Shown here piece after piece: positions 1-64,000 of a stretch of 64,000 bases of DNA. The notes under the pieces are model-generated. The model saw only the letters and a list, made by a program, of their open reading frames with translations. It was not told the DNA's origin and made no database searches. The DNA is from an uncultured Ectothiorhodospiraceae bacterium (GTDB lineage Bacteria > Pseudomonadota > Gammaproteobacteria > S012-40). Location: positions 70,088 to 134,087 of the forward strand of contig CALZJE010000003.1 of the NCBI GenBank assembly GCA_945787715.1. Direction: 5' to 3'. The position numbers and the translations under genes are program-made. Position 1 is the first letter of the stretch, and every line of letters begins with the position of its first letter.

Positions 1-2
1 CT

Positions 3-263
3 GGCGTACGTACTGTACCTTTGGCGAAAAGGCCGGGTAAACCTTTCGTAGACGCGACACCTGAGAATGCAGTTAAAGGTTCATACCCTCTTTCACGTTT
101 CCTTTATGTATATGTTAATAAAAATCCTAATAAACCTTTAGCGCCGATTGAGAGAGAATTTCTTAAGTTAGTTCTTTCTAAAGCTGGTCAAGAGGTTGCG
201 TTAAAAGATGGGTACATCCCGCTTCCCGCTAAAGTCACTAAAAAAGTGCTGAAGAGTCTCTAA
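3..263 (+). CDS. pstS: Phosphate ABC transporter substrate-binding protein PstS, C-terminal part (truncated by window edge)
   Basis: Frame open from base 3 reads [63 protein letters not shown], typical of the PstS C-terminus; followed by arsC and pstCAB-phoU. Confidence 0.85.
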
Positions 264-274
264 AACTAATGTAT

Positions 275-352
275 ATATGCGGGCTATGCTCGCATATGAA
301 AAAAATTGCTATCTGGTGCTAGTATATAACTTTCACCGATAGCAGTTTTTTT
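275..352 (+). terminator. Two consecutive hairpins after pstS, the second followed by a T-run
   Basis: ATATGCG...CGCATAT (275-297), then TTGCTATCtGGTG...CACCGATAGCAG followed by TTTTTTT (about 305-352). Confidence 0.75.
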
Positions 353-385
353 GCGTATAAAAAACAAACTTTGGCGGATCGAAAT

Positions 386-808
386 ATGTTCAAACGGAAG
401 CTCAAATTATTATTTCTTTGTACGGGTAATTCCTGTCGTTCTCAAATTGCTGAAGGTTATGCAAATGTTTTGGGAGGCGAAAAGTTTGAAGCAAAATCTG
501 CCGGGATTGAAGCACACGGCAAAAACCCGCGTGCTATCGTGGTGATGCAGGAAGACGGTGTGGATATTTTTCATCAGGAATCAACAGTCGTAACCGAGGA
601 AATGCTTGAATGGGCGGATGTATTAATCACGGTTTGCGGTCATGCAGATGAAAACTGCCCTGCTATTAATTCGGATATTGTAAGGGAGCATTGGCCTTTT
701 GATGATCCAGCTAAAGCGCAAGGTACTGAAACTGAGATACTGAACGAATTTATGCGGGTGCGTAATGAGATCAAAAAAAAGATAACTGAGTATTTGGCAT
801 CATTATGA
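386..808 (+). CDS. arsC: ArsC-type arsenate reductase / low-molecular-weight protein tyrosine phosphatase family
   Basis: KLLFLCTGNSCRSQIAEG P-loop (CxxxxxR) and downstream CGHADENCP Cys residues; ATG at 386 preferred over TTG at 371. Confidence 0.85.
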   Translation: MFKRKLKLLFLCTGNSCRSQIAEGYANVLGGEKFEAKSAGIEAHGKNPRAIVVMQEDGVDIFHQESTVVTEEMLEWADVLITVCGHADENCPAINSDIVREHWPFDDPAKAQGTETEILNEFMRVRNEIKKKITEYLASL

Positions 809-908
809 AAACTACGAAGAAAGTAACAAAAAACTGTCCTCGAAATGTGCGTAGTTTCTGTGTTAGTTTCATATAAACTTTCTTTACGAGTGGTTATTTG
901 TAATAAAA

Positions 909-927
909 GTGTCACACAACTGTAATA
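909..927 (+). promoter_or_regulatory. Candidate Pho box (PhoB binding site) upstream of pstC
   Basis: GTGTCACACAACTGTAATA versus CTGTCATAAAACTGTCATA: 15 of 19 by eye; two TGT-containing half-sites 11 bp apart. Confidence 0.65.
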
Positions 928-938
928 TTATCGAATCT

Positions 939-3197
939 ATGCCAAAAATGACTTCACAATCCAACATATTAGCTGGCCAAAGCCCTACGCGGCGAAAATG
1001 GCGAATGTTCAATGACAAAGCAGCCTCCCACTTAGTTCGATTAGGTGGGCTAAGTGTTATTTTTGCGATAACACTCATTTTCTTCTATCTACTCTCTGTT
1101 GTTATTCCTCTATTTGAGGGAGCTGAGATCGAGAAACGTTATGAATATCAGATTCCAGCTTTAACTGAGCAGCAGACACTTCACTATGTCATCGATGAGC
1201 AGGGTGAAGTTGCTATTCGCTTATCTGAAGATGGTATCGCTACCAGTTTTAATTTGGCTAATGGTGAGGTTTTTGAGCAAGTTACACTCACTAATGAAAA
1301 AATTACGAGCTTTGGCCGTGGTGATCCAGGTTCAGGTAATGTTGTTCTTGGTCTGGCAAACGGATCGGCAATTGCGGTTAAGCTTGGTTTTAAAACGGTT
1401 TTTACCGAAACGGGAAGAACAGTATCTGCCGAATATACTCATATATTAGGTGAAGACCCTATTGAGGTCGATGAGGAAGGGTTGGCGCTTACGCATATCA
1501 CCCTTCAATCCAATGATGAAAGCACCAGTATTGTCGCCATTAATGAATCAAGCACATTACGAATTACAAAATTTCTAAAAGAAGATTCGTTGTTTGAAGA
1601 TGAGGTTGAGTTTGAGCAAGTTAACGCGACGATTGGACAGCTTGACTACGATGTTCAAAAGCTGCTGATCGATAACGTTCAGCGTTTAATGTATGTTGCT
1701 GACAACGTAGGTGCCATTTTTGTTTACGACATCAGCGATATCGAGGATGTTCGTTTATATGAGAGAAAAGTTATCTCTTCTGATAATCAGCCTTTTGCTG
1801 ATATTCAATTAGCAGCAGGTGGCGTATCACTGATTATTGCGCAACAAAGTGATTCTGTTTCTCAGTGGTTTCCTGTTCGTGATGAAAATAATGATTACTC
1901 TTTAGCGCTAGTTCGGGAATTTCATCTTGGTAATTCCCTTATTTCTCAAGTTACCCCAGAATATTTTAGAAAAGAATTCTTTAGCATGAGCGAGAGTGGT
2001 GAATTAGGTATTCATCATTTAACAGCACATCAAACATTGATTCACGAAAAAGTGAGCGATGTAAAGATTACCCAATTAGTCATTTCTCCTCGTTCGAATT
2101 ATGCCCTGCTTGAAGATGCTGAAGGTAAGATACAAGTTTGGCATGTTATTAATGAATATCCAGAAGTCTCCTGGTCTTCACTCTGGGGCAAAGTCTGGTA
2201 TGAAGGGTATGACGAGGCGGATTACATCTGGCAATCATCAGCTGCAGATAGTGATTTTGAGGCAAAGCTAAGTTTAGTTCCTTTATCGTTCGGTACTTTA
2301 AAAGCAGCTTTTTATGCAATGATGGTTGCTGTGCCATTAGCGATTTTTGGCGCAATATATACCGCCTATTTTATGTCCTCTCGTCTTCGTCAAACGGTTA
2401 AGCCCACCATTGAAATTATGGAGGCGTTACCGACTGTTATTCTCGGTTTTCTAGCAGGTTTATGGTTTGCGCCATTTTTGGAGACCCACATGCCAGGTGT
2501 TTTTGCTGTCTCCTTATTGCTGCCATTAGGCGTTCTTTTGTTCGCATATCTGTGGTACAAATCGCCCAAATCTCTGACGGGTTGGGTGCCTGATGGGTGG
2601 CAGCCTATTCTGCTAATTCCGATTATTATTCTGATTGTTTGGGGGGCTATTGCTGTCAGTCCTGCTATGGAAACCGCATTTTTTGGTGGCAACATGCCCA
2701 TCTGGTTAAATCAGGAAATGGGTATTAGTTATGACCAGCGTAACGCGATGGTGGTTGGTTTTGCCATGGGCTTTGCGGTGATTCCTACGATCTACTCTAT
2801 CGCTGAAGATGCTATTTTTGGTGTACCCAAACATTTAACGAATGGATCATTGGCGTTGGGCGCCACTCCTTGGCAAACACTAACGCGGGTTGTTATTTTA
2901 ACCGCTAGTCCAGGTATTTTCTCTGCGGTGATGATTGGCTTTGGCCGTGCGGTGGGTGAAACGATGATTGTATTGATGGCTACGGGTAATACACCGATTC
3001 TCGATTTCAACATATTTGAAGGCATGCGTACTTTATCTGCCAATATTGCGGTAGAAATGCCTGAAGCGGAAGTGGGTAGTACGCATTATCGCGTGTTATT
3101 TCTTGCCGCACTTATTCTCTTTATATTTACATTCATGTTCAACACAATCGCTGAGCTGGTTCGACAGCGATTGCGTAAGAAATATAGCTCACTCTAA
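939..3197 (+). CDS. pstC: Phosphate ABC transporter permease PstC with large N-terminal periplasmic domain
   Basis: C-terminal permease domain (GGNMPIW, EDAIFGVPKHLTNGSLALGATPWQTLTRVVILTASPGIFSAVMIGFGRAVGETMIVLMATGN); start revised from GTG 909 to ATG 939 because 909 lies in a candidate Pho box. Confidence 0.9.
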   Translation: MPKMTSQSNILAGQSPTRRKWRMFNDKAASHLVRLGGLSVIFAITLIFFYLLSVVIPLFEGAEIEKRYEYQIPALTEQQTLHYVIDEQGEVAIRLSEDGIATSFNLANGEVFEQVTLTNEKITSFGRGDPGSGNVVLGLANGSAIAVKLGFKTVFTETGRTVSAEYTHILGEDPIEVDEEGLALTHITLQSNDESTSIVAINESSTLRITKFLKEDSLFEDEVEFEQVNATIGQLDYDVQKLLIDNVQRLMYVADNVGAIFVYDISDIEDVRLYERKVISSDNQPFADIQLAAGGVSLIIAQQSDSVSQWFPVRDENNDYSLALVREFHLGNSLISQVTPEYFRKEFFSMSESGELGIHHLTAHQTLIHEKVSDVKITQLVISPRSNYALLEDAEGKIQVWHVINEYPEVSWSSLWGKVWYEGYDEADYIWQSSAADSDFEAKLSLVPLSFGTLKAAFYAMMVAVPLAIFGAIYTAYFMSSRLRQTVKPTIEIMEALPTVILGFLAGLWFAPFLETHMPGVFAVSLLLPLGVLLFAYLWYKSPKSLTGWVPDGWQPILLIPIIILIVWGAIAVSPAMETAFFGGNMPIWLNQEMGISYDQRNAMVVGFAMGFAVIPTIYSIAEDAIFGVPKHLTNGSLALGATPWQTLTRVVILTASPGIFSAVMIGFGRAVGETMIVLMATGNTPILDFNIFEGMRTLSANIAVEMPEAEVGSTHYRVLFLAALILFIFTFMFNTIAELVRQRLRKKYSSL

Positions 3198-3223
3198 TAG
3201 ATTACTGACGCAAAATTATCGAT

Positions 3224-4873
3224 ATGAAGACTTGGTTTAAAAGTGGTTCTCCTTGGATTTGGCTTTCTGCATCAGCAGTAAGCATGAGTCTTATTATGGT
3301 AGTGGGGCTGATCGGCTTAATTGCGATTCGAGGCTTGGGTATCTATTGGCCATCTGAAATTCATCAGATCGATGTGAAAAAAGTTGATGGAAGTAGTGAA
3401 GTCTTAATTGGAGAAATCTACGATTCAGAAATTGTTAGCAGAGGTCGTCTCGAAGGCGCTGGAATTAAACTTGAAGGCGATGAACAATTCTTTGATAGAA
3501 CATTATACAAAGTTGGAAATCGTGAGATATACGGCGTAGATTTTAAATGGGTGCTTAACAATAAGATCAAGTCAGAAGTATATCCGCAAGATATTGTTGT
3601 TTTCGAACGCCGTGAATGGGGAAATTTATACGGCTTCATTGAAAATGTAAAAGAGAACAATGTCATCAAGCCAGTAACTGATGTTTGGAGTGATTTTCAG
3701 TCACGGGTTGATCGTGCAATGGATCTTCACGAACAGATTAAAGTTATTGAAAAAGATGAGATAGGGCGAATTAATGCCGCATTAGAGCGTTTAAGGCTAA
3801 AAGCGAAAAAACTTGAATTGACCGGCTCTTTAACACCTGAAAGCATCATTGAAATAGAAGCCGATACAGCCGCTCAAAATAAGATATATGAGGGATTGCA
3901 AGGACGGCTTGCAGCGCTATATGCTGAAATTAAGCGAGATCAGGTCGTTGTAAAAGTGGCGAGTGGCCAATCTGTTGATATTTCCATTTCGGAGGTCGTT
4001 CGAACTTGGATGCCCAATAATATGGGGCTATTTGAAAAAATAGGCTTTTACGCCACCAGTGTTTGGCTGTTTGTTTCTGAAGAGCCACGTGAGGCAAATA
4101 CCGAGGGTGGTATCTTTCCCGCTATTTTCGGCACGATCATGATGGTGATTATTATGTCAATTATCGTAACGCCGTTTGGTATTGTCGCTGCTGTCTATTT
4201 GAAAGAATATGCATCTCAAGGTTTTATTACTCGTACGATTAGAATTGCCGTGAATAACCTGGCCGGTGTTCCATCGATTGTTTATGGGGTATTTGGATTA
4301 GGTTTCTTTGTCTATTTTCTTGGTGGCAATATCGATCAACTGTTTTTCCCAGAGGCTTTACCCGCACCGACTTTTGGTACGCCGGGTATTTTATGGGCAT
4401 CTCTTACCTTGGCGATTCTTACTGTGCCAGTTGTTATAGTTGCGACGGAGGAAGGCTTGTCTCGTGTACCTAAGAATATTCGAGAAGGTAGCTTGGCATT
4501 AGGCGCAACTAAATGGGAAACATTATGGAAAACGGTTTTACCGATGGCCAGCCCAGCGATGATGACAGGTTTAATTTTGGCTGTAGCGCGTGCCGCAGGT
4601 GAAGTAGCACCTTTAATGCTTGTCGGTGTGGTAAAACTGGCTCCAACACTTCCACTAGATATGACATTCCCCTACCTGCATTTGGATCGCAAATTTATGC
4701 ACTTGGGTTTTCATATTTACGATGTCGGTTTTCAAAGCCCGAATATTGAAGCTGCGAGGCCATTGGTGTATGCGACGGCATTTCTTCTTGTCGTTGTTAT
4801 TATTTTCCTGAATTTGGCGGCAATTTCTGTGCGAAACAGATTGCGGGAAAAATTTAAAGGCTACGATAGTTAA
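3224..4873 (+). CDS. pstA: Phosphate ABC transporter permease PstA
   Basis: EEGLSRVPKNIREGSLALGATKWETLWKTVLPMASPAMMTGLILAVARAAGEVAPLMLVG permease motif; follows pstC. Confidence 0.9.
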   Translation: MKTWFKSGSPWIWLSASAVSMSLIMVVGLIGLIAIRGLGIYWPSEIHQIDVKKVDGSSEVLIGEIYDSEIVSRGRLEGAGIKLEGDEQFFDRTLYKVGNREIYGVDFKWVLNNKIKSEVYPQDIVVFERREWGNLYGFIENVKENNVIKPVTDVWSDFQSRVDRAMDLHEQIKVIEKDEIGRINAALERLRLKAKKLELTGSLTPESIIEIEADTAAQNKIYEGLQGRLAALYAEIKRDQVVVKVASGQSVDISISEVVRTWMPNNMGLFEKIGFYATSVWLFVSEEPREANTEGGIFPAIFGTIMMVIIMSIIVTPFGIVAAVYLKEYASQGFITRTIRIAVNNLAGVPSIVYGVFGLGFFVYFLGGNIDQLFFPEALPAPTFGTPGILWASLTLAILTVPVVIVATEEGLSRVPKNIREGSLALGATKWETLWKTVLPMASPAMMTGLILAVARAAGEVAPLMLVGVVKLAPTLPLDMTFPYLHLDRKFMHLGFHIYDVGFQSPNIEAARPLVYATAFLLVVVIIFLNLAAISVRNRLREKFKGYDS

Positions 4874-4885
4874 AGCGATAGAATT

Positions 4886-5692
4886 ATGAATAATCCAGAT
4901 AAACTAGAAGCGGTAAATAAAAACAGCCAGACACAATCCGATGTCTGTATTAAGGTTAATGATCTTAAGCTGTTTTACAGTGAAAAATCGGCGTTACACG
5001 GTATTAACATGTCTGTACCAAGGAACAAGGTGACAGCTTTCATCGGTCCTTCTGGTTGTGGAAAGTCAACACTACTTCGCTGTTTTAATCGTATGAACGA
5101 TCTTGTTGATGATGTTCGTATTGAAGGTAATATCACCATTGATGGTGATAATATTTATGATAAATCAGTTAATGTTGCTGATCTTCGCCGCCGTGTTGGT
5201 ATGGTGTTCCAAAAGCCAAACCCTTTTCCTAAATCAATCTACGAGAACGTAGCCTATGGATTGCGTATTCAAGGTGTTAATAGTCGCCGTCGATTAGATG
5301 AAGCAGTTGAGTCTTCTTTGAAAGGTGCAGCTCTTTGGGAAGAGGTTAAAGATCGACTTGAAGACAGCGCTTTTGGGCTGTCCGGTGGGCAGCAGCAGCG
5401 TTTGGTAATTGCACGAGCTATTGCGATTGAGCCAGAAGTCCTTCTTCTCGATGAACCAGCATCTGCTCTCGATCCGATTTCTACACTGAAAATCGAAGAA
5501 TTAATTTATGAACTAAAAGATAGATATACTATTCTTATAGTCACACATAACATGCAGCAGGCAGCGCGAGTGTCGGACAAAACAGCATTTCTTTATATGG
5601 GTGACCTGATCGAGTTTGATGATACAAACAAAATTTTCACCAATCCAGAAAAGAAAAAAACTGAAGATTATATTACAGGTCGTTACGGTTAG
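4886..5692 (+). CDS. pstB: Phosphate ABC transporter ATP-binding protein PstB
   Basis: Walker [21 protein letters not shown], signature [16 protein letters not shown], Walker [14 protein letters not shown]. Confidence 0.97.
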
Positions 5693-5718
5693 TTAAACCT
5701 CGGGTAAAGGACAGATAC

Positions 5719-6432
5719 ATGGACATAGAAGGCATAGGCCATCATATTTCTCGCCAATATAATGAAGAGTTGGAAGATATTCGCACAAAAGTGATGGAGA
5801 TGGGTGGGCTAGTAGAGCTGCAGCTCGTCAATGCTGTGAAAGCGCTCGAAGAGGATGACAGCGAACTTGCAGAAACTGTGATTGCCACCGATTATCAAGT
5901 TAATTCGTTGGAAGTTGAGATTGATGAAGAGTGTGTTCAAATATTAGCTCGTCGTCAGCCTGCGGCTGGTGATTTGCGTTTAATTATGGCGGTAATCAAA
6001 ACCATCACTGACCTTGAGCGTATTGGTGATGAAGCTGAGCGTATCGGAAAAATGTCATTAAATTTTAAAACTAATGACAACATAAAAAGCACCTTACCAG
6101 CCATTGGTCATATGGGCTCGCGTGTAAGAGTTATGGTTCACGAAGCCCTTGATGCATTTGCCCGAATGGATGCTGAAGCAGCATTGCAGACATGGCATGG
6201 AGACAGACAGGTTGATAAAGAGTATGAAGGTATCATGCGTCAACTTATGACCTATATGATGGAAGACCCTCGTTCCATCCCTAATGTGCTGGATTTGCTC
6301 TGGACGGTACGTGCACTGGAGCGTATTGGCGATCGTGCTACCAATATTTGTGAATATGTGATGTATCTTGTTAAAGGTAAGGATGTGAGGCACATCAGTG
6401 CTGAGCAGATGGAAAAACAAATTCTTAGTTGA
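5719..6432 (+). CDS. phoU: Phosphate signalling regulator PhoU
   Basis: HHISRQYNEELEDIRTKVMEMGGLVE; repeated LERIGDEAERI / LERIGDRATNICEYV motifs; follows pstB. Confidence 0.95.
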   Translation: MDIEGIGHHISRQYNEELEDIRTKVMEMGGLVELQLVNAVKALEEDDSELAETVIATDYQVNSLEVEIDEECVQILARRQPAAGDLRLIMAVIKTITDLERIGDEAERIGKMSLNFKTNDNIKSTLPAIGHMGSRVRVMVHEALDAFARMDAEAALQTWHGDRQVDKEYEGIMRQLMTYMMEDPRSIPNVLDLLWTVRALERIGDRATNICEYVMYLVKGKDVRHISAEQMEKQILS

Positions 6433-6574
6433 CCTTCTGTTTTCCAATCAGTAGCCAATTCTGGCTACTGATACCTTCTTAGCTTTCCGACTCTCAATCA
6501 CCTCTTTTCCGCAAATATCACCTTTTCCAGGTTTATGCTAGAGTAAACCACTTTAGAGAGTTTATGGATATATT

Positions 6575-7474
6575 GTGATGAAGCACCTTTATCAAAGGTC
6601 GTGCTATGTAGTACTTTTTGTTTGTTTTCTGCTTGTTGCTTGTACACCCAAAGTTCAAGAAATTAAACCAGAAAGCACATCAATAGGGCTGCTGTGGACA
6701 ATTAGTAAACCAGGTTTTAGTGACAGTTTTCTGTTTGGAACCATCCATTCTGATGATGAAAGAATAACTAATCTATCCACAGAAGTTCAGCACGCTTTTA
6801 ACTCATCCCCAGCTTTTGCGTTAGAACTTATTCTCGACGAAGCCGCAACCAAGTCTGTTATGGCCCACATGTATTTTTCCGATGGTAATACCTTGCAGAA
6901 TGTTATTGGCGATGACCTATTTAAACGATCGGTAGAGGCCCTGAGCAAAAAGGGAATGTCTAGCAAAGCGGTAAACCGAATGAAACCATGGGCAGTTTTC
7001 ACTCTTCTTAACATGCCGGACAATCAATCTGGTACTTTCCTCGATGCCATGCTTTATGACAAAGCATTAAAAACAAATAAAAAAGTGGTTGGATTGGAAA
7101 CACCCATGGAACAAGTCAGTGTGTTTAATGGACTGGATTATGATATTCAAACTCAGTTATTAGAAAAAACACTTGATCAGTATACTGATATGCAAAAAGT
7201 GATGGATGAAATAATTGGGATTTATCTTACGCGTGACTTGGAAGAAATTCTGCAGATTAATGAAAAGTATAATCGTTTGATGGGTAAAGAGTTGGCAACC
7301 ATTTTCAACAAACGATTGTTAACAGATCGGAATGTTCGTATGGCAGAAAGGATGCTTCCTCTATTAGAGGAAGGTCAGGTTTTTATTGGTGTTGGTGCGC
7401 TTCACCTTCCTGGGGAAGATGGTTTGATAACTTTACTTAAGCAGCAAGGCTTTGTTTTAGAGTCAGTATATTAA
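6575..7474 (+). CDS. TraB/GumN family lipoprotein
   Basis: Lipobox-like LLVACTP; LFGTIHSDD and IGVGALHLPGEDGLITLLKQQGF match the GTxH / GxxH TraB-GumN motifs. Confidence 0.8.
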   Translation: MMKHLYQRSCYVVLFVCFLLVACTPKVQEIKPESTSIGLLWTISKPGFSDSFLFGTIHSDDERITNLSTEVQHAFNSSPAFALELILDEAATKSVMAHMYFSDGNTLQNVIGDDLFKRSVEALSKKGMSSKAVNRMKPWAVFTLLNMPDNQSGTFLDAMLYDKALKTNKKVVGLETPMEQVSVFNGLDYDIQTQLLEKTLDQYTDMQKVMDEIIGIYLTRDLEEILQINEKYNRLMGKELATIFNKRLLTDRNVRMAERMLPLLEEGQVFIGVGALHLPGEDGLITLLKQQGFVLESVY

Positions 7475-7836
7475 TGAATGAGATTGATACGGACAAAGCC
7501 ATCGCTTTCCTTAAACTCTTAGCAATAGAAGAACGTACAATGAGCTATCAGGAGTTCGCTAATCAATTGGCAATTACCAAGGCACCGATAATTAATACTG
7601 TTACAACATTTTTGGAAAAGCTTGTGATTGAGGATATTGATAATAATCGACCGGTTCTTGCTTCAGTTATTGTACAGAAAGGCGAAAAGTCGATCCCCCG
7701 ACAAGGCTTCTTTCAACTCCTTCAGGAATTAAAGATGTTCAACGGTGATCCGGAGGGTGAGGGCGCTAGAAACTGGCATTTAAATGAGCTTTCCAAACTT
7801 AAAAATTATTATTCACATAAAGGCGCTCAATGGTGA
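7474..7836 (+). CDS. Hypothetical protein, translationally coupled to neighbours
   Basis: Start overlaps upstream stop by 1 nt (TAATG); overlaps the next ORF by 7 nt. Confidence 0.65.
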   Translation: MNEIDTDKAIAFLKLLAIEERTMSYQEFANQLAITKAPIINTVTTFLEKLVIEDIDNNRPVLASVIVQKGEKSIPRQGFFQLLQELKMFNGDPEGEGARNWHLNELSKLKNYYSHKGAQW

Positions 7837-9575
7837 TTTTCTACAGCGTAACTATTTCGTTATTCGTTTTTCTAATGCTAATGAGTTCTTCCGTTGTTGC
7901 AGAAGATATTCCAGTTGATAAAGATAATTTGAAAGATATTGAGTCACTTATCAACGATGCAGACGCAGGTGAAGACGTATTAGTTTTCGAACCAGGCACA
8001 TATAAAGTAAATATTGAATTAAACAAAAATATAGATTTACGAGCCAGGGATACTACTAATACGGTGCTTGAGTCTTTAAATGGGATTGATCCAGTAATAA
8101 GCATTAATGGCGCAAATAATGTTGCTATACAGAACTTCACGTTTAGTAATAATAAATCTGCAATTAAAATATTTGAATCCAATTTTGGTGTAAGTATAGA
8201 TATTAAAAACAATGTTTTCCAAAAAAATGATATTGCAATTGAAGTTGGTGATGTCTCTAAAATAAATATCGAAAATAATACTTTTTTCAGTAATGCTCAG
8301 GGAATTGATGGTTCTCTTTCGGAAGCAGATATTAGAGTTTACCAAAATATTTTTCATAGCAATGAAAACACATTTCTTAATGCAACAAATTTTGATATTT
8401 CATTTAACTGTTTTCATTTCAATGAGTCGGTGGGAAACATAGCAGAAGTAAATAGCAATCTCAGCGATACTATTATTTTTGCCGATGATGAAGAAGATGA
8501 TTTTCATCTAACCGAGGAGAGTGGATGTCGAGATAAGGGTGAAGCCAGCAATGATTACGATGATACGCTTTCGGATCTAGGTGCCTACGGAGGTGCTAAT
8601 TCTGATCTTGTTCCCAATGTAGTCGTTATAAATCCCATCCCTGAAACAGATATTGTTGATGGCTCTATAGCAGTGAGTTGGAATGAAAACCAGGATTACC
8701 GGGTAGAGGGTTATAATGTTTATTACAGTACCAGTGAACTTAAAGGGCTTCATGATTATTCTGAGAGAGAAAATTTAAGTTTTGATGATGCAGAAGATAA
8801 TACAGAATATACCGTTATAGGATTAGATTTTAATCCTGTAACGCCGAATGCTCCAGCACAACTGATTGTGGAACCTCGTGACGAAAAGTTAATTGTGAAG
8901 TGGAATCAATCCACAGATGCAACATCATATACACTTTATTATCAAGAACAGGGAGGTGGTGAAAATAGTAAGGTGCTTGATGGTGAAGATACTAGCTACA
9001 CCATAACAGGCTTAAGCAATGATATTACCTATGATGTATGGGTGATTGCTCACTATCAGAAACAGTATCACTTTCAGGTTGCTGCCTATTTAGCGTCGAG
9101 CACTGAATCCGATTTCCGAGAAAGTAGTTTTGTTCTGGATGATACGATGGTAAATGTAGGTGAGATCGGTAATAGTGCGAAGTCAGATATTGTAGCTGGT
9201 CGACCTGAAAAAATTGTAGCATATCCTGATTTGCCAGATGAGGGTTGTTTTATCGCAACTGCAGCCTTTGGTTATTACTCAGCACATGAAGTCCAGATAT
9301 TACGAGATTTTAGAGATCAATATCTTTTAACATCTAAATTTGGAACGTCATTTGTGCGTTGGTATTACGAACATGGATCAAAAGCTGCTAGTGTTATTAA
9401 TAAATATGAGTATCTTAAACCATTCGTGAGAGTTGCGTTATATCCTTTGATCATTTCAGTAGAGCTGATCAATATTAGCTTTTTACTCTTTCTATTAATT
9501 TTATTAGCATTGATAGCTGGCGCTGTTTTGGCTTTACGATCTATTGCTAATCGTAACAAAGTGACACTTCAATGA
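7830..9575 (+). CDS. Exported beta-helix / fibronectin III-like protein with C-terminal CFI-box (CFIATAAFG) and transmembrane segment
   Basis: Signal peptide; N/I-rich NosD-like repeats; FN3-like SYTLYYQEQGG...YTITGLSNDITYDVWV; CFIATAAFGYYSAHEVQILRDFRDQYLL; terminal hydrophobic helix. Confidence 0.75.
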   Translation: MVIFYSVTISLFVFLMLMSSSVVAEDIPVDKDNLKDIESLINDADAGEDVLVFEPGTYKVNIELNKNIDLRARDTTNTVLESLNGIDPVISINGANNVAIQNFTFSNNKSAIKIFESNFGVSIDIKNNVFQKNDIAIEVGDVSKINIENNTFFSNAQGIDGSLSEADIRVYQNIFHSNENTFLNATNFDISFNCFHFNESVGNIAEVNSNLSDTIIFADDEEDDFHLTEESGCRDKGEASNDYDDTLSDLGAYGGANSDLVPNVVVINPIPETDIVDGSIAVSWNENQDYRVEGYNVYYSTSELKGLHDYSERENLSFDDAEDNTEYTVIGLDFNPVTPNAPAQLIVEPRDEKLIVKWNQSTDATSYTLYYQEQGGGENSKVLDGEDTSYTITGLSNDITYDVWVIAHYQKQYHFQVAAYLASSTESDFRESSFVLDDTMVNVGEIGNSAKSDIVAGRPEKIVAYPDLPDEGCFIATAAFGYYSAHEVQILRDFRDQYLLTSKFGTSFVRWYYEHGSKAASVINKYEYLKPFVRVALYPLIISVELINISFLLFLLILLALIAGAVLALRSIANRNKVTLQ

Positions 9576-10201
9576 TATTTCGTTCTGTTGTTTTTTTGTG
9601 CTTGTTTTCAGCTTTTTCAGGTGAACTGTTAGCGGAGAACAAATCACCTTCCTGGATGTTTGAATTTCACGCCGGTTTGTTTGAGCCAGAGCTTAGTGAT
9701 TGGGAACAACATTATGGTAGTTCAAAGTTTCCCGAGTTAGGTTTTAGCTTTGCTTATCGTTTTTTGTCAGTCATTGATGCGGGTGTTAGTCTTGGTTATG
9801 GAAAGGATGAAGGGACTGGGCAGTTGCTCAATAACAGCGGAACAGTTGGCGAAGTGGAATATCAAATTATACCCATAGAAGTTTTTGCACTCCTTAGAGG
9901 ACGTTTGCATGAAAATCAGTGGTTAGTACCTTATATCGGTGGGGGATATACAAGATTTATTTATCGTCAGGAAATAGTTGATCAAAGTAAGGTGCAGGGT
10001 TCTGTTAATGGAACCCATGTTCGAATGGGTTTACAGTTACTGCTTGACGCATTAGATCAAAGCGCAGCGCACGGGATGTATCGTCGCTGGGGTGTTTTGA
10101 ATTCTTATCTATATTTTGACTACAAACAGACTACAGCAGAGATAGATGGTATTGCACTTGGAGGCAAGAGTTATAAAGTAGGTATGATGTTTGAGTTCTA
10201 G
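9572..10201 (+). CDS. Outer-membrane beta-barrel-like protein
   Basis: Signal peptide, alternating aromatic strands, C-terminal KVGMMFEF ending in Phe; 4-nt overlap with upstream ORF. Confidence 0.6.
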   Translation: MIFRSVVFLCLFSAFSGELLAENKSPSWMFEFHAGLFEPELSDWEQHYGSSKFPELGFSFAYRFLSVIDAGVSLGYGKDEGTGQLLNNSGTVGEVEYQIIPIEVFALLRGRLHENQWLVPYIGGGYTRFIYRQEIVDQSKVQGSVNGTHVRMGLQLLLDALDQSAAHGMYRRWGVLNSYLYFDYKQTTAEIDGIALGGKSYKVGMMFEF

Positions 10202-10211
10202 TTGTCACTAA

Positions 10212-10243
10212 AAAGGGGAGTAAAAGCTCCCCCTTTAATTTTT
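10212..10243 (+). terminator. Rho-independent terminator of the 6575-10201 operon
   Basis: AAAGGGGAG taaaag CTCCCCCTTT followed by AATTTTTC. Confidence 0.75.
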
Positions 10244-10261
10244 CTATTGTTAGCTAGTTGC

Positions 10262-11608
10262 TTAAGCGCCAGCGAGTTTATCAAAAATTCTGAATCCAGC
10301 GAGATAGGTACCTATTGCAGATCCTAAGGAACTCAATATAAATATTAATAGGATTCGAGTTACCTGGTTTGAACGCCAGCCTTTGAGGCTGGTTGTATCT
10401 TTTCTTAAGCGACCAAAATCACCCACCTGTGGTTTTTTGATATAAATTTCGACAGCAGCGGTGACCATGCCAGCACCAATCATTGGATTTAATGACGTTA
10501 TTGGGGCGGCTACAAATGCGGTGATTATTGTTAACGGATGTGCTGACGCGATTAATGCACCAAGCGCAGCCAAGCCGCCGTTGATCACGACCCATTCAAG
10601 TAATAATTCGAACCCAAGCTCCGGGCTTCGATAAAATCCAATTCCAAAACCGACAAATATAACACCTACGATTAACCAGGGTAGATATTTAAACCAGGAC
10701 GACGAGGATGGTATTTTATCCAACTCTTCGATTTTATTAATTGGTTTAGAAATAGTTTTTTCATTGATGATTTTTTCCATGCCGTTCATATGGCCTGCAC
10801 CAACAACAGCGAGAACATGTTTGTAGTCGTTCTCAGCAATTTCTTTTTGCAGCCTTGCTGACATATAAACATCGCGCTCATGTATTAATGGCGTGAATAA
10901 GTGTTGCTCCTGCTCAGCAAATTGCGAAAATGCTGTTTCAAGCATATCGCCTTCTTTTAAATGTTCTATCTCTTCTTCGCTAACTTTTTCTTTAGAAATA
11001 ATGCTGCTAAATAGACCTGAGAATATTGCGAATCGTTTCCACCATGGAACATTGCGATAGATTCTTTTTAATGTTGTTCCAATCTCTCTATCAATAAGTA
11101 GAATGGGGAGGTTAGCTGCAGTTGCGTCATTAATAGCAACTTTCATTTCTGCGCCAGGCTCAATGTTAAATTGCTCGGCCATTCTTTGTTGGAATGCACC
11201 TAGCGCCAAACTTGCAGCAACCATGCTAGCGTTACCGGATTTTATGACGTTGAATAAATCCATTTTTTGCATGGCATCTGGATTAACGATGGAGTTATGC
11301 CTGCTCGGGCAAAGTTCCACGCCCACCGCATCGAATTGTTTGGTTGCAATAAGTTCTGCCACTTTGTCAGCACTTGCGCGCGAAACATGAGCGGTACCGA
11401 GAATCGTAACTTTACAGCCATTTATATCTACAGTAACGATGGGTTCTGATTTATCTACTTTTGCAGGTGTCGAAGTATCTATATCTTTGATGTTTTCTTG
11501 CATATATCTTTTCGTATAGTCGTTATTTAATGAGTAATTTCGAAGCGCTAATAATGTAATGGGAGTTTTGAAATCACCAGAGGAAGTGGATATGCTGTTG
11601 ACGGACAT
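10262..11608 (-). CDS. TraB/PrgY-like family membrane protein
   Basis: VTILGTAHVSRASADKVAELI, VGVELCPSRH, VVGAGHMNGMEKII, then C-terminal TM segments. Confidence 0.85.
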   Translation of the reverse strand: MSVNSISTSSGDFKTPITLLALRNYSLNNDYTKRYMQENIKDIDTSTPAKVDKSEPIVTVDINGCKVTILGTAHVSRASADKVAELIATKQFDAVGVELCPSRHNSIVNPDAMQKMDLFNVIKSGNASMVAASLALGAFQQRMAEQFNIEPGAEMKVAINDATAANLPILLIDREIGTTLKRIYRNVPWWKRFAIFSGLFSSIISKEKVSEEEIEHLKEGDMLETAFSQFAEQEQHLFTPLIHERDVYMSARLQKEIAENDYKHVLAVVGAGHMNGMEKIINEKTISKPINKIEELDKIPSSSSWFKYLPWLIVGVIFVGFGIGFYRSPELGFELLLEWVVINGGLAALGALIASAHPLTIITAFVAAPITSLNPMIGAGMVTAAVEIYIKKPQVGDFGRLRKDTTSLKGWRSNQVTRILLIFILSSLGSAIGTYLAGFRIFDKLAGA

Positions 11609-11700
11609 ATTATGTCAAATTAATAGTACATCCGATATAATCTGGAACTCTTAACGCAGCTTACTGGGTGTTGAGAGACTTGTCATTAGATTTCTAGTGT

Positions 11701-11826
11701 AGGGTCAGTTGACGTTTGAGTTTCGTTACTACCGGAGGCGCTTTTTTCACCCGTCAAGGCGGAAGGAGCGCCGTGTAGTCATTCTACATAAGCAACAGTG
11801 ACGAAACTCAAACGTCAACAGACCCT
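11701..11826. repeat. Long inverted-repeat (hairpin/MITE-like) element, copy A
   Basis: 28-nt arms AGGGTCAGTTGACGTTTGAGTTTCGTTA (11701-11728) and TGACGAAACTCAAACGTCAACAGACCCT (11799-11826) with 2 mismatches; nested stems GGCGCT/AGCGCC and TGTAG/CTACA. Confidence 0.85.
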
Positions 11827-11869
11827 TATGTTTATTTTGATTGATTGCTAACGACAGAGAGTTAAAAAC

Positions 11870-12190
11870 ATGAAACAAGTCTATATAGCTGAGGACAACA
11901 TAACAGCTCAATTGATGAAGGATTATTTGGCGTCCCGACGTATCGATTCAATAATAAAAGGCGAATTATTGTTAGGTGCAATCGGAGAAATACCCGCAAA
12001 TACTTTTCCTACAGTATGGATTGTTGAAGATGATGATTATGAGCACGCGCTTCAATTGGTAAAAAATTATGAAGATGGTTTGTCTAATGAACAAATTTTT
12101 AACAATGTTTGGCGGTGCGAAGGGTGTGATGAGTTAATCGAGGCCCAGTTTACACAATGCTGGAAATGTGGCGGTGAGAGAGTGCGTTAG
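11870..12190 (+). CDS. DUF2007-type putative signal-transducing protein with C-terminal zinc ribbon
   Basis: MKQVYIAEDNITAQLMKDYLASRRIDSIIKGELLLGAIGEIP...VWIVEDDDYEHALQLV; CxxC pairs CEGC and CWKC. Confidence 0.75.
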   Translation: MKQVYIAEDNITAQLMKDYLASRRIDSIIKGELLLGAIGEIPANTFPTVWIVEDDDYEHALQLVKNYEDGLSNEQIFNNVWRCEGCDELIEAQFTQCWKCGGERVR

Positions 12191-13644
12191 CTATTTAGTG
12201 CTTTATTGTTGGATATTAATTTTGCTTGAGATAGGGATTGTTCTGTTTTTGCAAATAGACCTGCTTCAGTTTCTGCTTCGTTCGGGTATGTAGATAGCCC
12301 GATATTGATGTTGATGTTCAATAATTTCCCATCCCCTATATTAATTGGGTTTTCTTGTATTGCTTCTTCGAGCCTTGTTGCTGTTTCAAGAGCTCCTCTG
12401 GTATCTGTTTCCGAGAGGATTACACCAAATTCATTACCCCCAAATCGTGAGGATAAATCCGTTGGCCGGATGGTTGAACAAATAGTATTCGCTACTGCGC
12501 AGAGAATTGAATCCCCTACTAGGCGACCATATTTTTCATTCACCTGTGTAAAGTTATCAATATCAATTAGCAACAATGAAAAAGCCCGGTCGTAGCGTTT
12601 TGCTCGCTGAATTTCCAAAGCTACTTCTTCCTGCAATTTCGTTCGATCATAAAGTCCAGTTAGATTGTCGTGTACTGATAAAAAGTTGAGCTCGTTTTGA
12701 ATATGTTCATAACGTTCAGCGAGCAGATTAAATGCCGATGCTAAATGTCCTAGCTCATCATTTGAATTAAAATTAATACGTTCAGCAGTATTTCCTTGTC
12801 CAAATTTGTTGACACTTTTTTCCATACGACGAATTGGTTGTATTACCGATTGGCGTAAAGAAAGTGCAGCCAATGCAGCGAGAAGTAATCCAAGCGAAAA
12901 AATCAAGGTAAGTGTTCCGATGGATTGCCATTCATTGTCTTGAGCAATAAAACGATGATTTTTAATCTCATCCAGTGCATTTTCGGATACTTCATCAAGC
13001 AATGAAACAGTGCGGCTTAGATGTCGTCCGAATTTGTCAACATTACTAACAAGATCACTCATGGGCGGGACATGGTCTAATGTGAGTAATTTTTCTCCAA
13101 TTTCCCGCGCTTGTTGCCACTCGCTCTGAGCTGAGACGAATAGCTCTCCATCGGGAGATGATAGTGTTTCGATCTTTAGTATGTTTTCAAACATGAGCTC
13201 GATATTACTCGCCAATCTCAAAAAAGAGTCTCTGTCGGCTGATTCACCACGATTGAGATATAAATGAAAAGGTAGTTCTGATTTTAAAATTTCGCTTTGG
13301 ATTTTATTAGTGGCGGTGAGTTCTTTGAGGGGTGCATCGATAATTTGCGTCAGTGAGCGAGTGTTACCCCTGATGGAATTATAAGCACTGTACATAAGTA
13401 CAATAATTGGTAGTAGCATAATTAATATACTAACAAGGATTCTTGTTCTCAGAGAATGCCACAAACTATTCAAATTTTTTAAAAACATGTAAATGCCAAC
13501 TGGTTTTATATTTGTTGTTGTTCCTGCTTCATTCAGAGCATAAATCAACGGCGTATATGTAAGTTGTTTGATGCTATGTATGTCGGCTGTTTGCGAGTGA
13601 ATATTAAACCTAAAAAAAGCAGTTAACCCATGAAATATACTCAA
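12187..13644 (-). CDS. Membrane GGDEF-domain protein with HAMP (motif GGNEF); internal start near 13488 likely
   Basis: TM segments, HAMP-like linker, DNLTGLYDRTKLQEEV...SRFGGNEFGVILSE; MFLKNLNSLWHSLRTRILV at 13488 looks like a more natural start. Confidence 0.85.
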   Translation of the reverse strand: MSIFHGLTAFFRFNIHSQTADIHSIKQLTYTPLIYALNEAGTTTNIKPVGIYMFLKNLNSLWHSLRTRILVSILIMLLPIIVLMYSAYNSIRGNTRSLTQIIDAPLKELTATNKIQSEILKSELPFHLYLNRGESADRDSFLRLASNIELMFENILKIETLSSPDGELFVSAQSEWQQAREIGEKLLTLDHVPPMSDLVSNVDKFGRHLSRTVSLLDEVSENALDEIKNHRFIAQDNEWQSIGTLTLIFSLGLLLAALAALSLRQSVIQPIRRMEKSVNKFGQGNTAERINFNSNDELGHLASAFNLLAERYEHIQNELNFLSVHDNLTGLYDRTKLQEEVALEIQRAKRYDRAFSLLLIDIDNFTQVNEKYGRLVGDSILCAVANTICSTIRPTDLSSRFGGNEFGVILSETDTRGALETATRLEEAIQENPINIGDGKLLNININIGLSTYPNEAETEAGLFAKTEQSLSQAKLISNNKALNS

Positions 13645-14114
13645 TGATACTTACTTAAGGGCGTAACGCAGCCTCTTGTTTTGCCTAGCGTTATGAAAAA
13701 AATTTGCTTCACTAACCAGTAAGTGAAGACCACTTTTTTCATTCGACAATTGATCCTGCATCGCCTAAAGCGCCTACTTTTGGTGTTCTCGATTGTTTGA
13801 TCCAGCCGCAACCTACCGATTACATCTATGTAAACGTAGTATTGTCCATCCTTGAATTTGCCCGCTATTCAAAACAATATTTTATGTTCAATTTCCACAT
13901 CTAATTGATTTTTCGAAAGTTAATAAGTGAAAGAGTTTGTTTTTGTCGTATAGATTAATACAATCATCTATCAATTTTTTAACCCTCTATCGATTAGTAT
14001 TAAAAAGTGAAGCAATAGTTCAGAAATCAACTGGATTGGAATTCACAGCAGTAGTTATTGGTATTACGCCAATATCTTGTACAGTGAATTCAGTTCAACC
14101 GATTTTTCTAGGAA

Positions 14115-14157
14115 TAAAAAAACCGCAACAACAAGGTACATTGTTACGGCTTTTTCT
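14115..14157 (-). terminator. Hairpin terminator downstream of nrdJb
   Basis: AAAAAACCGcAACAAcaaggtacaTTGTTaCGGCTTTTTC; U-tract present on both strands. Confidence 0.7.
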
Positions 14158-14222
14158 GGAGGGAGTCTTTGTGGTTTATACTGGACCCACTATACCACAA
14201 AAATTAGAAGGGTATCATTTTT

Positions 14223-14939
14223 TTACCCACATTTTGAATCACCGCAGTTCAAGCAAGTTAAACAGCCGTCCATTTTTATCATGGCTTTAGTGTTGCACTT
14301 AATGCAAAGTTCCGCGCTAGCAGGAAAACCGGCGTCTTTTGCATCAGTCGATGCCTGTTTTCCTTCAATTTCGGCTTTTTTTGCAGCAATAAACTGTTTT
14401 TGATGCTCATCTAGCTCGTCAGATTCAATTAATCCAATCATTTTTAAGTGCTGCTCAATCACATCGCCAATTTCAGCGACTAATGAAGGCATATACTTTC
14501 CGCCTTTTTTGAAATAGCCACCACGAGGATCAAAAACGGCTTTCAACTCTTCCACTAAAAAGGTGACATCACCACCTTTTCGAAAAACTGCTGAGACAAT
14601 TCGAGTCAAAGCAACAATCCATTGAAAGTGATCCATATTCTTAGAGTTAATGAATACTTCAAAGGGGCGGCGAATTTCGTGTTCAGTGCCGGGGTTTAAT
14701 ACCATGTCGTTAATGGTAACGTACAAAGAATGTTCAGAAAGTGGCGTTTTTAGTTTATATGTTGCGCCAACCAGCATTTCAGGTCGCGCAACTTTTTCAT
14801 GCATGTGTTCCACTTCAACGTCAGGCTCTTGATACTGAGCTTCTTCTTTGATTTCTTTTATTGTTTCTTCATCGTTTTTAACAACACTAAAGCCAACAAT
14901 TTTTTTTCCTATTTGGACACTCACCGGTGTTTCTCCCAA
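14223..14939 (-). CDS. nrdJb: Class II ribonucleotide reductase small component NrdJb-like (C-terminal Cys-rich part)
   Basis: Ends AELCIKCNTKAMIKMDGCLTCLNCGDSKCG (redox Cys tail); directly downstream of nrdJa; same organisation as pseudomonad NrdJa/NrdJb. Confidence 0.8.
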   Translation of the reverse strand: MGETPVSVQIGKKIVGFSVVKNDEETIKEIKEEAQYQEPDVEVEHMHEKVARPEMLVGATYKLKTPLSEHSLYVTINDMVLNPGTEHEIRRPFEVFINSKNMDHFQWIVALTRIVSAVFRKGGDVTFLVEELKAVFDPRGGYFKKGGKYMPSLVAEIGDVIEQHLKMIGLIESDELDEHQKQFIAAKKAEIEGKQASTDAKDAGFPASAELCIKCNTKAMIKMDGCLTCLNCGDSKCG

Positions 14940-14968
14940 AAATAATATTTTTGTTACTAAAATGACGT

Positions 14969-15097
14969 CCCAATGCGTTTAGGTTTTGTCTCAGAGCAAG
15001 GCATTTTTTGAGCGGAGAATGGGAGCATATGAAAAATATGTGACCATTCGAGTACAAAAAATAACGCCGCTCCGGGGCAAAAGATGAATGCAGTGGG
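14969..15097. repeat. Long imperfect hairpin element between nrdJa and nrdJb, copy B, resembling copy A
   Basis: Outer arms CCCAATGCGTTT / GAATGCAGTGGG and inner GGCATTTTTTG / CAAAAAATAACGCC, GAATGG / CCATTC; motif order resembles 11701-11826. Confidence 0.65.
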
Positions 15098-15103
15098 TGT
15101 TAT

Positions 15104-17275
15104 TTAGAATTTTCCGTAATAACCTTCTTTTAACGCATCATAGAGATTAGCCGCAGTATGCATTTCGCCATCATATTCAATCTCTTCGTCGCCTTTAACT
15201 TCAACGGTGCTGCCATCTTCAAGACTAAATTGATAGACCGTGTTTTGTAAATCTTTCTCTTTAACCAGAACACCCTGGAACGCTTCAGGATTAAAACGGA
15301 AAGTTGTACAGCCTTTTAATCCCTGGTCGTATGCATAGAGGTAAATATCTTTAAAATCGTCATAATCATAATCCGTTGGCACATTTGCAGTTTTAGAAAT
15401 CGAAGAATCGATCCATTTTTGTGCAGCAGCCTGAATATCGACATGAGCTTTTGGTTTAATATCATCCGCTGTGATGAAGTAATCCGGTAGCTTTTCATTC
15501 TCTGTTTCTGAAAATGGCAATGCATCCGGATTAATCAATTCGCGATATGCCAGCATTTCAAACGAATAAACATCAACTTTTTCTTTACTCTTCTTACCTT
15601 CACGAATAACGTTTCTGAAATAGTGATGCGCAAAGCTCGGCTCAATTCCGTTACTTGCATTATTCGCCAGAGAAAGAGAAATAGTCCCTGTTGGTGCGAT
15701 AGAGCTGTGATGAGTAAAACGTGCGCCGATTTGAGCAAGCTCTTCAACTAACTCAGGCTCTACTTCAGCAATTTTTTGCATATAGTTGCTGTATTTTGTA
15801 TGTAAGACTTTGCCTAAAACTTTATCGCCCACTTTAATGCCGTCTTTTTCCATTGCTGGACGTAAACGCATCATCGCTGGTGTTATTTCGAATTCCTCTT
15901 CCATGATCGGCGCTGGCGACTTTTCTTTGGCTAATGCTAGGCCAGATTTCCAGCCTTGCACAGCAAGCACTTTTGTTACTTCTTCAGTAAAGTCTACAGA
16001 ATTAGCTGAGCCATACTTCATGCCCATCATCGTTAGTGTCGATCCTAAACCGAGATAACCCATGCCATGACGTCGTTTGTGTAAAATTGCTTGCTCTTGA
16101 CCTTTGAGCGGTAAGCCATTTATTTCAACAACGTTATCTAACATGCGGGTGAAGATGTCGACAGCTTTTTTGAATTCATCCCAATCAAATTCAGCTTTGT
16201 CGCTGAAAGGTTTTTTCACAAAACGTGTTAAGTTGATTGAGCCAAGTAAACAAGAGCCATAAGGTGGAAGAGGTTGTTCACCACAAGGATTGGTCGCACG
16301 AATATTTTCGCAGAACCAGTTATTGTTCATTTCGTTGACTTTATCAATCAAAATGAAGCCAGGCTCCGCAAAATCATAAGTGGATGACATAATCATATCC
16401 CACAAACGACGAGCTCTAATGGTGCGGTAAACTTTACAAGCTACCTGACCTGTCTCGTTAGTGATATAAGATTCTGTAATCGGCCAATCACGCCAAATAA
16501 CTTGTGAATCGTCATTGATATCGATGCTGTCAATTTCTGCTTCGCTTTCTCTCATTGGGAATGCGAGTTTCCAATCTTTATCGCCTTTAACGGCTTCCAT
16601 AAAATCTTGAGTGATCAGTAGTGACAAATTAAATTGACGCAAGCGACCATCTTCTCGTTTGGCGCGAATAAACTCAATAACATCAGGATGCCCAATATCA
16701 AATGTTGCCATTTGAGCGCCGCGTCTGCCACCGGCAGATGAAACGGTGAAGCACATTTTGTCATAGATATCCATAAAGGATAGCGGGCCTGATGTGTATG
16801 CACCAGCACCAGAGACATAAGCACCTTTAGGGCGCAGTGTGGAGAATTCGTAACCGATACCGCAGCCTGCTTTTAGCGTTAGGCCTGCTTCATGAACTTT
16901 ATCGAGGATATCATTCATTGAGTCCTTAATAGTTCCCGAAACGGTACAGTTAATTGTTGATGTTGCTGGTTTATAGGCAAGTGCGCCCGCGTTGGACATA
17001 ATCCGCCCAGCAGGAATAACACCTTTTCGCAATGCCCAAAGGAAATTCTTTTCCCACTCTTTTCTTTTTTCTTTAGTCTCTTCCACTTCAGCGATGGCTT
17101 TAGCAACGCGTTTGTAGGTATCGTCGATGGTGATATCAACAGGGCTGCCCTCTTTATTGACGAGGCGATATTTCTTCTCCCAAATATCTAAAGAAGCAGA
17201 TTGATATTCAATTTCTGTCACTTCGTTAGGTACGGCTTTTAGATGTGCTGTTCTCATATTGGCGGTCTTCGTCAT
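15104..17275 (-). CDS. nrdJa: Adenosylcobalamin-dependent (class II) ribonucleotide reductase, catalytic component
   Basis: CGIGYEFSTLRPKGAYVSGAGAYTSGPLSFMDIYDKMCFTVSSAGGRRGAQMATFDIGHPD; NPCGEQPLPPYGSCLLGSINL; GTISLSLANNASNGIEPSFA. Confidence 0.93.
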   Translation of the reverse strand: MTKTANMRTAHLKAVPNEVTEIEYQSASLDIWEKKYRLVNKEGSPVDITIDDTYKRVAKAIAEVEETKEKRKEWEKNFLWALRKGVIPAGRIMSNAGALAYKPATSTINCTVSGTIKDSMNDILDKVHEAGLTLKAGCGIGYEFSTLRPKGAYVSGAGAYTSGPLSFMDIYDKMCFTVSSAGGRRGAQMATFDIGHPDVIEFIRAKREDGRLRQFNLSLLITQDFMEAVKGDKDWKLAFPMRESEAEIDSIDINDDSQVIWRDWPITESYITNETGQVACKVYRTIRARRLWDMIMSSTYDFAEPGFILIDKVNEMNNNWFCENIRATNPCGEQPLPPYGSCLLGSINLTRFVKKPFSDKAEFDWDEFKKAVDIFTRMLDNVVEINGLPLKGQEQAILHKRRHGMGYLGLGSTLTMMGMKYGSANSVDFTEEVTKVLAVQGWKSGLALAKEKSPAPIMEEEFEITPAMMRLRPAMEKDGIKVGDKVLGKVLHTKYSNYMQKIAEVEPELVEELAQIGARFTHHSSIAPTGTISLSLANNASNGIEPSFAHHYFRNVIREGKKSKEKVDVYSFEMLAYRELINPDALPFSETENEKLPDYFITADDIKPKAHVDIQAAAQKWIDSSISKTANVPTDYDYDDFKDIYLYAYDQGLKGCTTFRFNPEAFQGVLVKEKDLQNTVYQFSLEDGSTVEVKGDEEIEYDGEMHTAANLYDALKEGYYGKF

Positions 17276-17330
17276 ACTGCATCCTTAATAAATTAGGCCA
17301 CTTTTATTAAAATATTATCAGCCTCCGTAT

Positions 17331-17366
17331 AGATGTTGTATTTTAAATAAGCAAAACACAACATCT
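17331..17366. promoter_or_regulatory. 9-bp perfect inverted repeat in the nrdJa upstream region
   Basis: AGATGTTGT (17331-17339) / ACAACATCT (17358-17366), 18-nt loop, about 56-91 nt upstream of the nrdJa start. Confidence 0.45.
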
Positions 17367-17520
17367 TGTGGTTATGCGCGTAAGGTTAGGGCTAAATCTA
17401 ACTTTAGTCAAGTTCAATTGCTGGTGATAAAGTAGCCATTTAGATTATATATATCAATAACTTACGATGTTTTTCTTTTAATTCAGTGGGTTACGAAGTT
17501 GTGTGTAAATCCTTTTGGTC

Positions 17521-17536
17521 ATACTATATATTGTGG
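17521..17536. promoter_or_regulatory. Candidate NrdR box
   Basis: ATACTATATATTGTGG versus recalled consensus ACACWATATATWGTGT, 14 of 16 by eye; weaker half-site about 30 bp away (TTACGAAGTTGTGTGT, 17491). Confidence 0.5.
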
Positions 17537-17663
17537 TACGCAATTTTCATGATTGTTTCTCTTTTAATGTTTTTTTGACGCAATTACACTTGAATTTACC
17601 TGTCCTTAGCACCATTTTTATAGTGAGAACTAATGAGTTAACTAACTTCTAAGGAGATTTACG

Positions 17664-18113
17664 ATGAGTGGATTAATACGCCGAGAACCTTGGGGTCTAT
17701 TGGGTCAATTTCATGACGAGATCGACCGCCTGTTTCAAAATAAATTCCCATTAACTTCAAACGAAATGCCAAGTGTTGCATCAGATTGGGTACCTGCGGT
17801 TGATGTAAAGGAAGAGAATGATAAATATGTTATCCATGCGGATATACCCGGAGTTGATCCTAAAGATATTCATGTCAGCATGGAAAATGGATTTTTAACA
17901 ATCCGCGGCGAACGCAAACATGAAAAAAATGAAGCCGAAGAGGGTTTCAAGCGTGTTGAGCGTGTTAGTGGTACGTTTTTCCGCCGATTTAGCTTGCCAG
18001 ATACGGTTAATGCAGAAGGCATTACAGCTAAAGGACAAAACGGTGTATTGGAAGTAGTGATTCCGAAAGCGAGTCAGCCTCAGGCTAGAAAGATAAATGT
18101 TGTTGAAGGGTAG
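17664..18113 (+). CDS. Hsp20/alpha-crystallin family small heat-shock protein
   Basis: SDWVPAVDVKEENDKYVIHADIPGVDPKDIHVSMENGFLTIRGERKHE...GVLEVVIPKA. Confidence 0.95.
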   Translation: MSGLIRREPWGLLGQFHDEIDRLFQNKFPLTSNEMPSVASDWVPAVDVKEENDKYVIHADIPGVDPKDIHVSMENGFLTIRGERKHEKNEAEEGFKRVERVSGTFFRRFSLPDTVNAEGITAKGQNGVLEVVIPKASQPQARKINVVEG

Positions 18114-18181
18114 ATTGTTATCAATGTGGTGCTAGTCTGATTGGACTAGTGCTATTCTAATATTGAGCTACGTCGTAGTAT

Positions 18182-18212
18182 CGTAGCCAGGATGAAGCTT
18201 GCGGAATCCGGG
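18182..18212. repeat. REP-like intergenic repeat fragment
   Basis: CGTAGCCAGGATGAAGCTTGCGGAATCCGGG resembles the widespread CGTAGCCCGGATGAAGCGNAGCGGAATCCGGG-type repeat (recalled). Confidence 0.5.
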
Positions 18213-18389
18213 AAGAACTATCTCACCTCACTACTCCCTCAGGATAGTAAAAATTAGCAAAAGACACAGTCAAGATGGTTCACAAGTCTGACGACATCAA
18301 ATATTTGTGGATTGTTTTCTAAACTGAGACAGCAAAATGGAATCCTAGAAGAGCGAGTGGATTAAGAAAAAACACTCTATATGAAAAAC

Positions 18390-18765
18390 TCAATTAACTT
18401 TCTGGTAATACGGTAAACGCTCGTTAACTTTGTTGAGATAAATTTTACTTTCTTCAAAGGGGAGTTGATCTACTAATGTTTTAAAAACCGCATCGGCACT
18501 TTTTGCATTAATTGCATCAAATGATTTTTTCAATATGGAATTGCCAGTAAATGCCCTGGCGATATTTCCTAATCCTGAATTATAAGCGGCAATAGTACAA
18601 TAGAGTCGACTTTTAGGTTCAGTAACCCCCCCCCTGTAAATAATCATAATACATCACGTTGAAATATGCAGAGCCTAACTCCGTGTTATTTACATTGTTA
18701 TAGTTATATAAAAAGTTGGGGTGATTATTTTTTCTTTAAAAGCTTCGTTGTCTAAACTTGCTATT
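18390..18765 (-). pseudogene. Remnant of an MltC-like lytic murein transglycosylase (frameshifts plus 5' truncation)
   Basis: YCTIAAYNSGLGNIARAF; upstream in another frame PNFLYNYNNVNNTELGSAYFNVMYYDYLQG joined across a 9-G tract; a second frame break at a T5 run. Confidence 0.75.
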
Positions 18766-18896
18766 TAGCAAAACAACTTATTCATATGGAATCGTTATTT
18801 TATGATTTATTCATACAATTCCCAATGTACAAAATATAGTATAGCTCCATGATCCGGTGATGATTCAATCATTGATCATTAATTTTCCATCATAAA

Positions 18897-18978
18897 CCCT
18901 AATCCCTATTTAGAAACGCGAAATAATGTGCACCAAAAGAGCTTGTGTAGGATGCGTGTTTCTAAGTAGGGATTAGGG
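18897..18978. repeat. 82-bp inverted-repeat element (MITE-like hairpin)
   Basis: CCCTAATCCCTATTTAGAAACGCG (18897-18920) pairs with CGTGTTTCTAAGTAGGGATTAGGG (18955-18978), 22 of 24. Confidence 0.8.
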
Positions 18979-19041
18979 ATAAAGCTTAAACTACCGGCTT
19001 TAGCTATATAATGATATGCCTCACGAAATAAGGAGGTTGAT

Positions 19042-19180
19042 ATGGAATATAGGTACGGCAGTCATACGGTATACCAGATAGAGTATCACTTTGTATTGGT
19101 AAGCATAGATCATGTGCACATATTTGTGAGCTATCCCCCCTAATATGACTACAAGTGAAATTATGAGGTGAATTAAAGGA
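19042..19180 (+). pseudogene. IS200/IS605-family TnpA transposase remnant with internal deletion, frameshift and stop
   Basis: MEYRYGSHTVYQIEYHFVLV-SIDHVHIFVSYPP*; other frame PPNMTTSEIMR*IKG; RBS AGGAGG upstream; HUH motif (HVH) kept, catalytic-Tyr region missing. Confidence 0.85.
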
Positions 19181-19214
19181 GTGGGATAGAGTGGTCTATG
19201 GTTTTAAAAGAAGC

Positions 19215-19571
19215 TCAGGAATGCGCGCGAAACGACTTGCTAATCCGCTTCAGAAGCGGAATTTTTTCTGTAGAATCCACGAGCAAGTGGGAACGAGCAA
19301 TTTCGGAGTGATGTGCTGGGGAATCGTTAGTGATACATTGGCGAACAAACTCCAGCAGTTGTTGCTTAAATTGGCTATGCTCCAAGGCCAATGTCTGTTC
19401 TATCAAATGCTCAGCTTGAATAAATTCACCATCAGTCATCAGTTTGATCGCTTGCGACGTTAAATTTTTTGCCTCATTACGAGCTTTTACAGCGAGGGCC
19501 AATTCGGCCCCGCAGCGCTGGCATTGGGCTTCAGCATCTAAGCGCCCACGACAGATAGGACAGCGTTCCAT
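19215..19571 (-). CDS. Small zinc-ribbon protein with TPR-like helical region
   Basis: MERCPICRGRLDAEAQCQRCGAELAL (two CxxC); 1-nt overlap with the Hsp70 gene. Confidence 0.7.
   Translation of the reverse strand: MERCPICRGRLDAEAQCQRCGAELALAVKARNEAKNLTSQAIKLMTDGEFIQAEHLIEQTLALEHSQFKQQLLEFVRQCITNDSPAHHSEIARSHLLVDSTEKIPLLKRISKSFRAHS
19244..19267 (+). terminator. Perfect hairpin with T-run, possibly an IS200 right-end hairpin
   Basis: TCCGCTT cag AAGCGGA then ATTTTTT; lies inside the 3' end of the minus-strand Zn-ribbon ORF. Confidence 0.5.
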
Positions 19572-21304
19572 TACGACTCCAAATAGAAAACTAGATCGGA
19601 CAATTGGCTAACGGCATCATCGATATCACCACCTTGAGCAAGTGCATCTTTCAGGCGTTCAACACCATCAACTAAATCCTCTCTGTCATCTTCACCGGAA
19701 CCTTCCATTAAACTTTCCGCCTTTTCAATCAAGATCTGATTATGATTGCGTTGATTATCAGAGCGTGCTTGCTCGCTGAGGGATCCATCACCAAGCAATT
19801 GGCCAATACGCATCTTGGCCTGTTCTAACTCCTCTTCATCAAAACGAGCGATAGCATTGTCGATTGTAATACTTACCTCCATTCCGGTTGCTTTTTCTTT
19901 GGATGAAACATGTAATATGCCGTTGAGATCGAGGCTAAAAGTGGTGAGAATTTCGTTACCAGCAGGAGCTTTGCTTAATCCTTCAATGGTATAACGACCA
20001 ATTTCTGTATTGTTCAACGCATCTTTTTCTTCACCTTGGTAGATCATCACGTCTACCCTTTCTTGATTATCGTGGGGCGTAAAAAAAACTTCAGTATGGC
20101 GCGCTGGAATGGCACTGTTTTTACGGATAAGTGGGACGTAAGTATAGGGGTACATCTCACCGTCAAGCATAGATAGTGCACTGGTGCCAAATGTATAAGG
20201 CGTAATATCGACCAGGACACTATTTACTTTGTCACCACTGATAACTGCTCCTTGAATCGCTGCGCCACTGGCGACACACAAATCAGGGTCGATTTCGTTT
20301 CGAGTGGGTAAACCTACCTCTTGCTCAAGCCGTTGGCTGACTAGCGGAGTACGAGTGGCACCACCAATCAACAGGATTTCATCTAAATCAGAGACACTCA
20401 GATTTGCTCCTTCCAATGCTATGTGGGCCGCTTGTAGAGTTTGGTCAATGAAGGGAGTAATCATTTCTTCATAATCATGACGACTCAATTCAAGCGACAG
20501 ATGTATTACTTTGTTATTTTTTTTTAGTAGATATTCTTCATCCAGCATGGCAAACGGGTTATTGGAAAGGTAGATCTTAGCTGACTCCGCAGCCCGCCTA
20601 ATCCGTGCAATCACTTGAGGAGTAAATGCCTTTTCTTCAATAGAAAATTCATCTTTCAGGTGTTGAATGGCATGATCAATTATTTTTTGATCAAAATCAT
20701 CGCCGCCAAGGTGATTGTTACCATGGCTGGCCAACACTTCTACCACGTCGTTTTCCAGGCGGACGATTGATACGTCAAAAGTGCCGCCACCAAGGTCATA
20801 AGCCATGATATTTTTTTGGCCTAGATGGTTACTCTCATAAGCTAATGCTGCAGCGGTGGGTTCGTTGATAATACGTGCTACTTCTAAGCCTGCAATTCTA
20901 CCGGCATCGCGGGTAGCCTGGCGTTGAGCATCAGAAAAAAAAGCTGGCACGGTGATCACTGCTTTGTTTACCGCTTCACCCAAGTGCTGTTCAGCGATAG
21001 TTTTAAGCCGCTTAAGGATAATGGCCGAAATTTCCGCAGGCGTATAGCTGTGTTCACCTAAGTTAATTTGATAGTCACTGCCCATGTGGCGTTTAATCGA
21101 TTTGACCGTACGTTCAGGGTAAAGGGCAAATTGGTTGGCTGCAGATTCACCAACCAACATGCATCCATCATCTGCCAAACCAACGACTGAAGGTAGTAAA
21201 TAACTGCCGTTGTGAATTTCTAAAACTTCAACTTTTCCGTCTTTTACAATGGCGACTTCTGAATTGGTGGTGCCCAGATCAATGCCGATTATTCTTTCGC
21301 TCAT
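19571..21304 (-). CDS. Hsp70 family chaperone (HscC/DnaK-like, 577 aa)
   Basis: IGIDLGTTNSEVAIV, VITVPAFFSDAQRQATRDAGRIAGLEVARIINEPTAAALAY, YDLGGGTFDVSI, ILLIGGATRTPLV; substrate-binding-domain-like C-terminus. Confidence 0.95.
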   Translation of the reverse strand: MSERIIGIDLGTTNSEVAIVKDGKVEVLEIHNGSYLLPSVVGLADDGCMLVGESAANQFALYPERTVKSIKRHMGSDYQINLGEHSYTPAEISAIILKRLKTIAEQHLGEAVNKAVITVPAFFSDAQRQATRDAGRIAGLEVARIINEPTAAALAYESNHLGQKNIMAYDLGGGTFDVSIVRLENDVVEVLASHGNNHLGGDDFDQKIIDHAIQHLKDEFSIEEKAFTPQVIARIRRAAESAKIYLSNNPFAMLDEEYLLKKNNKVIHLSLELSRHDYEEMITPFIDQTLQAAHIALEGANLSVSDLDEILLIGGATRTPLVSQRLEQEVGLPTRNEIDPDLCVASGAAIQGAVISGDKVNSVLVDITPYTFGTSALSMLDGEMYPYTYVPLIRKNSAIPARHTEVFFTPHDNQERVDVMIYQGEEKDALNNTEIGRYTIEGLSKAPAGNEILTTFSLDLNGILHVSSKEKATGMEVSITIDNAIARFDEEELEQAKMRIGQLLGDGSLSEQARSDNQRNHNQILIEKAESLMEGSGEDDREDLVDGVERLKDALAQGGDIDDAVSQLSDLVFYLES

Positions 21305-21963
21305 TTCATTTCTCTATCAATTTTATTTACAATAACTTCTGCAACACGTAACAATTGCCCCTCGCGCAAATAGCCTTTACGAGGTTCGATCAGCACTACT
21401 CCATCCCCGAATCCAGCACGTTGCTCTATCGCACTCACCTGCATAGTATGGGGGTCCAGTTGCTTGCCGACAGCATCCACAGGTTTTACTTTATAACGCT
21501 CCAACAACCCATCAATTCGGCGCAGAGAAATATCCATACCCTGTTGCTGCGACTGGATATGTGCTGACGCACTTTCATCAAGAAAAGCTAACCAGCCTGG
21601 CTGATAAGATTTGGCTTGTTCTACTCCCGCTTCGATTCGGTCGCGCAGATCCAGTAAATTCAGCAAAAATGGCCGTTCTATTTTTTCCTTATCAGCATCC
21701 TGTTGTTGGCGACGTTCCTCGAGCTCATTGTTGAGCTGTTCATTACTGTTCTGCAGTAACGCTATCAGACCCTGAAATTCTTCGATTGCTGTCTTTACCT
21801 GGCGAGATTCAATTTTGACTTCTGCTTTTAACGCTGCCAATTCAGTGAATAAGCGATATAGGTCGATCTCAGGTTTTTCTATGTTGCTTGTGTTGGTGGG
21901 TGTCGTATCTAAATAATCACTAAACTTTGCCAACAGTTGTTGCTTTGCTTCAGTATCACCCAT
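21301..21963 (-). CDS. GrpE-like nucleotide exchange factor
   Basis: Coiled-coil N-terminus; DPHTMQVSAIEQRAGFGDGVVLIEPRKGYLREGQLLRVAEVIVNK resembles the GrpE C-terminal beta domain; overlaps the Hsp70 gene by 4 nt. Confidence 0.75.
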   Translation of the reverse strand: MGDTEAKQQLLAKFSDYLDTTPTNTSNIEKPEIDLYRLFTELAALKAEVKIESRQVKTAIEEFQGLIALLQNSNEQLNNELEERRQQQDADKEKIERPFLLNLLDLRDRIEAGVEQAKSYQPGWLAFLDESASAHIQSQQQGMDISLRRIDGLLERYKVKPVDAVGKQLDPHTMQVSAIEQRAGFGDGVVLIEPRKGYLREGQLLRVAEVIVNKIDREMK

Positions 21964-22280
21964 TATTTGAATATTTCCTTAGTAGAGCGATTTAGTAGCG
22001 CTTGAAAATTAGCTAAGCTTGGTCGTTGAGGTGACGTTGACGAATTTGATACTGCTTGTGCAATCAAGTCTTCAGGAGAAGGTGATTGGTAGTGAAACAA
22101 TTCGCGTTGCAATCGCAGTCGATGCGTTTTAATTGCATCATAGGCTGTTTGAATTTGCTGAAAAACTTCAGCATCTTTTTCTGGTGGGCATAGGCGAATG
22201 GCTTCCAAATAGGCTTTGCGTACTTCTTCATCAGTCGTTTTTCGATCAAGTGCAAGTATGATGTAGGGGTCTTTCAGCAT
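21963..22280 (-). CDS. J-domain-like protein with degenerate HPD motif
   Basis: DPYIILALDRKTTDEEVRKAYLEAIRLCPPEKDAEVFQQIQTAYDAIKTHRLR: J-domain helical pattern with CPPEKD at the HPD position. Confidence 0.75.
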   Translation of the reverse strand: MLKDPYIILALDRKTTDEEVRKAYLEAIRLCPPEKDAEVFQQIQTAYDAIKTHRLRLQRELFHYQSPSPEDLIAQAVSNSSTSPQRPSLANFQALLNRSTKEIFK

Positions 22281-24769
22281 CAGAACAGATCCAGTTGTTT
22301 ATTAGAATGTGGTTTGCTTTCTTTTTTGGTCTTTTTTTTCTTTTTTGGTTTAGGTGGTGGCGGTGAGAAAGGGTCAAAGTTATCGCCCATATCACTATCA
22401 ATTAATCCGGCCAAATCACGTTCGATCATATTTTTCGCATACTCCCGAAGCTCACTCTCGCCCATCTCTTTTTTTAGTTTTTTTAATTCGCTATCGGGCA
22501 TCATCTTAAATAACATCTCAATGAAATCTTCAGTACTAGGTAGCGGTCCTTCATCTAAATCGTTATCAATATCAAAATAAGGTGGAACGCCTGAATAGTC
22601 CATTAAAACCTCAATACGGCGTCGTAATCTTTTGTCATCATTTTCATGTGCTATTTCAATTAAATTATGTAATCGATTGTAGTCCTCATCCGATAAATAA
22701 TTGTTAATTTCCGTTTGCGCGTTTATTTTATAGTATTGAAACATCAGCTCATCGGGGCATTGTTTACAGGCTTTTTTTGCAAAGCTCAGAGATAAATTGT
22801 GCTGGTTAAAGTGACTTGTTGTTTCACATATCAATTCAAATTCAGATACGCTGTATTTATGTTTTATTCCCGTGCTCAAAGTTTGCGTCAACATTGACAG
22901 TGCTTCTGTAGCGTCACCTGTTTTTTCGCTTTTATCGAGTTTTTTCAACAAATGAAAAAGTTGCAGCAACTGCTCTTTCGGTATCGATTTAGGTAGCGGC
23001 TTGATTTTTGCCTTTTTCAGCGCCTTTGTTGCAGAGCGTTTCTGGCATATCAATTCCTGAAGCAAATAAAAATGACCACAAAGTTCTCCGCCCAGTTTCT
23101 CTTTAGCTGTCATCCACAGTGTGGAAGCTTCTTGTACTAGATCTTGATCCAGCAACCAGGTTCCGCGAACCAGGTCCACTCTAGCTTTATCCTTTTCTGT
23201 TCGAGTCCAGCTTTCAGCGATATCCAGCTCTTTTTCCGCTAGACTATATTTGCTGTTGTCTATTTGCTTTCTGGTGTGGGATAAGTGGGCGTCGATCAGT
23301 GATGTACGCACACGAGTATTGATCGGATCTTTTTCCAGGATTCGTTTTGCCAGTACGGCTGCTTTTTTATAGGCATTACTCGCTAAAGCTGTTTCAACCG
23401 CTTCAGTGAGAATGAGGATGTCATCCGGAAAAAATTTCATCGCCTGTTCTAGCCAGTGTCGTGCTTGTTTTAATTCTCCGTGTTCGCGATAGGTTGATAT
23501 AAGTCGAAGGTAGCTAGTAAGGTCCTGAGGATCATGAGTAAGAATCTGCTCTAACAAAGGTGATGATGAAATGTCCATTTCATCATCAAGACGATCAAAC
23601 TGCTGTAACTTATGGCCACTGATTAATGCAAGGGAGAGATGATAGTCGTCAGGAGTATCACAATCCTCGGGTGTCAGTAAATCCTCTACGTCCTCCCACT
23701 GTTCAACAATATGAAGTGGATAAGCATCGCATAATTCCTCTTTCCATGCATTTATTTTCGCATATTCAATCGTGGAGGGCTTACCATACACTTTGGCAAA
23801 ATTTGAGTTGCAGCCTGGGCTTTTCGCTAGTAGGCGCAAAGCAATATTACGCGCATATTTATCCCCCAGGGTTTGCCGATGGCGTAACACAAAACGCATC
23901 AAAGGCTCCGCGGAAGGAGAATCCCCCAGTTGTCGAAGCTCCTCAGTAAATTTCAGCAGCTTACTGTCAAGACCGCGCTTTGTTGCAATGAATTGAGTTA
24001 CCTGAGGATTTAGTTTTTTTATATTAGCAAACAGTAAGGTGTCTGGTTTAAAAGAAGCTGCTACCGCTTCAGCAAGTGGTATAAATGGAGAAGACGATGG
24101 AACCCGTGCGAGTAATTTCGTGACTGCGACAGTGTCATTTTCTGGTAAAGACAAAGCCTTCAAAATCTGACGCAGATCGCGAAACGGGGAACGAAAAGAA
24201 ATTGCCCTAAGCTGATCTTCCAAAATTTCATCATTGCCATCGCAATAGGCCTCCAGTGCTGCTAAAGCTACTGGATGATCTTTCACCAACATATCATCTA
24301 CTGGCAATGTTTTTAATATTTCACTTGGTTGTGCAAGACTTAGCGCTGCTAAATGTTCACGAACCTCAAGCAAAACCCCCTGCTGTTCAAGTTCTGTACT
24401 GTTCTGTTGATAGAGCGCAAATGCCTGCTCCACCATGCCAGCAGCAAGTAGGATGCGGAAATAGAAGAGATCAGTCAGCGGCTTCCCACACAATTCCGCG
24501 CGATTACGCCAAATCATCACCGCTTCTTTATACATTTTTTTTGAGGCTAGTTCTTTTGATCGCTCACTATAGATGGTGGCGAGCAGCTCAAGCCACTCGG
24601 GGCGTTTTTCCAGCTTCAATAAATTTTTGCAGCGCTCTGATGCTTCTTTGTACTTTTTGGCAGCAAAAAGTGCTTGAATCTCTTGTTCCTGGATCTCTGG
24701 TACTAGTGTGGAACTTCGATTTTTGCAAGAAGTTTGAGCTTTGTGAGTTTTTTTACGTTTGCGCGTCAT
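22280..24769 (-). CDS. Large TPR-repeat protein (829 aa), first gene of the chaperone operon
   Basis: Repeats such as YKEASERCKNLLKLEKRPEWLELLATIYSE and ELKQARHWLEQAMKFFPDDILILTEAVETALASNAYKKAAVLAKRILEKDP. Confidence 0.75.
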   Translation of the reverse strand: MTRKRKKTHKAQTSCKNRSSTLVPEIQEQEIQALFAAKKYKEASERCKNLLKLEKRPEWLELLATIYSERSKELASKKMYKEAVMIWRNRAELCGKPLTDLFYFRILLAAGMVEQAFALYQQNSTELEQQGVLLEVREHLAALSLAQPSEILKTLPVDDMLVKDHPVALAALEAYCDGNDEILEDQLRAISFRSPFRDLRQILKALSLPENDTVAVTKLLARVPSSSPFIPLAEAVAASFKPDTLLFANIKKLNPQVTQFIATKRGLDSKLLKFTEELRQLGDSPSAEPLMRFVLRHRQTLGDKYARNIALRLLAKSPGCNSNFAKVYGKPSTIEYAKINAWKEELCDAYPLHIVEQWEDVEDLLTPEDCDTPDDYHLSLALISGHKLQQFDRLDDEMDISSSPLLEQILTHDPQDLTSYLRLISTYREHGELKQARHWLEQAMKFFPDDILILTEAVETALASNAYKKAAVLAKRILEKDPINTRVRTSLIDAHLSHTRKQIDNSKYSLAEKELDIAESWTRTEKDKARVDLVRGTWLLDQDLVQEASTLWMTAKEKLGGELCGHFYLLQELICQKRSATKALKKAKIKPLPKSIPKEQLLQLFHLLKKLDKSEKTGDATEALSMLTQTLSTGIKHKYSVSEFELICETTSHFNQHNLSLSFAKKACKQCPDELMFQYYKINAQTEINNYLSDEDYNRLHNLIEIAHENDDKRLRRRIEVLMDYSGVPPYFDIDNDLDEGPLPSTEDFIEMLFKMMPDSELKKLKKEMGESELREYAKNMIERDLAGLIDSDMGDNFDPFSPPPPKPKKKKKTKKESKPHSNKQLDLF

Positions 24770-24951
24770 GAGTGTTCATTAAATGAGCGATAAAGAGAAT
24801 ATTATACAATAGAGCAGTGCGGGAAATTAAAAGTATTTTGTAAAAAACTCAACTTTGTTTTCATTCCTTAGTTATTAGGCTATCTGACATTTGGACAGTT
24901 GAATTAGCATCTGTTCAGCTTGCTGGTTGAGCAAGCAAGCAGAATGCGTGT

Positions 24952-26286
24952 TTAATGCCCCATCGGAATATTAACACCAAACATGAAATTTTCATTTTCG
25001 TTAAGATACAGCTCCCCTGCATACCAGCCTTTGGATTTAATGCTTAATTCGATGAATGTATGAAACTTGCTATTCCAATGTTGTTCAGAATAGACGGACA
25101 TTCTTCCTCCCCATTGAGCTTCTGTGCTTGTAAATGAAAAATCTTTGGGTTGATTCCACACGCTAATGCCAAATGTATTCTCGGTAAACAGTTGGCCGAA
25201 ATGTTGTGGTAGAGAAATTAGCTCAAGACTCACGCCTGGAAAATAGTGTTCTTTGTTATTATAGTTGTGTAGCGTGAAAAATACTTTTCGGTTACTTGTT
25301 TGTAAATATAAATGAGCATCAATGCTGTAACCAAAGGGTGTTAAATAGTGTTTTAAATTGGCATTCCATAGAACTGGAGAGTTAATTATATTGTTATTGT
25401 ATAAAAATCCTCTTTTTCCAAAGAGAAATGGATCGAAAAAATTCAGATAAGAGAGGTAATGTTGTTTCCGCAAAAACCGCTTTTCTTCGTCATCTAACAT
25501 TGAATAGGTAATATAGCGATTAATTCCAACACCGCTGGGGTGGGTTCCTCTATCAGCATAGGGTTCGTCAGGACGAAACAGATCATATACCCAGGCATTG
25601 CAATCTAATCCAGTAAAATCACGACCTGAAATATTTTGCCCTTCATCTTTCAATATTTCTCGAGTGAGACTGTTGGATTCGTTGGAAGCACACGTGTATA
25701 GGTACGCCGATGTATTAATGCTATTAGATATGAGAATGAATTGATCAAAAGTTTGTGTGTCATGAAAAAACTGATCTTTTTCAATGACAAGGTTTAATTG
25801 GTTTTGTGATTCTAAACCTGCTGAGTGCATACGAATAAAATCGTGAGGGTGGTTCTTTTTTAAATTGCTGAGGTCTTCATCTTTTACATCACTCACAGAA
25901 ATTGTTTCAGAAAAAAATTCCATTTCGTAAACTTCATTGTAGCTGTTAATGCCGTATTGTCCCATGACTGTACGATGCCACTCTTCATGTAACCAGGCAT
26001 TAGAAAGTGGTATCCAAGATGTGAGAACATCGAACGCGATAATGGAAAAAAAAGTCGGTTTAAAATCGTGATCCCAATATTCAGACAAACCATAGTGCGC
26101 GGATTGATAAAAACCCTTGGTGAAGTAGAGAGATTGGGTCATGCTGGGATTAAGTGGATTGAAGTCCTTGTTGTATGGCAGGTCTACAAGTGGGAGCTTA
26201 AGCGTGAAAGCCGGTGTTGCTTGAACGCTACTGAGCATGAAAAGCAAACTTGTAATGGTAAGTATCTGTCTGAGCAATGGCTTCAT
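24952..26286 (-). CDS. Exported hypothetical protein with HEEWH (HExxH) motif
   Basis: Signal peptide MKPLLRQILTITSLLFMLSSVQA; SNAWLHEEWHRTVMGQYG. Confidence 0.6.
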   Translation of the reverse strand: MKPLLRQILTITSLLFMLSSVQATPAFTLKLPLVDLPYNKDFNPLNPSMTQSLYFTKGFYQSAHYGLSEYWDHDFKPTFFSIIAFDVLTSWIPLSNAWLHEEWHRTVMGQYGINSYNEVYEMEFFSETISVSDVKDEDLSNLKKNHPHDFIRMHSAGLESQNQLNLVIEKDQFFHDTQTFDQFILISNSINTSAYLYTCASNESNSLTREILKDEGQNISGRDFTGLDCNAWVYDLFRPDEPYADRGTHPSGVGINRYITYSMLDDEEKRFLRKQHYLSYLNFFDPFLFGKRGFLYNNNIINSPVLWNANLKHYLTPFGYSIDAHLYLQTSNRKVFFTLHNYNNKEHYFPGVSLELISLPQHFGQLFTENTFGISVWNQPKDFSFTSTEAQWGGRMSVYSEQHWNSKFHTFIELSIKSKGWYAGELYLNENENFMFGVNIPMGH

Positions 26287-26352
26287 ATTTGACTGTATTA
26301 TAGTTGTTATATTCTTTAAGATAGACGGTTTGTTGCGTGCGGAACCAGTTTA

Positions 26353-26973
26353 ATGAATACAAGTATCAAGATTATAGGCATATGTGGAAGTTTACGGAAT
26401 GGAAGTAATACGTCCATTGTTGTGAAATCCGTGTTAGCAGCGGCTGAAAAAGCGGGTGCCGAAGTGCAATTCATCGACCTTCGTGACTATGAGCTGGTGT
26501 TCTGTGATGGGCGCAATCAAGAGGATTATCCTGACGATGTTAAACGTTTGCGCAGAGAGGTAAAAAGCGCACATGGTGTTATTTTAGGCACGCCAGAATA
26601 TCACGGAAGTTATAGTGGTGTTTTAAAAAATGCGCTGGATCTGATGGGATTCGAAGAGTTAGAAGGAAAAATGATCGGCCTTGTTGCTGTATCTGCTGGG
26701 GCATTGGGTGGGAATGATGCGTTTAATAGCCTCCGTAATGTTGGGCGATCTTTACACGCTTGGGTAGTGCCCGATCAGGTTTCTATCCCCTATGTTGATA
26801 GTGTTATATCGAAAGATGGTGAAATCGCCGATGAAAATGTGCGCAATAGGCTTGAGAATTTAGGCCACCAAGTTGCCAGGTTTTCTTATCTTCATTGCTC
26901 TTCCAAATCGAAAGCATTTATTAAAGCTTGGGAAGAGGCTCCTCAAAATCCTGGTGCGGATTATAGTTCTTAG
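26353..26973 (+). CDS. NAD(P)H-dependent FMN reductase family
   Basis: KIIGICGSLRNGSNTSIVV, GVILGTPEYHGSYSGVLKNALDLMGFEELEGKMIGLVAVSAGALGG. Confidence 0.9.
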   Translation: MNTSIKIIGICGSLRNGSNTSIVVKSVLAAAEKAGAEVQFIDLRDYELVFCDGRNQEDYPDDVKRLRREVKSAHGVILGTPEYHGSYSGVLKNALDLMGFEELEGKMIGLVAVSAGALGGNDAFNSLRNVGRSLHAWVVPDQVSIPYVDSVISKDGEIADENVRNRLENLGHQVARFSYLHCSSKSKAFIKAWEEAPQNPGADYSS

Positions 26974-27038
26974 ATCTATCGATTTTGTTCGGATATAATT
27001 GATCGATTAAATTTTCATGTCGTAAATTCAAGTCAATA

Positions 27039-28064
27039 ATGATTAAAATCCTAGCCAGACTAATTCTTCTAGTTTCAATTTTCTTGCCATTCTCTTTTGC
27101 TCATGCCAAAGAGTTGACTCTTCCCGATGATCATCTGCATCAAGTTGATGATTGTACTCGATGCCATAGTAGTGGTATTGATATTTCCAAAATCGTTCAG
27201 GATAAATCGTGCACCAGTTGTCATACTCAAGATGTGCTGAATAAATTTGTTGTTAAATTAGCCAATGGTGAGTTTTCGATTAAGCATAGAACGAAAAATA
27301 CACATCATATCGATGGTTCAGCTATCAATAAGGCGGCATTTTATGATGAGTCGAAATTTGGTGACGAGCCTAATTCCATGGTCACAATCCCTGCTGGTAA
27401 GTTTATTATGGGCACAGATGCGCGATTGTCTGATGAAGGTCCGCAGCATGAAGTAATGCTACCTGCTTTTCAAATTGATAAATACGAAGTGACAAATCTA
27501 CAGTATAAAAAATTTATTAATGCGACCAAGCGTAAGTCACCTTCCCATTTTCGAAATCGCACCTACCCGCGTGGAAAGGTTGATCATCCAGTAGTTTATG
27601 TAAATTGGAATGATGCAAAGGAATATTGTGAGTGGGCAGGCAAGCGCTTACCTACTGATCAAGAGTGGGAGAAAGCGGCGCGCGGCACTGATGCTCGCAC
27701 TTATCCCTGGGGTGATGAGTTTGATATTGCCAAAGCCAATATGCCCTTGCGATGGGAAAAGTTTGGTCGAAAATTTGGTGATACTTTGCCTATCGCAAGT
27801 TTTCCTGAAGGCGTGAGTCCTTATGGTTTGATGGATATGACCGGCAATGTGTGGGAATGGACTGAGTCGTGGTACAAAGCATATCCCAATAATCAGATAG
27901 AGTCGGAAAGTTATGGGGAACGTTATAAAACGTTAAAAGGTGGCTCGTGGTTCGATTGCTCCTTTTATAAGTGCGGTATTTCTGCACCAGTTTTTAATCG
28001 TGCGTTTTTTGGGAAAAAGACAAAAAATGATACTTTCGGTTTTCGATGTGCAAAAGATAGCTAA
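27039..28064 (+). CDS. SUMF1/formylglycine-generating-enzyme family protein with N-terminal diheme (2x CxxCH) region
   Basis: Signal peptide; CTRCH and CTSCH; VTIPAGKFIMGTDARLSDEGPQHEV; LPTDQEWEKAARGTDARTYPWGDEF; GNVWEWTESW; GGSWFDCSFYKCG; FGFRCAKD. Confidence 0.88.
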   Translation: MIKILARLILLVSIFLPFSFAHAKELTLPDDHLHQVDDCTRCHSSGIDISKIVQDKSCTSCHTQDVLNKFVVKLANGEFSIKHRTKNTHHIDGSAINKAAFYDESKFGDEPNSMVTIPAGKFIMGTDARLSDEGPQHEVMLPAFQIDKYEVTNLQYKKFINATKRKSPSHFRNRTYPRGKVDHPVVYVNWNDAKEYCEWAGKRLPTDQEWEKAARGTDARTYPWGDEFDIAKANMPLRWEKFGRKFGDTLPIASFPEGVSPYGLMDMTGNVWEWTESWYKAYPNNQIESESYGERYKTLKGGSWFDCSFYKCGISAPVFNRAFFGKKTKNDTFGFRCAKDS

Positions 28065-28078
28065 TCCGGTATATAAAT

Positions 28079-29074
28079 ATGAAAAAAATTCTAAGCCTTT
28101 CGCCACTTTTAGTTGTTACGGCGTGTAGTCAAAATGTTGATAATGTTGAGTCAAAAAAAGTAGCTCCTGTTGAAAAGCCAGTAAAATTTGAAACTGCTGT
28201 TATCGATGTCCCTATGAAATTAGTGCCAGCAGGTGAATTTATCATGGGGAGTAATAAGGTAGATACAGAAGGTATGCAGGAGCGATACGGATTTCCTGCG
28301 CCGCTTTTTGTCAATGAACATCCCGAACGCAAAGTAAACCTGAAAGCATTTATGATTGATGAATTTGAAGTAACGAATTCAGATTATAAAGCGTTTTTAC
28401 TTCGTACACAGGGCGAGGCACGTGGTGCTGTTCCGCCAACATGGAGTCAAAATGGTTATGGGTTGGCTAAAAGCCAAATGAAAACGATGGATATGGATAC
28501 GCTTCGAATGATCGGAGCGGAACATTTTAAATTGGACATGGATACGACTGTGATGAGTCGTGAAGAACTCATGACGGCCATGCTGGAACAGCAAACATTT
28601 GAAGATAAAAAGCCGGTAGTGGGTGCAACATGGTACGACGCGGTGAAATATTGCCAATGGCGTAGTGCACGATTGCCAACCGAAGCCGAATGGGAAAAGG
28701 CCGCAAGAGGAACTGATGCCCGTGAATTTCCCTGGGGCAATAACTGGGACCCTAAAATAACCAATACTGGCGATGAAGCAGAAGAGGAAGAGGGTATCGC
28801 ACAAGTTGGCACGTTTCCTAAAAATGCATCACCTTATGGGGTTTATGATATGTCGGGCAATGTCTGGGAGTGGGTAGAGGATTGGTATCAGCCCAACAAA
28901 GGCTCTACAGATAAAGATCCTGAATATGGAGAGACAAATAAAGTAATTCGTGGCGGTAGTGGTGGGATGGGACACTATGCCATCAGCTATTTTTATCGAA
29001 ATGCGACTCGCCAATATGCGAAGCCCGACACAGTTGCCGAAGATATTGGTTTCCGCTGCGTAAAGGATGTGTAA
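28079..29074 (+). CDS. SUMF1-domain lipoprotein
   Basis: Lipobox-like LLVVTACSQ; MKLVPAGEFIMGSNKV; LPTEAEWEKAARGTDAREFPWGNNW; GNVWEWVEDW; IGFRCVKDV. Confidence 0.85.
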   Translation: MKKILSLSPLLVVTACSQNVDNVESKKVAPVEKPVKFETAVIDVPMKLVPAGEFIMGSNKVDTEGMQERYGFPAPLFVNEHPERKVNLKAFMIDEFEVTNSDYKAFLLRTQGEARGAVPPTWSQNGYGLAKSQMKTMDMDTLRMIGAEHFKLDMDTTVMSREELMTAMLEQQTFEDKKPVVGATWYDAVKYCQWRSARLPTEAEWEKAARGTDAREFPWGNNWDPKITNTGDEAEEEEGIAQVGTFPKNASPYGVYDMSGNVWEWVEDWYQPNKGSTDKDPEYGETNKVIRGGSGGMGHYAISYFYRNATRQYAKPDTVAEDIGFRCVKDV

Positions 29075-29091
29075 CCTTCTATAGCAATGAA

Positions 29092-29463
29092 CTACGGTTC
29101 AATAGGTTCTATAGCCCGCTTTTCCGGGTAATATTGTTGAACCGTTTTTTTACTCCAGTAGCTGGAAACGATCAGTATGATAAGTCCTAAAATCATAATC
29201 CGTACAAAAATGTATAATCCAACAATAGTAAGAATCAATGAAAGCACACTCAACTGAAAGGGAACAAACTCGTCCGTATAATTGGCGATAAAATGATTTT
29301 GTTTAATAACAAGTAATATAAATAGAATTAAACATGGGATAACAATGTATTTGTTCAACATGAATTCAGCGTTGATTGACTTAAGAAAGTTAACAAGCGG
29401 TATAAAATCTGCTGCTAACATGCCTATAAAAAATGCGAAAATTGAAAGAACAATATTTTTCAT
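29092..29463 (-). CDS. Small membrane protein, hypothetical
   Basis: Several hydrophobic segments in a 123-aa ORF; not overlapped by a better ORF. Confidence 0.5.
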   Translation of the reverse strand: MKNIVLSIFAFFIGMLAADFIPLVNFLKSINAEFMLNKYIVIPCLILFILLVIKQNHFIANYTDEFVPFQLSVLSLILTIVGLYIFVRIMILGLIILIVSSYWSKKTVQQYYPEKRAIEPIEP

Positions 29464-29631
29464 GCCGATTTTACATGTTTCATCGCTTAATGTTAGATCA
29501 GCATAGCTGAAAATTTCCCAGAAATCTATGATCCCATATTTCCCACTAATTGGGTATCAGTATAGAACCTGATGACATTTTGAATGTCAAAAAACGCGCA
29601 ATATTAGAACAGTTTGGAAGGATTAAAGTTG

Positions 29632-31017
29632 ATGAAAAAAAGTTGTGCCAAATATTTTTCGCTAGGTTTATTTCTGCTTTTTTTGAACACTACTGGTACT
29701 GCAGGAATTCCCGTCAATTTACTAGGCACTGCTGCTGGGCAAGAAATGCCCTCTCTAGCGCCAATGCTAGATCAAGTTACACCGGCTGTTGTTAATATTT
29801 CAACGCGAAGCCGGGTCAAAGTAAAAGACAATCCACTGCTAAGCGATCCGTTTTTCAGATATTTCTTTAATCTACCTCAGCGACAAAGAGAGCGGGAATC
29901 ACAAAGTCTCGGCTCGGGTGTTATTGTTGATGCAAAAGAAGGTTTTATTATCACCAATAATCATGTCATTGATAAAGCCGACGAAATTACTGTCACTTTA
30001 CGTGATAACAGAAAGTTAAAAGCAGAATTAATTGGCCGCGATCCAGAAACAGATATCGCAGTTATCAAAGTAGAGCCGACAAAATTGTCAGCGGTAGAAT
30101 TATCAAATTCTGATGCATTACGAGTGGGCGATTTTGTTATTGCGATTGGTAATCCCTTTGGGCTAGGTCAAACCGTAACTTCAGGTATCGTTAGTGCGTT
30201 AGGTCGTAGTGGATTGGGAATCGAAGGTTATGAAGATTTCATCCAAACAGATGCTTCAATAAACCCGGGTAATTCAGGTGGCGCTTTGGTAAACCTTCGA
30301 GGAGAACTTGTTGGTATAAATACTGCGATTCTATCACCGGGTGGAGGTGGCAATGTAGGTATAGGCTTCGCAATACCTGTCAATATGGTACAAGATGTGA
30401 TGCACCAGCTTATTAAGCATGGTGAAGTGAAGCGTGGGCGCCTGGGAATCTATGTCCAGGATTTAACCGAAGAGCTAGCAAACGCTTTTGGATTGAAGAA
30501 TCTCAAAGGGGCAGTTGTTTCTCAAGTGATGGACGAGTCCCCAGCAGAGAACGCAGGTTTGAGAGCAGGTGACGTTATCGTACAACTCAATAATCGAATT
30601 GTTGATAGTACAGGAGATTTGAGAAACATTATTGGATTGCTTCGTGTGGGTAGCACAGTCGATATGGAAATAGTTCGTAATGGTAAGCGCAAAAACATCA
30701 CCGTCGTTGTCACTGAACAAGCAAGACAGAAAATCAATGGCGTAAAAATTTCCAAACATCTCGAAGGTGCGGAACTTGCCATTGTTGAAGAGGATGGAAC
30801 TAATGCTAATCGAACTAACGGTATAGAAGTCATCGATATTAAAAAAGATAGTGCCGCATGGAATACCGGATTACGCAAAAACGACATCATTATGTCCGTA
30901 AATCGAATAAGAGTAAGAGATTTTGACGAGTTAAAACAAGCAGTGCAAAGAACCCGACGAGGAATGTTAATTAATATTCTTCGCGGTGATGGCGGCTTAT
31001 TTTTACTGGTGCAATAG
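29632..31017 (+). CDS. HtrA/DegQ-type periplasmic serine protease with two PDZ domains
   Basis: SLGSGVIVDAKEGFIITNNHVIDKA (His), TDIAVIKV (Asp), QTDASINPGNSGGALVNLRGELVGINTAI (Ser); ATG at 29632 starts the signal peptide. Confidence 0.95.
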   Translation: MKKSCAKYFSLGLFLLFLNTTGTAGIPVNLLGTAAGQEMPSLAPMLDQVTPAVVNISTRSRVKVKDNPLLSDPFFRYFFNLPQRQRERESQSLGSGVIVDAKEGFIITNNHVIDKADEITVTLRDNRKLKAELIGRDPETDIAVIKVEPTKLSAVELSNSDALRVGDFVIAIGNPFGLGQTVTSGIVSALGRSGLGIEGYEDFIQTDASINPGNSGGALVNLRGELVGINTAILSPGGGGNVGIGFAIPVNMVQDVMHQLIKHGEVKRGRLGIYVQDLTEELANAFGLKNLKGAVVSQVMDESPAENAGLRAGDVIVQLNNRIVDSTGDLRNIIGLLRVGSTVDMEIVRNGKRKNITVVVTEQARQKINGVKISKHLEGAELAIVEEDGTNANRTNGIEVIDIKKDSAAWNTGLRKNDIIMSVNRIRVRDFDELKQAVQRTRRGMLINILRGDGGLFLLVQ

Positions 31018-31030
31018 AGGTCTAAACAAA

Positions 31031-31056
31031 CCGCTCATTTCTATTTAGGTGAGCGG
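31031..31056 (+). terminator. Hairpin after the HtrA gene
   Basis: CCGCTCA...TGAGCGG; no strong T-run. Confidence 0.4.
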
Positions 31057-31090
31057 GTATATCGTGCATAAACATTGCTTTTGATTCTGC

Positions 31091-32220
31091 ATGATACCTA
31101 TTGCGAATACCACTTTGTGTTGCGTAGATTGCCTCAATCATCAGGCTGCAATTCGCGCGTTACAGCATTCTCTTAATGAATGCCAGTTTGAAAAGGTTCT
31201 TTTCCTCACCGATATCGAGTTCCAGCTTGATAATATTGATGTTGATTTAATCCAGTCCATAAACTCCAGCGAGCAATACTCCCATTTTATCTTAAAGCAA
31301 CTTGTTAATTTTATTAAAACCGACTACATCATTCTTGTTCAATGGGATGGATATATCATCAATGGCGCTGCCTGGAATGATGATTTTTTCAAATATGATT
31401 ATATCGGTGCTCGTTGGCCTGATGCTAAATCTTCAGAACAAGTAGGAAACGGCGGTTTTTCATTAAGATCTCGAAAGCTGCTTGAAGCCTTGCAGGATGA
31501 ACGTGCTGTATCAAAAGGCCCGGAAGATGAAGATATCTGTCAATACTTTCGGGATTGGTTGATCAGAGATTATAACATTCAGTTTTCACCGTCTGAAGTT
31601 GCAGATTATTTTTCATATGAGCGTGTAAAATCGGAATTTAAAACGTTTGGTTTTCATGGTGTTTTTAACATGTATAAATATATTAATAGTGGGGAATGGC
31701 AATACTTCTTAGAAAAATTATCAGTTAAAACATTCCAAAATAATGAGATGTTGGAGCTAGCATTAAATACTTGGAAAAATGGAAATGAAAAATATAGTAA
31801 AAATATTTTAGACAAGATAATTTTTAATTCTCCTTATCGGGTAGATATTCAGTATCTGTTAAATGAACTTGGAAAATCTGAAGATGAATTGATGGGCAGA
31901 GGCATACTATTACCTAATTGTGATGATATCTTGAAGTTTGCTTTAACTAAACAAAGTGGTGGAGAGCTACAAGATGCATGGAAACTTTTCACTCTTTCTG
32001 TACTAGTAGAACCTGAAAGTTCAGAAGCAAAGAATTTAATGGGTATCTTTGTTGCCAAAATGATATAGCCGCCTATTATATAAATTTGGCGAATGCGTAC
32101 GTTGAAACTGGAAAAACACATGATGCCATTGCGTGTTTGCAACAAGCCATGGAAAAAATACCGGATAACCAAAATATTTATCGAAATCTCTCTCAGTTGT
32201 ACGAAATCAAGGAAATATAA
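31091..32220 (+). pseudogene. DUF5672-like protein with C-terminal TPRs, apparently frameshifted near 32055
   Basis: Frame 1 ends ...AKNLMGIFVAKMI* at 32068; next frame continues the TPR: QNDIAAYYINLANAYVETGKTHDAIACLQQAMEKIPDNQNIYRNLSQLYEIKEI* to 32220. Confidence 0.65.
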
Positions 32221-32223
32221 GAT

Positions 32224-33267
32224 TTAATAGTTATTCGAGCGAGCTCTTTTTTTAATTTTATTCCAATCACTTTCAGTGATATTAAGCATATTGTTTTTGT
32301 TGGATTCGATGTAACTGTAATCAAGTGGAACATATTCATTTAATATGTTTTCATAGTTTTTACTCAGAATATCTGAATCAGGATCAAGATTAGTGACTAC
32401 ACTCAATCCCGTAGGTGGCGATGGAATGGTGAAAACTGTTAGATCTGGGCGATATTTTTTAAGGCATGGTACTATCTTCCACACATCACCACTCCAAAAA
32501 TCGGTTACTCGTTCACGCTCAGAAGTGATTTTATTCAAAGGAATGCAGTCGTGTATCAAAATGATTGATTCTTTTTTTGAATATTTCTCGATATTGATAA
32601 AATCTTTTAACGCAGCTTCAAATTGATGAAGTCCGTCGATAAAAGAGAGATCGATAGGACGATTATTGAAATGCGAATTCAAATCATACTGCGCAAAAAA
32701 ACTTTCGCTGGTGAGAGAATATATTTGAGTGTTTGAGTTTAATGCTTGAGAAACTTTCGGATCAGGGTCGATACCAATTGTTTGTGTAGCCTGGTCAGCG
32801 AGAACTAAAGAATTGCCGTGATGCACACCGATTTCAACATATAGTTGTGGCTTGAGCCATTCATGAAAATAGCTTAAATAGGTAAGATATTCATCACCAA
32901 GTAAAGTGATACGGGATAGAATACCATTGCCGGCTTTGTTATCTGGATTTATTGCGAGAACCCGTTCAATAATTTCAGTTGCCTCTCCTAGTTTTGTCAA
33001 ATGAGTTTTTAGCATGGCAAAATTCACAAGCAATTGTTCATCTGTCGTTGACGATGAAATGACTTTTTGCAGTAATTTTTCTGCTAGTGGGAAATTTTTA
33101 TTCTGTAATAGTAGTAATCCATAGTTTTGTAGAGCAGGGCTGTAATCAGGGGCTTTCATCAAAATGGATTTATAAATTTCTTCCGCTTGTTGAAGATTTC
33201 CACTCATATGCTGTTGGGTTGCGGTGTTAAATTTCTGATCTATTGCTAATGTTATTGTAGAGTTCAT
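32224..33267 (-). CDS. TPR protein with C-terminal class I methyltransferase-like domain
   Basis: N-terminal TPRs; YVEIGVHHGNSLVLADQATQTIGIDPDPK, DLSFIDGLHQFEAALKDFINIEKYSKKESIILIHDCIP. Confidence 0.75.
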   Translation of the reverse strand: MNSTITLAIDQKFNTATQQHMSGNLQQAEEIYKSILMKAPDYSPALQNYGLLLLQNKNFPLAEKLLQKVISSSTTDEQLLVNFAMLKTHLTKLGEATEIIERVLAINPDNKAGNGILSRITLLGDEYLTYLSYFHEWLKPQLYVEIGVHHGNSLVLADQATQTIGIDPDPKVSQALNSNTQIYSLTSESFFAQYDLNSHFNNRPIDLSFIDGLHQFEAALKDFINIEKYSKKESIILIHDCIPLNKITSERERVTDFWSGDVWKIVPCLKKYRPDLTVFTIPSPPTGLSVVTNLDPDSDILSKNYENILNEYVPLDYSYIESNKNNMLNITESDWNKIKKRARSNNY

Positions 33268-33500
33268 TTGTAATCACTTCTGCTTTTTCTCGGATTATTA
33301 ATGATCTTCGATATAAGCACTATTAATACCATCCGCAAGTCACAGAACTGATTTTATGGGAAAAACAAAGACAACTAGTGGGGCCTTAAGCAAAAGCAAG
33401 TCTTTGAAATTTTGATTTGAGCTTCCTAAGCATCTTTCTGAAAAAAAGTTTGATCATTGATATTTATCGTTACAAAGATGTAACTCTTTTGAAATTGTAC

Positions 33501-34175
33501 TCATGATCCCCACTTTTTACGATATGTGTCGAGTTTTTTGCGCCAAGTGGGGGTGCCGAAGGCACCTCCGCTTTGATGGGTTAAACAAATATCCCATGTG
33601 CCAAGCTTAAGTTTTCGATCTCTCGCAGTCCTGCAAAAATCCATGTCATAAAAGTGAAAATCGAAGCTCGGGTCAAATGTTACGTTTTTCTCTACTAGTG
33701 TAGATCGTTTGGCTGCGAGAAAAACTCCATCCAGTAATTCACATTGAGCCGGTGAAGGGCCGAATGCTGAGATTTTGCCAAAAGGTTGTTTGCCGTGTGC
33801 GATTCTACCACTGAGATTCTCTTTGTTATCCCAAGTGAATTCGTCATCAACGAAAGCCCAACCGGGTTGATTGGAAACTCGATGACGGTTGCCAGCGACA
33901 CCTATCACTTCAAAGTGCTTGAGACCAGTGACGACGCGTTCGGTGATAAAATAGTCATCTATCCATACATCATCATGAACAAATACAAGGATGTCATTCT
34001 TTGAATCTGCTTGGATACGTGAATTATAAATTTCAGGTAGGCCGCGCTTATTGGCAAAAAAAATATGCGGAACCAAGCGTTGGTCGATGGAAAGACGTCT
34101 TAGGGATAGGCCCAGTGCTGACTTCTGCCAGAATGTACTCTCTGAATGCCGGGTAGCACTAATTATTTCTATCAC
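33501..34175 (-). CDS. Glycosyltransferase family 2-like (StrF-type) protein
   Basis: LPEIYNSRIQADSKNDILVFVHDDVWIDDYFITERV; GVAGNRHR; FHFYDMDFCRTARDRKLKLGTWDICLTHQSGG. Confidence 0.75.
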   Translation of the reverse strand: MIEIISATRHSESTFWQKSALGLSLRRLSIDQRLVPHIFFANKRGLPEIYNSRIQADSKNDILVFVHDDVWIDDYFITERVVTGLKHFEVIGVAGNRHRVSNQPGWAFVDDEFTWDNKENLSGRIAHGKQPFGKISAFGPSPAQCELLDGVFLAAKRSTLVEKNVTFDPSFDFHFYDMDFCRTARDRKLKLGTWDICLTHQSGGAFGTPTWRKKLDTYRKKWGS

Positions 34176-34337
34176 TATGGAAACCTCGTTGTTTCGTCGT
34201 ACTTCAGCTTATAGAGAGCATCAATTTAAAATCAACGCTATTAGAAAATCTATTATAGTGTGCTCTTTTTATGCTCGCAATGTGGATACAGAATTTATGA
34301 ATAAAATGGATACGTATCTTATTAACAAGTCGGGAAT

Positions 34338-34439
34338 AAAGCATACACACATAAATATACTGTTGGCAGCAAGGGTGCTGCCGTCAAGCTTATAGGGATA
34401 TATTTATAGCGTGGTTATTTTTGTGTGTATGCTTTTTTT
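34338..34439. repeat. Long hairpin element ending in a T7 tract
   Basis: AAAGCATACACAC / GTGTGTATGCTTT outer arms, ATAAATATA / TATATTTAT inner arms, internal GGCAGCA agg gTGCTGCC hairpin. Confidence 0.6.
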
Positions 34440-34543
34440 CCGTTTAATTAATAATAAGAGGTCTGTCCCTTTGAATACTATGTGCATGACTTCTTATACT
34501 TATAAAACATAGAATGGTGATGTATCATAGAGTAAGATATCAT

Positions 34544-35158
34544 TCAAAATTTGTAATCAAATAACTCTATGTCCTTCTTGTAGATTTTTGCAATAATCTT
34601 TTTTGATTCCTTGCTGTAATACTCTTTATAATGCTTTCTACCATCCGAAGTAGTCGCGTTATCTTTTGCTAATTCGGTATCTTCAATTCCCAAAGTCTCG
34701 CATACTTGATCAAAATCATTTTGAAGCTGCTCAAATCGACCAATAAAATCTACAGCTAGATTAAGATTTTTATCACAGACGTATTTGTACTGCGGTATGT
34801 TGTGGCCAACTTCAAGTATATGTAGGCCTGTTGATTTTTTTAGTCTTTCTCCTAATGTTCTTACCCAATCATCAAATGACAATGGGGAACCATAACGTAA
34901 ATACCAATAATATTCTGATACAGTTTTATCCCAAGGATTTCGTACAAAAGCGAATTTAAAATAGTTCCTATACAAATCCTTTGTGACATAATGCCGCTTC
35001 ATTTGGGGCAAAGTTAAGTGTTGTAAAACGTATTTTTTATGAATACCCCACAAATTGTTTCCTTGATCTCCATAAATCCCTAATTTTTTTTCCATACTTT
35101 CACCTGCGTTCTTAGGAATATGAATAAAAATCGTTTTGTACTTGTGAGATATAGGCAT
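34544..35158 (-). CDS. Sulfotransferase family 2-like protein
   Basis: TIFIHIPKNAGESMEKKLG (5' PAPS-type loop); FAFVRNPWDKTVSEYYWYL (3' PAPS-type motif). Confidence 0.85.
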   Translation of the reverse strand: MPISHKYKTIFIHIPKNAGESMEKKLGIYGDQGNNLWGIHKKYVLQHLTLPQMKRHYVTKDLYRNYFKFAFVRNPWDKTVSEYYWYLRYGSPLSFDDWVRTLGERLKKSTGLHILEVGHNIPQYKYVCDKNLNLAVDFIGRFEQLQNDFDQVCETLGIEDTELAKDNATTSDGRKHYKEYYSKESKKIIAKIYKKDIELFDYKF

Positions 35159-35355
35159 GGCAGTTTCTATTATTTATTGAATGATTATTTTGACTACGAT
35201 AAAGCCAAAAAAAGAAGTATAAATCACATCTTCCTATGAATTCAAACTGTAATATGAGCCCCTCATAACTTTACATTGAGCCAATGTAATGGTCTATCAA
35301 TTTGGATGTTCATTTCCACGTGTAGACCTGGCGCGAATTTCGCTTTTTAGACGCT

Positions 35356-35928
35356 GTGCAATTAGCAGTCTATCAATGGAGTAGAATTGTGATATTAGTT
35401 AGAATTCTTTTGAGTTGTGTATTAATTAGTTTTCCGATGTTCGTATCGGCAAAAGAAACTACCGCTGTAAGCACAAACAAAAGTATGGGCGGAATCAAGT
35501 ATGGAATAGGGATTGCGCTGAGCTACGATATCATAGGAGATGATCGCGTTGTTACAGCATCTCGGGATGAAAATGGTATTGTTCGGGTAAGTGACGAACA
35601 AACATTTCCCGCAAGAATTGTTCTTGAGTCACACTATTTTTTTCCTGCGGCAAGTGGAAAGTGGGGGCATGGGCCTTTTGTCGCTGTGCAGCCTGGATCT
35701 GAGCGAGTGATTGAAGCTGTCGGCGGTGGATGGTTATTCGGTTTTCTCAAAGATAAAGTGAGTGGTGAAAGTTGGAATATTGGTGTTGGTGCACTTGTAA
35801 CACCGTCTGTACGTGTACTTGGTGATTCTATTACAGCGAATAGTCCTTTGCCTGCAAATGAAACAACAATACGGTATAAGTATCAATCTCAAATTGGTGG
35901 CTTTGCGATGATATCATTTACGTTTTAA
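35356..35928 (+). CDS. Exported, possibly outer-membrane, hypothetical protein
   Basis: Signal peptide LLSCVLISFPMFVSAKE; C-terminal GGFAMISFTF aromatic ending. Confidence 0.55.
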   Translation: MQLAVYQWSRIVILVRILLSCVLISFPMFVSAKETTAVSTNKSMGGIKYGIGIALSYDIIGDDRVVTASRDENGIVRVSDEQTFPARIVLESHYFFPAASGKWGHGPFVAVQPGSERVIEAVGGGWLFGFLKDKVSGESWNIGVGALVTPSVRVLGDSITANSPLPANETTIRYKYQSQIGGFAMISFTF

Positions 35929-36346
35929 ATGTTTTTAAGGTGAAATATTCATAACTGCTCATTGAGCACTGACAAAGCTATACACCAAAATCAACAGCTA
36001 GTGTTGAATGCAGTATTTTTAAAATCAGAATATCGGTCTGTCGAATGAAAAAAAGCCGTTATAAAAATCTGTTTAATAGCACCACTTTATAATTGGTTCA
36101 TCTCTGGATTCAGTACTATTTAATCATCGAGCACTTCTAGTGCTTAGAAACTGTTTACAAAATAATTTTAACACTCAATTACACCCCTAAACTACTTTAT
36201 TTCAGTTTTTAGTCAACAACCGAAATTATCAGTATAAAGATATAAATCCGGTTCGTAACGTTTGGTAACCTTTGCGATTAAGTTTGCAACTCACTATACC
36301 GATGTATATGCGTATTAAATTTTAGTATTGACCATTAGGAAATATC

Positions 36347-37291
36347 ATGTCTGACCAAAATTCACTCATATTGTTAGTAGATGATGAGCCGTTAAATTTG
36401 AAGATACTAGAAGAAAACTTGAATGATGAAGGTTATAAAACTGTTAGTGTAACAAATGGTTTGAAAGCATGGCACTTGTTAGAAGATTCACATCATAAAT
36501 TTGACGCTGTATTGTTGGATAGAATGATGCCGGAAATGGATGGCATGTCGGTATTGAAGCGAATGAAGTCGCATGAGGAGATGCATAATTTACCAGTAAT
36601 TATGCAAACGGCTAAAGCGGCCAAGCATGAAGTATTAGAAGGATTAAATGCTGGAGTTCATTACTATTTAACCAAACCCTATGGAAGAGATCAGTTATTA
36701 GCAATTGTAAACAGTGTAGTAAGCAATTACCGATATCAACGAAAACTTGTAGAAGAAACGCTAAAGAAAACTGGTTCCTTGGCACTAATGGAGCAAGGTC
36801 GGTTTTCGGTTAAGTCGCTTCAAGAAGCATATGATTTAACCGCAATGCTGGCTAGTGCAACTGAAAATACTGACAAGGTGGGTTTAGGGCTTTCTGAGTT
36901 ATTGGTTAATGCTGTAGAGCATGGAAATCTGGGCATTGGGTATAACGAAAAGAGTGAGTTTAATCTTAAAGGTATATGGGAGGAAGAGATTGAGCGGCGA
37001 CTAAATTTAGCTGAAAACATCAATAAGCGCGTAACTATTGAATATGAACGAAGTGTACATGAAATTAAAATTACAATAAAAGATCAGGGCCAGGGATTTG
37101 ATTGGCAAAAATATATGGAAATAAGCGCTGATCGAGCCTTCGATAGTCATGGTCGAGGAATTGCAATAGCTAATATGCTGAGTTTTGACAGTATTGAATA
37201 TCAGGGAAATGGGAATCAGGTTATTGTTACGGTGCTCCTGGACTCCGAAACTGAAACGACACAAACTGCAATAAATAAAGGGCTAATTTAG
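36347..37291 (+). CDS. Response regulator receiver fused to an RsbW-like HATPase domain
   Basis: LILLVDDEPLNLKILEENL, DAVLLDRMMPEMDG, YYLTKPYGRDQL; then LSELLVNAVEHGNLGIG, IKDQGQGFDW, SHGRGIAIANMLSFD. Confidence 0.9.
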   Translation: MSDQNSLILLVDDEPLNLKILEENLNDEGYKTVSVTNGLKAWHLLEDSHHKFDAVLLDRMMPEMDGMSVLKRMKSHEEMHNLPVIMQTAKAAKHEVLEGLNAGVHYYLTKPYGRDQLLAIVNSVVSNYRYQRKLVEETLKKTGSLALMEQGRFSVKSLQEAYDLTAMLASATENTDKVGLGLSELLVNAVEHGNLGIGYNEKSEFNLKGIWEEEIERRLNLAENINKRVTIEYERSVHEIKITIKDQGQGFDWQKYMEISADRAFDSHGRGIAIANMLSFDSIEYQGNGNQVIVTVLLDSETETTQTAINKGLI

Positions 37292-37293
37292 TC

Positions 37294-38151
37294 ATGAGAT
37301 TGCAAATGATTGGGGTCTGTTGTCTGTTAATGCCACTCGTTTCACTTGCCGATCAAACATTAATTGCTTTCAAAGTTGATAAGGCTCCTCTAATTGACGG
37401 AATAGCTGATGATGTGTGGGAACATGCTAAGGAAATTGTGAGCCATGATGCGATTGCAGGAATTGATATCACAGTCAAAGCGATATACACCGACAAATAC
37501 ATTGCCTTACTTGCAGCTTATCCTGACAAAACTGAGAATCGTCGCCATCGCTATCTTGATTGGAATAAAGAAAAAGAACTCTACTTATCTGGCCCACTAA
37601 GGGAAGATACACTGGTGTTTAAATGGAATATGGAGTTCTTCCCTGTAGATTTTAGTCTAACGTCGGATGAAGACTATAAGGCAGATATTTGGTATTGGAA
37701 GTCATATCGTACCGATCATGCTGGATACGCTGATGACAAATATCAAATCTACAGCGAGATGCCTAAGCCAAAAAGTCTTCATCTGGTATCAAAAAAAGGA
37801 CGTACATTTTTCCTAACTCGCCATGGGGATGATGGACAAGGAGCATATAAGGGAATACTTCCAATGGAATATTCAGGAGATAATATAGAAGGTACTTTAC
37901 TTCATCAGCCATCAGGTAGTCGCGCTGATATAAAAGCGAAAGGTAAATGGAGTAAAGGGATTTGGACAATCGAGTTCTTGCGTGAGTTAGATACAAATCA
38001 TGGCGATGACATTATGCTTGATACAAAATACTCTTATCAATTTGGCGTTTCAAGATATGAAATTGCTGGTCGAAAACCCGAGCCAAATATAGAAATCCCT
38101 CTTTTTGGGTCAGGTGAGATTACAGAAGTACTCACACTAAAATTCCAATAG
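37294..38151 (+). CDS. Exported ethylbenzene-dehydrogenase-related (EB_dh, haem-binding type) domain protein
   Basis: Signal peptide; KAPLIDGIADDVWEHA, DYKADIWYWKSYRTDHAGYADD, GTLLHQPSGSRADIKAKGKWSKGIWTIEFLRELDT, SYQFGVSRYEI. Confidence 0.75.
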   Translation: MRLQMIGVCCLLMPLVSLADQTLIAFKVDKAPLIDGIADDVWEHAKEIVSHDAIAGIDITVKAIYTDKYIALLAAYPDKTENRRHRYLDWNKEKELYLSGPLREDTLVFKWNMEFFPVDFSLTSDEDYKADIWYWKSYRTDHAGYADDKYQIYSEMPKPKSLHLVSKKGRTFFLTRHGDDGQGAYKGILPMEYSGDNIEGTLLHQPSGSRADIKAKGKWSKGIWTIEFLRELDTNHGDDIMLDTKYSYQFGVSRYEIAGRKPEPNIEIPLFGSGEITEVLTLKFQ

Positions 38152-38162
38152 ATAATACATTA

Positions 38163-40184
38163 ATGTCTGTTAGGCTTTTCCATAATCTGGCTTTAGCACT
38201 TCTTCTTGTAATCTTATTTGCCATCATATTCTTATCTTATAAATATGCTGAAGAAAATTCACAGCAGCTAGAAGTAATTGTTGAGCTTCATTCGCCATCT
38301 CTTGACAACTTAAATTCAGTTAATGATATGGTTAGGATATCTAATTTTCGATTTGAGTTATATTTAAGTCAATATCGAGTCAATAAAAACGAATTGATCC
38401 ATATTATGGATCGCTTAGCTGATATCACGGAAAGAGCTTTCTCACAACCTCAAGACATTAAGAAGAAATTGAACCGATTTAGAGAGCAGCTTAATGTTTA
38501 CTTGTCGTCACCTGTTAATGAAGAAATATCCCAAACTAGTGGGGAGCTAAAAGTAAAATTACGAGAACTGAAGGCTGAGTATGGGAAGCTTTATAGAGAG
38601 ATAGTTGCTATCAAGAATAGCAGCACCGTGTTGGAACAATTAAAAATTGCTAGTAACCTCATTAACACTTTTGAAATGAGACTAGAGCGATACAATGACG
38701 AAGACCTAGTGAAGATTGATGAAGTTATTGAGCCCCTTAATGCAGTACCATTTGTCTTGCAATCGCTTAAATCTAAAATTCAGGATGAAGTTGAGCATCA
38801 TGAAGATTGGCATGCATTAGAGGATCGATCCAATTACAACACGCTAGTCGATTCAATCGAACAATTAGATGAATTTGTTAGACGTAATAAAAAGGCAATT
38901 GAATTCTATTCAGAATCAGATCGGCAGTTTGATCCATCAATACTTTCAATTATTATGTCTAGAGAAATGATAAATGAGTTTCGTGATCAATCAAACACAT
39001 TGGTGCGTTCTGTAACACAAAAATTGCAAACACATTTAAAGTCTCGTGAATCTGAAGTGTTAGAATCGACACTTGAAAATCAACGATGGTTTATTATATT
39101 TGCTATTATTGGTTTAATTATGTCGCTAGTCGTTGGAATCGTTAGCAGGAATGTAATATTGGATTCTGTAAACTCATTGATAGAAGGCGTTAAAAAATTC
39201 TCTCTTGGTGAATTGGATCATAAAGTGGAGAATATCAAAGGTGCGGAGTTTAAAAAAATTGCCGATGCTGTTAATGAAATGGCAATTAAGTTGCGTGATA
39301 AGGAGATAGATTTTGAACGTAGTATGAGCTTGGTGAATATGGCGTACAAAGAAATAATACAAAACAACGAAGAGTTGGAGGAAAAGGTTGAGGAGCGAAC
39401 ATCGAAGTTAGAAAATGCAATGAAGCTGGCAAAAACAGCTAATAGGTCAAAAAGTGAATTCTTGGCCAATATGTCACATGAGTTACGAACACCTATGCAT
39501 GCAATTCTGGCATTTTCTAGTTTAGGTGTAGAAAAAATAGATACTGCTCCAAAAGAAAAGCTACATGAGTATTTTAATGATATTAATGAAAGTGGTTCAA
39601 GGCTGCTGAATTTGCTAAACGATCTGCTCGATTTATCCAAGCTTGAAGCAAGAAAAGAAAAGTTCCATCTGACTAAACAAAGCATGGGAGATGTGATTGA
39701 TGATGTTGTCCATGAGTTAAGTGTTTTGATGGCTGGTAAAAGTATCGCATTAGAAGTTGAAGGTAGCAATGTTAGCTTATTTGCATTTTTTGACCGTACT
39801 AAGATCATTAGTGTAGTTACAAATTTGCTATCTAATGCGATTAAATTTACGGTTGAAGGAAAAAAAATCTCGATTTCATTCAGTGATTCAGAATTGCCGG
39901 CTGGACGAAGAAGTACAGATTCAGGATTTGTTTCAGCTTTAACAGTGCGTGTAGCTGATCAGGGCGTAGGAATACCTACGGATGAGTTAGAGATAGTTTT
40001 TGATAAATTCCTTCAGTCTAGCCAAACCTCCACCGGTGCAGGTGGGACAGGATTAGGATTGGCTATCTGTAAAGAAATTATAGATGGTCATCGCGGTGCT
40101 ATTTGGGCAGAGCACAATTCATTTGGAGGAACGACGTTTATTTTTTCTATTCCTAGAGAAAAAAATAAGAAATACATTAAATGA
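38163..40184 (+). CDS. Membrane sensor histidine kinase (HAMP, HisKA, HATPase_c)
   Basis: HAMP-like after TM2; SEFLANMSHELRTPMHAILAF; LLSNAIKFTVEG; VRVADQGVGIPTDELEIVFDKFLQ; GGTGLGLAICKEII. Confidence 0.95.
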   Translation: MSVRLFHNLALALLLVILFAIIFLSYKYAEENSQQLEVIVELHSPSLDNLNSVNDMVRISNFRFELYLSQYRVNKNELIHIMDRLADITERAFSQPQDIKKKLNRFREQLNVYLSSPVNEEISQTSGELKVKLRELKAEYGKLYREIVAIKNSSTVLEQLKIASNLINTFEMRLERYNDEDLVKIDEVIEPLNAVPFVLQSLKSKIQDEVEHHEDWHALEDRSNYNTLVDSIEQLDEFVRRNKKAIEFYSESDRQFDPSILSIIMSREMINEFRDQSNTLVRSVTQKLQTHLKSRESEVLESTLENQRWFIIFAIIGLIMSLVVGIVSRNVILDSVNSLIEGVKKFSLGELDHKVENIKGAEFKKIADAVNEMAIKLRDKEIDFERSMSLVNMAYKEIIQNNEELEEKVEERTSKLENAMKLAKTANRSKSEFLANMSHELRTPMHAILAFSSLGVEKIDTAPKEKLHEYFNDINESGSRLLNLLNDLLDLSKLEARKEKFHLTKQSMGDVIDDVVHELSVLMAGKSIALEVEGSNVSLFAFFDRTKIISVVTNLLSNAIKFTVEGKKISISFSDSELPAGRRSTDSGFVSALTVRVADQGVGIPTDELEIVFDKFLQSSQTSTGAGGTGLGLAICKEIIDGHRGAIWAEHNSFGGTTFIFSIPREKNKKYIK

Positions 40185-40288
40185 ATCATGTTTGCATACT
40201 CTTGAGCAAAATAACCTGAATTTGTTGTGAGGAGATTCCGATAACCACTCTAACGAAGCAAAATACGTAAGGATTCTAGGAGCCTAGC

Positions 40289-40972
40289 ATGCTTAAACGC
40301 ATGGCATATGTATTCATTCCATTTCTTATCTTATTGCTGGCAATTTGTTCATTTCCATTTAGCCAACAATTACCAGAAATATATCAGCTATTGATTAAGC
40401 TTGTTGCCTACGCTATCTTGGAATTAGGCGTAGTTTTGGCTTGGCGATATAATCGAAGCCGTATTTTTTTTCTGTTACTTATTCTGATTTTTCTATTTGT
40501 CATATTAACAACTCGAACGGAGCTAACAGAGGTTTCTTTTCTTAATCTCCTCTTCTGTTTAAGTGTTCTACTCCCTTTAAACACATTGATCATAAGCTTG
40601 TTCAAAATTGTTGCAGGCCATATTGGTGAAGTCACCGGCGGTGGTCGACCTGCGAGATATGGTGGTGAGGAGTTTTCGGTTATCTTTCCTGGTAAAAGTG
40701 TGACGGATGTTTTTGCTCATTTAGAAGTAGTGAGGCAGAAAATTGAAGAAACACCATTTAGTATTAGAGGAAAGGATCGGCCTAAAAAAGCGCCGGAAAA
40801 AGGGAGTGGGAGAAGAAGAACAAAAACAAAAACTAAACATGTGAAAGTTACGGTAAGTATCGGCGTTGCTGAGCTTTCTGAAAAAAACAGCACGCCTGAT
40901 GAAGTGATGAAAGCGGCAGATAAAGCGCTATATCGTGCTAAAGAAAAAGGACGTAATCAGGTTTGTAAATAG
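40289..40972 (+). CDS. Membrane protein with N-terminally truncated GGDEF (GGEEF) domain
   Basis: TM segments run directly into FKIVAGHIGEVTGGGRPARYGGEEFSVIFPGK...VTVSIGVAEL...ADKALYRAKEKGRNQV; DxLTGLxNRR region absent. Confidence 0.8.
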   Translation: MLKRMAYVFIPFLILLLAICSFPFSQQLPEIYQLLIKLVAYAILELGVVLAWRYNRSRIFFLLLILIFLFVILTTRTELTEVSFLNLLFCLSVLLPLNTLIISLFKIVAGHIGEVTGGGRPARYGGEEFSVIFPGKSVTDVFAHLEVVRQKIEETPFSIRGKDRPKKAPEKGSGRRRTKTKTKHVKVTVSIGVAELSEKNSTPDEVMKAADKALYRAKEKGRNQVCK

Positions 40973-41025
40973 CAAGGAATTGCTATACTACGCTAACTTG
41001 TTAAATTCCAGCATTTATACCACTA

Positions 41026-41436
41026 ATGAACCAATCGAAACCCGAATTTATTCCTGCAGATAAATCATTGCGTAAAAACTGCTTGATACTTATTGCGCTT
41101 TATATCTTGCTTCTTACTTGGCTAGAGCCAATTATTGATTATATTTTAGCATTGGCGCCCTGGGATGGCTCTCAAGAAAGCATAATCGCTTTGAATGAAA
41201 GAAAAGTCTATATTGTAACGAATGCCTTTGGAGTAGCTCGAAGTTTGCCCATTATGGTATTTTTTTGGTTAGGATTTAAAATTAATCAAGCTCAGCGTTT
41301 ACCACCACAAGGGATGCGTCTGCCACTAAAAGTTATATTAATAGAAGGATCGAAAGCTCGTATGCTAGGTATAACATTGATGGTTGTGGCAATGTTACTT
41401 TTATTGAGAGAGATATCAATGTTAGTGATAAGCTAG
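41026..41436 (+). CDS. Small membrane protein, hypothetical
   Basis: 136 aa, three hydrophobic segments, intergenic position. Confidence 0.55.
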   Translation: MNQSKPEFIPADKSLRKNCLILIALYILLLTWLEPIIDYILALAPWDGSQESIIALNERKVYIVTNAFGVARSLPIMVFFWLGFKINQAQRLPPQGMRLPLKVILIEGSKARMLGITLMVVAMLLLLREISMLVIS

Positions 41437-41473
41437 TAACCTGTTACAGGGGTAATTGAGCACTATCAGGGAA

Positions 41474-43408
41474 TTAGTTTAATCGATATGTTTGTTTAAA
41501 ATACGAAACCGCTGGAAAAAGAATATGTGCCAGTGCATCCTTTTCAAGTTCTTTGTCCTCGGATTGTTTTTTAAAATCCAAATTATCATCAAGTAAAAAC
41601 GTCTGTGGTGCCTTTTGAGGCTGATAGATAACCGCATAGTTATTCACGCGGAATGCTAGTGAATGAGTGTAAATCATTACTCCTGAGCCGGGTAAAGAGT
41701 TCTGCTTTAATAAGTTTCTCCCAATCATGGGGTGTTCAGTGTCCATACCCAATAGGCCGACAACGGTTGGCAGTAGATCGATTTGGCTGCCAGTGGTTTT
41801 AATAATTTGTGGTTTAAGCCCAGGAGCAATGATAAGTGCCGGAATGCGGTATTTCTTGATTGGTACTAGATGCTTGCCACTAATTCGCATAGGGTGGTCA
41901 GCTGTTACGAGAAATACGGTATTGTTGTAATATGTTTCCTTTTTCGCCACTTCAAAAAATTTTCCGAGCGCATAATCAGAATATTTGGTAGCATTTTCTG
42001 CTGATTCGCGTGGCTCAGTGACCTGGTCTATTTTGTCGTTGGGATAATCGAAAGGTAGGTGGTTTGACATAGTCAATATTACTGAAAGAAAAAGTTTGTC
42101 CCCCTTTTGCTTGAACTCTTCATTCGCTTTATTGAAGGTGTCTTCATCCGAGACGCCCCAGCTGCCTCTATATTCTGCTGAATCGATATCATTTTCATCG
42201 ATGACAACATCAAATCCATTGCCGAGAAAAAATGCAGACATATTATCGAAATGACCTTCGCCACCATAGATAAAACTGCTTTCATAACTGTGCCGTTTTA
42301 ATAATCCAGCAATAGTGAAGAAGTTATGTTGAGCTAAATCCATTTTCATAACGCTGCTGGATTTTGAGGTAGGGGGATAACCACTGACCATCGCTTCAAT
42401 TCCGCGAGATGTGCGTGTGCCTATAGAGTATATATCCTCAAAGAAAACGCCTTCATTTCTTAATCGATCAAGGTTGGGAGTAAGTCCTTCTTTTCCACCT
42501 TGCGATTCCACCAGGTCAGAACCTAAACCTTCCATGAGTATAATAACCAGATTAAGTGGCTTATCTCTTTGAATGGTGGGTTTTTGAATATGCAGAGTAG
42601 GTATCTCTGGGTCGGTAAAATCTTCAGGATTAACATCCATATATTTTTTTACCCGAGAAATGACTTCATCATAGGGCATATCGCCATATATATCCTGTGT
42701 GCGAATCGCTGAATTTTTTGACGTGTAATAGGCATAGCCCAATGAATAGCTGGCATTGAGTGATATTTGATTGGTTATATGATCATTTGAAAAAGCTGCG
42801 ATAGAGGGTGTTGCATTTGCTTGACCGATACCTGAGCGCCCACCAACTATCAATAGCGGAATGAGAATAGGGAGTATCACTAGCCCTTTCCAGTAAGGCC
42901 ATGGTTCGGCAAATTCAAACAGAAGATCGAGAGTTTTCCAGCAGGCTTTGCCAATATAAAAGAGCGCGATGGCAGAAATAATCATCAATATTTTATAATT
43001 TCCCCAAATCATTGAAATCACTTCTTTGGGATGGCTGAAGTATTGGAAAAAGAGTTGATTAGGTCGGCTGCTATATTGATCAAGGAACGGCCAAGAGGTG
43101 ATTTCCAGAAAGACAAAGCAGATAAAAATAAAGGTTAAGTAACACAAAAAAGCGATTCTTATTTTTTGCAATACTCTGAAGGGGATAAGCAACACCAAGA
43201 GCATAGGGATAGCTAAACACAAGCTCAGAATGATAGCGTCTGTTCGAATACCAACCGGGATATAGAGCCAAAAGTCATTTACGCTGGTCAGATTTTCAGA
43301 ATAGACAAACCCGAGAATAACGCGATTGAGCGTAAACAAGATAAATGCCGTGAGTAAAAAAACAAAAATCGGCCCAAGTGGGCCGAGTTTTTTATAGAGT
43401 GACGCCAT
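41474..43408 (-). CDS. LTA synthase-like membrane sulfatase-fold phosphotransferase
   Basis: Five N-terminal TM helices; NLVIILMEGLGSDLVESQGGKEGLTPNLDRL; SIGTRTSRGIEAMVSGYPP; FLVTADHPMR. Confidence 0.9.
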   Translation of the reverse strand: MASLYKKLGPLGPIFVFLLTAFILFTLNRVILGFVYSENLTSVNDFWLYIPVGIRTDAIILSLCLAIPMLLVLLIPFRVLQKIRIAFLCYLTFIFICFVFLEITSWPFLDQYSSRPNQLFFQYFSHPKEVISMIWGNYKILMIISAIALFYIGKACWKTLDLLFEFAEPWPYWKGLVILPILIPLLIVGGRSGIGQANATPSIAAFSNDHITNQISLNASYSLGYAYYTSKNSAIRTQDIYGDMPYDEVISRVKKYMDVNPEDFTDPEIPTLHIQKPTIQRDKPLNLVIILMEGLGSDLVESQGGKEGLTPNLDRLRNEGVFFEDIYSIGTRTSRGIEAMVSGYPPTSKSSSVMKMDLAQHNFFTIAGLLKRHSYESSFIYGGEGHFDNMSAFFLGNGFDVVIDENDIDSAEYRGSWGVSDEDTFNKANEEFKQKGDKLFLSVILTMSNHLPFDYPNDKIDQVTEPRESAENATKYSDYALGKFFEVAKKETYYNNTVFLVTADHPMRISGKHLVPIKKYRIPALIIAPGLKPQIIKTTGSQIDLLPTVVGLLGMDTEHPMIGRNLLKQNSLPGSGVMIYTHSLAFRVNNYAVIYQPQKAPQTFLLDDNLDFKKQSEDKELEKDALAHILFPAVSYFKQTYRLN

Positions 43409-43428
43409 ACAATTGATTCAACTATATT

Positions 43429-44373
43429 TCACAAGAAACCTTCAAGTATATGACCAAAGTTCTCTTCATAAAGTTCAGCGAATTCTTGACGTGTAAAACT
43501 ATGATTTTGAGGGCCATGTGATGCAATTTTTATTGCGCCGATTAACGAAGCAATACGCCCCGTCATTTCCCAATCCAGGTCATTCATCAAGCCATAAAGT
43601 AATCCTGCACGGTAAGAATCGCCACAACCTGTTGGGTCAGCAATAGTCGTCGGTTTTGCACAAGGAATTTCATGGCGATGCGTTTTTGTATAAATATGAG
43701 AGCCTTTGCTGCCTAGCGTTACGATATAAGCTTCAACACGTTCGGCAATTTCGTGAGGTGATAAACCAGTACGCTCTTGTAATAATTCGGCTTCGTAATC
43801 GTTGACGGTAACCCAAGTGGCTTGGTCAATGAAGGCTAGAAGGTCATCACCATTAAACATGGGCATGCCTTGGCCTGGGTCAAAAATAAAAGGGATATTA
43901 GCCTCTTTAAATTCGCGCGCATGTTGAATCATGCCATCGCGACCGTCAGGAGAGACGATTCCTATCGTCACCGTTGATGCATCACCCACTGAATTTTCGT
44001 GGGAGAGATTCATTGCGCCAGGATGAAACGCTGTGATTTGGTTATCATCAAGGTCAGTCGTAATAAAAGCCTGGCCAGTATATTCACTGTCAATAGTTTT
44101 TATAAAATCACGATTGATACCACATTTGTCCATCCAATCAGCATATGGGCCAAAGTCCTTGCCGACGGTTGCCATTGGAGTTGGGTTACCACCTAGCAAC
44201 TGAAGGTTGAATGCAATGTTACCCGCACAACCTCCAAATTCTTTGCGCATTTCAGGAACTAAAAACGAAACGTTCAACATGTGGACTTTATCTGGCAATA
44301 TATGATTTTTAAATTTATCAGGGAAGGTCATTACGGAATCATAAGCATACGATCCACAAATTAGTGCTGTCAT
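43429..44373 (-). CDS. PfkB family carbohydrate/nucleoside kinase
   Basis: GGCAGNIAFNLQLLGGNPTPMATVGKD; VTLGSKGSHIY; IADPTGCGDSYRAGLLYGL. Confidence 0.92.
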   Translation of the reverse strand: MTALICGSYAYDSVMTFPDKFKNHILPDKVHMLNVSFLVPEMRKEFGGCAGNIAFNLQLLGGNPTPMATVGKDFGPYADWMDKCGINRDFIKTIDSEYTGQAFITTDLDDNQITAFHPGAMNLSHENSVGDASTVTIGIVSPDGRDGMIQHAREFKEANIPFIFDPGQGMPMFNGDDLLAFIDQATWVTVNDYEAELLQERTGLSPHEIAERVEAYIVTLGSKGSHIYTKTHRHEIPCAKPTTIADPTGCGDSYRAGLLYGLMNDLDWEMTGRIASLIGAIKIASHGPQNHSFTRQEFAELYEENFGHILEGFL

Positions 44374-44444
44374 TTAATTCTCCAAATTGGTGGAGTGACT
44401 AGAAAATAGATGATTCAGTGCCACTCTCGTACTTTGATTTTTTG

Positions 44445-44807
44445 CTATCCTGCTATTATACACAACCAAATAATAGCCACATTCAGTAGGGAAAAGAACA
44501 CAGCCGCAGAGCCAATATCTTTTGCTCTGCCTGACAATTCATGTTTTTCCAACCCAATTCTATCTACTACTGCTTCAATACCTGAGTTAAGCAATTCGAC
44601 AATAATTACGAGAAGTAAACTTCCTAAAAGTAGCGCTAATTCCACACCCGTATCTGCGATGAAAAAAGCAACTGGCGTAAGTATTAGCGCAAGAAATGTC
44701 TCTTGTCGAAAAGCTTCTTCGTTTTTATAAGCAGCCACCATTCCTTGCCAGGAATATTGAGCTGCTTGAATAAATCGGAATAGGCCTCGATTTGCTTGCC
44801 CAGCCAT
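44445..44807 (-). CDS. dgkA: Diacylglycerol kinase DgkA
   Basis: AAYKNEEAFRQE, VELLNSGIEAVVDRIG, SGRAKDIGSAAVF. Confidence 0.95.
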   Translation of the reverse strand: MAGQANRGLFRFIQAAQYSWQGMVAAYKNEEAFRQETFLALILTPVAFFIADTGVELALLLGSLLLVIIVELLNSGIEAVVDRIGLEKHELSGRAKDIGSAAVFFSLLNVAIIWLCIIAG

Positions 44808-44810
44808 ATA

Positions 44811-46262
44811 TTAGTCTGCTTTTTTCCAAGCTAAGTCGAGTTGCCGCGCTGCTCTTACATCATCAAGACGTTTAACTGGCATTGTATGCGGAGCAGTTTT
44901 AACCAGTTCTGGATTGGTTTGCGCTTCTTCGAGAATCTTTTCCAGCGCGTCAGCAAATGCATCCAACAATTCTTTAGGCTCCGTCTCTGTTGGTTCGATC
45001 AATAAACATTCAGGTACCAGGAGTGGAAAGTATGTTGTTGGCGCATGAAATCCATAATCCAGAAGGCGTTTTGCAAAGTCCATGGTGTTGACACCGAGTT
45101 CTTTGTTCTCTTTTTTCAACGTGATGATAAACTCATGTGTTGCGCGGCGGTTTTCAAATGCTACTGTGAATCCGCGTTCTTGAAGAATCTTCATCAAGTA
45201 ATTTGCGTTTAAGGTAGCAAACTCAGCAACCCGAACCATTCCTTCTTTGCCTAATAAACGCGCATAAATGTATGCGCGAAGTAAAATTCCTGCATTACCC
45301 ATGAACGCAGACATAGGTCCGATCGTACCCGGGCAATCATCTTCGGTTTTTAAACAATATTGATCATTTTTAATATCAACCATTGGAATCGGCAGATACG
45401 GGATTAAGCGTTTACTGACACCGACTGGGCCAGCACCTGGGCCTCCGCCGCCATGAGGGGTGGAAAAGGTTTTGTGTAAATTCATGTGAATAACATCAAA
45501 CCCCATATCACCGGGTTTTACTTTACCAAGGATGGCATTCAAGTTAGCGCCATCATAGTAGAGTAGGCCACCAGCATCATGAATAATCCCAGAGATTTTT
45601 TGGATATCCCGTTCGAAAACGCCGAGTGTAGAAGGATTGGTTAACATGATTCCAGCAGTATGTGGTCCAACTGCAGCTTCCAATGCAGCGATGTCAACAT
45701 CGCCATTTTTATCTGTTGGAATCTCTTTGACTTTGTATCCGCACATAACGGCAGTCGCGGGATTTGTGCCATGAGCGGCATCAGGAACCAAAATTTCAGT
45801 TCGAGCATCATCTTTATTGGCATCGTGATAAGCGCGGATCATTGCCATTCCAGCAAATTCCCCTTGAGCACCAGCCATAGGAGCGAGCGATACCTCTGAC
45901 ATTCCAGTGACATCTTTCAGAATATTTTGTAGATCATACATGCAGCTCAAAAAACCTTGCCCGAGAATAGGGTGGCTATGAGGGTGGCGTGATAAAAACT
46001 CAGGCAGCATTGCCAAAGTGTTACATGCTCTCGGATTGTATTTCATCGTGCATGAGCCGAGCGGATAGAAGTGCGTATCGATCGAGAAGTTTTTTTGTGA
46101 AAGTTTTGTGTAGTGGCGAACAGTTTGTAGTTCGGACACTTCAGGTAATAACGCTTTATCGTCACGCAAATATTCTTGTGGAATATCATCTATTTCAATG
46201 GCTTTGTTTCTGACTTGCGATAAATTTACGCGACCTGTTTGTGATTGTTCAAATATTAACAT
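44811..46262 (-). CDS. gcvPB: Glycine dehydrogenase (decarboxylating) subunit 2
   Basis: [50 protein letters not shown]. Confidence 0.95.
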
Positions 46263-46265
46263 TGT

Positions 46266-46769
46266 TCATCCTGCTAATGATTTAAGTGCTTTGGCAAAAT
46301 CGGGTGCCTTAGCGATATCATCGACTAATTCGTTGTGTACAATTATGTTGTTTGCATCGAGCGCAAAAACAGCACGAGCAGTTAAACCAGCGAGTGGACC
46401 ATCTACCAACAAAACGCCATATTCTTCTGCAAATATTTTAGAACGCATAAGCGACAGTGTTTTTATGTGCTTTAGCTTACTTTGTTTGCAAAAGCGTTGT
46501 TGCGCAAATGGAAGATCAGATGAGATAACAATAAAATGGATATCACTATACTCTCTGGCTAACTCATCAAGTTCTTTTGCTGTTTTAGCGCATATCATGG
46601 TGTCCAAACTAGGTACGGTATATATTAGCTTGGGAGAGCCATTATATGATGCCAGGGTTTGCTCAGCGAGCTTGTCATCCAGCAAAAGAAAATCCGGCGC
46701 TTGAAATCCAACAGCGGGAATATCTGCATTCGTGTTGCAGTGACTACCTTGTAGTTTAGTTATTGCCAT
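46266..46769 (-). CDS. tpx: Thiol peroxidase (Tpx family)
   Basis: TVPSLDTMICAKTAKELDEL, FIVISSDLPFAQQRFCKQSKL: peroxidatic and resolving Cys regions. Confidence 0.85.
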   Translation of the reverse strand: MAITKLQGSHCNTNADIPAVGFQAPDFLLLDDKLAEQTLASYNGSPKLIYTVPSLDTMICAKTAKELDELAREYSDIHFIVISSDLPFAQQRFCKQSKLKHIKTLSLMRSKIFAEEYGVLLVDGPLAGLTARAVFALDANNIIVHNELVDDIAKAPDFAKALKSLAG

Positions 46770-46781
46770 GAATTCTGCGCC

Positions 46782-48140
46782 CTAACTACTCAAACAAGCA
46801 GTTAACTGTTCAATAAAATAATCGATATCTTGCTTGGTTTTTGTTTCGGTTGCACAGACTAATAGTGCTTCATCTAATTCTGGAAACTCTTTTATTAAAG
46901 AAACACCAGCAACAATATTTGCCTCGGCCAGCTCTTCAATAACTTGCTCTACTGGTTTTGAAAGTTTAATAACAATTTCGTGAAAGAACGGACGTTGGAA
47001 TACAGCATCAACACCGTTAACTTGTTGCAGCGCTTCTTTCAGGTATTTGGTATTTTGATGAGACTCTATAGCAGTTTGTTTTAAACCTTCAAAACCCATG
47101 ATAGATAAATAGATTGTCGCCGCTGTGACCATCAACCCCTGGTTTGTGCAGATGTTTGAGGTAGCTTTAGAGCGGCGAATATGTTGTTCGCGTGCTTGCA
47201 GAGTCAGTGTAAAACCGGGATTGCCATCAAGATCGACAGTTCGTCCGACAATTCGGCCAGGTAACTGTCGTGCATGTTGTTGTTTGCAACACATAAAACC
47301 AAAATAAGGACCGCCGGAAGCCAGGGGAATGCCAAATGGTTGTCCTTCACCGCAAGCAATGTCAGCACCGTTTGAACCCCATTCCCCGGGCGCTTTTAAT
47401 AACGCAAGGCTCATTGGGTTGACTACAGCAATGACCAAAGCATTGTGACTATGAGCCCAATCGGTTAACGCATCAACATCTTCCAGTGATCCAAAAAAGT
47501 TTGGTTGAGGAATAACTAATGCAGCAAAGTCTCCCGGTTCAGCCGGTAATGATGCAGGGTCTATGTACCCTTTTGTGACATCATATTCCAATGTTTCTAA
47601 GGATATTTTTTGATTTTTAACGATGGTATGAGCGGTTTTTCGATAAACAGGATTGACCGTTTTAGGGACCAAAATGCGTTTCGATTTTGATTTTCGGTTT
47701 GCACGTATCGCCATTAGTATGGCTTCGGCTAAGCCCGAGGCACCGTCATAAAGTGATGCATTGGAAACATCAAGACCAGTCAACGAGGTAAGCATGGTCT
47801 GATATTCATAAATCAGCTGCAAGGTACCTTGGCTAGCTTCAGCTTGATAGGGTGTGTAAGCACTATAGAACTCGCCACGGGTGGCAATTTCCCAAACAGC
47901 GGCAGGGATGTGATGTTCATATGCACCGCCACCGGCAAAACACAATGGTGTTCCATCTTGTGCCGCACAATCAAACATATGCTGATTAACTTCCAACTCA
48001 GATGCCCTTGTTGGTACATCATTAAGTTGAGTCTGTTTTAGTTCAACAGGAATTTCATCAAAAAGATCAGAAATGCTGCTAACACCTATGCGGTCCAGCA
48101 TCTCTTTTACATCATTATCTGTATGTGGAATATATGGCAT
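46782..48140 (-). CDS. gcvPA: Glycine dehydrogenase (decarboxylating) subunit 1
   Basis: [20 protein letters not shown] start (ATG 48140); [35 protein letters not shown]; extended start at 48191 would overlap gcvH. Confidence 0.95.
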
Positions 48141-48147
48141 GGGCGAA

Positions 48148-48543
48148 TTATTCTTCTGATTCGTCAATAAACGCCTGGTATGCCTCAGCATCCATCAATT
48201 CATCGAGTTCTGATTCATCGGCAATTTTGATTTTATAAATCCATCCGTCTATATAGGGGTTACTGTTAACGGTTTCAGGCGCATCAGCTAATTCTTCGTT
48301 ACCTTCAATAATTTCACCAGTAACGATTGCGTAGATATCTGATGCTGCTTTTACAGATTCAACAACAGCACAAGGCTCTTCTCTTGAAACTTCTGAACCT
48401 ATTTCAGGTACTTCAACAAAGACAATATCACCTAATAATTCTTGTGCATGGTCAGTAATACCAACCGTTCCTGTTCCATCGTGGGCGATTTCAATCCACT
48501 CATGTGTTTGTGAATATTTTAATTCTGTAGGTATGTTGCTCAT
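48148..48543 (-). CDS. gcvH: Glycine cleavage system H protein
   Basis: [51 protein letters not shown] with lipoyl-Lys context. Confidence 0.97.
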
Positions 48544-48585
48544 GAGGTTCCCCTTTTTTAGTTGTTAACCTGGCTATTTCACGAA

Positions 48586-49689
48586 TTATCTAGGTTCAAT
48601 ACAGGATTTGCCATTTCTTACGAATACTGGCTTAATAATTTTTGCGGCTAATTTTTTACCACGGATTTCAATCCAACATCGATCTGCTTTTGTTTTTGGA
48701 ATTCTTGCCATTGCGATGGATTGTCCAAGTGTAGGCGAAAATGTTCCACTCGTAACTTCACCTTCGGATGTGCTGCCATCTGCTTGTTCGACGATAACTT
48801 TTTGATGATTTCTGATAACGCCTTTATCAAGTAAAAGTAATCCTGAAAATTGAGTATCAATGTTATCTTTTTTGGCTTCCAGTGCTTGGCGGCCGATAAA
48901 ATTTCTTTCTGATGGTTCCCAGGCAACTGTCCAATTAAGACCGCATTCTAGTGGCGTAATTGATTCATCCATATCGGTGCCGTAAAGATTCATTCCGGCT
49001 TCTAGTCTTAACGTGTCCCGTGCACCTAAGCCTGATGGTTTAACTCCAGCTGCTGCTAATTTTCGCCATAATGGGGCTGCATCGTCATTGGGTAGCATAA
49101 TTTCAAAACCATCTTCACCAGTATAGCCAGTGCGTGCAACAAAAGTGTTGTTAGACTCAACAGCGAAGAAAGGTTTTAAAGCGAGAGAAGAGGCTTGAAG
49201 ATCTGATGGTAGCAATTTGCTTGCGATATCCCTGGCTTTAGGGCCTTGCACAGCAATCATCGCTAGATCTGTTCGCTCGGTAATAGTAACGTCAAAGTCA
49301 TGAGCGACTTTTGTAATCCAGGCAATATCTTTAATTCTAGTCGCAGCGTTTACCACAGTGCGATAAAAAGTATCGTTCATGTAATAAGTGATTAAGTCGT
49401 CTATCACACCACCATTTTCGTTGAGCATGCAGCTATAGAGTGCTTTGCCAGGTTGTGTTAAGCGAGCAATATCATTTGCAAGAAGTGTTGACAAAAACCC
49501 TTTAACGTTGTCTCCCTGCATATCAAGAACTGTCATGTGGGAAACGTCAAACATGCCGGCTTCAGCGCGGACTTGTTTGTGTTCATTAAGCTGTGAGCCA
49601 TAATGAATTGGCATATCCCATCCTGAGAAATCGACGATTTTTCCGTTCATTTCAAGATGGCATTCATATAACGGGGTTTTTTTACCCAT
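48586..49689 (-). CDS. gcvT: Glycine cleavage system aminomethyltransferase T
   Basis: MGKKTPLYECHLEMNGKIVDFSGWDMPIHYGSQ; FDVSHMTVL; ARTGYTGEDGFEI; ATG 49689 chosen because the longer ORF start (49764) lies in the riboswitch. Confidence 0.95.
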   Translation of the reverse strand: MGKKTPLYECHLEMNGKIVDFSGWDMPIHYGSQLNEHKQVRAEAGMFDVSHMTVLDMQGDNVKGFLSTLLANDIARLTQPGKALYSCMLNENGGVIDDLITYYMNDTFYRTVVNAATRIKDIAWITKVAHDFDVTITERTDLAMIAVQGPKARDIASKLLPSDLQASSLALKPFFAVESNNTFVARTGYTGEDGFEIMLPNDDAAPLWRKLAAAGVKPSGLGARDTLRLEAGMNLYGTDMDESITPLECGLNWTVAWEPSERNFIGRQALEAKKDNIDTQFSGLLLLDKGVIRNHQKVIVEQADGSTSEGEVTSGTFSPTLGQSIAMARIPKTKADRCWIEIRGKKLAAKIIKPVFVRNGKSCIEPR

Positions 49690-49750
49690 CAGTTGCTCCG
49701 AGATGTTTACAGTAGGAATAGAAGTATAAATGACACTATTGTCATTTAAC

Positions 49751-49970
49751 CCCTCTGTCCACAAAACCTGAGAGTTTAGATTCTTGTACGAATCCTCCCC
49801 TTCGGTGGGCCTAAATTTATCATTGAAAGGCCGCTCTCCAGAGCCAGCAAAAGTAAGCTTATAGATGCGTTACTTTGTCCACCTAGTCCATTTGCCTGAG
49901 CGATTCCGGGTTATGTTGCGCCTTCGGCGTTTCCGATTAAAAATCAGAAATCTCTCCCAGGTGGGTTGCT
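49751..49970 (-). ncRNA. Tandem glycine riboswitch upstream of gcvT
   Basis: Minus strand: ...CTGGGAGAGA...CGCCGAAGGCGCAAC...CTCAGGCAAATGGACTA...CTCTGGAGAGCGGCC...CACCGAAGGGGAGGATTC...AAACTCTCAGG...GGACAGAGGGG: two complete aptamer signatures. Confidence 0.95.
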
Positions 49971-50433
49971 GCTGAGCGAGCCATCATAACTGTTGAAAAA
50001 GGAAAATCCAAGTTTTTTGTGAGCTTCTTGCGGCGCTTCATGTGGCTAGTATTTTTTAGTTGCCGTATATGATAGGAGAGTGCTTAATCTTTATTTGTAG
50101 CTGATTGCAGACATGGAGAAGATCATTATCAAAGTTACTTTAATGGTTTATGTCCTAGAATTTTGTTTTGTTTAATCGGACTGCATTACCAAGTTTCTGC
50201 TAGATTCGCTTACGCTTTGTACAAAATATGCTTTTTTCTGATAAAAACTGTTAATAATTCTTTTCACAACCTTCAAAATGTTTTCGAATGTGCTATTTTT
50301 ACAGTGTTTAAGCAATATGCTAGAAACTTTTCCTGTTCTGTGCAAAAGCGATAGCAATAATTGTGTTTGCTTAAGTGCGAGGACGGGTCAAAATTAAACT
50401 CGGTTGTATTAACTTTATTGTACAGGATTAAAT

Positions 50434-50829
50434 ATGGCGGCCAAGAAAAAGGTAAGCGCGAAAAAGAAAGTTGTGGCGAAAAAGGTAGTTGCTAAAAAAG
50501 CAGTATCTAAAACAACTGCAATCACTGAATGCATGACTAAAACGGCAATTTTAACTCACATTGCAGATGTGACTGAATTAAGTAAAAAGGATGTTACTGC
50601 AGTTATTGATGAGCTGACTTTATTAATTAATCGTCACATCAAGAAAAAAGCAGTAGGAGAATTTAAACTACCTGGTTTGTTGAAAATCAAGGTTGTGAAG
50701 AAGCCAGCTGTTAAAGCAAGAAAAGGTATTAATCCTTTCAATGGTGAAGAAATGATGTTTAAGGCGAAGCCTGCAAGAAATGTTGTTAAAGTCCTACCTT
50801 TAAAAGCATTAAAAGATATGGCGCTGTAA
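50434..50829 (+). CDS. HU/IHF family DNA-binding protein with lysine/alanine-rich H1-like N-terminal extension
   Basis: MAAKKKVSAKKKVVAKKVVAKKAVSK tail, then MTKTAILTHIADVTELSKKDVTAVIDELTLLI...VGEFKLPGLLKIKVVKKPAVKARKGINPFNGEEMMFKAKPARNVVKVLPLKALKD. Confidence 0.9.
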   Translation: MAAKKKVSAKKKVVAKKVVAKKAVSKTTAITECMTKTAILTHIADVTELSKKDVTAVIDELTLLINRHIKKKAVGEFKLPGLLKIKVVKKPAVKARKGINPFNGEEMMFKAKPARNVVKVLPLKALKDMAL

Positions 50830-50853
50830 TTCGCTTTCTTACCCGCTGCTGCT

Positions 50854-52098
50854 TTAAGACGCACCAGCGGGTTTTAACTCTTCCGCAAACATTTCTAATT
50901 GTCTTCTTTTAACCGTTATTGGTTGATCGGAATAACAGATGATTCGATTTCTTCCCGTTCTTTTTGCCTCATACAGACAGTGATCAGCCTTTTGTACGAG
51001 CTGTTGTCCAAACCGTTTTGTGTTTATTGAGTAGTTTCCGGCTCGCATGGTAGCAACACCAATCGATACTGTTATTTTAATCAGTCGATTATCGTTAATG
51101 CTAAATTGACGATCTTCAATACTGAATCGAATACGTTCTGCAATTTCTAATGCTTTTTCTGAATCCGTTGAATTCAAAATGGCGGCAAACTCTTCACCTC
51201 CATAACGGGCGAACACATCACTGGTTCGTAAATTCATGCGGATCAAATTTGATACATCTTGCAGAATGATATCTCCATCATTGTGACCATAGGTATCGTT
51301 CACATGTTTAAAAAAGTCGATATCAAAGAACAGGCAGCTGATTAATTGATTATCCCTTTGAGCGCGACCCGCTTCTTCTTCAAGGCGTTGATCAAAGAAA
51401 CGCCGATTGTTCACGCCAGTTAACATGTCAGTCAAGCCGAGTCTTTTCAATCTCTCCTGGTTGCAAACATTATTAAGGCATACAGTCACTATGGAAGCCA
51501 AACGTTCGAGAAAATCACTGGCACTGTTAGGCGCGAAACGGTCATTGTGATGGCTAGCTAAATTTAGGCTTCCCACTAACTCCATCTCTCTTGATAGTGG
51601 CAGCAATGCAACGCTGCTAGGTTTGCTCAGTACGTTAGGAAAAAAAGCACGATGATCTCTTACATCATACTCACCAAGATAGGGTTTTAGTTCAAAGCCG
51701 TAAAATGCATCGATCATACTAACATTGGGTGAAAAAATGATATCGGGATGATCGCTGGTACGAATACCTTCATCTTCCAGCATTCGTTGAAGTTCATATT
51801 CTGGATCATATAAAACGAGGCTTACCCGGTCGAGGTTTGAAGTTACTCTATATTCATGGATAACAATTTGTAACAGTTCAAACAACTCACTACAGGCGAT
51901 TAGCCGGAGTTCCAATTCTTGAAAGCGTTTGAGTTTTTCTTCATTTTGACGAACGTTGGAGAGCAAAGCGCGTAACTGTTTTTGGAGTTGTCGATTCTCT
52001 TGTGCAAGATTAGATTGGTCTTGATCAAATGCACTTTTATTTTTTTCAAATATTTCAAATTCCTCACTATTAAAATAGCTTTTTGGTAGAGATGACAT
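50854..52098 (-). CDS. Diguanylate cyclase with N-terminal coiled-coil/GAF-like (DUF484-like) region
   Basis: LTDMLTGVNNRRFFDQRLEEE; CLFFDIDFFKHVNDTYGHNDGD; FARYGGEEFAAIL. Confidence 0.9.
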   Translation of the reverse strand: MSSLPKSYFNSEEFEIFEKNKSAFDQDQSNLAQENRQLQKQLRALLSNVRQNEEKLKRFQELELRLIACSELFELLQIVIHEYRVTSNLDRVSLVLYDPEYELQRMLEDEGIRTSDHPDIIFSPNVSMIDAFYGFELKPYLGEYDVRDHRAFFPNVLSKPSSVALLPLSREMELVGSLNLASHHNDRFAPNSASDFLERLASIVTVCLNNVCNQERLKRLGLTDMLTGVNNRRFFDQRLEEEAGRAQRDNQLISCLFFDIDFFKHVNDTYGHNDGDIILQDVSNLIRMNLRTSDVFARYGGEEFAAILNSTDSEKALEIAERIRFSIEDRQFSINDNRLIKITVSIGVATMRAGNYSINTKRFGQQLVQKADHCLYEAKRTGRNRIICYSDQPITVKRRQLEMFAEELKPAGAS

Positions 52099-52408
52099 AA
52101 TCTGTGTGTTTCCTTATTTCAGAATCTAAAAAAGGTTCAAAAGGAAGGAACCGTGTTATTTATTTGTACATTGCTTTTTAAAACAATTTTGCAGTATGTA
52201 TGCCACGAACTATTGACTACTAAATAGCCAGCCTAGAAAAATCAGTTGGCCCACAAATTAGAGTGCAACCTATTGAATTTATTGGATATAAAAAGTACAA
52301 GTCACTAGCAAGTGATCGAAAATATTTTTATTACGTCAATCAAACCATTTGCTTGCGCTCAAATCTCGTTTCCAACCGATTTTCCTGGGTTCAATATGAG
52401 TTCTGGTT

Positions 52409-55400
52409 TTATTTTGGCGCTTGTCCCGAAAAATTCCGTTGTTCCAATTTCTTTTTGAAATCTTCCATGGTGAATTTTGATTTAAGCTTTGGGAAGCCAA
52501 CTTTGAATGCGTTAATTTTTCTATGTTGTGTATAAGACCCTGAGCTGCTGGTCTGAGTGGTTGTTACGTGATATGAGCCTAATGGCATATTGGAAGGAGT
52601 CTTAATTTTGAAGTTAGTACCTACTTTATTTATTTCAATTTCTGGCAACATTTTACCGGAAGCGATGATATTTTCTCCTGAGAAAAATACGCCGTATTTA
52701 GAAGTGGTTATACGATTTAGTTGATGTGAGCTTTGATAAGTGGCGGCTAACTCAAGCTGTCCGTTAGTGGCAATATTAAAAACAAGTAGCTGCCCTTTGT
52801 TGTTAGTAGCGAGTAGTTGTTTACCTTCAACATGGATATCGTTTATGCCAGTATCTGTTGTGATAGAAGAAAGCTGCTGTAATGAAGTGGAGCTAATATC
52901 ATAAACTGCAATTTTATTATCTGCTTGAGAAACATACAGTCTGTTTTCATTTATTTCGAAATAAGCGGCAGGAGCTGGTAACGTAAAATTGTTGCTGGTT
53001 CTATTGAAGGACGTATTTTTGACGTCATAAACATCGAAGCTTTGACGATTGTTTAAAACAAACAAGCGGTGGTCATATAGTGATAATGCCTGAAAATCAC
53101 CCTCAATTCTTTTCACTAAAAAGGGTGTGGTAGAGTTATTGTAATTAATAACAAATAAATCGCCATTGTCTGACAAGGCAAAAACCAATTCCTCATTGCT
53201 GGCTATTTTGTCAATCGAGGTGTTGAAGGATATTTGGCTTAACCAATCAACTTGAAAAGGATTAGTGATATCGACAAAAACAACTCCACCATCGCCAGCA
53301 GCAATGATTGCTGTATCGGCACTGATGTTTATCTGTTTTGCATTGCCTGTAATATCCAGGCCTGTAGCCCACACAGGATTTAAGTCATTGTTGGCATCAT
53401 ATACTTGTAAACCTCGAGATCCATGTGCAGAAAATATGTAGTTATTGTCGTAAATGATATCCTCAACTTTTCCAGCTGTTTGATATTTGCCAATAAGACG
53501 AGGTTTGGTTTTATCACTCGCATTAATAACTTTAACACCGCCCCACCAATCCATCGCATAGACAATTTTATTTTTAACGCTTAATCCCCAAGTTGCACCA
53601 CGGGTATCGTATTGTCCAATGATTTTTGGAGCTGTATTGTTTTCAATATCAATAATGAGTACACCAGCTTCCCATGAGGCAAGATAGAGAAGATCATCAT
53701 GAATTTCGATACCTCGGGCATTGCCTGGTGTTGGGATATGTGCAAGTTGCTTGAGATCGAGGGGATCGGCTATATCAAGAATAAATAATCCATTGTTGAA
53801 AAATGCAATATAAGCTTTGTTATCTTTTAAAACGATATCCTCCGCCATTCCTCCCGGTTGGAACTGATTTATTAATTTAGGCTGTTGAGGATTTTTAACA
53901 TTAAAAATCATCAAGCCAGAACTATCATCAGCAACATATAAAAGGCCATTACGATATTCAAGTGCCCAGGATTTGCTGGGTGTATCATATGTGCCAACCA
54001 ACTTAAGATTTTTTGCATCACTGACATCGACAATGTGAAACCCGCCTCTGTGCGAAGCAATATAAAGAAAATCGTCAATCAATTTCATGGTGTATGCCAA
54101 GCCCTCCAACGCTATGCTGGATATAAAGGTTGGCCGTAGTGGATTGCTCACATCTACTACTTGTAATCCATGATCATCATCGGCAACATAAGCGATGTTG
54201 TTATTAACCACAACACCTTTTGGTGAGCCAGGTGTGTGATAACTTGAGAGTAATCGCGGAGCATGTGGGATTGTAATGTCATATAAATGCATTCCGGAAA
54301 ACCAGTCTGCTACATAGAGGATATTACCTTCAATAAATGATCGGCGACTTCCTCCTTGGTTTACGCCGAGGGTACTTATAACTGGTGGACTTTGAGATTT
54401 GAAGTTCACAGTGCTTAGTTGAGATTCTGTCAGTACGTAAGCTTTTTTCTTATCGAGGATTATTTGTTTAACGGATTTTTTGAAAGGGAAGTCGGATATA
54501 AGCAGTGGAGTGTCAGGCTGAGAAATATCGAATAGTGTTAAAATTCCTCTATCATCCGCGACGAGTAAATCATTTTTATCAATGGCAGCATGAATTATAT
54601 TGCCGAGCTTATTATAGCTCCCCAACCAACGTAGCTTGTTGGAATCGATTTGTAACAAGGTGAAGCCGATATCCCCGTTAGAAACAATAATCATCTCGTT
54701 ATCTACAAGTATTTCTCGTGCCATGCTGCTGGGTTTGTAGATATCAACTAATTCAAGTCTATTGTTTGTTGATTTCCAAAGTTGAATATCTCCGTTTTCA
54801 AGTAAAGCAACACAAGCGTCAGGGGCTGTTTGAATATTTTTAATAGAGGTTTCATTTTTATTAACTGATTTTATCGTTTGATGTGTTTTTATATTTACAA
54901 ATTTTACTTCATTTATACTTGTTACAAAGCAGGTGTGTGTAGTAGCAATGCTAGCGTCCAAAATTTCCTTGTCTTCAACTAAATGCAATAATTTTTTGTT
55001 CGGATTATTTAGGGAATAGATATTTAGTGTTTTCTGATTTCCGATAGTTAATAACTTATCTTGAGAAATCTTCAATAGATTAGCTTTATTTTCAATATTG
55101 ATAGATTGCATTTTCTCTAATTCGGAGCTCAGATTTGGCGCATACATATCAAGTTTATTTTCTGCTGAATTGCTCCAGATTAATCCGTTGTTAAATGCAA
55201 TATTTGTTTCTCCATTTGCTAGATCCAATGTTGATTGGATGTAGACTCCACCTGGGGATATACTGACTGTTGTGTTCTCGTCGCCATCTTTAATTTCAAT
55301 AGTAAGTTCTTCTGCATGACGCATTTTTATCAATGAAGGTGTAACGGATTTTATCTCTGCAGAATCGAGTTCTGTTGAGGTTAGTGTGCTTACGGCAAAA

Positions 55401-55435
55401 TAAGCCAGGAAAGGAAATAGCGTTGCAAATTTCAT
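52409..55435 (-). CDS. Exported LVIVD-repeat beta-propeller protein (1008 aa)
   Basis: Signal peptide; repeats such as GLQVVDVSNPLRPTFISSI, GFHIVDVSDAKNLKLVGTYDTP, GLFILDIADPLDLKQLAHIPTPG, GVLIIDIENNTAPKIIGQYDTRG. Confidence 0.85.
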   Translation of the reverse strand: MKFATLFPFLAYFAVSTLTSTELDSAEIKSVTPSLIKMRHAEELTIEIKDGDENTTVSISPGGVYIQSTLDLANGETNIAFNNGLIWSNSAENKLDMYAPNLSSELEKMQSINIENKANLLKISQDKLLTIGNQKTLNIYSLNNPNKKLLHLVEDKEILDASIATTHTCFVTSINEVKFVNIKTHQTIKSVNKNETSIKNIQTAPDACVALLENGDIQLWKSTNNRLELVDIYKPSSMAREILVDNEMIIVSNGDIGFTLLQIDSNKLRWLGSYNKLGNIIHAAIDKNDLLVADDRGILTLFDISQPDTPLLISDFPFKKSVKQIILDKKKAYVLTESQLSTVNFKSQSPPVISTLGVNQGGSRRSFIEGNILYVADWFSGMHLYDITIPHAPRLLSSYHTPGSPKGVVVNNNIAYVADDDHGLQVVDVSNPLRPTFISSIALEGLAYTMKLIDDFLYIASHRGGFHIVDVSDAKNLKLVGTYDTPSKSWALEYRNGLLYVADDSSGLMIFNVKNPQQPKLINQFQPGGMAEDIVLKDNKAYIAFFNNGLFILDIADPLDLKQLAHIPTPGNARGIEIHDDLLYLASWEAGVLIIDIENNTAPKIIGQYDTRGATWGLSVKNKIVYAMDWWGGVKVINASDKTKPRLIGKYQTAGKVEDIIYDNNYIFSAHGSRGLQVYDANNDLNPVWATGLDITGNAKQINISADTAIIAAGDGGVVFVDITNPFQVDWLSQISFNTSIDKIASNEELVFALSDNGDLFVINYNNSTTPFLVKRIEGDFQALSLYDHRLFVLNNRQSFDVYDVKNTSFNRTSNNFTLPAPAAYFEINENRLYVSQADNKIAVYDISSTSLQQLSSITTDTGINDIHVEGKQLLATNNKGQLLVFNIATNGQLELAATYQSSHQLNRITTSKYGVFFSGENIIASGKMLPEIEINKVGTNFKIKTPSNMPLGSYHVTTTQTSSSGSYTQHRKINAFKVGFPKLKSKFTMEDFKKKLEQRNFSGQAPK

Positions 55436-55547
55436 TTTAAAATAGAAGCCTTATTGAACTAAGTTTTAAAAAAGGGGGGTGATAGAAATTGATATCAACC
55501 AAGCGCTGATTTACACATGGTTGATGAAAGGTGCTTACGGTTTAGTT

Positions 55548-56066
55548 TTATAAACTTTCAAGCGGATGTTGTCTGGCAAGTGTGCCAACAGGTTTTAACC
55601 GGTTAAGCATTCCTTTTGCTATATTGATATCAACTTCAATAGGTTTAAAATACATCCCCCTAAACTCTTCTTGAATAAATCTTGCCTCGATAAGATAGGT
55701 TTTACCAGCGGTGATTTCGAAACTATCTGCTCGAAACACTTCTACGGGAACAGGCTGAGTGGTCAGAAGAGTTGTCGAACGTATAATAATATTAAGATCA
55801 CCCGGGTTGATTTTGAAAGCGGCATATTCTCCAGCACTTAACAGCACTGCAAGTTGGTCTTTCCCAAACTCCACTTCCACATCATTATCTGCAACACCTC
55901 TGGTCCTTATAGGCGCGGGTCGAATCATATAGACAGTGGCGTAGTCCTTTGACGTGGGTTTTGCAAACGTTGGATTAGACTTAACAATAACAGATGTTGT
56001 GCACCCGTTTAATATCAGTAGACTTAAGCTAATGAATATAGCAACTATCCACTTTCTATCGATCAT
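55548..56066 (-). CDS. DUF2846-like lipoprotein
   Basis: Lipobox LLILNGCTTS; DYATVYMIRPAPIRTRG...LSAGEYAAFKINPGD. Confidence 0.65.
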   Translation of the reverse strand: MIDRKWIVAIFISLSLLILNGCTTSVIVKSNPTFAKPTSKDYATVYMIRPAPIRTRGVADNDVEVEFGKDQLAVLLSAGEYAAFKINPGDLNIIIRSTTLLTTQPVPVEVFRADSFEITAGKTYLIEARFIQEEFRGMYFKPIEVDINIAKGMLNRLKPVGTLARQHPLESL

Positions 56067-56153
56067 TTTATTTTCTCCTGGATATAAGTAAGTTTAACCA
56101 AGAAAAAGTAGTTGGGCGTTCTATATTCCATGGATCATCTGCTTTTTCTTGGT

Positions 56154-57191
56154 TCAAGGACATGGGTTAGGGTAGCGGGTATGTACGGCTTCTATTTCGT
56201 GCAAAACATCGCTTGATAGTGCCAACTGTGTACTTTCAATATTATCTTTTAGCTGTTCTAAAGATGTTGCGCCAATGATGTTACTAGTGAGAAAACTTCG
56301 CGAGTTAACAAAAGCTAATGACATTTGTGCTGCGTCTATTTGATGCCGATTGGCAATGTCGACATAATCTTCAGTAGCTGCGATGCCTATCGGATTACTG
56401 TAACGACTAAATCGTTCGAATAAAGTTAGTCGGCTTTTTGCTGGCTGTTGTCCATGTAGATACTTACCAGATAAAGCACCAAACGCCATTGGTGAATAAG
56501 CGAGTAGTCCAATATTTTCCCGATGAGAAATTTCTGCAAGACCAATTTCATAAGTTCTATTGAGAAGATTATAGGGATTTTGAATGCTCACAATTCGAGG
56601 CAAGTTGTGCGCCTCAGCTAATTGAAGAATTTTCATCACACCCCAGGGTGATTCGTTGGAAACACCTATATGCCGAACTTTTCCCTCTGCAACTAGATCC
56701 CCAAGTGCTTGCAGACTTTCTAGCAATTCGACGGATTCTTCCTCAACGTGTTGGTAGCCGAGTTGGCCAAAAAAGTTGGTTTGCCGATCTGGCCAGTGCA
56801 GTTGATAAAGATCAAGATAGTCTGTTTTGAGTCTTTTTAAGCTAGCATGCAACGCTTCTTTGATATTTTTTGTATCAAGCTGAGGGTTGCCATCGCGGAT
56901 ATATTGAAAACCATCTGAGCGGCTTGCAACTTTACTCGCGAGAATAATTTTATTCCTATTCCCCGTGTTTTCTAACCAGTTGCCAATAATTCGTTCGGTC
57001 GCAGCATAGGTTTCAGCTTTGGGAGGAACGGGATACATTTCAGCGGTGTCGAAAAAATTTATTCCGGCGTCGAGTGCGAAATTCATTTGTTCAAATGCTT
57101 CTGCTTGTGTGTTTTGCTCACCCCAGGTCATTGTTCCCAGGCAAATCAAGCTTACTTTTACGTCACTGTTTCCTAATTGGCGGTATTCCAT
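56154..57191 (-). CDS. Aldo/keto reductase (Tas-like)
   Basis: MEYRQLGNSDVKVSLICLGTMTWGEQNTQAEAFEQMNFALDAGINFFDTAEMYPVPP; DYLDLYQLHWPDR; HIGVSNESPWG. Confidence 0.93.
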   Translation of the reverse strand: MEYRQLGNSDVKVSLICLGTMTWGEQNTQAEAFEQMNFALDAGINFFDTAEMYPVPPKAETYAATERIIGNWLENTGNRNKIILASKVASRSDGFQYIRDGNPQLDTKNIKEALHASLKRLKTDYLDLYQLHWPDRQTNFFGQLGYQHVEEESVELLESLQALGDLVAEGKVRHIGVSNESPWGVMKILQLAEAHNLPRIVSIQNPYNLLNRTYEIGLAEISHRENIGLLAYSPMAFGALSGKYLHGQQPAKSRLTLFERFSRYSNPIGIAATEDYVDIANRHQIDAAQMSLAFVNSRSFLTSNIIGATSLEQLKDNIESTQLALSSDVLHEIEAVHTRYPNPCP

Positions 57192-57272
57192 AAATTATCA
57201 GTGTGCTTTTTCGTTGCATTAAACATGAACCAAGAGTTGTATCATATTTTCTCGACGAATAATATTCTTGGA

Positions 57273-58688
57273 CTACTTCTCACTATTGGGAATAGTGACC
57301 GATAAATATACAGGGCCTGATATTCGTCGAATTAGTAAGGATATTGGTTGGTCAAGTGGTAATTTTTTCGCGAGTGCTAAAAAATGTCGCGCACTTTTGA
57401 TATTCTTACCATCAATTTGCATAATGACATCAGACCTGCGAATTCCAGCACGAGAAGCTATTCCTCGATAAGTGGTTTTAACAATGACACCATTTTCAGC
57501 GACTAAAAGTTGCCGACGATGTTCTTCGCTGAGGTCGTTAATCTTGATGGCAAGTGATTTGATGCCCAAGTCTCCACTTTCTGCGAGTGCAACTTGAGTT
57601 GCCACATCATCGGTCAACTCCTTTACTTGAACCGTGAGTGTTATTTCTTCGTTGTTGCGAATAAGTTTTACAGGGACTTCTGCATTGATAATTGTAAAGC
57701 CCACTGATCTCACTAAGGCTGTTCCGCTTTCAATGGCTTTGTTGTTAAATTCGATAATAATGTCACCCGGTAGAATGCCTGCTTGATCGGCAGGGCTACT
57801 TTGCAAAACGCCTGCGACTAATGCACCGATTGGTGCTTTGAGTCCGAATGATTTAGCCAGGTCTTGTGTTAAATTTTGTGCATTTACACCTAGCCAACCT
57901 CGTGTCACTTTTTGATGGCTTTTTAATTGTTCCGCAACATTTAGTGCAACATTAATGGGTATTGCGAAGGATAAACCAATTGAGCCCCCCGATTTGGTAA
58001 ATATTTGCGAGTTAACCCCTATGACTCTTCCTTTAAGGTCAAAGAGTGGGCCGCCAGAATTGCCAGGATTAATTGCTACGTCTGTTTGTATGAAGGGCAC
58101 GTACATGCCGCTGGGTAAATTTCGTCCGAGGCCGCTGATAATACCTTGGCTGGCAGTGTGTTCAAGTCCAAATGGTGAGCCTATGGCGAGTACCCACTGT
58201 CCTATATCGAGTTTGTCTGAATCAAAGGTCTTAACTTCAGGCAAATCCACTTCGTCAATTTTTAAAAGAGCAATATCAGTGGGATTATCTTTTCCAATTA
58301 ATTCAGCTTCAAATTCTCGTTGATCACTTAAGCGAACGAGAATTTGGCTCGCGCCATCTACTACATGAGCATTGGTTATTATATAGCCGTCGTTAGAGAG
58401 TATGAATCCGGATCCTAGTGATTGCTGATTATGCCTTCTGTCTTGATTTTGTTTTGAATTTCGTGGAGTGAGCAAATAGCGAAGAAACTCATTTAATGGA
58501 GTGTTCTCTTCTATGCCGGGTATTGTAGAAATAGTGTTTTTATTTGTATTGTTCACTCTTTGCGTGGTGCTAATGTTGACCACTGATGCATAGTTTTGCT
58601 TAACAAGTGGTACGAATTCGGGAATAACCGCAGCGTTCGAGTTGTACCCTATAGAAAATAATAAAAGAATAAGCCAGATATTGTTCAT
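57273..58688 (-). CDS. HtrA/DegQ-type serine protease (second paralogue in window)
   Basis: SLGSGFILSNDGYIITNAHVVDGAS, TDIALLKI, QTDVAINPGNSGGPLFDLKGRVIGVNSQI; two PDZ-like domains. Confidence 0.95.
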   Translation of the reverse strand: MNNIWLILLLFSIGYNSNAAVIPEFVPLVKQNYASVVNISTTQRVNNTNKNTISTIPGIEENTPLNEFLRYLLTPRNSKQNQDRRHNQQSLGSGFILSNDGYIITNAHVVDGASQILVRLSDQREFEAELIGKDNPTDIALLKIDEVDLPEVKTFDSDKLDIGQWVLAIGSPFGLEHTASQGIISGLGRNLPSGMYVPFIQTDVAINPGNSGGPLFDLKGRVIGVNSQIFTKSGGSIGLSFAIPINVALNVAEQLKSHQKVTRGWLGVNAQNLTQDLAKSFGLKAPIGALVAGVLQSSPADQAGILPGDIIIEFNNKAIESGTALVRSVGFTIINAEVPVKLIRNNEEITLTVQVKELTDDVATQVALAESGDLGIKSLAIKINDLSEEHRRQLLVAENGVIVKTTYRGIASRAGIRRSDVIMQIDGKNIKSARHFLALAKKLPLDQPISLLIRRISGPVYLSVTIPNSEK

Positions 58689-58872
58689 GCTTTTCTGTTC
58701 GCTTTACATATAGATTTTAGAGCTACGAAGTATACATTGAGGAAATCGATATGCGCAGAAATAAATCATGGAATTCAATTTCACATCGTCACCACGGTAT
58801 ATGTATCCCATTATTTCTGCTGTAATTCATGACTAATTGAGATTTAATGACAGACAGAATTTTCTAATGGAT

Positions 58873-59313
58873 TCATATTTGTAGCCAAAAGGTTACTGGG
58901 CCATCGTTGATTAGATTTACCTTCATATCTGCGCCGAATTTACCTACAGCTGTGATCGGATAAACTGAGCTGGCTTTTTCCACTAAATAATGAAATAGCA
59001 TTTCAGCTTCATGTGGAGATGCAGCATGAGAAAATCCTGGTCGCGTTCCTTTTTTAGTATCTGCGACAAGAGTAAATTGAGGGACAAGTAGCAAACCGCC
59101 GTTGATATCCTTGAGGCTGTGATTCATTTTATCTTCATCGTCAGGGAAAACTCGATAACTGAGGATTCGCTCAAGTAACCTATCGGCCTTATTTCGATCA
59201 TCATTTTGTTCAATTCCGACGAGTACCAGCAATCCTGTATCGATACGGCCAATTATTTCTCCATCCACTGCAACGCTGGATTGAGTAACTCGTTGTAATA
59301 GTCCAATCATCAA
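58873..59313 (-). CDS. dtd: D-aminoacyl-tRNA deacylase
   Basis: GLLQRVTQSSVAVDGEIIGRIDTGLLVLVGIE; LLVPQFTLVADTKKGTRPGFSHAASP; VNLINDGPVTFWL. Confidence 0.97.
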   Translation of the reverse strand: MMIGLLQRVTQSSVAVDGEIIGRIDTGLLVLVGIEQNDDRNKADRLLERILSYRVFPDDEDKMNHSLKDINGGLLLVPQFTLVADTKKGTRPGFSHAASPHEAEMLFHYLVEKASSVYPITAVGKFGADMKVNLINDGPVTFWLQI

Positions 59314-59614
59314 TTTCTCTTCGGCTTGCTTTTTAGTCTTCGGCTTTATTTATTCATCGCTAATAAACTGCACAGATAGCAATTTATATTAAGTATGCCG
59401 AATTAATTTCGATAAACAATGATGAATTCTTCGAGTTAGGATTTTGATAACAATTTCATACCATTATCAAAGTGGTTAGAGTTAATCTTTTCAGCTCAAT
59501 TATTGAGGACACAAAGCAGAGTAATTTGCTAGGATTTAAAATGTATTTTCAATGCACTTTAAAGGTGTTAAACTTATTTCACATTACTAAAAGCTTATTT
59601 TTGGAGGTTGGAAA

Positions 59615-60415
59615 ATGTTTGGTTTTTTAAAAAAGATGTTTGCTGGCGGAGCGGAAGCGGAACAAAGTTTATACGATCGAATTGGTGGGGAAGCTGCTGT
59701 CGATGCCGCAGTTGATATCTTTTATCGAAAAGTATTAGCAGATGATCGTATTAACAAGTTTTTCGAAAGCGTTGACATGGACAATCAAGCCGCCAAGCAA
59801 AAAGCTTTTTTAACCATGGCATTTGGTGGACCAAATAATTATACCGGTGAAGATATGCGCAAAGGGCATGCTCATTTGGTTGAACAAGGTTTGAATGCCT
59901 CTCATTTTGATGCTGTTATGGAAAACTTGGGCGCCACTCTCAAAGAGCTAAACGTACCTGATGATCTTATTGCCGAAGCTGCAGCAATTGCGGAAAGCAC
60001 AAGAGCTGATGTTCTGGCTGGCTGGACTACTGAAGAAAGAGCCGCTCAAAAACAGAGTCTTTATGACCGTATTGGTGGAGAAGCAGCCGTTAATGCTGCA
60101 GTCGATATTTTTTACCGTAAAGTGTTGGCTGATGATCGAATTAACAAATTCTTTGAAGATGTTGATATGGATAATCAAGCAGCCAAGCAAAAAGCTTTCT
60201 TAACCATGGCGTTTGGCGGTCCACATAACTACACGGGAGAAGATATGCGTAAAGGTCATGCTCATCTTGTGAAAGAGGGATTAAACGATAGCCATTTTGA
60301 TGCAGTGATGGAAAACTTGGCCGCGACATTAACTGAGCTAAATGTTCCAGATGATTTAATTGCCGAAGCTGCAGCTATTGCTGAAAGCACTCGTAATGAC
60401 GTACTAGGTAAGTAA
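59615..60415 (+). CDS. Tandem (two-domain) group I truncated haemoglobin
   Basis: Two near-identical copies of QSLYDRIGGEAAV(D/N)AAVDIFYRKVLADDRINKFFE(S/D)VDMDNQAAKQKAFLTMAFGGP(N/H)NYTGEDMRKGHAHLV...SHFDAVMENL. Confidence 0.93.
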   Translation: MFGFLKKMFAGGAEAEQSLYDRIGGEAAVDAAVDIFYRKVLADDRINKFFESVDMDNQAAKQKAFLTMAFGGPNNYTGEDMRKGHAHLVEQGLNASHFDAVMENLGATLKELNVPDDLIAEAAAIAESTRADVLAGWTTEERAAQKQSLYDRIGGEAAVNAAVDIFYRKVLADDRINKFFEDVDMDNQAAKQKAFLTMAFGGPHNYTGEDMRKGHAHLVKEGLNDSHFDAVMENLAATLTELNVPDDLIAEAAAIAESTRNDVLGK

Positions 60416-60431
60416 ACTAGCAGCTCTTTTT

Positions 60432-60465
60432 AGGGGGATATGCTTCGGCATATCTCCCTTTTTTG
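60432..60465 (+). terminator. Rho-independent terminator of the globin gene
   Basis: AGGGGGATATGC ttcg GCATATCTCCCT followed by TTTTTG. Confidence 0.9.
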
Positions 60466-60567
60466 TTTTGGAGATATCAAAAAATTTGATCTTAAACAGC
60501 GATATCTTGAGAATGTCGATAGCATATTGGAGCTATTATTCTCCTAACGGAATTTAGGAGAACGACA

Positions 60568-61008
60568 ATGAGAGAAATTAAACAGATTCTTACTGCACAG
60601 CCTACGTCTGATGGTGCTGGTGTTAAATTGAACAGTGTATTTGGTGGCAAAGAGCCACGTCGATTTGATCCTTTTTTATTATTAGATGAATTTGGATCAG
60701 AAGAAGGGGCGGATTATATTGCCGGATTTCCTTCACATTCTCACCGAGGATTTGAAACAGTTACTTATATGTTGCAAGGAAAGATGTTGCATGAGGATCA
60801 TCTTGGCAATCGTGGATTGCTGAATGATGGTGATGTGCAGTGGATGACAGCAGCACGGGATTATTCATTCAGAAATGCCGCAGCAGGAAAATGGCTTGAT
60901 GAGAGGCTTTCACCTTTGGCTGAATTTGCCAGCTTAAGAGAAAGAGAGCAAGCAATAACTGATTATCGAACCGGGACTTTAGTTGCTCCAAAGTTACACC
61001 AAAAGTAG
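60568..61008 (+). pseudogene. Pirin pseudogene (frameshift, nonsense, 3' truncation)
   Basis: N-terminal pirin sequence to DGDVQWMTAAR; shifted frame continues (G)IIHSEMPQQENGLMRGFHLWLNLPA then TAA (60935-60937). Confidence 0.8.
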
Positions 61009-61188
61009 AAACATCCACGTGACCTTTTTTATGCAGGATAACACATTGATATTAATGAGTTATCTTCTGCTCATATGCAGTTATTATATTGTTTTATCGG
61101 CATATAAAGATAATTATATATGATTTCAATTTATCAACTATCCAGCCTATATTCAATTATTCATCATTAGATATATTGAGTTGCTGTA

Positions 61189-61959
61189 GTGGAAAGTCTT
61201 TATGTATTATCAGGATTAGCAGTTGGTTTGTTAGTTGGAATGACTGGTGTTGGTGGTGGCGCACTAATGACGCCATTGCTCGTGCTAGGATTTAATATAT
61301 CTCCGCTCGTTGCTGTAGGGACAGATCTTTTGTTTGCTGCAGTAACAAAATCAATCGGCACTGTGACCCATGGCTGGCAAGGGACAGTACAGTGGAATAT
61401 TGTTGGTTTAATGGCTTTGGGCAGTATTCCTTCAACGTTTATTACCATTAATTTTTTATCCGATCTTCAGGCGCAAGGCGAAGTAGCGGATCTAATTATA
61501 AAAAACACCTTGGCGTCCGCATTGCTCTTGACTGCAACTTTACTCATTTTTAAAAACAATCTTACAAAATATTTCAGATCTCATCCCACTGAGCAAAGTA
61601 CGATGATGCAGTCGGGATTCACTATACTGGCAGGAGTTGGATTAGGTGTGCTTGTTACTATCTCATCCATTGGTTCTGGCGCTTTGGGTATTGTCATATT
61701 AACGCTGTTATACCCTCATAAGGAAACAGTGAAAATTGTAGGAACTGATATCGCTCATGCCGTACCATTAACTGCAATTGCGGGAGCAGGGCACTATCAT
61801 TTAGGCAGTGTTGATCTGGATCTATTATTTTGGTTATTACTTGGGTCGATTCCTGGGGTTTATATAGGAAGTCGTTTGGGCAAAAAGCTGCCCGAAAAAT
61901 TTATTCGTTATATTCTAGCCACTTTGTTGTTTAGCGTGAGTATTAAGCTTCTCGCTTAA
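61189..61959 (+). CDS. TSUP (TauE/SafE) family sulfite exporter-like permease
   Basis: GLAVGLLVGMTGVGGGALMTPLLVLGFNISPLVAVGTDLLFAAVTKSIGTVTHGWQGTVQW; GSIPGVYIGSRLGKKLPEKFIRYIL. Confidence 0.92.
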   Translation: MESLYVLSGLAVGLLVGMTGVGGGALMTPLLVLGFNISPLVAVGTDLLFAAVTKSIGTVTHGWQGTVQWNIVGLMALGSIPSTFITINFLSDLQAQGEVADLIIKNTLASALLLTATLLIFKNNLTKYFRSHPTEQSTMMQSGFTILAGVGLGVLVTISSIGSGALGIVILTLLYPHKETVKIVGTDIAHAVPLTAIAGAGHYHLGSVDLDLLFWLLLGSIPGVYIGSRLGKKLPEKFIRYILATLLFSVSIKLLA

Positions 61960-61980
61960 AAATTAGAAATAGAACAAATA

Positions 61981-62011
61981 AAAAAGCCGCATTTTAAAAT
62001 GCGGCTTTTTT
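61981..62011. terminator. Bidirectional terminator between the TSUP gene and typA
   Basis: AAAAAGCCGCATTTTAAAATGCGGCTTTTTT perfect palindromic hairpin with A/T flanks. Confidence 0.93.
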
Positions 62012-62031
62012 ATGATTAAGCATAAACTTGA

Positions 62032-63861
62032 TTAGGCGGACTTTTTATCTCTACCGGCTTTTTTACGATCACTTTCAGTTAGGATTTTCTTACGTAATCG
62101 GATGAAATTTGGAGTGACTTCGACCAACTCATCATCATCAATAAATTCAAGCGCCTGCTCCAGTGTTTGACGGATAGGTGGGACAAGATCGATTGCTTCG
62201 TCCGTACCGGAAGCGCGAACATTGGTAAGCTGCTTTCCTTTTAGTGGATTAACAACCAGGTCATTTGAGCGAGAGTGAATGCCGATGATCATACCTTCAT
62301 AGACTTCATCTCCATGCCCAATGAACATACGGCCGCGTTCTTGAAGATTCCATAGTGCGAATCCTACTGCTTTACCTTTGCTATTAGCGATCAATACACC
62401 GTTATTGCGAAGTCCAAAAGTGCCCTCTTTAAGCTTACCGTAGTGATCAAATACATTATAGAGCAAGCCAGTTCCCTGTGTTGCAGTTAAGAACTCAGTA
62501 CGGAAACCAATTAGACCACGAGAAGGAATAATAAAGTCTAAACGTACACGGCCTTTACCATCGGGAATCATGTTTTGAAGATTTCCGCCTCGCTCACCAA
62601 GCTTCTCCATAACGGTTCCTTGATGTTGATCTTCAACATCAACAGTGAGTTGTTCGAATGGCTCCATTTTAACGCCATCCTCTTCCTTGATAATAACTTC
62701 AGGACGAGAAACACCTAGCTCAAAACCTTCGCGGCGCATATTTTCAATCAAAATAGAAAGATGCAACTCGCCACGACCTGAAACGCGAAGACGATCAGGG
62801 TCTTCTGTGTCATCTACGCGTAGCGCAACATTAGTTAATAGCTCTTTGTCCAATCGATCACGAATATTTCGTGATGTTACGTATTTGCCGTCTTGTCCAG
62901 CCATCGGTGAGGTGTTGACCTGGAAAGTCATGCTAACCGTTGGTTCGTCGACTGAGAGAGGCGGCAATGCTTCTGGGTGATTTGGATCGCAAATCGTATC
63001 GGAGATGTTTAATCCTTCGATACCTGTGAATACAATAATATCACCGGCCTGGGCTTCAGGGACTTCTACACGATTTAGGCCGCTAAATCCCATAACGGTC
63101 AAGACGCGGCCGTTTCTCTTCTTACCTTCTCTATCGACAATGGCGACGGGTGTGTTGGTTTTAATTTTTCCGCGAGTGATGCGGCCGATACCAATAACAC
63201 CAACATAGCTGTTGTAGTCCAATGCGCTAACTTGCAATTGAAGAGGACCTTCAGTATCAAGGTTTGGTGGCGAGACGTGTTTTACGATAGCTTCGAAAAG
63301 CGGCGTCATGTCGCCCTCACGCACATCAGAATCTTCGCTGGCATAACCGTTTAGTGCTGACGCGTAAATTACAGGGAAGTCAAGTTGCTTATCTGTTGCG
63401 CCTAAACGATCAAATAAATCGAAGGTTTGATCCATAACCCAATCAGGTCGTGCACCTGGTCGGTCAATTTTATTGATAACAACAATAGGATTCAGGCCCA
63501 TGTCGAATGCTTTTTGCGTCACAAAGCGTGTTTGAGGCATTGGCCCATCTACTGCGTCAACAAGCAGTAAAACGCAATCTACCATGGACAATACTCGTTC
63601 AACCTCGCCACCGAAGTCAGCATGTCCTGGGGTGTCTACGATGTTAATTCGATAACCGTTCCACTCAATAGCGGTATTTTTCGCCAAGATTGTGATTCCA
63701 CGTTCTTTCTCAATGTCGTTGGAATCCATAACTCGTTCTTCCGCATCACCGCGGCCCTCGAGTGTGCCTGATTGTTGTAAAACTTTATCGACCAGTGTAG
63801 TTTTACCGTGGTCAACGTGCGCGATTATCGCGATGTTACGAAGATTCTCTAAGTTACTCAT
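62032..63861 (-). CDS. typA: GTP-binding protein TypA/BipA
   Basis: [67 protein letters not shown]; full-length EF-G-like domains. Confidence 0.97.
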
Positions 63862-64000
63862 AATATTGGCTACTATATATAGGTTAAAAACGGCTAAAAA
63901 ATGAGGCGCATTTTAACGGTATCGATGCGAATGAGCAAAGGATATCGGTAATTTAATGCGAGAATTTAAAGGAGAGAGTTTTTGATTATTGTAACTCTGT

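Follow-up and report, generated by a model that had tools for sequence, protein, structure and literature searches.

A conserved five-gene operon encoding a separate clade of Hsp70, its own GrpE, a J-like protein without the HPD histidine and a TPR protein with a beta-clamp-type tail motif

To compare the chaperone operon reported here with described systems we searched the open-access literature, which yielded DnaK, HscA and HscC (PMC8215388) as well as the SglK-GrpE pair of Myxococcus (PMC11019930, PMC8265645). The five-gene system itself was not found described there; subscription papers were outside the scope of the search, so an earlier description is not excluded. The DnaK-DnaJ-GrpE machine shares with the operon the Hsp70, J and GrpE parts, the J-docking residues and, in most members, the length of the GrpE loop, whereas the operon has lost the HPD motif, forms a separate transcription unit and contains additional TPR and ribbon proteins. 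HscA-HscB is likewise a dedicated Hsp70-J pair alongside the housekeeping one, but the operon has no Fe-S genes, includes a GrpE and its Hsp70 lies outside the HscA clade. HscC from E. coli, working with DjlB and DjlC, resembles the operon Hsp70 as a specialised protein of 550-580 aa in which the segment DnaK 76-101 is missing and loop L1,2 carries an insertion, both being described features of HscC (PMC8215388). It also has its own J proteins with a PETDP..F loop and Sel1-repeat genes nearby. In contrast, the operon Hsp70 falls into a separate clade and keeps the GrpE loop, the operon adds a GrpE, a TPR scaffold and a zinc ribbon, and its J-like protein is small, has no hydrophobic C-terminus and reads PPE where both DjlB and DjlC read HPE. 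SglK (MxDnaK2) from Myxococcus xanthus is also a second, specialised DnaK, the gene of which is paired in an operon of two genes with that of a GrpE homologue of its own, but no J gene adjoins SglK and no TPR or ribbon partner is mentioned (PMC11019930). The SglK Hsp70 restores an E. coli dnaK mutant (PMC8265645).

Gene order, distribution and genomic context

The window, meaning the whole stretch of 64,000 nucleotides that was analysed, contains the operon as five minus-strand ORFs at 19215-24769, the junctions of which (TPR/J-like/GrpE/Hsp70/zinc ribbon) overlap by 1, 1, 4 and 1 nt. This layout, the outer coordinates and the overlaps had already been given correctly in a sequence-only reading of the same DNA. 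The features are as follows.

22280..24769, minus strand: TPR scaffold protein, 829 aa, with a basic N-terminus, a helical repeat body and a basic C-terminal tail predicted to be disordered (TPR_19 50 bits, AlphaFold, operon homologues)
22283..22297, minus strand: codons of the terminal QLDLF, which equals the consensus beta-clamp-binding pentapeptide (sequence, motif counts, PMC11139829)
21963..22280, minus strand: J-like protein, 105 aa, a J domain without HPD (DnaJ Pfam, alignment with DnaJ, DjlB and DjlC)
22179..22187, minus strand: PPE replacing HPD at J-like residues 32-34 (histidine absent in 38/38 homologues)
21301..21963, minus strand: divergent GrpE, 220 aa (GrpE Pfam 71 bits; the genome's second GrpE)
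19571..21304, minus strand: Hsp70 of a separate clade, 577 aa (HSP70 472 bits, trees, residue mapping)
19215..19571, minus strand: zinc-ribbon and helical-hairpin protein, 118 aa (CxxC-CxxC in 41/41 homologues; AlphaFold helices of low confidence)
19512..19562, minus strand: the two CxxC knuckles of the ribbon protein (sequence, homologue counts)
24801..24806, minus strand: TATAAT, which may be a -10 element and lies about 31 nt ahead of the TPR start (seen by eye in the sequence)

The promoter scan did not call this TATAAT, and the promoter and terminator scans of the operon gave nothing above shuffles. Among the Pfam families the TPR families, DnaJ, GrpE (cut-off 25.8 bits) and HSP70 were matched.

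In 33 loci from Gammaproteobacteria, other classes of Pseudomonadota and Desulfobacterota these five genes recur in an identical order, and since these bacteria are distant from each other the operon is not a chance arrangement. For this count all five genes had to be recognised in order; contig ends truncate L057 and L214 in part and cut several further loci as well. A scan of GTDB contigs gave the first relatives, one in a Gammaproteobacteria MAG (L011) and one in a Desulfobacteraceae MAG (L012). Sampling with an Hsp70 profile then yielded 10 members in 369 genomes from the window's class (including the window's own), 8 in 297 genomes from the phylum of L012, 9 in 85 genomes from one class within that phylum (two of them seen before) and 16 other members in 399 genomes of Pseudomonadota. 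An eleventh match in the first of these samples (L051, a DnaK in the tree) and a ninth in the second (L076, also a DnaK) were left out. The distribution is thus sporadic, with about 3-4% of the sampled genomes carrying the system. Two genomes depart from the common order: G127 has the TPR gene on one contig and the Hsp70-ribbon pair on another, neither of them adjoined by J or GrpE (the rest of this genome was outside the search), and G086 has only a short TPR, a J-like protein and an Hsp70.

Conservation of the gene order in related genomes and a second dnaK-dnaJ elsewhere in the genome had been named by the sequence-only reading as decisive for its proposal. The first holds in part, as the order is kept across phyla in nearly every uncut locus but neither the TPR protein nor a close Hsp70 was detected in 12 other genomes of the window's own family. 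The second holds fully, because the assembly (4.40 Mb, 227 contigs) encodes grpE-dnaK-dnaJ on contig 18, so that the operon Hsp70 is not the sole one. With hscB-hscA located on contig 6, the operon therefore represents a third, additional Hsp70 system; altogether the genome has two GrpE loci and six J-domain loci.

Replication genes were not found among the operon neighbours. Close to the operon lies a gene for an Hsp20 small heat-shock protein (17664-18113, plus strand), followed by an 85-aa piece (18390-18647, minus strand) that weakly matches a lytic transglycosylase (SLT) domain and is apparently a gene remnant. Just downstream of the operon, 18897-19140 is a decayed insertion element, in which an inverted repeat of 24 nt (92% complementary, with a spacer of 34 nt) is followed by 33 codons left over from what resembles an IS200-type transposase (Y1_Tnp matched weakly). 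The 444-aa protein encoded directly upstream of the operon (24952-26286) has no Pfam, NCBIfam or PADLOC match, and two neighbouring proteins at 27039-29074, the first with N-terminal CxxC motifs, look, by eye only, like relatives of formylglycine-generating enzymes. Three other origins were considered and rejected: a defence system, as no meaningful PADLOC match was obtained (the only weak one being GrpE with 18 bits), a plasmid, as neither the TPR protein nor GrpE had a plasmid match, and a phage, as the viral Hsp70s found were at most 43% identical.

The TPR protein and its C-terminal tail

Several ligands of the beta clamp carry a Q-led hydrophobic penta- or hexapeptide in their C-terminal tail, and QLDLF is reported as their strongest consensus peptide (PMC11139829). 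The Lys-rich C-terminus of the TPR protein from the window has exactly QLDLF as its final residues. It shares such a Q-led C-terminal peptide with Pol II, Pol IV and Pol III alpha (PMC11139829), but these are polymerases and not chaperone scaffolds, and no chaperone scaffold was found among the described clamp ligands. From a three-sequence alignment of modest quality, AlphaFold predicts an all-helical protein with pLDDT <50 for the final 45 residues (785-829), which are thus predicted to be disordered. A fold search with the model returned nothing beyond generic TPR scaffolds (TM about 0.2) and was uninformative. The homologues show 17-36% identity to the window protein and share the conserved blocks FRSPYRDLRQILKAL and SHLxHARKQ. 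In nearly all of them the sequence opens on a stretch rich in Lys/Arg, and a basic tail is frequent, also among members that have no clamp motif (L174, L175).

A beta-clamp-type motif is present in the last 14 residues of 17 of the 34 TPR proteins, compared to 4 of 614 background ORF ends, with nine proteins showing the pentamer (QxxLF) and eight the hexamer (QLxLxF). Wider motif definitions were drawn up after the tails had been seen; the strict definition, Q-aliphatic-x-[L/M]-[F/L] or hexamer, was taken from the review PMC11139829 and is met by 9/34 TPR tails and 3/614 background ends, while shuffling gave a mean of 0.07 and a maximum of 2 in 2000 trials. Two proteins with cut N-termini, L212 and L214, both without the motif, were left out of the 34. 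Outside the window the tails read QLDMF, QLNLF, QLDLF, QLILDF, QLTLDF and QLVLDL. The pentamer was first seen in Gammaproteobacteria and again in Desulfobacterota, and the hexamer form was already known from PMC11139829 when the third group was retrieved, in which it was then found. All three taxonomic groups thus contain the motif, for which the Hsp70 tree implies about 8 losses, gains or changes of form. It is missing from half of the TPR homologues (for example L012, L053, L055, L058 and L174) and it even varies within one genus (present in L210, missing in L209, L211 and L213); contact with the clamp is therefore not essential to the system everywhere. Where the TPR tail has no motif, none was detected on the J, GrpE, Hsp70 or ribbon tails either, and it is also absent from the tails of the E. 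coli HscC locus (DjlB, DjlC, HscC and YbeT). The TPR protein of L012 (4214-6910), which has no clamp tail, contains an internal acidic DDDIPF stretch similar to the end of SSB, possibly by chance.

The sequence-only reading had suggested that the TPR protein could recruit clients and had missed its tail, which is the first concrete hint of a target. From this motif, and without any binding data, we tentatively favour a model in which the TPR scaffold would recruit the Hsp70 machine to the DnaN sliding clamp. The lack of replication genes beside the operon and of the motif in half of the homologues speaks against it. A serious though more doubtful alternative is that the scaffold selects its clients directly and has no role at the clamp, the QxxLF tail then binding another target such as the substrate pocket of the Hsp70. 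Hydrophobic peptides that adjoin basic residues are ligands of Hsp70s in general. Furthermore, all evidence for the operon stands without the clamp, and it is the TPR core with its two blocks that is conserved and not the motif, which half of the proteins miss. Such a tail would leave unexplained why position 3 is often acidic or polar, as clamp motifs allow and Hsp70 sites disfavour, and why both pentamer and hexamer forms occur; Gln at position 1 of all 17 motifs points in the same direction, albeit by search definition. It is improbable that the machine is a nucleic-acid- or ribosome-associated chaperone, docked by the basic TPR ends on RNA or ribosomes where it would meet nascent chains, as no ribosome-linked neighbour of the operon was seen and the terminal QxxLF or QLxLxF would have no explanation, even if this would fit the Lys/Arg-rich N-termini and those basic tails that are found in motif-less proteins too.

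The Hsp70 and its cochaperones

The operon Hsp70 scores below the NCBIfam cut-offs for DnaK (511.6 of 822.55 bits for TIGR02350 and 523.5 of 648 for NF001413) and for HscA (400.9 of 708.55 bits). DnaK is its nearest solved relative by sequence, and the identity to the genome's own DnaK is about 40%. In a tree with 52 rows, including DnaK, HscA and HscC as had been proposed for a check, the 41 operon Hsp70s form one clade of their own (100/99) outside DnaK and HscA. HscC appears as sister to this clade (100/100), represented by only two long-branched rows and connected by a short joining branch (0.058). An identity as housekeeping DnaK was rejected on the basis of the NCBIfam scores, the genome's own dnaK elsewhere and the separate clade. 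The separate systems in the genome, the conserved order and the own Hsp70 clade all support the earlier proposal of a dedicated machine, and we are confident that the operon encodes an Hsp70 machine separate from the housekeeping one, its client specificity being unshown.

The segment equivalent to DnaK 76-101 in the NBD is missing in 41/41 operon Hsp70s, and an alignment of the displayed members shows an insertion in the SBD loop L1,2; these HscC-like features had escaped the sequence-only reading. The lid of the window's Hsp70 is shortened. The J-docking positions R167, T173, L391 and D393 are invariant (41/41) and N170 is found in 39/41, while the GrpE-facing loop has the DnaK length of 31 residues in 30/41 and 27 residues in 10, which is what one would expect of an Hsp70 on which both cochaperones act. 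The position of DnaK R56 is occupied by N in 40/41 and that of E264 by R in 28/41 sequences, and thus the salt bridge of the upper cleft is changed. By inference, this change may be linked to the private GrpE. A very divergent Hsp70 of 587 aa with an insertion near the interdomain linker is encoded by L068 (G378, 880-2643) in the same Desulfobacteraceae genome as L012.

The J-like protein matches the DnaJ Pfam family with 30.4 bits (cut-off 27.8) and had rightly been called divergent, but the loss of its HPD motif had been overlooked. At this position nearly all homologues read [P/S][P/A][E/D], and the histidine is missing in every one of the 38 members, though the partner residues on the Hsp70 are kept; the acidic residue expected to meet R167 of the Hsp70 is mostly kept as well. 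Because a J protein normally no longer stimulates the ATPase once its HPD histidine is lost, we read the J-like protein as an adaptor or weak stimulator, its function without the histidine being uncertain. The mitochondrial J-like protein Pam16 also has a J fold without HPD beside an Hsp70 system, but it acts with the true J protein Pam18 and the operon has no such partner. HPD decay, as far as can be judged from the sequence, occurs in HscC systems too, since L041 (G016, 1498-4323) encodes an HscC-like Hsp70 directly followed by a J protein with KPE for HPD. The ribbon protein remains below the Pfam cut-offs, yet all of its homologues contain CxxC...CxxC, and AlphaFold places helices at 21-46, 50-64 and 67-81 (mean pLDDT 62).

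We give little credence to the idea that the operon is a modified HscC-DjlB/DjlC system with membrane or metal-stress proteins as its targets: both have the DnaK 76-101 deletion and the L1,2 insertion, are neighbours in the tree and have similar J motifs (PPExDP..F and HPETDP..F), but the operon Hsp70s form their own clade, outside HscC as far as the two long-branched HscC rows show, the hydrophobic C-terminus of DjlB and DjlC is missing from the J-like protein, and the operon keeps both a GrpE and the GrpE loop whereas HscC is thought to work without GrpE (PMC8215388). An origin of the operon as a spare general DnaK machine, gained by lateral transfer, would agree with the sporadic distribution and with DnaK as nearest solved relative, but is very unlikely in view of the low identity to the genome's own DnaK, the missed DnaK cut-offs and the ribbon and TPR partners recurring in nearly all loci.

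Proposed mechanism and its meaning

Recruitment to the clamp remaining the preferred reading, it is possible, though by no means established, that the operon stands for a separate Hsp70 class which has an exchange factor of its own and a J-like protein lacking HPD, is tethered by the TPR protein to the clamp and brings chaperone power to sites of replication or repair. The Hsp70 would provide an ATP-driven grip on clients and would be reset by the private GrpE, for which nucleotide exchange is inferred, and the J-like protein, with proline and acidic residue kept, may dock on the Hsp70. The TPR scaffold would pick the work site for the inferred complex, as its basic ends and the QLDLF-type tail might bring the set to DnaN on DNA; this clamp binding is itself an inference. 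At the clamp the machine could then remodel or refold replication or repair proteins, and such work on fork proteins is equally inferred. The ribbon protein is presumably a small accessory part to which no role is assigned, and the tail-less half of the systems would have to make contact in some other way, perhaps via the basic ends.

In summary, DnaK, HscA and HscC are the usual divisions of bacterial Hsp70s, to which the operon Hsp70s add a further well-supported clade with full private cochaperones. The operon offers a natural test of two questions: how far the Hsp70 cycle can run without the HPD histidine, and for what reason the operon Hsp70 retains GrpE when HscA and HscC do without it. 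Provided that the clamp motif is genuine, an Hsp70 machine would be located at the replication fork and chaperone action at this site would gain a mechanism. This could also be relevant to UV resistance in E. coli, in which HscC has a role that is unexplained (PMC8215388).
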